35,949 nucleotides of DNA from Actinomycetes bacterium. GTDB lineage: Bacteria; Actinomycetota; Acidimicrobiia; Acidimicrobiales; Bog-793. The stretch is from positions 1-35,949 of the forward strand of contig JAJZKA010000018.1 of assembly GCA_021809805.1 (NCBI GenBank), read 5' to 3'. Position numbers and translations under genes: made by a program. The notes beneath the pieces were generated by a model that saw only the letters and a list, made by a program, of their open reading frames with translations, had not been told where the DNA came from and did no database searches. Within the stretch, counting starts at the first letter, position 1, and every line of letters starts with the position of its first letter. Shown in pieces: positions 1 to 35,949 of this stretch.

Positions 1-1
1 G

Positions 2-2098
2 ACCAAGGCCTCGGGCGCGACGGCCAACGTCGTCTCCTCGACCGAGCGCTACCAGGTGTCGACCAACAGCTGGGTGAGCGTCGGATCGATGCCCTACGGG
101 GTGAGCGACACCAGCGCCGTCAGCCTGCCGAACGGCAACGTGCTCGTTGCCGGTGGCGAGACCGACACGAGCGGCACGCCGACCTCGACGAGCGAGCAGT
201 TCAACCCCTCCACCAACGCCTGGTCGCCGACCGGCTTCCTGCCCTTTGCCAGCCACGGGGCGGTGATGGTCGGCCTCGGCGCCGCGGGCGTGCTCTACGC
301 GGGCGGGATGACGTCGGCAGCGGGCAACCCGACCAATGCCACGGCGCTGTATGACCTGGCGAACAACCAGTGGGCGACCACCAACGCGATGCTGAGCGCG
401 CGGGCGGACGCAGGAGCGGCCCTGTTGCCCGACGGTGACGTGCTCGTCGCCGGTGGCCAGGGGGCGACCGGCGTGCTCGTGCAGTCCGAGCTGTACCCGG
501 CGAGCGCCGCACCGGCGATCACCAGCGCCGCGAGCATCACCGCGGCGGTCGGCACGGCCCTCAACTTCACGGTGACGACCTCGGGCACTCCTGCGCCAGC
601 GCTCACCGAGAGCGGGAACCTGCCCCCCGGCGTCAGCTTCCATGACAACGGGAACGGCACGGCCACGATCTCGGGCACCCCGGTCGCGGGGTCGAGCGGC
701 ACGTACTCGCTCACGATCACGGCGCAGAACACCGTGTCGTCGACGAGCCAGAAGTTCGACATCGTCTTCTCGGCGGCCGCGGCGATCACCAGCGCGTCGA
801 GCGCGTCACTCACGCCCGGCGTCGCGTTCACCTTCAACGTGACGACCTCGGGCACTCCTACGCCAGCGCTCACCGAGAGCGGCAACCTGCCCCCCGGCGT
901 CAGCTTCCATGACAACGGGAACGGCACCGCCACGATCGCGGGCACGCCGACCACCTCGGCGCAGGGGACCTACAGCGTGACGATCAGCGCGTCGAACGGC
1001 GTCGGCAACGCTGCGACCCAGACGCTCAAGCTGACCGTCGCTGAGGCCCCGAAGATCACGACGGGCAACCGTCTCACCGTGCGGGACGGCCGGGCGGTCC
1101 GCTTCATCGTCCGCACCTCGGGCAACCCGACGCCGACGATCAACGCCACGGGCCGGCTGCCGCGTGGCCTTGGGCTGTACGTCGGCCAGAACGGAACGGC
1201 GACGCTGTTGGGGACCCCGGCGGCAGGCCAGAGGGGCGTGTTCCGCCTCTTCATCACGGCGAGCAACAGCGTCGGAACGCCGGCGCGCCAGGTCTTCACC
1301 CTCATTGTGATCAACCCGGTTCCCCCGGCCCGCCCGGTGCCGAGCTCACCTCGTGGGGTCGGCTACTGGTACGCGACCTCGGCCGGCCAGGTGCTCTTCA
1401 AGGGCGCAGCCCGGCCGATCGCTGCCAGGACCCCCCAGCACCCCGCCGACGTCGTGGCGATGGGGGTCATGCCTGGCCAGAAGGGCTACTACCTCGTCAG
1501 CTCCTACGGCGGAGTCTTCAGCTACGGCGCGGCGCAGTGGTTCGGGTCGGCGGCACATTTCCACTTCCACACGACCGTGTCCGGCTTCGCCGTGACGCCG
1601 GATGGTCGCGGCTACTACATCGTCACGCGGGCGGGCAACGTCTTTACCTACGGCGACGCCCACTTCCTCGGCTCGACGGCTGGTCGCGGCCTACCGCCGA
1701 TCGCCTCGTTCGGCCTCTTGCCGAACGGCACGGGCTACTACCTCGTGTCGATCCACGGGAACATCTACACCTTCGGCACGGCCGGCTTTTACGGCTCGCC
1801 CGCCCGCCAGCGCATCCCGACCGTGACGAGCTTCGCCGTCACGCCCGATGGTCACGGCTATTGGGTCGCGACGACGGCAGGGAACATCTTGAGCTACGGC
1901 GACGCGCAGTTCTACGGCTCTTTGTCGGGACGTGCCCCGGCTCCGGTGATCTCCATCGCCTCCACCGGTGACGGCAATGGCTACTGGCTCGTGACCTCGT
2001 CGGGCAACATCTACAACTTCGGTGATGCCCGCTGGCTCGGCTCGTCGGCCGGCGCCAACCTCGGTTCGAGCGTGGCAGCGTTCGCCCCGATGTTCTGA
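2..2098 (+). CDS. Kelch / putative-Ig / six-repeat surface protein, 5'-truncated by window edge
   Basis: The reading frame is open from base 2, so the start lies outside the window; a GTG at 56 is internal because the preceding codons continue a Kelch blade (TERYQVSTNSW). Order of modules: Kelch-like repeats (to about 510, motifs such as LPNGNVLVAGG and LLPDGDVLVAGG); three putative-Ig (He_PIG-like) domains of about 88 residues (about 515-1320; LPPGVSFHDNGNGTATISGTP, RLPRGLGLY); then six repeats of roughly 46 residues, each starting GYW/GYY and ending in a YGDAxxxGS-like motif (1361-2050), perhaps a six-bladed propeller. Family knowledge links such architectures to secreted or cell-surface binding proteins; no ligand can be named. 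No anchor follows the last repeat and the protein ends at FAPMF. The first two Ig-like modules share a nearly identical 99-bp stretch. Function is unknown; a surface location is inferred. Confidence 0.8.
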   Translation, partial: TKASGATANVVSSTERYQVSTNSWVSVGSMPYGVSDTSAVSLPNGNVLVAGGETDTSGTPTSTSEQFNPSTNAWSPTGFLPFASHGAVMVGLGAAGVLYAGGMTSAAGNPTNATALYDLANNQWATTNAMLSARADAGAALLPDGDVLVAGGQGATGVLVQSELYPASAAPAITSAASITAAVGTALNFTVTTSGTPAPALTESGNLPPGVSFHDNGNGTATISGTPVAGSSGTYSLTITAQNTVSSTSQKFDIVFSAAAAITSASSASLTPGVAFTFNVTTSGTPTPALTESGNLPPGVSFHDNGNGTATIAGTPTTSAQGTYSVTISASNGVGNAATQTLKLTVAEAPKITTGNRLTVRDGRAVRFIVRTSGNPTPTINATGRLPRGLGLYVGQNGTATLLGTPAAGQRGVFRLFITASNSVGTPARQVFTLIVINPVPPARPVPSSPRGVGYWYATSAGQVLFKGAARPIAARTPQHPADVVAMGVMPGQKGYYLVSSYGGVFSYGAAQWFGSAAHFHFHTTVSGFAVTPDGRGYYIVTRAGNVFTYGDAHFLGSTAGRGLPPIASFGLLPNGTGYYLVSIHGNIYTFGTAGFYGSPARQRIPTVTSFAVTPDGHGYWVATTAGNILSYGDAQFYGSLSGRAPAPVISIASTGDGNGYWLVTSSGNIYNFGDARWLGSSAGANLGSSVAAFAPMF
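572..937 (+). repeat. Near-identical 99-bp tandem module copies (572-670 and 839-937)
   Basis: Bases 572-670 and 839-937 match at 96 of 99 positions by direct reading and lie exactly 267 bp (89 codons) apart. They encode the core of the first two Ig-like domains. The third domain (from about 1050) is clearly diverged, so the first two were duplicated recently or are homogenised by gene conversion. Confidence 0.9.
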
Positions 2099-2122
2099 TC
2101 GCCGCGTCGCAGCGATCAAAAG

Positions 2123-2155
2123 TGGGAGGCGGCCCTGTTTCGGGGCCGCCTCCCA
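2123..2155. terminator. 13-bp perfect stem-loop after the surface protein gene
   Basis: TGGGAGGCGGCCC (2123-2135) pairs perfectly with GGGCCGCCTCCCA (2143-2155) around a 7-nt loop. It lies 25 bp after the stop codon. No T-run follows on the plus strand. On the minus strand CTTTT follows the stem, but no minus-strand gene ends here. It most likely ends or stabilises the upstream transcript. Confidence 0.65.
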
Positions 2156-2204
2156 GCGCGTCGCACGGAGGGGCGCTGGGCTGAGCGGCTGGCCTGCTCG
2201 CGGG

Positions 2205-2217
2205 TAGCCTGTCGGCC
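2205..2217 (+). promoter_or_regulatory. Putative leaderless promoter of ilvD (-10 TAGCCT)
   Basis: TAGCCT (2205-2210) fits the actinobacterial TANNNT -10 box and lies 7 nt before the ATG at 2218. No Shine-Dalgarno sequence precedes the ATG. The arrangement predicts transcription starting at or next to the start codon. The -35 region (about 2182) is poor. Confidence 0.45.
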
Positions 2218-3927
2218 ATGTCGCCTGATCCCTCCGCGATGCCGGCTGCCGGCCGGGACCTCAAGATCCGCAGCAAGGACGTCACCGAAGGGGTACGTCG
2301 CGCCCCGGCACGGGCGATGCTGCGCGCCGTCGGGATGACCGACGACGACTTCGACAAGCCGCAGATCGGCATCGCATCGACCTGGAACGAGGTCACGCCG
2401 TGCAACCTGCCCCTCGATCGCCTCGCGAAGCGCGCCAAGCACGGGGTGACGGTCGCGGGCGGTTTTGCCTTCGAGTTCGGCGCGATCACAGTCTCGGATG
2501 GCATCTCGATGGGTCACGAGGGCATGCGCGCCTCGCTCGTCAGCCGTGAGGTCATCACCGACTCGGTGGAAACGGTGGTGCACGCCGAGCGCTTCGACGG
2601 CTTCGTCGGCCTGGCGGGATGTGACAAGTCGCTGCCCGCCATGTTGATGGCTGCCGCCCGGCTCAATGTCCCGAGCCTCCTCGTCTACGCCGGCAGCATC
2701 CTTCCGGGCCACTACCGGGATCAGACGCTCGACATCGTGAGCGTCTTCGAGGCGGTCGGCGCCTACTCGGCTGGTGAGATCGACGATGCCACCTTGCGCG
2801 AGATCGAGCGGAACGCGTGTCCGACCGAGGGCGCGTGCGCCGGCATGTTCACGGCCAACACCATGGCCGCGATCGGCGAAGCGCTCGGTATGTCGCTCCC
2901 CTCTGGCGCGAGCGCCCCGGCCGTCGATCGCCGCCGAGACGACGTCGCCTTCGACTCGGGCCGGGCCGTGGTCCAGATGCTGGAGCTCGGGATCATGCCC
3001 CGCGACATCATGACCAAGGCGGCCTTCGAGAACGCGATCGCCTGCACGATGGCGCTCGGTGGCTCGACGAACTCGGTGCTGCACCTGCTCGCCATCGCGT
3101 ACGAAGCCGAGGTGGCGCTCGACATCGACGACTTCGCGCGCATCGGCGCGAAGGTTCCCCACTTCGCCGACATGAAGCCGCACGGCAAGTTCCACATGGT
3201 CGACCTCGACCGGGTCGGTGGCGTCCCGGTGGTCTTGAAGATGCTGCTCGACGCCGGTCTGTTGCATGGTGACTGCCTCACGGTCACGGGCAAGACGATG
3301 GCCGAGAACCTCGCGACGATCGACCCGCCGGCCCCCGACGGCGTCGTGGTGCACCCGCTCGACCGGCCGATCCACGACCGTGGTGGGATCGTGATCTTGC
3401 GGGGCAGCCTCGCCCCCAAGGGCGCGGTCGTGAAGATCGCCGGGACCGAGCTGTCCCGCTTTGACGGCGTGGCGCGTGTCTTTGACGGCGAGGACGGCGC
3501 GATGGAAGCGATCGTTTCCGGCTCGGTGCAGCCAGGAACGGTGCTCGTGATCCGCTACGAGGGCCCGAAGGGCGGACCGGGCATGCGGGAGATGCTCGCG
3601 GTGACCGGGGCGCTCGCGGGGGCGGGGCGCGGCGGGGACTGCGCGCTCGTGACCGACGGCCGGTTCTCGGGTGGCACGCGGGGCTTTTGTGTGGGTCACG
3701 TCGCGCCCGAGGCGACCGATGGCGGCCCAATCGCGCTCGTGCACGACGGCGACCGGATCGTCATCGACGCGACCACCGGAAGCATCGAGCTCTTTGTCGA
3801 GGAGGCCGAGCTCGATCGGCGCCGCCAGGAGTTCCGCCCCCTGCCGCCCCGCTACACCCGCGGCGTGCTCGCCAAGTACGCACGCCTCGCGGCGGGGGCC
3901 GAGCGCGGGGCGGTCACCGAGGCCTGA
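2218..3927 (+). CDS. ilvD: Dihydroxy-acid dehydratase
   Basis: Converts 2,3-dihydroxy-isovalerate and 2,3-dihydroxy-3-methylvalerate to the 2-oxo acids, the third common step of valine and isoleucine synthesis, in the cytoplasm. It has 569 residues, normal for the shorter IlvD/Edd branch. Iron-sulfur cysteines are in TPCNLPL (C62), GCDKSLPAM (C135) and TEGACAGMF (C207); K137 is the family's usual carbamylated Mg-binding lysine, and GRFSGGTRG near the C-terminus carries the catalytic serine. Actinobacterial homologues with this cysteine spacing carry a [2Fe-2S] cluster. The ATG at 2218 fits a leaderless start; the ATG at 2239 is the alternative. It sits upstream of, but is separately promoted from, the attenuated ilvBNC unit. 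Assignment is firm. Confidence 0.97.
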
Positions 3928-3934
3928 CGTGGAC

Positions 3935-3963
3935 TTGCCGGGCGCTAGCGAAGCTGCGATCAT
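3935..3963 (+). promoter_or_regulatory. Putative promoter of the ilvB leader
   Basis: TTGCCG (3935-3940), a 17-bp spacer, then GATCAT (3958-3963), with the leader-peptide ATG 7 nt further on. The hexamers are weak matches. The spacing, and the same layout before the leuA and leuB leaders, is what supports the call. Confidence 0.45.
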
Positions 3964-3970
3964 CAACGTG

Positions 3971-4006
3971 ATGGCCACCGCATCGATCGTCGTACTTCTC
4001 ACCTAG
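3971..4006 (+). CDS. ilvB leader peptide (MATASIVVLLT)
   Basis: An 11-residue ORF with the run Ile-Val-Val-Leu-Leu (ATC GTC GTA CTT CTC), followed within 60 nt by two hairpins and then ilvB. This is the classic layout of ribosome-mediated attenuation, known for branched-chain operons including actinobacterial ilvB. It starts with ATG (a GTG lies directly before it) and has no Shine-Dalgarno; the predicted transcription start is at or next to the ATG. GTA and CTT look rare beside the neighbouring genes' codon use, which would sharpen stalling. The bases TCGTCGT within the Ile-Val-Val codons (3987-3993) pair perfectly with ACGACGA (4010-4016), part of the first hairpin's 5' arm. The peptide itself probably has no function beyond sensing charged tRNA. 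Confidence 0.82.
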   Translation: MATASIVVLLT

Positions 4007-4067
4007 CGCACGACGACAACTCGTCTTCGTGCGCCCACGACCTCCCGCAAGGGAGGTCGTTGCATTT
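4006..4067 (+). terminator. ilvB attenuator: control hairpin plus terminator hairpin
   Basis: Hairpin 1: GCGCACGA (4006-4013) with TCGTGCGC (4027-4034), extended by GAC/GTC inside. Hairpin 2: ACGACCTCCC (4037-4046), loop GCAA, GGGAGGTCGT (4051-4060), a perfect 10-bp stem followed by TGCATTT, a broken T-run. It follows the leader peptide and precedes ilvB by about 80 nt. The weak T-run makes it less obvious than the leuA and leuB attenuators. Confidence 0.78.
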
Positions 4068-4145
4068 CCCGGGTGCGGCGAGCGGCGAGGCACCAGGGAC
4101 CGACGCTGGTGACCGATCGCAGCCGCAGCAAGGAGAAGAGGAGCG

Positions 4146-5876
4146 ATGGAGCTCACGGGAGCGCAAGCACTGATCAAGAGCCTCGAGGCCCAAGGGGTCG
4201 AGGTGCTCTTCGGGCTGCCCGGCGGTGCGATCTTGCCGGTCTACGACCCGATCATCGACTCTTCGATCCGCCACGTCCTCGTGCGCCACGAGCAGGGCGC
4301 GGGACATGCCGCTGAGGGCTACGCGCAGGTGACCGGTCGCGCTGGGGTGGCGATGGTGACTTCGGGGCCGGGTGCGACGAACGTGGTGACGCCGCTCGCC
4401 GACGCGATGATGGACTCGATCCCACTCGTCGTGATCACCGGCCAGGTCGCCAGCGCCTCCATCGGCACCGACGCGTTCCAAGAGGTGGACACGAGGGGCA
4501 TCACGATGGGCGTGACCAAGCACAACTACCTCGTCACGAGCGCGGACGACATCTCCGACGTCGTGGCCGAGGCGTTCCATCTTGCGACGACGGGCCGCCC
4601 GGGGCCCGTGCTCATCGACTTCCCTAAGGACGTGGCCAACGCTCGCACGACCTGGCGCGAGCCCGGGCCGGTCGACCTTCCTGGCTACGCGCCGCCGAGC
4701 GTGCCCGAGTCGGCGGCCGTGCAGGCGGCCGCCGAGCTGATCGCCGCGGCGCGGCGTCCCGTGATCTATGCCGGTGGCGGCATCTTGAAGGCAAACGCCA
4801 CCGCGGCGCTCCACCGCTTCGTGAATCTGACCGGAATCCCGGTCGTGACGACGCTCATGGGCCGCGGCGCCTTCCCTGAGAGCGACCCGCGCTGGCTCGG
4901 CATGCCGGGAATGCACGGCAGCTACACCGCCGTGACCGCCATGCAGCAGGCCGATCTGCTCGTGGCGCTCGGGACGCGCTTTGACGACCGCGTGACCGGG
5001 CGCGTCGACGCCTTTGCCCCCCGGGCAAAGGTCATCCACGTCGACATCGACCGCGCCGAGCTCGGCAAGGTCCGTCGCCCGGACGTGCCGATGGCAGCCG
5101 ACTGTCGCGCCGCCATCGATGCGCTCTGCGACGCGCTGGCGCCCCTCGGGCTCGGTGCCGAGCGCCTCGCGCAGTGGATCGCAACGCTCGAGGCGTGGCG
5201 CGAGCGCTTCCCACTGACCTACGACCGCGATTCGGGTACGGGCGCCGTGCCGGGCACCGTCAAGCCGCAGTTCGTCCTCGAGGAGCTGCGCCGCCTGACG
5301 CCCCCAGAGACCGTGCTCGTCTCCGGCGTCGGCCAGCACCAGATGTGGGCGGCACAGTTCTGGCGCTTCGAGGAGCCGCGCAGCTGGGTCAACTCGGGCG
5401 GCCTCGGGACGATGGGCTTCGCCGTCCCCGCGGCGCTCGGCGCGAAGGTCGGGCGCCCCGACAAGATGGTCTGGGCCGTCGACGGCGATGGCTGCTTCCA
5501 GATGACCGCGCAGGAGCTCGTGACGGCGAGCGCCGAGCGGATCCCCGTGAAGGTGGCGATCTTGAACAACGCCTACCTCGGCATGGTTCGCCAGTGGCAG
5601 CACATGTTCTACGCGGAACGCTATTCGGAGGTCTATCTCTCGCCCGACCTGCCGGACTACGTGCGCTGGGCCGAGGCGATGGGATGCGTCGCCTTCCGGG
5701 TCAGCACCCCTGAGGAGGTCGAACCGACGATCGAGAAGGCGAACGAAGTCGACGACCGACCCGTCGTCATCGACTTCCGCATCGACTCGATGGAGCAGGT
5801 CTATCCCATGGTTCCCGCCGGCGCGTCGAACGACGACATCGTCGTGCACCCCTCCCAGTCGGGTCTTGCCCGATGA
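4146..5876 (+). CDS. ilvB: Acetolactate synthase large (catalytic) subunit
   Basis: ThDP enzyme that condenses two pyruvates to 2-acetolactate (valine, leucine) or pyruvate with 2-oxobutyrate (isoleucine). It has 576 residues, full length. The catalytic glutamate is E49 in [14 protein letters not shown]; the ThDP/Mg motif begins VDGDGCFQM (about 446) and ends with [12 protein letters not shown] near 474; a central FAD-associated domain lies between. GAGGAG-rich sequence (4130-4143) precedes the ATG. It overlaps ilvN by ATGA, so the two subunits are translationally coupled. Transcription is probably controlled by the attenuator at 3971-4067. A specialised pyruvate oxidase is unlikely given the ilvN partner. 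Confidence 0.97.
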
Positions 5877-6418
5877 GCCTGCTCGCCGACAGCACCGGGG
5901 GGGAGACGGTTTCCGCCCGGCCGCGCCACCACATGGTGGCGCTCGTGGTGGAGAACAAGGCGGGGGTGCTCGCCCGGATTGCCGGGCTGTTCTCACGCCG
6001 GGGCTTCAACATCTTCTCCCTCGCGGTGGCCCCGACCGAGGACGCACGCTTCTCGCGGGTCTCGATTGTGGTCGACGTCGAGTCGGCCCCCCTCCAGCAG
6101 ATCCTCGACCAGCTCGACAAGCTCGTGAACGTCGTGCACATCAGCGAGCTGCACCCTGATGCTGCGCACGAGGCCGAGCTCTTGCTGATCACCGTGTCGG
6201 CCCGAGAAGAGGACCGTCCCGCGCTCGAGGCGGCGATCGCGCACCATGGTGCGCGCCTGCTCGAGGCCAACGAGCGTGCCGTGACGGCGCTGCTCGCGGG
6301 CGACCCCGCGGCGCTCGATTCCTTCGAAGAGGCGGTGCGCCCATACGGAATCGTGGAGCTCCAGCGCACGGGGCGGATCGCGCTTCGTAAGCTGGGTGCC
6401 GCCGGTGACGCGCCGTGA
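5873..6418 (+). CDS. ilvN: Acetolactate synthase small (regulatory) subunit
   Basis: ACT-domain regulatory subunit that activates IlvB and confers feedback inhibition by valine. It has 181 residues. The N-terminal ACT domain (about 20-95) is recognisable from [20 protein letters not shown] and the following FSRVSIVV strand; a second ACT-like region fills the C-terminal half ([18 protein letters not shown]). The N-terminus carries about 18 extra residues ([14 protein letters not shown]) relative to compact homologues. The start overlaps the ilvB stop as ATGA. An 89-bp gap without clear structure separates it from ilvC. Confidence 0.96.
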
Positions 6419-6507
6419 GGCCTGCGGCCCGGCGTGTTGCACCGGCGCCTGCCCGTCTTGAAACGCCAACGGACCGGCCCCGGCCGTCCATGACAGAGAG
6501 GTAGGCA

Positions 6508-7533
6508 ATGCCCACGCTGTATTACGCCAACGACGCGGACCGCTCGCTCATCGGCGGACGCAAGGTCGCGGTCATCGGCTATGGCTCCCAGGGGCACGCC
6601 CACGCCCTGAACCTGCTGGATTCGGGCGTCGACGTTCGGGTCGGGCTACGGGAGGGGTCGAGCTCGCGTGCCAAAGCTGAGGCGGCTGGCCTGCGGGTGC
6701 TGTCGATCGCCGAGGCGTCCGCTGAGGCCGACCTCGTCATGATCCTCCTGCCCGACACCGAACAGCCGCGCATCTACCGCGAGGAGATCGCGCCGCACCT
6801 GCGCGACGGCGATGCCATCTTCTTCGCGCACGGCTTCAACATCCGCTACGGCACGATCACGCCGGCCGAGGGCATCGACGTGGCGATGGTTGCCCCGAAG
6901 GGTCCCGGCCACCTCGTGCGCCGCACGTACACCGAAGGCGGCGGTGTTCCGGCGCTGATCGCCGTGGCCGCTGACCTGTCGGGCACGGCGATGGGGCTCG
7001 CGCTCGCGTACGCGGACGCGATCGGCGCGACGCGCGCCGGAGTGTTGGAGACGACCTTCGCCGAGGAGACCGAGACCGACCTGTTCGGCGAGCAGGTCGT
7101 CCTCTGCGGTGGCCTGACGGCGCTCGTGACCGCCGGCTTCGACACCCTGGTCGAGGCGGGCTACGCGCCCGAGTCGGCCTACTTTGAGTGCCTGCACGAG
7201 CTGAAGCTGATCGTCGACTTGATGTATGAGCAGGGCATCTCGGGCATGCGCTTTTCCATCTCCGACACCGCCGAGTACGGCGACGTCACCCGCGGCCCGC
7301 GCATCATCTCCTCGGCGGTGCGCGAGGAGATGCGCAAGGTGCTCGGAGAGATCCGTGACGGTACCTTCGCCAAGGAATGGATCGCCGAGAACGAGGCGGG
7401 GCGCAAACACTTCGAGGAGCTGCGCGCAGCGGGCCGGGCGCACCAGGTCGAGCAGATCGGCGCCGAGCTTCGGTCGATGATGCCCTTCATCACCGCCGGC
7501 CGTCAGCGCCTCGAGGAGGTCTCCGGTGGCTGA
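6508..7533 (+). CDS. ilvC: Ketol-acid reductoisomerase (NADP+), class I
   Basis: Mg- and NADPH-dependent isomeroreductase that converts acetolactate and acetohydroxybutyrate to the dihydroxy acids used by IlvD. It has 341 residues, typical of the short class I form. The Rossmann motif is [10 protein letters not shown] (24-33); R48 and the serines at 51-53 (GLREGSSS) are the usual binders of the NADPH phosphate, so NADPH preference is expected. Knotted-domain metal ligands lie in [11 protein letters not shown] and [26 protein letters not shown] Shine-Dalgarno precedes the ATG. It is the third gene of the ilvBNC unit and its 3' end overlaps the next gene by 8 bp. Confidence 0.97.
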
Positions 7534-8593
7534 GCAGCGGTCCGAGCCCGGCGCGCCGGCACCCGCGGCGGTCAACCGCGCCGCCGTCTTGTACGGCGTT
7601 GGTGACCTGCGCATCGAGGACCGGCCGCTGCCCGAACCGGGCCCGCACGAGGTGCTCGTCGAGATCCGGGCCGTCGGTATCTGCGGCTCGGACGTGCACT
7701 ATTTCGAGCACGGCCGGATCGGTGATTTCGTGGTCAACTCGCCGCTCGTGCTTGGCCACGAGTCCGCGGGCGTGATCGTCGGGCTCGGTGCGCAGGCAAC
7801 GCGGCACCGCCTTGGTGAGCGTGTCGCCCTCGAGCCCGGCGTCCCCTGCGGCCAGTGTCGCGAGTGTCGGCGCGGGCGCTACAACCTGTGCCGGGATATC
7901 GCCTTTTTTGCGACCCCGCCGATCGACGGGGCGCTCGCGCGCTTTGTGACGATCCACGAGGACTTCGCCTTCAGCGTGCCCGACCACGTCTCGGACGCCG
8001 CGGCGGCGCTTTGCGAGCCCCTGTCGGTTGGCATCTGGTCGTGCCGCAAGGGATCGGTCGGCATCGGCAGCCGCGTCGCGATCGCCGGCGCCGGGCCGAT
8101 CGGCGCTGTGGCCACGCTCGTCGCGTTGGCGGCAGGGGCGGCCGAGGTGATCGTCAGCGACCCCGTCCCCGAGCGCCGCGAGCGCGTGCGTGCGCTCGGC
8201 GCCACCGATGCCGTTGACCCGGCCTCGGGTGGTCTCAAAGAGGCGTGCGTGGACGCGGACGTGTTCCTCGATTGCTCGGGCAGCCCGCAGGCGATCGCCG
8301 ATGGCATCGCCGCGCTGCGGCCGGCCGGCACGGCGGTGCTCGTCGGGATGTGCCCGGCAACCGAGATCCCCTGGCCCGTCGCGCGCGTGCAGAACCGGGA
8401 GATCTGGGTGACCGGGACCTTCCGCTACGCCCATACCTATCCCGAGGCGATTACGTTGATTGCATCGGGGCGCATCGATCTCGACTCGCTCGTCGACGCG
8501 ACCTTCGACCTTGAACACGCCGAGGAGGCACTCGGGGCCGCCAAGGCCAACCCGAGCATCTTGAAGCCGCTGGTCCGCGTCAGCGGCGTGTAG
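7526..8593 (+). CDS. Zinc-dependent medium-chain alcohol/polyol dehydrogenase (sorbitol dehydrogenase-like)
   Basis: NAD(P)-dependent oxidoreductase of the MDR superfamily with 355 residues. Catalytic zinc ligands are C53 ([10 protein letters not shown]), H78 and E79 (GHESAG); structural zinc cysteines are C108, C111, C114 and C122 ([15 protein letters not shown]). The Rossmann fold motif is [12 protein letters not shown]. The [20 protein letters not shown] signature is closest to sorbitol, xylitol and L-iditol 2-dehydrogenases, but substrate cannot be set from sequence. GTG start at 7526 with GAGGAGG six nt upstream, inside the end of ilvC, so it is translated from the ilvBNC transcript. A polyol enzyme has no obvious place in branched-chain synthesis; it may act on a hydroxy intermediate or simply share expression. 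Confidence 0.88.
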
Positions 8594-8613
8594 TCCGGGG
8601 CGTCGCCGGCGCC

Positions 8614-9741
8614 TCAGGCGAGTGCCGCGACCACGTGGTCGATGCAGGCGGTGAGTGCCACGACGTCATCGGGGTCGACCGTTGGATACATGCCGATCCG
8701 CAACTGGTTGCGCCCCAGCCGGCGGTAGGGCTCGGTGTCGACTACGCCGTTGTCGCGCAGCGTCTTGGCGATGGCGGCGGCATCGATCTCGGCGGCGATG
8801 TCGATCGTGGCGACGACCGGACTGCGGTCGTCCGCCTTGGCGACAAAGGGCGTGGCGACGTCCGAGCGCTCGGCCCAGTCATACAGGTGGGCGGCCGAGC
8901 GCTCGGCCCGTTGCGCCGCCCACTCGAGCCCGCCGTTGGTGAGCATCCACTCGAGCTGGTCGGCGAGGAGCAACAAGGTGACGATCGCCGGGGTGTTGTA
9001 GGTCTGGTTCAGCCGGGCGTTCTCGATCGCCGCAGTGAGATCCAAGAAGGCGGGGACGTAGCGCTCCGACACGAGGCGCTCGGCCCGCTCGATCGCTGCC
9101 GGCGATAGTGCCGCCAGCCACAGCCCGCCATCGGAACCGAAGCACTTTTGCGGCGCGAAGTAGTAGGCGTCGGTCTCCTCGAGGCGGATGCGCATCCCAC
9201 CGGCGGCCGAGGTGCCGTCGACGAGCACGAGCCCGCGAGCGGTCGAGCCGTCGGCGTGGCGCGGGCGCTGCGGCGCGACCGCCACGCCCGTCGAGGTCTC
9301 GTTCTGGATGAGTGCGTAGGCGTCCACGCGCTCGTCCGCCTCGGGGTCGATCCGCTCGCCGTAAGGGGCGCTGCGCACGGCCGGCGCGCCGAGATGCGGG
9401 GCGCGCTCGACCCCCTCGGCGAACTTTGCCGAGAACTCCCCAAACGTGCAGTGCTGGCTCTTATCTTGGATGAGACAGAAGGTGGCGATGTCCCAAAAAC
9501 AGGCCGACCCGCCATTGCCGAGCACGATCTCATAGCCGTCGGGAAGTGAGAACAGCTCGCCCAACATCGCCCGAACGCGCCCCACGAGGTCGCGCACCGG
9601 TGTCTGGCGGTGCGACGTCCCGATGATGCCCGCGCCCCGCTGGGCGAGCGCCGCAAGCGCCTCGGGCCGCACCTTGGACGGCCCGCTACCAAAGCGGCCG
9701 TCGCTCGGCAGGAGTGCCTTTGGGATCGCGATCGCTGCCAT
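8614..9741 (-). CDS. serC: Phosphoserine aminotransferase, mycobacterial type
   Basis: PLP enzyme that transaminates 3-phosphohydroxypyruvate with glutamate to phosphoserine, the second step of serine synthesis. It has 375 residues from the ATG at 9741. FGSGPSKVRPE near the N-terminus and the PLP lysine in YYFAPQKCFGSDGG mark the family; the motif IGTSHRQTPVRDLVG and overall length match the actinobacterial SerC branch rather than the enterobacterial one. A GAGGTG Shine-Dalgarno lies 4 nt before this ATG; a GTG at 9747 would add two residues but overlaps that Shine-Dalgarno. It is transcribed divergently from the aminotransferase at 9825 and converges on the dehydrogenase, with 20 bp between stops. 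Confidence 0.94.
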   Translation of the reverse strand: MAAIAIPKALLPSDGRFGSGPSKVRPEALAALAQRGAGIIGTSHRQTPVRDLVGRVRAMLGELFSLPDGYEIVLGNGGSACFWDIATFCLIQDKSQHCTFGEFSAKFAEGVERAPHLGAPAVRSAPYGERIDPEADERVDAYALIQNETSTGVAVAPQRPRHADGSTARGLVLVDGTSAAGGMRIRLEETDAYYFAPQKCFGSDGGLWLAALSPAAIERAERLVSERYVPAFLDLTAAIENARLNQTYNTPAIVTLLLLADQLEWMLTNGGLEWAAQRAERSAAHLYDWAERSDVATPFVAKADDRSPVVATIDIAAEIDAAAIAKTLRDNGVVDTEPYRRLGRNQLRIGMYPTVDPDDVVALTACIDHVVAALA

Positions 9742-9824
9742 GCTCACCTCGTATAGCCGCCGTCGGGGTTGATGCTAATGGGGGCGCCAGCGATGTCCCC
9801 GACTGGCTGTGGGAGCATTGAGCC

Positions 9825-11072
9825 ATGACTGCAACCGGCTCCCCCGTGCCGCCCCACGGCGGCGTCTCCGTCTCCCGTATCTCCCGACGTATCGCCAACG
9901 TGGCGCCCTCGGCAACGCTGGCAATCGATGCCAAGGCCAAGGCGATGAAAGCCGGGGGTATCGACGTCATCGGCTACGGCGCCGGTGAGCCCGACTTTCC
10001 GACCCCCGAGGCGATCGTCGAGGCGGCGGTCACCGCCTGCCGGGACCCGCGCAATCACCGCTACACGCCGACCGCCGGGCTCCCCGAGCTGCGCAAGGCG
10101 ATTGCGGACAAGACTGCCCGGGACTCGGGTTACGCGGTCGGCTCCTCCCAGGTCCTTGTGACCAACGGCGGCAAGCAGGCGATCGCCAATGCGTTCGCCA
10201 CCTTGCTCGACCCCGGTGACGAGGTCCTTGTCCCGGCCCCGTACTGGACGACCTATCCCGAGGCGATCGCGCTTGCCGGCGGCGTGGCGGTGGCGGTGGA
10301 CACCGACGAGTCGACGGGCTTCAAGGCCACGCCGGACCAGCTCGAGCGCGCCGCAACGGACCGGACCAAGGTGCTGCTATTCGTCTCACCCTCCAACCCC
10401 ACCGGCGCGGTCTACAGCGCCGAGGAGACCGAGGCGATCGGCCGCCTCGCGCTCGAGCGCGGCTGGTGGGTGCTCACCGACGAGATCTACGAGCACCTCG
10501 TCTATGACGGCGTGAAGAGCCTCTCGCTCCCCGTCGCGGTGCCCGAGCTCGCGGACCGCTGCGTCGTGGTCAACGGGGTTGCCAAGACCTACGCGATGAC
10601 CGGGTGGCGGGTCGGGTGGCTGATCGGGCCGAACGATGTCGTCGAGGCGGCCACGAACCTGCAGAGCCAGGAGACCTCGAACGTGAACAACGTCGCCCAG
10701 CGTGCTGCACTCGCGGCGGTGAGTGGCGACCTCGAGGCGGTGGCGATGATGCGCGCCGCCTTCGATCGCCGCCGACGTGCGATCACCGCAGGGCTCGACG
10801 CGATCGACGGGGTGAGATGCTTGCTCCCCGAAGGCGCCTTCTACGCATTTCCCTCGATGGCCGGGCTGCTCGGCAAGGAGCTGTGCGGTCGCCGGCCGGC
10901 CTCGACCCTTGAGTTGGCCGAGATCGCCCTCGAGGAGGCCAGCGTCGCCTTCGTGCCCGGCGAGGCCTTCGGGGCGCCGGGCTACGCCCGCTTCTCCTAT
11001 GCGCTCTCTGACGAGGACCTCGGGCGTGGTGTGGAGCGGCTCGCCGAGCTCTTCGCCACGGCGCGGGACTGA
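9825..11072 (+). CDS. Aspartate/aromatic aminotransferase, class I (AspC type 1b)
   Basis: PLP-dependent fold-type I aminotransferase with 415 residues. Landmarks are [41 protein letters not shown] and the PLP lysine K254 in [16 protein letters not shown]; the C-terminal arginine is in ARFSYA. Sequence style is that of the 1b subgroup, usually aspartate aminotransferase, sometimes with prephenate transaminase activity, so the exact amino donor stays open. The first 15 residues ([15 protein letters not shown]) are weakly conserved and a later start is possible. It is head to head with serC across an 83-bp intergenic, suggesting shared control of amino-donor metabolism. A strong hairpin follows the stop. 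Confidence 0.92.
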
Positions 11073-11074
11073 AC

Positions 11075-11112
11075 CTCGCACCGCCGGGCCGGATCGGCCA
11101 CGACGGTGCGAG
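11075..11112. terminator. Bidirectional hairpin between convergent genes
   Basis: CTCGCACCG (11075-11083) pairs perfectly with CGGTGCGAG (11104-11112), with a further GGCC/GGCC helix possible in the loop. It occupies the gap between the aminotransferase stop and the convergent small gene. No T-run is present. Confidence 0.6.
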
Positions 11113-11120
11113 CGACGCGT

Positions 11121-11393
11121 TCAGGCGGCGTTCGGCGCGTCGGGGTCCGGCACGGCGGTCCCGGCGCCGCCGGGACGGGTGGCGGCGATCTTGACCGACT
11201 CCCCCGCGGGCCCTGGATCGCGGGGCCATAAGCCCTCGCTGGCGCGGGCGAAAGCGGCGTTGTTGCGCTCGGCGCGCTTGTGCCGGCGGCGCTGGACGAT
11301 CGCCAGCACCCCTGCGAGCGCGCCGCTCGCAAGGCCCGCCGCGAGTCCAAGCTTCACCTTCGACGATGGGGTGTGCCGAATTGGCAACTTCAT
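11121..11393 (-). CDS. Small single-pass membrane protein, unknown function
   Basis: A 90-residue protein with one predicted membrane segment (about 13-33, KLGLAAGLASGALAGVLAI) followed at once by a very basic stretch (QRRRHKRAERN), and a Pro/Gly/Ala-rich tail. By the positive-inside rule the basic tail should face the cytoplasm. It is a real gene by its strong Shine-Dalgarno: AGGAGG (complement of 11401-11406) lies 7 nt before the ATG. I do not recognise a family. It stands alone on the minus strand between aspartate aminotransferase and the leuA leader, divergent from the latter; its promoter must lie in 11407-11500, overlapping the leuA promoter region. Confidence 0.7.
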   Translation of the reverse strand: MKLPIRHTPSSKVKLGLAAGLASGALAGVLAIVQRRRHKRAERNNAAFARASEGLWPRDPGPAGESVKIAATRPGGAGTAVPDPDAPNAA

Positions 11394-11452
11394 GTGATGA
11401 CCTCCTCGGCCGCAGGTTACCGAGCCGCGAAGCGTCGGCGCGCGGGGCTGTC

Positions 11453-11482
11453 TTGACGGCGGGCGGCGGACGCGCGCACACT
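11453..11482 (+). promoter_or_regulatory. Putative promoter of the leuA leader
   Basis: TTGACG (11453-11458), an 18-bp spacer, then CACACT (11477-11482), with the leader ATG 8 nt downstream. The -35 is good and the -10 weak. The geometry matches the promoter in front of the leuB leader. Confidence 0.5.
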
Positions 11483-11490
11483 GCTAGGTG

Positions 11491-11529
11491 ATGCATCAGC
11501 CCACCCTCGAGCAGCTCCTCCTTACCTGA
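11491..11529 (+). CDS. leuA leader peptide (MHQPTLEQLLLT)
   Basis: A 12-residue ORF with four leucines, three of them consecutive (CTC CTC CTT at 11515-11523). It is followed by a control hairpin and a strong T-tailed terminator before leuA. This is the signature of leucine-responsive transcription attenuation, an established mode of leuA control in actinobacteria. No Shine-Dalgarno is present and the ATG lies about 8 nt after the -10 box, so translation probably starts from a leaderless 5' end. Bases 11509-11515 (GAGCAGC) can pair with 11553-11560 (GCTGCCTC, one bulge), which would occupy the terminator's 5' arm. That gives a ready alternative, antiterminating fold. Confidence 0.88.
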   Translation: MHQPTLEQLLLT

Positions 11530-11588
11530 CGGCGAGCGCTTCCGCGCTCGCCGCTGCCTCCTGTGCCGCCTCGGCCAGGAGGTTTTTT
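11530..11588 (+). terminator. leuA attenuator: control hairpin plus intrinsic terminator
   Basis: Hairpin 1: CGGCGAGCGC (11530-11539), loop TTCC, GCGCTCGCCG (11544-11553), a perfect 10-bp stem directly after the leader stop codon. Hairpin 2: CCTCCTG (11557-11563) with CAGGAGG (11576-11582) plus an inner GCC/GGC, followed by six T (11583-11588). This is a textbook intrinsic terminator placed 43 nt before leuA. Confidence 0.9.
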
Positions 11589-11601
11589 GTTGCCTGATTG
11601 A

Positions 11602-13317
<1,716 letters not shown>

Positions 13318-13323
13318 GCGCTG

Positions 13324-13866
13324 GTGCGCCTGCTTGGTGAGCGGCACGTCCGGCGCGGCCTCGCCACGCTGGGCGTGCTCGGCGCGGGTGCCCTCGTGTC
13401 CGCGTGCTCGTCGTCGGCGCCCGCAGCACTGTCGGCGTCCCAGATCCTCAGGTATTCACGCGATGCCCGTGTCGTCCATCTCACCTTGGACGCCGCCTTG
13501 ACGTCGGCGTACTCCGGGTTCAACTTCGACGGCTACGGCAGTGGAGCGATGACGATCGACGTGCCCGTCGGCTGGAGGATCGACGTCACCTGCACGAACG
13601 AGTCCACGACCTTCACCCACTCGTGCGCCATGGTCACCAATGTCGCGCCGAGCACGAGCGGCGCTCCCTTCGCCTTCCCCGGCTCGGTGAGCGCCAACCC
13701 GGTCTACGGCCTTGCCTACGGCGTGAGCTCGGCCTTCTCCTTCGTCGCCTCGCGCGTCGGGACCTACCGCATCGCCTGCTTGGTGACCGCGCACGAGCTC
13801 GATGGGATGTGGGACTGGTTCGACGTGACGCGCGGCGGCACGCCGAAGGTTCGCCTCTCGCGCTGA
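13324..13866 (+). CDS. Sulfocyanin-like type-1 (blue) copper lipoprotein
   Basis: A 180-residue predicted lipoprotein: a basic N-terminus (RHVRR), a hydrophobic segment and lipobox LVSAC with the lipidated cysteine at C28. The rest (about 50-170) reads as a cupredoxin of the sulfocyanin type: FNFDGYGSGAMTIDVPVGW, then H99 (FTHSCAM), FPGS..NPVYGL, and C152-x4-H157-x4-M162 in YRIACLVTAHELDGMWDWF. All four copper ligands (His, Cys, His, Met) are present, with the same C-x4-H-x4-M spacing as rusticyanin. Family knowledge: sulfocyanins carry electrons in respiratory chains of Sulfolobus and the iron oxidiser Ferroplasma. The product would sit on the outer face of the membrane. GTG start; no later start keeps the signal peptide. 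It is probably co-transcribed with leuA (6-nt gap) and its stop lies 1 nt from the convergent leuD stop. The partner oxidase is not in the window. Confidence 0.85.
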   Translation: MRLLGERHVRRGLATLGVLGAGALVSACSSSAPAALSASQILRYSRDARVVHLTLDAALTSAYSGFNFDGYGSGAMTIDVPVGWRIDVTCTNESTTFTHSCAMVTNVAPSTSGAPFAFPGSVSANPVYGLAYGVSSAFSFVASRVGTYRIACLVTAHELDGMWDWFDVTRGGTPKVRLSR

Positions 13867-13867
13867 A

Positions 13868-14464
13868 TCAGGCGCTCATCGCCGGCATCCATTCGGGCCG
13901 CTTGGCTTCAAAGGCGCCGATCTCCTCGGCATGCGCCAAGGTGACGCCGATGTCGTCAAGGCCGCGCAGCAGACGATCGCGCGCGGAGTCGTCCATGCGG
14001 AACGGCCCGGAGATGCCTGCCGCGGGGGCCTCGACGAGGCGGCGCTCCACATCGACCACGATCTCGAGGTCCGGGTCGGCGGTGACGGCGTCGAGCAGCG
14101 CCCGACCCAGCTCGGGGTCGACCTCGGCGGGCACGAGGCCTGAGCGCGTCGAGTTGTTGCGGAAGATGTCGGCGATCCGTGGGCTGATGACGGCGCGAAA
14201 GCCGTAGTCGACCAGCGCCCATACGGCGTGCTCGCGCGACGAGCCCGTGCCGAAGTTGGGCCCGGCGACGAGGATCGTCGCCCCGGCGTGCTCGGGACGA
14301 TTGAGCACGAAGTCGCGCGCATCGCGCCACTCGGCGAACAGCCCGGCGCCGAAGCCGGTCCGCTCGATGCGCTTCAACCACTGGCTCGGGATGATCTGGT
14401 CGGTGTCGACGTCCGAGCGGTCCAGGGGGACCGCCCGGCCGATCACTGCCTGCACGGGTTCCAT
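13868..14464 (-). CDS. leuD: 3-Isopropylmalate dehydratase small subunit
   Basis: Partner of LeuC in the isomerisation of 2- to 3-isopropylmalate and, with citramalate, in the isoleucine route. It has 198 residues from the ATG at 14464, which has AAGGAG 4 nt upstream; longer readings upstream overlap leuC and are not needed. The family signature is clear: DVDTDQIIPSQWLKR near the N-terminus and AGPNFGTGSSREHAVWAL in the swivelling domain. It lies 25 bp after the leuC stop in the same unit. The last residues (EWMPAMSA) end 1 nt from the convergent sulfocyanin-like gene, leaving no room for a separate terminator. Confidence 0.96.
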   Translation of the reverse strand: MEPVQAVIGRAVPLDRSDVDTDQIIPSQWLKRIERTGFGAGLFAEWRDARDFVLNRPEHAGATILVAGPNFGTGSSREHAVWALVDYGFRAVISPRIADIFRNNSTRSGLVPAEVDPELGRALLDAVTADPDLEIVVDVERRLVEAPAAGISGPFRMDDSARDRLLRGLDDIGVTLAHAEEIGAFEAKRPEWMPAMSA

Positions 14465-14489
14465 GGAGCTCCTTGACGCTTGGCGATGT

Positions 14490-15896
14490 TCAGTCGAGCC
14501 GGTCGGGGCTTGCGAAATGCCCGGCGATGGCACTCGCGGCAGCGATCGCCGGCGATACGAGGTGGGTGCGTCCGCCTCGACCCTGGCGTCCCTCGAAGTT
14601 GCGGTTTGACGTGGAGGCGCAGCGCTCGCCCGGCGCGAGCTGGTCAGGGTTCATGCCGAGACACATCGAGCAACCCGCCTCGCGCCACTCAAAACCCGCC
14701 GCGGTGAAGATCTCGTGCAGCCCTTCGGACTCCGCCTGGGCCTTCACGCGCTGCGAGCCGGGCACGACCATGGCCCGCAGGCCGGGAGCCACCTTGTGGC
14801 CGGCGACGACGCCCGCGGCCACGCGGAGGTCTTCGATGCGGGAGTTGGTGCACGAGCCGATGAAGACCGTGTCGAGCGGGATGTCGCGTATCGCGGTCCC
14901 AGCGGACAGCCCCATGTAGGCGAGCGCGCGGGCGCCGGCCTCTCGCTCGCGCGGCTCAGCGAAGCTCTCGGGGTCGGGGACCGTGCCGTCGAGCGCCACC
15001 ACCTGGCCGGGGTTGGTCCCCCAGGTGACGTTGGGGACGATCTCGGCGGCGTCCAGACGGACCACCGCGTCGAAATGGGCGCCCTCGTCGGTCGCGAGCG
15101 AACGCCAGGTCTCGACCGCCTGGTCGAAATCCTTGCCGCGGGGGGCATGCTCGCGCCCTTCGAGGTAGGAGAAGGTGACCTCGTCGGGCGCGACCAGGCC
15201 GGCACGCGCTCCGGCCTCGATGGTCATGTTGCACACCGTCATCCGGCCCTCCATCGACAGGGCCGAGATGGCCGAGCCGCGGTACTCAATGACGTGGCCG
15301 ATGCCACCACCGGTGCCGAGGCGGCCGACGATGGCGAGCACGATGTCCTTCGGGCTGATGCCGGGGCCAACCTCGCCCTCGACCTCGACCGCCATGGTCT
15401 TTGGCCGTTGCTGGGGGAGCGTCTGGGTGGCGAGCACGTGCTCGACCTCCGATGTGCCGATGCCAAAGGCGAGGGCGCCGAAGGCGCCGTGGGTCGAGGT
15501 GTGGCTGTCGCCGCACACGATCGTCATGCCGGGCTGGCTGAGGCCCTGCTCGGGGCCGATGACATGGACGATGCCCTGGTTCGGGTGACCCATCGGGAAC
15601 AAGGTGACGCCGAACTCGTCGCAGTTGGTGGCGAGCGCCTCGAGCTGTCGTCGCGAGATTGGATCAGCCACCGGCTTGTCGATATCGACCGTCGGCACGT
15701 TGTGGTCCGCGGTCGCCACGGTGAGATCCGGGCGGCGCACGCGTCGCCCCGCCATCCGCAGGCCCTCGAAGGCCTGCGGCGAGGTCACCTCGTGCACAAG
15801 GTGCAAATCGATGTAGAGCAGGTCGGGTTCGGCGGCCCCATCGCCGGCGCGGACGAGGTGCCGTTCCCAGATCTTCTCCGACAACGTCTTTGGCAT
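14490..15896 (-). CDS. leuC: 3-Isopropylmalate dehydratase large subunit
   Basis: Aconitase-family [4Fe-4S] enzyme of leucine synthesis with 468 residues, the full bacterial length. Cluster cysteines are C349 (IGSCTNSR) and C409/C412 ([12 protein letters not shown]). Other landmarks are [18 protein letters not shown] at the N-terminus, the substrate-site motif [20 protein letters not shown] and the ATQTLPQ strand. It starts 23 nt after the greA stop on the same strand and is followed by leuD, so it may be read from the greA promoter, from an internal promoter, or both. No leucine leader peptide or attenuator precedes it, unlike leuA and leuB. Confidence 0.97.
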
Positions 15897-15919
15897 GTCC
15901 CGATTCCCCTATCCCGCTG

Positions 15920-16387
15920 CTATTCCACCGTTGCGATCTCGACGCGCAACCGACCGTTCGGCGCTTGGTACTCCACGGTCTCGCCGGCGCGGTGACCGAG
16001 CAGCGCCTGGCCGAGCGGCGAACCGGGCGAGATCACCGAGACGTCGTCCCGGCGCTCTTCGATCGAGCCGACGAGGTAGCGCTCGGTGTCGTCGTCGCCC
16101 TCGTAGCGGATCGCGACGATCGCGCCCGTCGTGACGGTCCCGTCGGCCGAGCCCGCCTGCTCGACGATCACCGCGGATCCGAGCATTGCCTGGATCTGGC
16201 GGATGCGTGCCTCCATCTTGCCCTGCGCGTCTTTGGCCGCGTGGTAGTCCCCGTTCTCGGAGAGATCCCCGAGGGCGCGTGCCGCCTCGATCTGCCTGGC
16301 GATCTCGATCCGTCCCCGCGTCGTCAGGTCCTCGAGCTCCCCGGCGAGGCGGGCGTGCGCCTCTGGACTGAGGTGGGTCTCGCTCAT
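15920..16387 (-). CDS. greA: Transcription elongation factor GreA
   Basis: Rescues backtracked RNA polymerase by stimulating cleavage of the nascent RNA in the secondary channel. It has 155 residues: an N-terminal antiparallel coiled coil (about 5-75) whose tip carries the acidic catalytic motif LGDLSENGDYHAAKD, and a C-terminal FKBP-like domain with VSVISPGSPLGQALLGHRAGETV. TAACTT (complement of 16394-16399) lies 6 nt before the ATG and there is no Shine-Dalgarno, so a leaderless transcript is likely. It heads a close-packed minus-strand series greA-leuC-leuD, an unusual pairing of a general transcription factor with leucine genes. Confidence 0.95.
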   Translation of the reverse strand: MSETHLSPEAHARLAGELEDLTTRGRIEIARQIEAARALGDLSENGDYHAAKDAQGKMEARIRQIQAMLGSAVIVEQAGSADGTVTTGAIVAIRYEGDDDTERYLVGSIEERRDDVSVISPGSPLGQALLGHRAGETVEYQAPNGRLRVEIATVE

Positions 16388-16393
16388 TGCGCG

Positions 16394-16399
16394 AAGTTA
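16394..16399 (-). promoter_or_regulatory. -10 box of a leaderless greA promoter
   Basis: TAACTT on the minus strand, 6 nt before the greA ATG. It matches TANNNT at the leaderless distance. No convincing -35 is seen. Confidence 0.45.
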
Positions 16400-16451
16400 C
16401 CGCTTCGGCGAACCGGCGCGTCTCGGCGCCGGCGCTCACTCGACTTGCCCC

Positions 16452-16913
16452 TCAGCGGTCGAGGCGCGGCGGCAGGGCGCGTCGCAACGCCCGGCGCTGG
16501 CGTCGCCGCTCGCGCTCGAGCTGGCGAGTCGCGCTGCGAACGAACCACAGCGCGCTCGCCAACAGCACCCACGCCGGCCAGAAGCCGTGACCGGCATTTG
16601 GTGCCCAGATCGCCAGGCAGAAGGCATTCAAGATCACGAGCTCGATCGCCCGCGACCACAGGCGCGGCGAGCGCCACACCGAGACCGGCGCAGGCGATGG
16701 GGCAGGCAGTGGCTTGGCCTCACCGGGCAGGTCGGCGACGAGGTCGTCGAGCTCGCCAAGGGTCTTGGACTCGAGCGCTCGCTCGATGCGCTCCGTCGTT
16801 TCCGACAGCTCGAGCCGTCCCGCCGCGCTCGCGTCGCGCAGTTGATGGACAACCTCGTCCCGTTCGGCGTCTGAGGCGCGAAGCCGGCGACGACCGGGCG
16901 GTAACCGAGTCAC
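16452..16913 (-). CDS. DUF1707 protein with 2TM domain
   Basis: A 153-residue protein. The N-terminal DUF1707 module (about 10-64) is recognised from LRASDAERDEVVHQLRDA, GRLELSETTERIERAL and KTLGELDDLVADLP, a small helical domain common in actinobacteria and linked to membrane regulators. A Pro-rich linker leads to two membrane helices (about 90-128: ELVILNAFCLAIWA, FWPAWVLLASALWFV) and a strongly basic, probably cytoplasmic C-terminal helix (RQLERERRRQRRALRRAL). The GTG at 16913 is the best in-frame start just ahead of the domain, without a clear Shine-Dalgarno; the longer upstream reading is antisense to leuB and rejected. Function is unknown. It precedes greA by 64 bp. Confidence 0.78.
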   Translation of the reverse strand: MTRLPPGRRRLRASDAERDEVVHQLRDASAAGRLELSETTERIERALESKTLGELDDLVADLPGEAKPLPAPSPAPVSVWRSPRLWSRAIELVILNAFCLAIWAPNAGHGFWPAWVLLASALWFVRSATRQLERERRRQRRALRRALPPRLDR

Positions 16914-16956
16914 CGGGCCATGATCGCGCGCCGGCGCCGGTTCGGTGGCCTCGGAG

Positions 16957-16985
16957 TTGACGGCGCACTTTGGACTTGGGAGACT
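16957..16985 (+). promoter_or_regulatory. Putative promoter of the leuB leader
   Basis: TTGACG (16957-16962), a 17-bp spacer, then GAGACT (16980-16985), with the leader ATG 8 nt downstream. It has the same -35 hexamer and the same -10-to-ATG distance as the leuA leader promoter. Confidence 0.5.
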
Positions 16986-16993
16986 GACCAGGT

Positions 16994-17026
16994 ATGACGC
17001 CCCCGCAGGTCTTCGTAATTCCCTGA
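16994..17026 (+). CDS. leuB-ilvE-cimA leader peptide ([10 protein letters not shown])
   Basis: A 10-residue ORF whose sensing residues are Val-Phe-Val-Ile (GTC TTC GTA ATT). It contains no leucine although leuB is the next gene. ATT and GTA look rare in this GC-rich window. It is followed by a long control hairpin and a T7-tailed terminator, so attenuation is strongly indicated. Starvation for valine or isoleucine, the products of the downstream ilvE and cimA functions, would be the signal. No Shine-Dalgarno is present; the predicted transcription start is at or just before the ATG. GCGGCG at 17027-17032 can alternatively pair with 17057-17062, disrupting the terminator's 5' arm. Confidence 0.82.
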
Positions 17027-17083
17027 GCGGCGCAACCCACTTCGGGTCGCGTCGCTTGCCGTCCCTTTGGGGCGGCTTTTTTT
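17027..17083 (+). terminator. leuB attenuator: control hairpin plus intrinsic terminator
   Basis: Hairpin 1: 17027-17038 with 17044-17055, twelve positions with one mismatch and one G-T pair, directly after the leader stop. Hairpin 2: GCCGTCCC (17058-17065), loop TTT, GGGGCGGC (17069-17076), followed by seven T (17077-17083). This is a clear intrinsic terminator 94 nt before leuB. Confidence 0.88.
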
Positions 17084-17177
17084 GTACCCGGACGCGGCTG
17101 TGCACCGGACGGGGCGGCACACAGGATCGGATGCGGACTGCCAGAGGCGGTCCAGGGCGTTGAGGAGGAAGCAGGCG

Positions 17178-18203
17178 GTGGCGACTTACAACGTGGCGGT
17201 GATCGGCGGGGATGGGATTGGTCCTGAGGTCACCGCCGAGGCGCTGAAGGTCGTGGAGGCGACCGGGGTGCGCCTTCAAGTCGTCGACTACGACCTCGGC
17301 GCGGCCCGTTATGTGCGGACCGGGGAGGTCCTGCCCGACAGCGTGCTCGACGAGCTCTCGGCGGCTGACGCGATCTTGCTCGGTGCGATCGGCCCGGCGA
17401 TCGGATCGAACGAGGTGCCCTCCGGCGTGCTCGAGCGCGGGCTGCTCTTGCGCCTGCGCTTCAGCCTCGACCTCTACATCAACCTGCGACCTTTCAACGG
17501 CGTCCCGGGCTCGATCGCGCCGAGCGCCGACTTCGCGGTCGTGCGCGAGAACACCGAGGGCCCCTATGTCGGAGAGGGCGGCCTGTTGCGCCGGGGCACG
17601 CCGAACGAGGTTGCCACCCAGGGCTCGGTCAACACTCGCTTTGGCGTCGAGCGCTGCGTGCGCTTCGCCTTCGAGCTCGCCGAGCGACGCGCGCGGCACT
17701 CGCTGACCTTGGTCCACAAGACCAATGTCCTCACCTTCTCTGGCGATCTGTGGCAGCGGACCTTTCACGACGTCGCCGCCGAGCACCCCGCGGTGAGCAC
17801 CGGCTATCAGCACGTGGACGCTTCGACGATCTATCTCGCCACGGCTGCCGAACGCTACGACGTCATCGTCACCGACAACCTCTTCGGCGACATCCTCACC
17901 GACCTCGCGGGCGCGGTGACGGGCGGGATCGGCCTCGCCGCCTCCGCCAACCTCAACCCGGCGCGCACGGGGCCGTCGATGTTCGAGCCGGTGCATGGCG
18001 CGGCGCACGACATCGTCGGCACCGGGAAGGCGAACCCGCTGGCGGCGATCCGCTCAGCAGGAATGATGCTCGAGTACCTCGGCGAGCTCGACGCCGCCGG
18101 CCGCGTCGAACAGGCGGTGCTGGCATTGCAAGATGAGATCGCCGCTGCCGGCGGCGAATGGACGACGACGGCCATCGGCGACGCCGTCGCAGGGAGGGTG
18201 TGA
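17178..18203 (+). CDS. leuB: 3-Isopropylmalate dehydrogenase
   Basis: NAD-dependent oxidative decarboxylation of 3-isopropylmalate to 2-oxoisocaproate. In organisms with citramalate synthase the same enzyme can handle erythro-3-methylmalate to 2-oxobutyrate. It has 341 residues from the GTG at 17178, which has GAGGAGG about 10 nt upstream and puts [13 protein letters not shown] at the N-terminus as usual; longer readings cross the attenuator. Active-site features: the three substrate-binding arginines in [16 protein letters not shown] and [15 protein letters not shown], lysine in [12 protein letters not shown], Mg aspartates in [15 protein letters not shown], and NAD-binding [18 protein letters not shown]. 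First gene of leuB-ilvE-cimA; ilvE starts 1 nt after its stop. Confidence 0.96.
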
Positions 18204-18204
18204 C

Positions 18205-19131
18205 ATGCCGATCATCGCGACGGCCAAGATCTGGATGGACGGCGAGCTCGTCGACTGGGAGCAGGCGACTGTGCATGTGCTCACCCACTCGCTGCACTAC
18301 GGCTCGGGTGTCTTTGAGGGCATTCGCGCCTATCGCACCGACCAGGGCCCGGCGGTCTTCCGCCTGCGCGAGCACCTCGAGCGCTTGGTCCGCTCGGCGC
18401 GCTTGTTGGACATGAAGATGCCCTACTCGCTTGATGAGCTGACCGACGCGGTGAAACAGACCGTGCGCGCGAGCGGGCTGGACGCGTGCTACATCCGGCC
18501 GCTCGCCTACCTCGGCTACGGCGAGATGGGGCTCAACCCCCTGCCGTGCGAGACCCGGGTCTCTGTTGCCGTGTGGCCGTGGGACGCCTACCTCGGTGAC
18601 CATGCGAGCGGCTCGGGCATTCGCTTGAAGATCAGCTCATGGGCGCGCCACGACCCTCGTGCGCTGCCGACGGCGGCCAAGGCGACGGGCTTTTACATCA
18701 ACTCCTCGCTCGCCAAGGTGGAGGCCGTGCGCGCCGGCTACGACGAGGCCTTGATGTGCACGACCGACGGCTATCTCGCTGAGGGCACGGGCGAGAACCT
18801 CTTCATCGTGCGCGACGGCAAGATCTCGACGCCGAACTCCTCGACGGTCGGCGCCCTCGAGGGCATCACCGCCGACGCAGTGGCGAGGATCGCTTCGGAC
18901 CTCGGCTTCGAGGTCTGCCCGGCCCTGCTGCGCCGGGCGGACCTGTATGTCGCCGACGAGGCCTTCCTTACCGGAACGGCAGCCGAGGTCGTGCCGATTG
19001 CTTCGGTTGACGACCACCTCGTCGGCACTGGCGAGCGCGGCCCGGTGACCAAGGCGATCCAGGAGGTGTACCTGGCGGCGGTGCGCGGTGAGCAAGAGCG
19101 CTACAAGGACTGGCTCGACTATGTCGGATGA
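18205..19131 (+). CDS. ilvE: Branched-chain amino acid aminotransferase
   Basis: PLP fold-type IV aminotransferase that completes synthesis of valine, leucine and isoleucine from the 2-oxo acids with glutamate. It has 308 residues from the ATG at 18205, preceded by AGGGAGG. Signatures: HSLHYGSGVFEGIRAY near the N-terminus, PLP lysine K159 in PTAAKATGFYINS, and EGTGENLFIVRDG. A D-amino-acid transaminase or aminodeoxychorismate lyase is less likely given this motif set and the operon. It is sandwiched between leuB (1-nt gap) and cimA (11-nt overlap), so all three are translated from one message under the Val/Ile attenuator. Confidence 0.96.
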   Translation: MPIIATAKIWMDGELVDWEQATVHVLTHSLHYGSGVFEGIRAYRTDQGPAVFRLREHLERLVRSARLLDMKMPYSLDELTDAVKQTVRASGLDACYIRPLAYLGYGEMGLNPLPCETRVSVAVWPWDAYLGDHASGSGIRLKISSWARHDPRALPTAAKATGFYINSSLAKVEAVRAGYDEALMCTTDGYLAEGTGENLFIVRDGKISTPNSSTVGALEGITADAVARIASDLGFEVCPALLRRADLYVADEAFLTGTAAEVVPIASVDDHLVGTGERGPVTKAIQEVYLAAVRGEQERYKDWLDYVG

Positions 19132-20890
19132 GCACCACGAGCACCGAGCCGGCGGCCCGTCGTCGCCAGGCCAAAGGCACGACGCGGCGAGCGCCCATCA
19201 CGACGCGAAGGTGCCGGTCGAGCTTCCCCGCTCCGTAGAGGTCTACGACACGACGCTTCGCGACGGCTCCCAGCAAGAGGGGATGTCGCTCACCGTCGAC
19301 GACAAGCTGAAGGTCGCCGAGCAGCTCGATCATCTCGGCGTCGCCTACATCGAGGGCGGGTGGCCAGGGGCCAACCCGAAGGACGACGAGTTCTTCCAAC
19401 GAGCACGCGACGAGCTGAAGCTCGCCCGCTCGACCCTCGTCGCCTTCGGTGCGACGCGCCGTGCCGGCCTCACGGCCGACGCTGACGCGGGACTCGGGGC
19501 GCTGCTCGCCGCCGAGACTGACGTCGTCTGCCTGGTCGCCAAGGCATCGGCCCTGCAGGTCCGGGTGGCGCTGCGCACCACGCCCGAGGAGGCCGTGGCC
19601 ATGGTGAGCGACTCGGTGGCGTTCCTGCGCGCCGAGGGTCGCCGGGTGATGCTCGATGCCGAGCACTTCTTCGACGGGTACCGGGCAGATCCCGAATTCG
19701 CGCTGGCGGTGCTCGCCGCGGCCGAGGCTGCCGGTGCGGAGGCCCTCGTGCTGTGCGACACCAACGGCGGCACCCTGCCCGATGCGGTCGAAGAGACGGT
19801 GAGCACGGTGCGTGCGCGCGTTGGGACCGGGCTCGGCGTCCATTTCCACAACGACTCGGGTTGCGCCGTGGCCAACAGCCTGATCGCCGTGCGCTGCGGA
19901 GCGACCCAGGTCCAGGGCTGCGTCAACGGCTACGGCGAGCGCGCCGGCAACGCGGACCTATCGGCGACCATCGCCAACTTGAGCCTCAAGATGGGCGTCG
20001 AGACCATCCCGCGCGAGCGCCTCGAGCTGGTCACGCCGGTCGCCCGCCACGTCGCAGAGGTGGTCAACGTCGCGCTCGACCCTCAGCGGGCCTACGTGGG
20101 CACCGCGGCGTTCGCCCACAAGGCGGGGCTCCACACCTCGGCGATCGCCCGGCTGCCCGAAGCCTACGAGCACATCCGGCCCGAGCTTGTCGGCAACGGC
20201 AACCGGGTCGTGGTGAGCGAGCTGTCGGGGCGCTCCACCATCTCGCTGAAGGCCACCGAGCTCGGCATCGATCTCGACTCCGCCGCCGCCGGTGAGGTGG
20301 TCGAGACCTTGAAGCGCCTCGAGCACGAGGGTTACCACTTCGAAGTTGCCGACGGCTCGCTCGAGCTGTTGATGCGGGCGGCGGCCGGCTCCGACGGCCG
20401 GCTCGACCGTTTCTTTACGATCGAGTCCTACCGGGTGACCACCGACTGGCGGGCGGACCCGCCCGGCCGCGCGGAGCGCGCCGTCCCGGCTGCCGAGCTG
20501 GTCCACCCCTGGTCGGCACCGGGCGCGCTCGTCACCGAGGCAACGGTCAAGGTGCGCGTGGGCGACGAGCGGGTCGTCGCGACTGCCGAGGGCAATGGTC
20601 CGGTACACGCCCTTGACCAGGCCCTTCGTCAGGCGATCGGCCCGTTCTTCCCCGAGCTCGAGCACATGCGCCTCACGGACTACCGGGTGCGCGTGCTCGA
20701 CACCGCCAAGGGCACGGGGGCGGTTACCCGGGTGCTCCTCGACGTCACCGACGCCGAGGGGAGCTGGTCGACGATCGGGGTGTCCGAGAACGTCATCGAG
20801 TCCTCCTGGGAGGCGCTCGTCGACGGCATCGTCTACGGGCTCCTCCGGGCCGCTGCCGTGGGGACGACTAGCATCTCCGAGCGGTCATGA
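19121..20890 (+). CDS. cimA: (R)-Citramalate synthase
   Basis: Condenses pyruvate with acetyl-CoA to (R)-citramalate, opening the threonine-independent route to 2-oxobutyrate and isoleucine. It has 589 residues: a short His-rich N-terminus, the DRE-TIM metallolyase barrel with VYDTTLRDGSQQEGMSLT, HFHNDSGCAVANS and NGYGERAGNADLS, a linker with HKAGLHTSAI, and a C-terminal regulatory domain (about 420-560) of the LeuA dimer type. The barrel motif YIEGGWPGANPKD matches the citramalate synthase branch (CimA), not LeuA (separate gene here) or homocitrate synthase. The ATG at 19121 overlaps the end of ilvE; a GTG at 19088 is possible but would lengthen an unconserved N-terminus. Isoleucine feedback through the C-terminal domain is expected from the family. 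Confidence 0.94.
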   Translation: MSDEHHEHRAGGPSSPGQRHDAASAHHDAKVPVELPRSVEVYDTTLRDGSQQEGMSLTVDDKLKVAEQLDHLGVAYIEGGWPGANPKDDEFFQRARDELKLARSTLVAFGATRRAGLTADADAGLGALLAAETDVVCLVAKASALQVRVALRTTPEEAVAMVSDSVAFLRAEGRRVMLDAEHFFDGYRADPEFALAVLAAAEAAGAEALVLCDTNGGTLPDAVEETVSTVRARVGTGLGVHFHNDSGCAVANSLIAVRCGATQVQGCVNGYGERAGNADLSATIANLSLKMGVETIPRERLELVTPVARHVAEVVNVALDPQRAYVGTAAFAHKAGLHTSAIARLPEAYEHIRPELVGNGNRVVVSELSGRSTISLKATELGIDLDSAAAGEVVETLKRLEHEGYHFEVADGSLELLMRAAAGSDGRLDRFFTIESYRVTTDWRADPPGRAERAVPAAELVHPWSAPGALVTEATVKVRVGDERVVATAEGNGPVHALDQALRQAIGPFFPELEHMRLTDYRVRVLDTAKGTGAVTRVLLDVTDAEGSWSTIGVSENVIESSWEALVDGIVYGLLRAAAVGTTSISERS

Positions 20891-21405
20891 CGCAGCCCAA
20901 GTACGTCCCCATTCCGCTCGAGGACAATGTCCGCCCCGGCTATCACCTGCCGACCGCACGGGCCTGGACGCCGGACCACCGCCCGGCCGAGCATGTCCCC
21001 GGGCGCCGAGCGCCGCGGGCAGGCGCCGGAGCCCCGGGTCCAGACCAGGGCTATGCGCTCCGTCTCGCCAGGCGCTTTGCCGACCGCCTCGTGCTGAGCG
21101 AGCACGAGCACGAGCACGACGTCCTGGTCGGGGCCGTGATGCTCGCCATGCGGCGGGCCGCGCTCTTTGGCCGCGCTCCGGTTGCCACCGATCTCGAGGC
21201 CGTTCTCGGGCTCTTCGGCTTCCTCGACACCGCCCCCGCCGAGCTCGTCGAACTGCGCCGCCGGCTCTTTGGTGGGGTGAGCCATGACTACTGGGACCAG
21301 CGTGCCGTCGCTGCCAGCGTCTCCGAGGACACCTTGAAGCTGCCGGCGGCCGAGCTCACCGTCGCCAAGGGCCGCTGGCGTGAGCTCGCCACGACGACCG
21401 GCTGA
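20887..21405 (+). CDS. Hypothetical protein translationally coupled to cimA
   Basis: A 172-residue soluble protein that I do not recognise. It starts with an ATGA overlap of the cimA stop, which predicts translation from the leuB-ilvE-cimA message. The N-terminal 60 residues are Pro/Arg/Gly-rich and probably disordered (VPIPLEDNVRPGYHLPTARA near the start). From about residue 58 on it looks helical (YALRLARRFADRLVL, DVLVGAVMLAMRRAALFGR, TDLEAVLGLFGFLD), with an odd HEHEHEHD stretch (residues about 73-79) that could bind metal. No membrane segment or signal peptide is seen. Context suggests a branched-chain link, but coupling alone does not prove it. Confidence 0.75.
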   Translation: MTQPKYVPIPLEDNVRPGYHLPTARAWTPDHRPAEHVPGRRAPRAGAGAPGPDQGYALRLARRFADRLVLSEHEHEHDVLVGAVMLAMRRAALFGRAPVATDLEAVLGLFGFLDTAPAELVELRRRLFGGVSHDYWDQRAVAASVSEDTLKLPAAELTVAKGRWRELATTTG

Positions 21406-21496
21406 GTTGCGATATCGGCCTCCGCTCGGCCGTGGCGATCACTAGCCTTAGCCGTGGGCGATGTCACGAGGTGGCAGCGTCCTTTTGGAGGCAGTG

Positions 21497-21790
21497 ATGG
21501 GCGTAATGGACAAGCTCAAGGCGCAGGCGAGTCAGTTCGCCGAGCGAGCCCAGGAGGCAGGCAAGGCCGGACAGGCCAAGCTCGAGGCGCTCCAGGCCCG
21601 CCGCAAGGCCGACCATCTCTGCGAGGAGCTCGGCCGGCTGACCTACCGGGCACGGACCGGGGAGGGGACTCCGGGCGACGATCGCAAGATGAGCGACCTC
21701 GTCGAGCAGCTCCGCCAGTACGAGGCGGAGTACGGATCGCTCGACGAGCCGATCCACGGCGCGGACGGCGAGACGCCCCCGGACGCCTAG
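21497..21790 (+). CDS. Small coiled-coil-like protein, unknown function
   Basis: A 97-residue, highly charged, Ala/Gln/Lys/Glu-rich protein. The first half (MGVMDKLKAQASQFAERAQE onward to about 45) and a segment near 63-76 look like amphipathic helices with coiled-coil character; the acidic C-terminus (about 77-97) is probably disordered. GGAGG five nt before the ATG at 21497 fixes the start; longer in-frame readings lack a Shine-Dalgarno. A TAGCCT -10-like box (about 21443) lies upstream. No named family recognised. It stands between the cimA-linked gene and the MscS-like channel. Confidence 0.7.
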   Translation: MGVMDKLKAQASQFAERAQEAGKAGQAKLEALQARRKADHLCEELGRLTYRARTGEGTPGDDRKMSDLVEQLRQYEAEYGSLDEPIHGADGETPPDA

Positions 21791-21858
21791 GAACGCCTGG
21801 GAACGTGCGCCGCGTCGCCATCGTCACCGTGGTGGGGGTCGCGCACTAGCCTCGGTGG

Positions 21859-21886
21859 CCGGTGGGCGCGTCGCGGCGCCCACCGG
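21859..21886. terminator. 11-bp GC stem-loop between small gene and mscS-like gene
   Basis: CCGGTGGGCGC (21859-21869) pairs perfectly with GCGCCCACCGG (21876-21886) around a 6-nt loop. It lies after a TAGCCT box (about 21847) and 60 bp before the channel gene, so it may be a terminator without a T-run or a 5'-UTR hairpin of the next message. Confidence 0.4.
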
Positions 21887-21946
21887 GCGCGTTCGCGCGA
21901 GTCGCTGGTCCCGGAGGCGAGATGACGGCGGAGAGGGCAACGGCAC

Positions 21947-22795
21947 ATGACCGCGCCCCCGGCTGAGGATCGCCGAGCGCGCCTTGGCCTTTCCAAGGAG
22001 AATCGGCGCGCCGGGCGGCTGCACCTCGTCTTCTCCTTGTTCTACGGCGCCGTCGCGATCGCGGGGTTCGCGCTCGGCTCGACCGAGCACGGCTTCCATG
22101 AGGGCGAGCTCGAAAAGAACGTCATCACGGGGGCCTGCCTCGCCGCTTTTTTGATCTTCGGCATGCTCGGCACCAAGCGGATCGCGAAGGCGACCGCCGC
22201 GCTGATGACGGTGCGCGCCGCGCGCGCCGCGGGGGCGGCGGTTCGCCTGCTCGTGACGGCGGTCGGCTACCTCGTCGTCCTCTTCGGCAGCCTCGGCCTG
22301 ATCGGCGTCAACGCCGGGCGGCTGCTCGTGGGTGGCACGGTTGCCGGCGTGGTGCTCGGCATTGCCGCCCAACAGAGCCTCTCGAACGTCTTCGCCGGCT
22401 TCGTGCTCTCCGTGGCGCGTCCCTTCGCGGTCGGTGACCACATCCGGGTGCGGGCTGGCGCCTTGAACGGCCCTTTTGACGGCGTGGTGCTCGGGATGAG
22501 CTTGACCTACGTCACCTTGTTCGTCGAAGGCGGCGTGCTCAAAGTGCCCAACTCCGCCATGCTCGCTGCGGGGGTGGGTCAGTATCCGGCCAAGGACCGC
22601 TCGGTGGTGGACGCGGCTCGCGCCGCCGGGGCACCCTTCACCCCGCCCCAGGGAATCGCCGCCGTCCCGGGTCCCCCCTCGCCGCAGGCTCCGGCGTCCG
22701 GCCAACCTCCGCGTCCCAGCGGAACGCCGCCCGCGGCGCCAGCGGACGAGGCGCCGCTGCCGGCTGGCCCGGAGCCTGGCGCTGCCACGCATTGA
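21947..22795 (+). CDS. MscS-family mechanosensitive channel, short form with Pro-rich tail
   Basis: A 282-residue membrane protein. Hydrophobic segments lie near 26-45 (HLVFSLFYGAVAIAGFAL), 60-77, 98-118 and 123-155, the last being the MscS pore helix and following loop: GVVLGIAAQQSLSNVFAGF, then VARPFAVGDHIRVR. The beta domain continues to LKVPNSAML, but the alpha/beta C-terminal cage domain of E. coli MscS is missing. Instead the protein ends in about 70 Pro/Ala-rich, probably disordered residues (from about 215). MscS relatives release solutes on hypo-osmotic shock; whether this short form gates cannot be told. GGAGAGGG precedes the ATG. The N-terminal 20 residues are charged and cytoplasmic. 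Confidence 0.82.
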   Translation: MTAPPAEDRRARLGLSKENRRAGRLHLVFSLFYGAVAIAGFALGSTEHGFHEGELEKNVITGACLAAFLIFGMLGTKRIAKATAALMTVRAARAAGAAVRLLVTAVGYLVVLFGSLGLIGVNAGRLLVGGTVAGVVLGIAAQQSLSNVFAGFVLSVARPFAVGDHIRVRAGALNGPFDGVVLGMSLTYVTLFVEGGVLKVPNSAMLAAGVGQYPAKDRSVVDAARAAGAPFTPPQGIAAVPGPPSPQAPASGQPPRPSGTPPAAPADEAPLPAGPEPGAATH

Positions 22796-22883
22796 GATCG
22801 GGTGCCAGCGGGCCTGCGAAGATGAGCACCCTGGCGGTGTCACCGCCGGGACGGGACGAGGATCAGAGAGCGAGCCGAGGACG

Positions 22884-23861
22884 ATGAGCACCCTGCTGCC
22901 AGAGATCGAGGTGGAGGCGAGCGCCCCGATCGTTGAGACCGATGCACTCGGGATCGGCACGGTCCGTGCCCGCACGACCCGGGTCAGTCAGGTGGTCACC
23001 TTGGTGGCGGTGATCGTGCCTGCTGGCGGCGTGCTCTCGGCAGCGGGACTGGCCTGGGGGGTCGCCTTCCGGCCGCTCGACTTGTGGTGCTTCCTCGGCT
23101 TCTACGTGCTGACCGGGCTCGGGATCACCGTCGGCTACCACCGCCTCTTCACGCACCGCTCCTTCGAGGCGGCGCCACCGATCCGCGTGGCGCTTGCGAT
23201 CCTTGGAGCGATGACGTTGCAGGGCCCGGTCACCCAGTGGGTGACCGACCACCGCAAGCACCACGCCCGCTCGGACGCGGAGGGGGACCCGCACTCGCCG
23301 CACCTTTCGGGTCCCGGCGTGCTCGGCACGATCCGCGGCCTCGCCCACGCGCACGTCGGCTGGCTGTTCGCCACCAAGGGCATGGAGCGCGGAGAGCGCT
23401 ATGCGCGAGACCTCTATGAGGACCGGGCGATTCGCCTCGTCGACCGCCTCTACCTGGTGTGGGTGCTGGCCTCGGTTGGCCTGCCCTTCCTTGTCGGCCT
23501 GGCGGTGACGGGCAGCACAGATCGAGCGCTCGAGGTGATGGTCTGGGCGGGACTGGTGCGGATCTTTGCCTTCGAGCACGCCACCTTCTCGGTCAACTCG
23601 ATCTGCCACACCTTTGGTCGGCGTCCCTACGAGGCCCGCGACGAGAGCCGGAACAACTGGGTCGTCGCGCTCTTGACCTTCGGCGAGGGCTGGCACAACA
23701 ACCACCACGCCTTCCCGCGCTCGGCGCGCCACGGCCTCGAGCGTGCCCAGGTCGACGTCTCCTGGATGGTCATCGCGCTGCTCGCTCGCTGCGGCCTGGC
23801 GTCGAGCATGCGGCTCCCGACGCCGGCCCAGCGCGCCCACGTCGCTCTCGCCAAGCGCTGA
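22884..23861 (+). CDS. Membrane fatty acid (acyl-CoA/acyl-lipid) desaturase
   Basis: Di-iron membrane desaturase with 325 residues. The three histidine boxes are intact: H86-x4-H91 (HRLFTHRSF), H123-x2-H126-H127 (DHRKHHA) and H271-x2-H274-H275 (GWHNNHHAF). Hydrophobic segments flank them at about 35-80, 93-110, 188-210 and 215-235. The pattern is that of stearoyl-CoA/delta-9 desaturases (OLE1/DesC-like), which put a double bond in C16/C18 chains with O2 and an electron donor. The donor (ferredoxin or rubredoxin) and exact substrate are not visible. A GAGG precedes the ATG. It lies 88 bp after the channel gene; both concern membrane state, but joint regulation is not shown. Confidence 0.9.
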   Translation: MSTLLPEIEVEASAPIVETDALGIGTVRARTTRVSQVVTLVAVIVPAGGVLSAAGLAWGVAFRPLDLWCFLGFYVLTGLGITVGYHRLFTHRSFEAAPPIRVALAILGAMTLQGPVTQWVTDHRKHHARSDAEGDPHSPHLSGPGVLGTIRGLAHAHVGWLFATKGMERGERYARDLYEDRAIRLVDRLYLVWVLASVGLPFLVGLAVTGSTDRALEVMVWAGLVRIFAFEHATFSVNSICHTFGRRPYEARDESRNNWVVALLTFGEGWHNNHHAFPRSARHGLERAQVDVSWMVIALLARCGLASSMRLPTPAQRAHVALAKR

Positions 23862-23987
23862 ACGTCGCGCCGCACTGCCCCGCTCGGGGTGCCCGCTACG
23901 GTGGTGTGGAGGCCTTCCGCCCACAGGGTGCGACCGGCTGCCCCGCTCTTGAGCCCGCTGGCACGCGGGCAGGCCTGGTGAACCGCG

Positions 23988-25589
23988 ATGTTGAGCACCC
24001 AAGAACTCGAGATCAGCATTGGCGGCCGGACGCTCGTGTCCCCGGTGTCCTTCCGCATCGGTCCGGGCGAGCGCGTCGGCTTGGTCGGTCGCAACGGTGC
24101 CGGCAAGACGACCCTGACCAAGGTGCTGGCCGGTGAGGCGACGGCAAGCGGGGGAGAGGTGCGGCGCTCAGCGCCCGTTGCCTACCTGCCCCAGGACCCG
24201 CGCACGGGCGACTTGGACGTCCTCGCCCGGGACCGCGTGCTCTCGGCGCGCGGCCTCGACCGTCTCGCTGATGAGCTGGCCGACGCCGCGGCGAAGATGG
24301 GGACCGCTGACGACGCCGGCCGGGACGACGCGATGCGCCGCTACGAGCGAGCCGAGCACCGCTTCGACGCCCTCGGCGGCTGGGCAGCCCAGGCCGAGGC
24401 GGAGTCGATCACCTCGAGCCTCGGACTCGAGGCGCGGGTGCTGGAACAGCCGCTGCGCACCCTTTCTGGGGGCCAGAGACGCCGCGTCGAGCTCGCTCGC
24501 GTCCTGTTCTCGGGTGCCGCCACGCTGCTGCTCGACGAGCCGACGAACCACCTCGACGCAGACTCGATCGCCTGGCTGCGCACCTATCTGCGCGGCTATG
24601 AGGGCGGCCTGATGCTGATCAGCCACGACACCGGGCTGCTCGAGGCCACGGTGAACCGCGTCTTCCACCTCGATGCCAACCGCCAGGAACTCGACGTCTA
24701 CAACGTCGGCTGGAAGCGTTACCTCGAACAACAAGCGGCCGATGACCGACGTCGCCACCGGGAGCGGGCGAACGCCGAGCGGCGCATCGCCGTGCTGCGC
24801 GCCCAGGCGGACCGGATGCGCGCCACCGCCACCAAGGCGCGCGCCGCCCATCAACTCGATCGTCGCGCCGGCCGCCTCGCCGAGGGCCTCGCCGAGGTCC
24901 GCCAGAAAGAGAAGGTCGCCCGACTGCGCTTTCCCGAGCCGGCGCCGTGTGGCCGCACGCCGCTCTCGGCGCGCGGGCTCGGCCGCCACTACGGGTCGCT
25001 CGAGGTCTTCTCCGATGTCGACCTGGCGATCGACCGCTCCAGTCGCGTCGTGATTCTCGGCCTGAACGGCGCCGGCAAGACCACCTTGTTGCGGATCCTC
25101 GCCGGGGTGGACCAGCCCGATAGCGGAGAGGTGATCCACGGCCACGGCCTGCAGCTCGGCTACTACGCCCAAGAGCACGAGACGCTCGATCCTCATGGGG
25201 GGGTGTTCGCCAACCTGCGGGCAGCCGCTCCGGCGCAGATGACCGACGCTGACCTGCGCGGGGTGCTCGGAGCGTTCCTGTTCGGCGGCGACCGGATGGA
25301 TCAGCCGGCCGGCACCCTGTCTGGGGGCGAGAAGACGCGCCTCGCCCTCGCCGCCCTCGTGGTCTCCTCGGCGAACGTGCTGTTGCTCGATGAGCCGACG
25401 AACAACCTGGACCCGGCGAGCCGCACCGAGGTGCTCAACTCGCTACGGAACTACCGCGGTGCGGTGGTGCTCGTGACCCATGACCCCGGGGCGGTCGAGG
25501 CGCTCGCTCCTGAGCGTGTGCTGCTCATGCCCGACGGGGTCGAGGACCACTGGAACCAGGAGTTCGCCGACCTGATCGCGCTCGCCTGA
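23988..25589 (+). CDS. ABC-F family ATPase
   Basis: A 533-residue protein with two nucleotide-binding domains and no membrane segment, hence ABC-F, which acts on the ribosome. Domain 1: Walker A GRNGAGKTT, signature LSGGQRRR, Walker B LLLDEPTNHLD. Domain 2: GLNGAGKTT, LSGGEKTR, LLLDEPTNNLD. The inter-domain linker (about 240-310) is basic and helical (DRRRHRERANAERRIAVLRA), as in the P-site tRNA-interaction motif. Family roles include translation-state throttling and antibiotic resistance; the substrate here is open. No strong Shine-Dalgarno precedes the ATG; a TACGGT -10-like box lies near 23895. It ends 193 bp before the protease gene. Confidence 0.92.
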   Translation: MLSTQELEISIGGRTLVSPVSFRIGPGERVGLVGRNGAGKTTLTKVLAGEATASGGEVRRSAPVAYLPQDPRTGDLDVLARDRVLSARGLDRLADELADAAAKMGTADDAGRDDAMRRYERAEHRFDALGGWAAQAEAESITSSLGLEARVLEQPLRTLSGGQRRRVELARVLFSGAATLLLDEPTNHLDADSIAWLRTYLRGYEGGLMLISHDTGLLEATVNRVFHLDANRQELDVYNVGWKRYLEQQAADDRRRHRERANAERRIAVLRAQADRMRATATKARAAHQLDRRAGRLAEGLAEVRQKEKVARLRFPEPAPCGRTPLSARGLGRHYGSLEVFSDVDLAIDRSSRVVILGLNGAGKTTLLRILAGVDQPDSGEVIHGHGLQLGYYAQEHETLDPHGGVFANLRAAAPAQMTDADLRGVLGAFLFGGDRMDQPAGTLSGGEKTRLALAALVVSSANVLLLDEPTNNLDPASRTEVLNSLRNYRGAVVLVTHDPGAVEALAPERVLLMPDGVEDHWNQEFADLIALA

Positions 25590-25632
25590 GCTCTTGCGGC
25601 GGGGCGGCGTTCGAATCGTCCGGCGCGACATT

Positions 25633-25668
25633 CACAGGTAACGCTCAGGGCTTGCTCAGAGCCGTCAG
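25633..25668 (+). promoter_or_regulatory. Phased NCAG repeats upstream of the HtrA-like gene
   Basis: CACAG (25633-25637), CTCAG (25644-25648) and CTCAG (25655-25659) are spaced exactly 11 bp apart, with a fourth GTCAG at 25664-25668. Direct repeats one helical turn apart are the usual operator form of OmpR-family response regulators. A link to an envelope-stress two-component system is inferred; no regulator gene lies in the window. Confidence 0.45.
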
Positions 25669-25714
25669 AACGAGCGGGGTCAAGATCAATGACATCAGGT
25701 GCGAAGCGGGCACC

Positions 25715-25767
25715 GGCGGGCGAGATGCCTTCGCCCGCCTCGAGGCGATGGCTGTCCGATGACAGCC
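25715..25767 (+). promoter_or_regulatory. Two stem-loops in the 5' region of the HtrA-like gene
   Basis: GGCGGGCGA (25715-25723) pairs with TCGCCCGCC (25731-25739); GGCTGTC (25750-25756) pairs with GACAGCC (25761-25767) around a 4-nt loop. The second ends 5 nt before the Shine-Dalgarno TAGGAG. They could end the ABC-F transcript or structure the protease mRNA leader. Confidence 0.45.
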
Positions 25768-25782
25768 CGGTTAGGAGCGAAG

Positions 25783-27333
25783 ATGGAGCCGAGGGAACAG
25801 CGCCCTGAGGACCGAGAGCTCGGAGCACAAAACGCAGCCCGTGCCGAGGCCATGACACCGTCGGCCCCTACCCCGAACGACCCGGGAGCGCGGCCGTGGC
25901 CGCCGCTCCCCCCAGACCTCGACTGGACCTCGCCCGTCCGAGCGGAGACGCCCAGTTACCGTCCGCTGCCGCCTGACCTCGCCGGAACTCCGGCGCAGGT
26001 CGCGGGGAGCGGAGACGCAGCGACCGGCTCTGGCGCCAGTATCCCCCCTGCTGGCGCCGGGATGCCGCCGGGAGGCCAGCCCCCATACTCCCCCCCCTAT
26101 GGGTGGGCGTGGCCTCCCGGCGGCCCGAGCCCTGAGCCGGCCCCGCCGCGCCGCCGGGGCCGACGGGCGGTCCTCGCAGCTGGTGCTGCCGTCGCGCTCG
26201 TCGCGGGCGGCCTCGGCGCTGGCCTCGGCGTGGCGCTGTCCGGCAACTCCTCGAGCGGCAACAACTCCTCGAGCAGCGGCGGCATCGCCAAGCTCCCAAG
26301 ATCCCAGGTGGCCTCGTCGTCCTCCAAGCACAGTGTGGGAGCGATCGCCGCTGCCGTCGAGCCGTCCGTGGTCGACATCAACGTCTCGGTGGCGAGCGCA
26401 GCGGGCAGTGCCCAGGCGCAGGCCGCGGGGACCGGCATGATCGTGACCTCCTCCGGTCAGGTGCTGACGAACAACCACGTGGTCGAGAATGCGATGTCGA
26501 TCCAGGTGGTCGTGCCCCATCACGGGCGGTACGCGGCCAGGGTCATCGGCGTCGATCCCACCAAGGATGTGGCCCTGCTGCAGATCGTGAACGCCCCGCA
26601 GAACCTTCCGTACGTGGCGCTCGGCGACTCGTCCAAGGTCGCCCTCGGCAACTCGGTGATCGCCATCGGCAACGCGTACGGCCTCGGCGGCTCGCCGTCG
26701 ATCGCCACCGGCGTCATCTCGGCGCTCAACCGGACGATCACGGCCAGCGACGCGAGCGCCACGACGAGCACCGAGACGCTGCACGGGATGCTGCAGACCG
26801 ACGCCCCGATTGCCGCCGGGGACTCTGGTGGCCCGCTCGTGAACTCGAGCGGTCAGGTGATCGGCATGGATACTGCGGCGGCCTCCGGTGACGGCGGGAC
26901 GTTGGGCTTCGCCATCCCGATCAACACCGCCCGAACCATCGTCGAGCAGATCGAGGCGCACAAGGCCTCGGGCACGGTCATCATGGGGGCGTCGCCGTTC
27001 CTTGGCATCTACGAGGTGCCGAGCGCGAGCCAGCCGAGCGCTTTGGGCGGTAGCTTCAGCGGTCTGCCCGGCTATGGGACCTCAGGGACGTCGGGCACCT
27101 CAGTCTCCGGCGTCGTCATCTACGACGTCGTGACGAACAGCCCGGCCCAAAAGGCCGGTCTCACGGCGGGCGACACCATCACCGCGGTGAACGGCAAGCG
27201 CACGCCGACCTGGTCGTCGCTTACCAAGATCATCGGGGCGGACAAGCCCGGGCAGCGGATCACGGTCACCTACGTCGAAACTTCGGGGGCGAGCCGCACG
27301 GTCGGCATCACCTTGACGGGTCTACCGAAGTAG
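25783..27333 (+). CDS. HtrA/DegP-like membrane-anchored serine protease with PDZ domain
   Basis: Trypsin-like envelope protease with 516 residues from the ATG at 25783, chosen for TAGGAG five nt upstream. Layout: a Pro/Gly-rich cytoplasmic N-terminus (1-125), basic PPRRRGRRA, one membrane helix (about 130-152), a Ser/Gly-rich linker, the protease domain (about 180-400) and a C-terminal PDZ domain (about 410-510; GVVIYDVVTNSPAQKAGLTA). Catalytic triad H232 (TNNHVV), D262 (DPTKDVALL) and S348 (AAGDSGGPL) is complete; the serine loop reads AGDSGGP rather than the common PGNSGGP. This matches actinobacterial PepD/HtrA proteins that degrade misfolded secreted proteins. Upstream 11-bp-phased repeats suggest response-regulator control. 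A hairpin terminator follows. Confidence 0.92.
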   Translation: MEPREQRPEDRELGAQNAARAEAMTPSAPTPNDPGARPWPPLPPDLDWTSPVRAETPSYRPLPPDLAGTPAQVAGSGDAATGSGASIPPAGAGMPPGGQPPYSPPYGWAWPPGGPSPEPAPPRRRGRRAVLAAGAAVALVAGGLGAGLGVALSGNSSSGNNSSSSGGIAKLPRSQVASSSSKHSVGAIAAAVEPSVVDINVSVASAAGSAQAQAAGTGMIVTSSGQVLTNNHVVENAMSIQVVVPHHGRYAARVIGVDPTKDVALLQIVNAPQNLPYVALGDSSKVALGNSVIAIGNAYGLGGSPSIATGVISALNRTITASDASATTSTETLHGMLQTDAPIAAGDSGGPLVNSSGQVIGMDTAAASGDGGTLGFAIPINTARTIVEQIEAHKASGTVIMGASPFLGIYEVPSASQPSALGGSFSGLPGYGTSGTSGTSVSGVVIYDVVTNSPAQKAGLTAGDTITAVNGKRTPTWSSLTKIIGADKPGQRITVTYVETSGASRTVGITLTGLPK

Positions 27334-27368
27334 CTGCTCGCACGTGCCCGCGGGCGGGCACCGGGATC

Positions 27369-27406
27369 GAGAGGCGGGGCGCGCGGGCGAGCGTGTCCCG
27401 CCTCTC
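27369..27406. terminator. Bidirectional 10-bp hairpin between convergent genes
   Basis: GAGAGGCGGG (27369-27378) pairs perfectly with CCCGCCTCTC (27397-27406) around an 18-nt GC-rich loop. It serves the protease gene and the convergent DUF3039 gene. No long T-run. Confidence 0.65.
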
Positions 27407-27433
27407 TCATGTTCTGCCGGGTGGCGATGGCCA

Positions 27434-27447
27434 CCATTGATCAATGG
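27434..27447. repeat. 14-bp perfect palindrome at the DUF3039 stop codon
   Basis: CCATTGATCAATGG (27434-27447) is its own reverse complement and includes the DUF3039 stop. It is AT-richer than its surroundings. It could be a protein-binding site or part of RNA ending; no function can be assigned. Confidence 0.5.
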
Positions 27448-27737
27448 GCGGGGAGCTTCCAGCCGTTCGCCTTTGCGATCTCGGCACAGGTCGGGCACAG
27501 CGGGTAGCGCTTGGGATCCCGCCCAGGCGTCCAGACCTTCCCGCAAAGCGCTTTGACGGGGGTGCCGTTGACCATCCCCTCAACGACTGAGTTCCCGGCC
27601 GAGACAAAGTCTCCATCCTTTGGGGTAAAGCCCTCGAGGACGATGTGACTCATCCGCTCGTGGTCGCCATCGAGGACCGGCTCAAGGACCTCGATCGTCT
27701 GGACGGCCGGGGCGCGCTGCAGCTCGGTGTCGCTCAT
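27441..27737 (-). CDS. DUF3039 small zinc-ribbon-like protein
   Basis: A 98-residue protein matching the actinobacterial DUF3039 family: MSHIVLEGFTPKDGD, GTPVKALCGKVWTPGRDPK and YPLCPTCAEI. The cysteines (C-x16-C-x2-C) look like a partial zinc ribbon. Function is unknown. GGAGGAG 4 nt before the ATG at 27737 fixes the start; a much longer reading runs antisense to the acetyltransferase and is rejected. It is divergent from the acetyltransferase, whose promoter lies in the roughly 90-bp gap. Confidence 0.85.
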   Translation of the reverse strand: MSDTELQRAPAVQTIEVLEPVLDGDHERMSHIVLEGFTPKDGDFVSAGNSVVEGMVNGTPVKALCGKVWTPGRDPKRYPLCPTCAEIAKANGWKLPAH

Positions 27738-27818
27738 GGTCTCCTCCTGTCGGCCGGTACGGGCCGGGCCACGTGCCCACCAGGATCGCGCATGGACGGC
27801 CCCGCCTGGCGGCGTGGC

Positions 27819-27830
27819 TATTCTTCGGCC
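27819..27830 (+). promoter_or_regulatory. -10 box of a leaderless acetyltransferase promoter
   Basis: TATTCT (27819-27824) lies 6 nt before a GTG codon at 27831, the leaderless distance. It is the best TANNNT match in the intergenic region. Confidence 0.45.
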
Positions 27831-28406
27831 GTGCACGAGCTCGTTGAGCCGGGGTGCCTTGGCGCCCCACTCGTGTTTGCGGTCGCCTCGCCGGCCGATG
27901 GCCCGGCGGTGGTCGCGCTCGTCGAGTCCGCTTACCGCGGCGAGACGAGCCGTGCCGGATGGACCACGGAAGCCGATCTGCTCGACGGCCAGCGGACCGA
28001 CGCGGCCGCCGTCGCCGAGGCGATCGCCGACCCGCGCACCGTCGTCCTGCTCGCCCAGCGCGCGACGGAGCTGCTCGCCTGCTGCCAGCTCACCGACGAG
28101 GGTGCTGGCTCCGCCTACTTCGGGATGTTCGCGGTGCGTCCTGAGCGCCAGTCGAGCGGGGTCGGCAGACAGCTGCTCGCCCATGCCGAAGCACGCGCGG
28201 TCGAGCGCTTCGGGGCCCGGCGCATCCGCATGACGGTGATTGCCCAGCGCGCCGAGCTTGTGGCCTGGTACGAGCGCCGGGGCTACCGCCGAACCGGCGA
28301 ACGCCTCCCCTTCCCCTACGGCGACGAGCGGTTCGGGATCCCTCGGAGGGCCGATCTCGAGTTCGTCGTCCTCGACAAGGCCGTCGGTCTCGGCGCGGCG
28401 CCTTGA
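27831..28406 (+). CDS. GNAT-family N-acetyltransferase
   Basis: A 191-residue acetyl-CoA-dependent transferase. The CoA pyrophosphate-binding motif A is MFAVRPERQSSGVGRQLLAHAE, followed by helix AEARAVERFGARRIRMTV and motif B around AELVAWYERRGYRRTGERL. The domain begins near residue 10. The substrate is unknown; the C-terminus (FPYGDERFGIPRRADLEFVV) is typical of small-molecule acetyltransferases. The GTG at 27831 follows a TATTCT box by 6 nt and is preferred; an ATG at 27792 would add 13 residues. It converges on the fluoride channel genes, separated by 43 bp. Confidence 0.85.
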   Translation: MHELVEPGCLGAPLVFAVASPADGPAVVALVESAYRGETSRAGWTTEADLLDGQRTDAAAVAEAIADPRTVVLLAQRATELLACCQLTDEGAGSAYFGMFAVRPERQSSGVGRQLLAHAEARAVERFGARRIRMTVIAQRAELVAWYERRGYRRTGERLPFPYGDERFGIPRRADLEFVVLDKAVGLGAAP

Positions 28407-28449
28407 ACGTTGAAGGTGGGCCGTCGCTGAACCGGCCAGTTGCCGACGG

Positions 28450-28830
28450 CTAGAGCGACTGGACGAGGGCGAGGCCCACACCGGCGGCAACGAGTCCGAG
28501 GACGACGCTGCCGAGCGCATTGCTGAGCGCGTGGGCGATCTCGCCCCGCTCGATGAGGCGGACGGTCTCAAAGCTCCACGTCGAAAAGGTCGTGAAGGTG
28601 CCGCAGAATCCCGTCGCGAGCAGCGCCGTGAGCTCTGCGGGCAGATGCCCGCGCAACTCGATGCCGGTCAGCACGCCGAGCAGGAGGCTCCCGGTGAGGT
28701 TGATCAGCAGCGTCCCGAGCGGGAACGAGGTCTGCGTGCGGTCCGTGACGTAGCGGTCCACGAGAAAGCGCGCCGGCGCGCCAACGAAGGCGCCGAGCGC
28801 GACGAAGAGCACGTCAAGGGCAGTCGCCAT
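28450..28830 (-). CDS. crcB: Fluoride-specific ion channel CrcB (second of pair)
   Basis: A 126-residue, four-helix membrane protein of the CrcB/Fluc family, which exports fluoride. Landmarks: GAFVGAPARFLVDRYV in helix 1, the central GTLLINLTGSLLLG with the Asn that lines the pore, and GFCGTFTTFSTWSFE with the phenylalanine box and Na+-site region. It begins 3 nt after the stop of the other crcB gene. Tandem crcB genes usually encode an obligate or preferred heterodimer in Gram-positive bacteria. It is read from the riboswitch-controlled transcript starting near 29440. Confidence 0.95.
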   Translation of the reverse strand: MATALDVLFVALGAFVGAPARFLVDRYVTDRTQTSFPLGTLLINLTGSLLLGVLTGIELRGHLPAELTALLATGFCGTFTTFSTWSFETVRLIERGEIAHALSNALGSVVLGLVAAGVGLALVQSL

Positions 28831-28833
28831 CGC

Positions 28834-29346
28834 TCAGCTGCCGAGCTGCTCGTCGACGCGCGCCTCCAGGCGCACGAGGAATCGGCCTCCGGCGATGCCG
28901 AGCACCGCCGCGAGCATCCCCCCGACGAGACTCACGCCGCAGTACAGGCCAGCGGACGCGAATTCATGGCGGCGCAACAGCAAATCCACCCCGACTATGT
29001 AGGTCGAAAACGTCGTGTACGCGCCGAGGAAGCCCGTCGCAAGCATGGGCCGGGCAAGACGGGCGCGCGGGAAGCGCTCGGTGACGAGCATGAGCACGAC
29101 ACCGAGCAGAAAGCTTCCAGTGAGGTTGATCAGCACGATGGACCAGGGAATCGCGGCGGCACCCGAGGGCAGGAGCAGCCCGATGCCATAGCGCGCGAGC
29201 GCGCCCGCTGCTCCGGCGATCGCGACGACGAGCAGGATCGTGCGTTGCGCACCTTGACGCCTGCCAACAGCGTTCCCCCGGTCGCCGACGTCGGGGTCGA
29301 CCGGGAGCGCGCTCATCTCAGCTGATCGTTCCGCACGTAGGCTCAA
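28834..29346 (-). CDS. crcB: Fluoride-specific ion channel CrcB (first of pair)
   Basis: A 170-residue CrcB/Fluc protein: an extra N-terminus of about 35 residues precedes helix 1 (LLVVAIAGAAGALARYGIG); pore motif IVLINLTGSFLLGVV; GFLGAYTTFSTYIVG. The start is taken as TTG at 29346 because GGGAGG lies 4 nt upstream and is the very segment complementary to the riboswitch. An ATG at 29316 (160 residues) is the alternative, with poor Shine-Dalgarno. The partner gene follows after 3 nt. Expression is expected to rise when fluoride enters the cell, which happens more readily at acid pH as HF. Confidence 0.93.
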   Translation of the reverse strand: MSLRAERSAEMSALPVDPDVGDRGNAVGRRQGAQRTILLVVAIAGAAGALARYGIGLLLPSGAAAIPWSIVLINLTGSFLLGVVLMLVTERFPRARLARPMLATGFLGAYTTFSTYIVGVDLLLRRHEFASAGLYCGVSLVGGMLAAVLGIAGGRFLVRLEARVDEQLGS

Positions 29347-29390
29347 GGCTCCTCCCTTCCATGGTCGCCAGCATGAACTGGTCGATGCAA

Positions 29391-29438
29391 GGCAGGAGCC
29401 ATCAGCCCGTCAAGGCGGTTTCGGCGAGCCCCATCGCC
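29391..29438 (-). promoter_or_regulatory. Fluoride (crcB) riboswitch
   Basis: The minus strand from 29438 reads GGCGATGGGGCTCGCC, then GAAACCGCC, a short loop, and GGGCTGATGGCTCCTGCC. This fits the crcB-motif consensus almost base for base. GGGGCT (29432-29427) pairs with GGCTCC (29400-29395) in the bound fold. The same 3' strand, GGCTCCT (29400-29394), is also perfectly complementary to AGGAGCC (29353-29347), which overlaps the Shine-Dalgarno and abuts the TTG start of crcB. So ligand-free RNA can hide the ribosome site and fluoride binding should free it. Confidence 0.93.
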
Positions 29439-29447
29439 GTCGTGCCT

Positions 29448-29453
29448 AGCCTA
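29448..29453 (-). promoter_or_regulatory. -10 box (TAGGCT) for the riboswitch-crcB transcript
   Basis: TAGGCT on the minus strand, 9 nt before the aptamer. Transcription would begin around 29440, only a few bases ahead of the riboswitch. The -35 region is not convincing. Confidence 0.5.
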
Positions 29454-29527
29454 GCGGCCCACTCTGGCCGCTGGCACGCCGATTGCGATCGGTGCCTGTT
29501 TTGCTTTGGTGGTGACCGAGTGCTTCC

Positions 29528-29818
29528 TCAGCGCTTTGCGGCCGCGCGCGGCCTGGCGGAACGGGCGTCCCCGGCCTCAGGCTTGCGGGGGGTCCGAGTG
29601 GCCGCAGCGGTCGACTTGGCGGCTTGGGTGCGCGGGGTGACGGTGCGGTCGTCAACTTCGACGTTGTCGCCGAGCAGACCGCGCAGTGAACGAACGGTCG
29701 CGCCTTTGGCGCGTGGCTCATGGAAGACCTTGGACGTCAGCAATTCCCGGCCACTTACGCCGATCAGAGAAACGCGGCTGCCGCCACGATAGGGGGTGAC
29801 AACAATCTTTGCGGGCAA
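29528..29818 (-). CDS. Small basic protein, possibly DUF1508-like
   Basis: A 96-residue protein from TTG at 29818, chosen because AAGGAG lies 6 nt upstream. The first 55 residues form a compact module (PAKIVVTPYRGGSRVSLIG, GRELLTSKVFHEPRAKGATV, RSLRGLLG) resembling half of the DUF1508/YegP fold, where an R.xL.xxNG..I..S..Y pattern recurs; the match is weak. The remaining 40 residues are an Arg/Lys/Ala/Pro-rich, disordered, very basic tail, which may bind nucleic acid. The region upstream is unusually AT-rich and probably holds its promoter. A longer in-frame reading up to 30097 is rejected for poor composition. Confidence 0.65.
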   Translation of the reverse strand: MPAKIVVTPYRGGSRVSLIGVSGRELLTSKVFHEPRAKGATVRSLRGLLGDNVEVDDRTVTPRTQAAKSTAAATRTPRKPEAGDARSARPRAAAKR

Positions 29819-29830
29819 AGGGGACTCCTT

Positions 29831-30133
29831 GTGTTGAATAGCATTGCCATTTCCAATATACATGCAATAGTAATTGCAACAGCGCGGCCCCAATTGGCGC
29901 GATCTCCAAAATTGACGCGGTGTTTTGATTCCCCCGTTGGCGGCGCGTAGAGGAGTCGAGATGACCGCGCGCTCAATACCTCGAAACTTCATCAAAAGAA
30001 GCTGCATCCGCCATGGCATGGGAGTGCCGTGATTGATGCAAAGGCGCGTGCTATGGCCTTGATGCGGCACCAAAAGGGCTGCCGAGCGGCGGGGCAAGGC
30101 GGTGCGCGGCCCTCGATCGCAAGGGCGCGTGGG
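29831..30133. other. AT-rich intergenic region upstream of the small basic gene
   Basis: About 300 bp without a supported gene. Bases 29831-29940 are clearly AT-richer than the rest of the window, with several TTGCAA/TATATT-like hexamers on the minus strand that could drive the small basic gene. The remainder is ordinary. I see no tRNA, hairpin with T-run or repeat. Confidence 0.5.
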
Positions 30134-30206
30134 TGGGGCCGGCAGGGATCGAACCTGCGACCCAGGGATTATGAGTCCCCTGCTCTGACCACTGAGCTAC
30201 GACCCC
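30134..30206 (-). tRNA. tRNA with CAU anticodon, probably tRNA-Ile2 (or elongator Met)
   Basis: A 73-nt cloverleaf on the minus strand: acceptor GGGGTCG/CGGCCCC (7 bp with one G-T pair), discriminator A, D-arm AGCTCAGTGGTCAGAGC, anticodon loop CTCATAA and T-arm GCAGGTTCGATCCCTGC. No CCA is encoded. The anticodon arm and variable region (AGCAGGGGACTCATAATC followed by CTGGGTCGC) resemble the lysidine-modified Ile2 tRNA of E. coli more than its elongator Met tRNA, so decoding of AUA after TilS modification is favoured but not certain. Confidence 0.9.
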
Positions 30207-30234
30207 GTGCCCGCGCTGTCGGGAGCGGAATGAG

Positions 30235-30307
30235 CTCCGGGGGAGAGACTCGAACTCTCAACCCTGCGGTTAACAGCCGCATGCTCTGCCAATTGAGCTA
30301 CCCCGGA
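30235..30307 (-). tRNA. tRNA-Asn (GUU)
   Basis: A 73-nt cloverleaf on the minus strand: acceptor TCCGGGG/CCCCGGA, D-arm AGCTCAATTGGCAGAGC, anticodon loop CTGTTAA (GTT), T-arm GAGAGTTCGAGTCTCTC, discriminator G, no encoded CCA. It lies 28 bp upstream of the CAU tRNA and is probably co-transcribed with it. Confidence 0.96.
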
Positions 30308-30326
30308 ACGCGTTGCCGGGGGCGAT

Positions 30327-30332
30327 GTTATA
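30327..30332 (-). promoter_or_regulatory. -10 box (TATAAC) for the tRNA pair
   Basis: TATAAC on the minus strand, 19 nt before the tRNA-Asn 5' end. It is a strong TANNNT-type match in a GC-rich setting. A well-spaced -35 is not evident. Confidence 0.55.
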
Positions 30333-30430
30333 TCCCAGCGCGGGCCACCGTAACGAGCCGCAGCTCAGGGCACGAAGAGACCGCCGTCAGCGCACGGAGT
30401 TGGTCGAAGGGGTTACGGGTCACGCCCACC

Positions 30431-30460
30431 TTGTGGGGGTGGCGTGCGGGGCGCTAGAAC
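30431..30460 (+). promoter_or_regulatory. Putative leaderless promoter of the small gene at 30468
   Basis: TTGTGG (30431-30436), an 18-bp spacer, then TAGAAC (30455-30460), 7 nt before the ATG at 30468. No Shine-Dalgarno precedes that ATG. Confidence 0.45.
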
Positions 30461-30467
30461 GTCCGCC

Positions 30468-30719
30468 ATGCGCAAGACCCGCGTCGTCGTGGCGACTGGC
30501 CTCGGTATTTGGATCGGCTGGCGCGCCCGGGACTCGATGAGCGCGCTCGCCTCGTTGCGAGGCGTCGGGCGGCGTGACGCAGCGCGGGAATTCGGGGGCG
30601 AGGGGGGTCGCGTCGACCCTGGTGAGGTGATCGAGAAGGTTCGGGCGATCGCGGTGCTGGGCCGCGAACGGGGCCGAGACCTCCTGCGGCTCGTGTTGAG
30701 CGCCCGACGGGCCGCCTGA
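30468..30719 (+). CDS. Small hypothetical protein
   Basis: An 83-residue, strongly basic protein. The N-terminus has a short hydrophobic stretch (about 6-16, VVVATGLGIWIGW) between basic residues, too short for a sure membrane helix. The C-terminal half looks helical (PGEVIEKVRAIAVLGRERGR, then DLLRLVLSARRAA). The start follows a leaderless promoter geometry; an ATG at 30444 in the same frame would add 8 residues. I do not recognise a family. It is divergent from the tRNA pair and followed by a long non-coding stretch. Confidence 0.55.
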   Translation: MRKTRVVVATGLGIWIGWRARDSMSALASLRGVGRRDAAREFGGEGGRVDPGEVIEKVRAIAVLGRERGRDLLRLVLSARRAA

Positions 30720-31212
30720 AGCGCTGTCCCCGACGCCACGGCATGGAACGGCCACGGCCTGGTGGGCAGTTGGTGTCTCAGACGGTCTTCGGCGGGCGCA
30801 CCAGCGAGGATCTGGCTGCGAGATGCCGCGGAACCGGCGCTCTAAGCTCTTCTCCCCGCCGGCGCGCCCGCCGACAGATCATTGTGCTGTCGTAGTCCTG
30901 CTGCGGGACTCCGAGATCGGAGGCGCCCGCTCCTCTCCACGTGACCAGGTATGGCCGTTGCGCATTGACGGGTGCCGTCCGGGCAACTCCGGGGTACTCA
31001 GCATCTCGTCGCATCACCCCCTTCTGCTGCTCGCTTGGTGGGTGAACTCTTGGCTGTGCGCTCAGACCACGGTCTTTACGACCGAAGCGTCCGAGCGTGT
31101 CGACCGGTGATTCGGAGCGTATCGGAATCGCCGTAGCTGTAGCTTGCCCCGCTGACCGAGAAAGCCTGCCATCGGTCCCGTTACGATTTCGCGACCTTCA
31201 CGGGCGGTCTAC
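30720..31212. other. 493-bp region without a supported gene
   Basis: Short readings exist on both strands but have poor codon structure and no Shine-Dalgarno. The minus strand carries the 3' flank of satP. A small helix CGGTC/GACCG is possible near 31068-31084, but no T-tailed terminator is seen. The stretch may hold an RNA or a decayed gene; nothing can be named. Confidence 0.5.
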
Positions 31213-31914
31213 TTACGCGGCGGCGCGTCGCGTCGCCGGCAGCGGCGCCGTCCTGGTGAGCGGCTTGACTGGGAGCACCACGCGCTTCCAGGTGGCGTTC
31301 AGCACCCCGGCGAAGCTCGTGTACCACGCCAGCGCGCCGGTCACCAGACCGCAGTAGCCGGCGACCTCTTTCACCTGGAAATAACCGCCCGTCTGACCGC
31401 CGAAATACGAGGCGGCGAGGACGAAGAAGGTCACGGTCAGGGAGAAAAAGACCAGCATGACGGCCACGCTCGTCCCGAGGGACGCGATGAACATGTAGAG
31501 CGTGAAGATGCCCCACATGAGCAGGAAGAAGCCGAGCGCGTCGTCGGTCGCACCCGCGGTCGACGGCGCCCACCAGCGGATCAAGACGTAGAAGGAAATC
31601 CAGAACGCCCCGTAGGAGGTAAACGCCAGGCCCCCGAAGGTGTTTCGGTTCCTGAATTCCCACATCCCAGCGAGCAGCTGGGCGCCCCCGCCGTAGCACA
31701 GGGCGAGTGGGAGCACCGCGTTGACCGCGCTGGCTCCGATCACGCCGGCATTGACGAGGCTCAGCAGCACCGTAGTCATCGCAAATCCGGCAAGCCCGAG
31801 TGGGGCCGGGTCGCCGATCGGTGACTCGACGAGCGCCGTGACCGATCGCGGCGAGTTTGTCAATGAATCGGGCTCGGACGCGACTCGTTCAGCGTCGGCT
31901 GGTGTCTGTGACAA
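31213..31914 (-). CDS. Acetate/succinate transporter, GPR1/FUN34/YaaH (SatP) family
   Basis: A six-helix membrane protein with 233 residues from TTG at 31914, which follows a purine-rich GGGAGGGGG by about 7 nt; longer readings upstream are low-quality. The family motif DPAPLGLAGFAMTTVLLSL opens the membrane domain at about residue 36, after a hydrophilic N-terminus. Further segments include VLPLALCYGGGAQLLAGMWEF, TSYGAFWISFYVLI, GFFLLMWGIFTLYMFIA, VAVMLVFFSLTVTFFVLA and a last helix near TGALAWYTSFAGVL. Homologues import acetate or succinate by proton symport. It lies 166 bp downstream of acs on the same strand, so uptake and activation of acetate are probably co-expressed; a very stable hairpin lies between. 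Confidence 0.9.
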   Translation of the reverse strand: MSQTPADAERVASEPDSLTNSPRSVTALVESPIGDPAPLGLAGFAMTTVLLSLVNAGVIGASAVNAVLPLALCYGGGAQLLAGMWEFRNRNTFGGLAFTSYGAFWISFYVLIRWWAPSTAGATDDALGFFLLMWGIFTLYMFIASLGTSVAVMLVFFSLTVTFFVLAASYFGGQTGGYFQVKEVAGYCGLVTGALAWYTSFAGVLNATWKRVVLPVKPLTRTAPLPATRRAAA

Positions 31915-31937
31915 TGGGGTTCCCCCTCCCTTGCCTG

Positions 31938-31971
31938 CCGACGGCGAGCTCCCGCTGAGCTCGCCAGTCGG
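31938..31971 (-). terminator. 14-bp stem-loop just upstream of satP
   Basis: GGCGAGCTC (31943-31951) pairs perfectly with GAGCTCGCC (31957-31965). The stem is extended by CCGAC (31938-31942) with GTCGG (31967-31971) and one bulged base. It lies between acs and satP, right before the satP ribosome site. No T-run follows on the minus strand. It may act as a partial terminator, a stability element or a translation damper. Confidence 0.55.
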
Positions 31972-32080
31972 GTACCGCCTCTTGCCTGTCTTGCTCCCTT
32001 CTTTGTGCACCCATGACGACAAGGTGCGCAGCCGTCGTCTGACGGCCTCGAAGGCGGTCGCCCCCCAGCTCCGCCAGATC

Positions 32081-34072
32081 TCAAGCGTCCGCGGGCGCTG
32101 CGCTCTTGCGCTGCACGCGGGCGCGCTCGGCGATCTCCTCGACGACTGCGGAGTTGGCGAGCGTGGTGATGTCGCCGAGATGGCGCTCCTCGGAGATGTC
32201 ACGCAGGAGCCGCCGCATGATCTTGCCAGAACGCGTCTTTGGCAGCTCCTCGGTGAAGACGATCGATACCGGGCGGGCGATCTTGCCGATCTTGTTGGCG
32301 ACGTGGTCGCGCAGCTCGGTGATGAGCGCCTGGTCGCCCTCGCGGGTTCCGCGCAGGGTCACGAAGGCGGCGATCGCCTGCCCCGTCGTCGCGTCATTGC
32401 GTCCGATCACCGCCGCCTCGGCGACCGCCGGGTGGTCGACGAGCGCGGACTCGACCTCGAGGGTGGAGATCCGGTGGCCCGAGACGTTCATCACGTCATC
32501 CACCCGCCCGAGAAGCCAGTAATAGCCGTCGTGGTCGCGCTTCGCGCCGTCACCGGCGAAATACACCCACTTGCCTTCCTCGGGCCGGGAGAAGCGGCGC
32601 CAATAGGTCTCGATGAAGCGGTTGTCGTCGCCGTAGATGCCCCGCAGCATCGACGGCCAGGGCCTGGTGAGCACGAGATAGCCACCCTGGCCGAGCGGCA
32701 CGCTGCGACCTTCGTCGTCGACCACGTCGGCGGCGATGCCGGGAAGCGGGAAGGTCGCCGATCCCGGCTTGGTCGTCGTCACGCCGGGCAACGGGGCGAT
32801 AATGTGCGCGCCCGTCTCGGTCTGCCACCAGGTGTCGACGACCGGGGTCACGCCCCCGCCGATGACGTCTCGATACCACATCCACGCCTCGGGGTTGATC
32901 GGCTCGCCGACGGTACCGAGGATGCGCAGGCTGGAGAGGTCGTGGCGGCCCGGGTACTCGTCCCCCCACTTCATGAACGTGCGGATCGACGTGGGGGCCG
33001 TGTACAGCACCGTCACCTTGTAGCGCTCGACGATGTCCCAGAAGCGGTCCTTGTCCGGGTACTGCGGCGCGCCCTCATAGAGCACGGAGGTGGCGCCGTT
33101 GGCGAGCGGGCCATACACGACGTAGCTGTGGCCCGTCACCCATCCCACATCAGCCGTGCACCAGAAGATGTCCTGGGCCTCGTGCAGGTCGAAGACCATG
33201 CGCATCGTGGCCGTTACGGCTGTGAGATAGCCCGCACAAGTGTGCACAATGCCCTTCGGCTTGGCCGTCGTTCCCGAGGTGTATAGGAGGTAGAGAAGGT
33301 CTTCGGAATCACATTCGGTCGCGGGCCGGCCGCCAGGCTGTCTCGACACGATCTCGTGGTACCAGATGTCTCGTCCCGGCTTCATGTCGACTTCATTCTC
33401 GGTGCGCCGCACCACGAGCACCGATGAGATCGAGGTCGTCTGCTCGAGTGCCTCGTCGGCCATCTGCTTCAAAGGGACGACTTGTCCTGCGCGCCACGCG
33501 CCGTCGCAGGTGATGAGCACCTTGGCCTGAGCGTCATTGATGCGGTCGGCGAGCGCATCCGCGGAAAAGCCCCCGAAGACCACCGAGTGGGGCGCTCCAA
33601 GGCGGGCGCACGCCAAGAGGGCGACTGGCAACTCCGGAACCATGCCCATGTAGATGGCGATGCGATCGCCCTTTTCGACACCGACCTCGGCAAGGGCGTT
33701 TGCCAGCTTGCACACCTCTGCATACAACTCGCGATAGGTGATCACCTTGCGGTCACCGGGCTCGCCTTCCCAGTAGTACGCGACGCGGTCACCTCGCTCG
33801 GCGAGGTGCTGGTCGAGACAGCTCTCGGTGACGTTCAAGCGGCCACCCACAAACCAGCGGGCAAAGGGCGCCTTGGACCAGTCGAGCACTTGATCGTACG
33901 GCTCGCGCCACACCAGACTTTCGGCCTGCTTGGCCCAAAACGCCTCAAAGTCGGCGGCCTCGTCATAGATGGCCTCCGACGAGACGATGGCGTTCGCCCG
34001 CACGGAATCGGGCGGTGCAAAGGTGCGTGCCTCGTCAAAGAGTGCTTCGATCGTGTGGTCCGATGGGCTCAC
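32081..34072 (-). CDS. acs: Acetyl-CoA synthetase (AMP-forming)
   Basis: Activates acetate with ATP and CoA to acetyl-CoA through acetyl-AMP. It has 663 residues from the GTG at 34072, chosen for GGGGAGG six nt upstream; a GTG at 34099 would add nine residues. ANL-superfamily motifs: YTSGTTAKPKGIVHT (P-loop), DTWWQTETGAHI (A5), YFAGDGAKRDHDGYYWLLGR and VDDVMNVSGHRIST (A8 hinge). K617 in PKTRSGKIMRR is the catalytic lysine that Pat/sirtuin systems acetylate. The W in WWQTE restricts the acyl pocket to acetate or propionate. It has its own good promoter with a palindrome at the predicted start, and is followed by satP. Confidence 0.96.
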   Translation of the reverse strand: MSPSDHTIEALFDEARTFAPPDSVRANAIVSSEAIYDEAADFEAFWAKQAESLVWREPYDQVLDWSKAPFARWFVGGRLNVTESCLDQHLAERGDRVAYYWEGEPGDRKVITYRELYAEVCKLANALAEVGVEKGDRIAIYMGMVPELPVALLACARLGAPHSVVFGGFSADALADRINDAQAKVLITCDGAWRAGQVVPLKQMADEALEQTTSISSVLVVRRTENEVDMKPGRDIWYHEIVSRQPGGRPATECDSEDLLYLLYTSGTTAKPKGIVHTCAGYLTAVTATMRMVFDLHEAQDIFWCTADVGWVTGHSYVVYGPLANGATSVLYEGAPQYPDKDRFWDIVERYKVTVLYTAPTSIRTFMKWGDEYPGRHDLSSLRILGTVGEPINPEAWMWYRDVIGGGVTPVVDTWWQTETGAHIIAPLPGVTTTKPGSATFPLPGIAADVVDDEGRSVPLGQGGYLVLTRPWPSMLRGIYGDDNRFIETYWRRFSRPEEGKWVYFAGDGAKRDHDGYYWLLGRVDDVMNVSGHRISTLEVESALVDHPAVAEAAVIGRNDATTGQAIAAFVTLRGTREGDQALITELRDHVANKIGKIARPVSIVFTEELPKTRSGKIMRRLLRDISEERHLGDITTLANSAVVEEIAERARVQRKSAAPADA

Positions 34073-34183
34073 GTCAGCCTCCCCCTCTTGTCGGTTCACT
34101 CAACGCCGATCGGCGCGTCCTCCGCCCGTCGGTGCCCTGCTGGTTCGGTCAGCGTCGCCCGCTCCCCCAACCGAGCGGTCACC

Positions 34184-34198
34184 CGCGCTGCCAGCGCG
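34184..34198. promoter_or_regulatory. 15-bp palindrome at the acs transcription start
   Basis: CGCGCTG-C-CAGCGCG (34184-34198) is a perfect inverted repeat lying roughly +3 to +17 from the predicted acs start. Its placement fits a repressor operator; it could equally form a short RNA hairpin. Confidence 0.45.
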
Positions 34199-34207
34199 TT
34201 GAGCCCA

Positions 34208-34236
34208 GTTATACGACGGCCCCGCCGCCGGGACAA
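34208..34236 (-). promoter_or_regulatory. Promoter of acs
   Basis: Minus strand TTGTCC (34236-34231), exactly 17 bp spacer, TATAAC (34213-34208). It is the best-matching sigma-70-type promoter in the window. Predicted start is near 34201, leaving about 130 nt of 5' leader before the acs GTG. Confidence 0.65.
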
Positions 34237-34272
34237 GGATCGCGGTACGACGTGGGTATCGGCAGCGGCGGA

Positions 34273-35343
34273 TCAATCCGCCTCCAGGTAGTCGCGCAGC
34301 GGTCGCGCGAGCGTCGGTTGGCGCAGTTTGGCGAGGGTCTTGGTCTCGATCTGACGTACTCTCTCGCGGGTCACCCCGAAGATCTTGCCGACCTCCTCGA
34401 GAGTGCGGATCCTGCCGTCATCGAGCCCGAAACGCAACCGCATGACCTCTTGCTCGCGCTCTGAGAGCTCGCGCAGCACGCGGTGGACGGCCTCGTTCAA
34501 CAGCACCCTTGTCGCGGCGTCCACGGGCACTTCGGCGCCCTGGTCCTCGATCAGATCCGAGAGCGTAAAATCGTCCTCCTCGCCGAGGGGCTGCTCGAGC
34601 GAGACGGTGTCCTGGCTAATCCGCTGGATCTCGCGGACGCGCTCGGCAGGGAATTCGATCCGCTCTGCGATCTCTTCGACCGTGGGCTCGCGACCGAGCT
34701 GTTGGGAGAGCTGGCGCTGTACCCGCACCACCTTGTTGATTGTCTCCACGACGTGCACGGGGATGCGGATGGTACGGGCCTGGTCGGCCACTGCGCGGGT
34801 GATCGCCTGGCGGATCCACCAGGTTGCATAGGTCGAGAATTTGAACCCTCGGCGGTAGTCGAACTTCTCGACCGCTCGCATCAGGCCGAGATTTCCCTCC
34901 TGGATCAGATCGAGGAACGCCATCCCGCGGTTGCGATATCGCTTGGCGATCGAGACCACGAGGCGCAAGTTCGCCTCCGTGAGCAGGTCTTTCGCCTCTT
35001 GGCCACGGGTGATTTCCTCTTCGGCGCGGCGTCGCTCCGCGGGTGAGATGTTCGTGATCTCACCGGACTCCCGCCACTGCTCGAGGCGGCCCGCGGCCTC
35101 GTGGCCCGCTTCAATGCGCTTTGCGCACAGCACCTCGAGGTCAGCCGAGAGCAGCGAGACGCGGCCGATCTCGCGCAGGTAGGAGCGCACGGGATCTGCT
35201 GCGCCTGGGCCAGAGCGCACCCCATTGCCCGAGCGGAGCTCGCGCAATGCATCGTCGCCCTCGAACTCCTCGCTGTGGCTGGAGTGTCGCGGTCGCCCGC
35301 CCGGCCGTGCCGCTGCCTTTTGCGGCTCGATGCTCTGCGCCAT
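34273..35343 (-). CDS. RNA polymerase sigma factor, sigma-70 group 1/2 (RpoD/HrdB-like)
   Basis: A 356-residue sigma factor. After a short, poorly conserved N-terminus (no full region 1.1) come region 1.2 ([21 protein letters not shown]), region 2 ([51 protein letters not shown]), region 3 ([20 protein letters not shown]) and region 4 with the helix-turn-helix [19 protein letters not shown]. Linkage to dnaG as in the macromolecular synthesis operon favours the primary factor, but the short N-terminus leaves a group 2 (SigB/Hrd-like) factor possible. The ATG at 35343 overlaps the dnaG stop (TGATG) and has GGAGG five nt upstream; a start at 35403 would lie inside dnaG. Confidence 0.92.
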
Positions 35344-35949
35344 CAGGCCTCCACCTTCTGGCCGGCGCCCGATGATTGCTGCGCCTGATTGTCTATGAGC
35401 CACGCTACCAACCCCTCCGCGTGGGCGAGCGCGGCCGGGGCATCGCTTTCTGCGCCGCTCAGCTCGTTCATCTTCTTCAAAGAGCTCGTCAGCCAGGTGG
35501 TGGTGTCGATGAGGGGACCGAGCCGCTCGGCGAGCTTGGCCTCAGGCTCGGAGCGTTGCCGCTCGCGCAGTTCGGCCATGAGGCCGCGCAGTGCTGCCTC
35601 TGCCGCTGAGCGCACGAGCTGGACGACGGTCCCACCGACGTCCAGCTCGTCGGCGCCATCGCTATTGGCGAGCCGCGATAGCAGCTCGCCCGCCTCCGGG
35701 GTCGCGATGGCGATCGCCTCCGCCAGGTGCGACGCGCTGCCGAGCGCTTCGAACGCGCCCCGTTGCAGCGGGTCGACGAAGCAGGCCGCGTCGAGCAGCT
35801 CGGCGACCTCGGCGGGGCGGTGTACGGCGAGGAGCAACGCATTGCGTCCCGGGCGCGGCCCTTCAGGATCTCGGCCGCCGCCGCCACGAGCCCGCGGGCC
35901 GCTGCCGGCCGCGCGACGCTTGGCTCCCGGTGCGCTCGGACCGCCAGGC
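35343..35949 (-). CDS. dnaG: DNA primase, C-terminal part (cut by window edge)
   Basis: The minus-strand frame is open to the window's right edge, so only the last 201 residues or so are seen. A Pro/Gly/Arg-rich linker (about 45 residues from the edge) leads into a helical domain ([65 protein letters not shown]) that reads as the C-terminal helicase-interaction domain of actinobacterial DnaG. The catalytic TOPRIM and zinc domains lie outside the window, so the call rests on this domain plus the neighbouring sigma gene, the standard dnaG-rpoD order. The extreme C-terminus (about the last 40 residues) is poorly conserved. The stop overlaps the sigma factor start. Confidence 0.8.

Follow-up and report, generated by a model that had tools for sequence, protein, structure and literature searches.

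A predicted SoxE-like blue-copper lipoprotein, a candidate electron carrier, encoded directly behind leuA in one genus of Acidimicrobiales

The window analyzed here, a 35,949-nucleotide stretch of a contig from an Actinomycetes bacterium of the order Acidimicrobiales, carries a gene for a small cupredoxin (hereafter cyanin) directly behind leuA, which raises the question of what this protein does and whether its position couples respiration to leucine synthesis, as had been proposed from the sequence. The ORF starts with GTG and encodes a product of 180 aa (Table 1). The four copper ligands named in the original prediction (H99, C152, H157 and M162) occupy the positions given there, and their spacing of 53/5/5 is indeed that of rusticyanin H85/C138/H143/M148, all four being in register with the rusticyanin ligands in a phmmer alignment to 2cak. 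This ligand alignment and the predicted fold (Z about 13) identify a type-1 copper cupredoxin, with His, Cys, His and Met on a cupredoxin scaffold. The proposed lipobox was also found (V-S-A-C28), its Cys being kept among the aligned members of the protein family (f1), and inspection of the N-terminus revealed the charged n-region, hydrophobic stretch and lipobox Cys of bacterial lipoproteins (RRG-LATLGVLGAGALVSA-C28). As judged from these features, the product is most likely a lipid-anchored, extracytoplasmic, single-domain protein of the SoxE/rusticyanin superfamily, predicted to bind type-1 copper.

Table 1. Positions of the cyanin gene, its predicted functional residues and the surrounding leucine biosynthesis features in the window.
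Feature	Position	Strand	Basis
leuA leader peptide MHQPTLEQLLLT-stop, with Leu-codon run	11491..11529	+	sequence reading; run, hairpin and terminator recur in family and order relatives
Two leader hairpins	11530..11588	+	RNA fold z-score -5.1; terminator scan; conserved in relatives
Second leader hairpin with U run, probable intrinsic terminator/attenuator of leuA	11556-11583	+	RNA fold, terminator scan
leuA, 2-isopropylmalate synthase	11632..13317	+	Pfam HMGL-like, IPMS_D2, LeuA_dimer
6-nt spacer between leuA and cyanin	13318..13323	+	without terminator or recognisable Shine-Dalgarno
SoxE-like type-1 copper lipoprotein gene (predicted)	13324..13866	+	PF06525, 49 bits; AlphaFold2 pLDDT 85; rusticyanin Z about 13
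Lipobox Cys28 (V-S-A-C)	13405..13407	+	Cys kept in aligned family f1 members
Cys90, pairs with Cys101 (predicted)	13591..13593	+	in 22/23 aligned sequences
Copper ligand His99 (predicted)	13618..13620	+	aligns with rusticyanin ligand His
Cys101, 2 residues past ligand His99	13624..13626	+	alignment
Copper loop C152-LVTA-H157-ELDG-M162 (predicted)	13777..13809	+	aligns with rusticyanin Cys, His and Met ligands
leuD, convergent, stop 1 nt from cyanin stop	13868..14464	-	tblastn and ORF calls

The HMM search suggested with the original prediction returned a match to the SoxE family (Pfam PF06525; 49.2 bits against a gathering cut-off of 21, E 5e-13), which places the protein in the SoxE domain superfamily. 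Its scores against the NCBIfam equivalogs of sulfocyanin (TIGR03094, 48.2 bits) and rusticyanin (TIGR03095, 24.1 bits) lie under the respective cut-offs of 168.4 and 146.7. Sulfocyanin gave the top profile score among the named cupredoxins, and all 23 aligned clade members match the sulfocyanin model (17/23 match that of rusticyanin). The published sulfocyanin signatures, C-G-I-[AL]-G-H-A-[VAQ]-[SA]-G-M-W and FNFNGTS (PMC517927), are not found in the window protein, which has CLVTAHELDGMW and FNFDGYG. The mismatch is one of detail, yet FNFDG for FNFNG and the G-M-W that closes the copper loop show an apparent kinship with sulfocyanin, with which the Pfam domain and the FNF[ND]G motif are shared. 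Further differences from sulfocyanin are the composition of the loop (C-LVTA-H-ELDG-M-W in the window protein), a His-Cys distance of 53 instead of 61, the lipobox and an additional Cys pair. The clade is nearest to sulfocyanin and, on the score of the window protein, outside that equivalog. The earlier designation "sulfocyanin-like" therefore stands at the superfamily level, on the SoxE profile match, but not at that of the equivalog cut-off or the published signatures.

An AlphaFold2 model was built on 23 homologues (the list of matches from genome contigs is a sample of the homologues there); its mean pLDDT is 85, with 116 of the 180 residues at 90 or more. Rusticyanin, a soluble periplasmic protein, heads both structural match lists (Z about 13, rmsd about 3 A, 124 residues aligned), so that the structure prediction called for earlier yields, in the predicted model, a cupredoxin fold with rusticyanin as best match. 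Other cupredoxin domains come next at Z 11-12, and the fold alone thus cannot pick one cupredoxin family. The resemblance to rusticyanin (TIGR03095; PDB 2cak, 1rcy) in fold and ligand distances is accompanied by an identity of about 21-23%, and the aligned rusticyanin lacks the additional Cys pair.

This pair, C90/C101, is near-invariant in the clade. The Chloroflexi copy (L013) misses both residues at once, a joint absence that would fit a disulfide. The protein is a novel branch of a known family, namely a SoxE-like lipoprotein clade with its own Cys pair. Two copies have lost copper ligands and retained the Cys pair: L032 (G017:C177:498-1004; H to N, C to S, H to R), which adjoins an IS1595-type transposase (L047:1161-2210), and L009:585-974 (C to S, H to Q). 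Between G000 and G002, two genomes of the genus, dN/dS is about 0.30 for the whole cyanin gene and 0.26 for its mature part (0.09 for leuA), which indicates that the gene is maintained under purifying selection. The profile match, predicted fold, conserved ligands and this selection all back the reading of the gene product as a blue-copper lipoprotein.

The clade protein occurs in 15/35 genomes of its family, the window genome included, in 1/25 other genomes of the order and in 5/395 genomes of a class sample, three of the five belonging to the same family. Any SoxE domain, as detected with the broader Pfam model, is found in 19/35 family genomes and 69/298 order genomes; the window genome encodes a single SoxE protein. 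A search of this genome for a 16S gene, by which it might be placed, found none. The genes next to cyanin vary by genus (acyltransferase, P-type ATPase, PNPase, MutM, methyltransferase), no conserved neighbor was found across genera among the copies compared, and in other genera the copies examined had no recognisable respiratory gene next to them.

Ten family genomes were searched for oxidases and c-type cytochromes. Three COX1 genes occur in the window genome, two of them with a CuA-type subunit II that Pfam recognises, and a single cytochrome c was detected with PF13442 and PF00034, models that may miss unusual cytochromes. This cytochrome has two heme domains and is encoded beside Rieske and cytochrome b genes, presumably the actinobacterial QcrC arrangement. 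Given that the single cytochrome c detected is of this two-heme type, a blue-copper protein at the surface, either mobile or tethered, could plausibly act as donor. The cyanin most likely carries electrons on the outer side of the membrane to a heme-copper oxidase, at its CuA site, both the redox function and the partner being predicted. Against this reading, QcrC in Actinobacteria is able to hand electrons directly to the oxidase, and none of the genes next to the cyanin points to a partner. Two genomes (G015, G021) combine cyanin with a single COX1, and three (G004, G007, G014) have COX1 without cyanin, a mismatch which argues that the cyanin is not bound to any one oxidase and that the family can do without it; a link to one alternative oxidase is unsupported by this co-occurrence pattern. 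The question concerned is the route of electrons to terminal oxidases in acidophilic Actinobacteria that seemingly lack a soluble cytochrome c, and a conserved surface blue-copper lipoprotein clade offers a concrete candidate protein for it.

Two further observations concern the oxidases themselves. A second heme-copper oxidase (COX2, COX1) lies near a stand-alone cytochrome b (G000:C102, L135:4968-9979); no gene for a cytochrome c was seen next to this oxidase, and the same layout occurs in G002 (L138). Also, an ORF located 5' of the third COX1 (G000:C144, L136:1-570) contains a cupredoxin-like HWQCFVPCG near its end, has no Pfam match and could be a divergent subunit II.

The cyanin might instead serve iron oxidation, as a cell-surface shuttle that brings electrons from Fe(II) to an aa3 oxidase. 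Such a role has a precedent in Ferroplasma, where sulfocyanin was proposed to be the primary acceptor of electrons from Fe(II) (PMC10654088); it would suit the predicted surface anchoring of the window protein, and for Ferrimicrobium, an iron oxidiser among the Actinobacteria, no route of electrons across the wall is known (PMC8350767). Against it, neither sulfocyanin nor cyc2 was reported to be present in the genome of an iron-oxidising Acidithrix (PMC8223813), and in live-cell spectra of the iron oxidisers Acidimicrobium and Ferrimicrobium a-type cytochromes predominate, and not blue copper (PMC5143472). In addition, SoxE domains are common throughout the order, as counted above, and the surroundings of the cyanin copies examined contained no recognisable iron-oxidation gene. 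An iron role for the cyanin is possible but unsupported, and we regard this explanation as unlikely.

We hold it equally doubtful that the protein serves extracytoplasmic copper binding or copper tolerance and not respiration. A Met-rich SoxE paralog in G002 adjoins ORFs which by eye resemble a P-type ATPase, CopZ and CsoR, and 6/23 clade members weakly match the CopI cuproprotein model, both of which speak for copper handling; however, the window clade has no Met-rich N-terminus and retains the full type-1 ligand set, and no copper-handling gene adjoins the cyanin in the window genome. In a pair of relatives (G006, G023) the cyanin lies near a P-type ATPase. The Met-rich paralog itself (G002:C14, L139:5728-9658) hints at a copper-handling branch of the family.

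As to the position of the gene, the 6-nt gap and common frame described earlier are correct, leuA ending at 13317 and the cyanin GTG lying at 13324. The junction is arranged in the same way in the sister species G002, and in G001 the likely cyanin ATG overlaps the leuA stop in a different frame. A terminator scan of the window detected none between leuA and cyanin; a sigma-70 promoter scan likewise detected none, a result that is uninformative at this G+C. In this genus the cyanin is probably read from the leuA transcript, and since the two genes lie close together or overlap in three species, translation of the cyanin may be coupled to that of leuA. A LeuA-cyanin fusion through TGA read-through was ruled out, given that a shared frame has a 1-in-3 chance and that G001 uses another frame.

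Upstream of leuA, the leader resembles the actinobacterial LEU element, in which a Leu-codon leader is followed by a pseudoknot whose Leu codons pair with the leuA Shine-Dalgarno (PMC1262725). In both, leuA is preceded by hairpins and by a leader peptide that contains a run of Leu codons, and those of the window are conserved in relatives. The RNA fold predicted for the window leader is a stable one (z -5.1); an Rfam search at the gathering cut-off gave no match to a leuA leader family. Unlike in the LEU element, the AGGAGG that might pair with the Leu codons lies inside the U-run terminator hairpin, about 40 nt 5' of the leuA start. Leader peptide, hairpin and a CCTCCTG...CAGGAGGTTTTTT terminator precede leuA throughout the family and also in several further families of its order, which implies that the leader is older than the cyanin insertion.

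Among the loci compared, the leucine/isoleucine cluster enclosing the cyanin is common only to the three genomes of the genus (G000, G001 and G002; 3/3). In four other genera (G009, G011, G014, G017) leuA and leuD are direct convergent neighbors with no cyanin between them, and G009, G011 and G017 have the cyanin at other loci. The three cyanin copies of the genus also group together in the tree (support 90/89), which, with the restriction of the adjacency to one genus, points to a single insertion before the genus diversified. One cyanin gene, apparently a roaming one, has thus probably moved in at that time; its repeated loss from the leuA/leuD junction is less likely. The copy would have landed between the convergent leuA and leuD and would now be read from the leuA transcript under translational coupling. 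Since the leader predates the insertion, the simplest view is that any dependence of carrier expression on leucine follows from where the gene landed, and the coupling to leucine is probably incidental. We give a probability of about 0.6 to this reading as a whole, namely an extracytoplasmic electron carrier to CuA-type oxidases whose gene was inserted behind leuA.

The proposed coupling of respiration and leucine synthesis did not hold as a conserved module, the adjacency being absent in other genera. It could still be adaptive within the genus, the leader setting the level of the carrier through leucine supply or translation rate; the 6-nt or overlapping junction is retained in its three species, all three genomes have the leader and the window has no detected terminator between the two genes. 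Its absence from other genera and the greater age of the leader argue against this and make it quite improbable. Least likely of all is that the clade constitutes the missing wall-side carrier which brings high-potential electrons, perhaps those of iron, to the aa3 oxidase in acidophilic Acidimicrobiia, and that leucine supply sets its amount in this genus through the leuA leader. Under the preferred explanation of an incidental landing site, the leuA case illustrates that an insertion can create an operon context resembling regulation.

Elsewhere in the window (28600-29447, minus strand), a fluoride riboswitch (Rfam RF01734) is followed by two adjacent ORFs that resemble a CrcB/Fluc pair.
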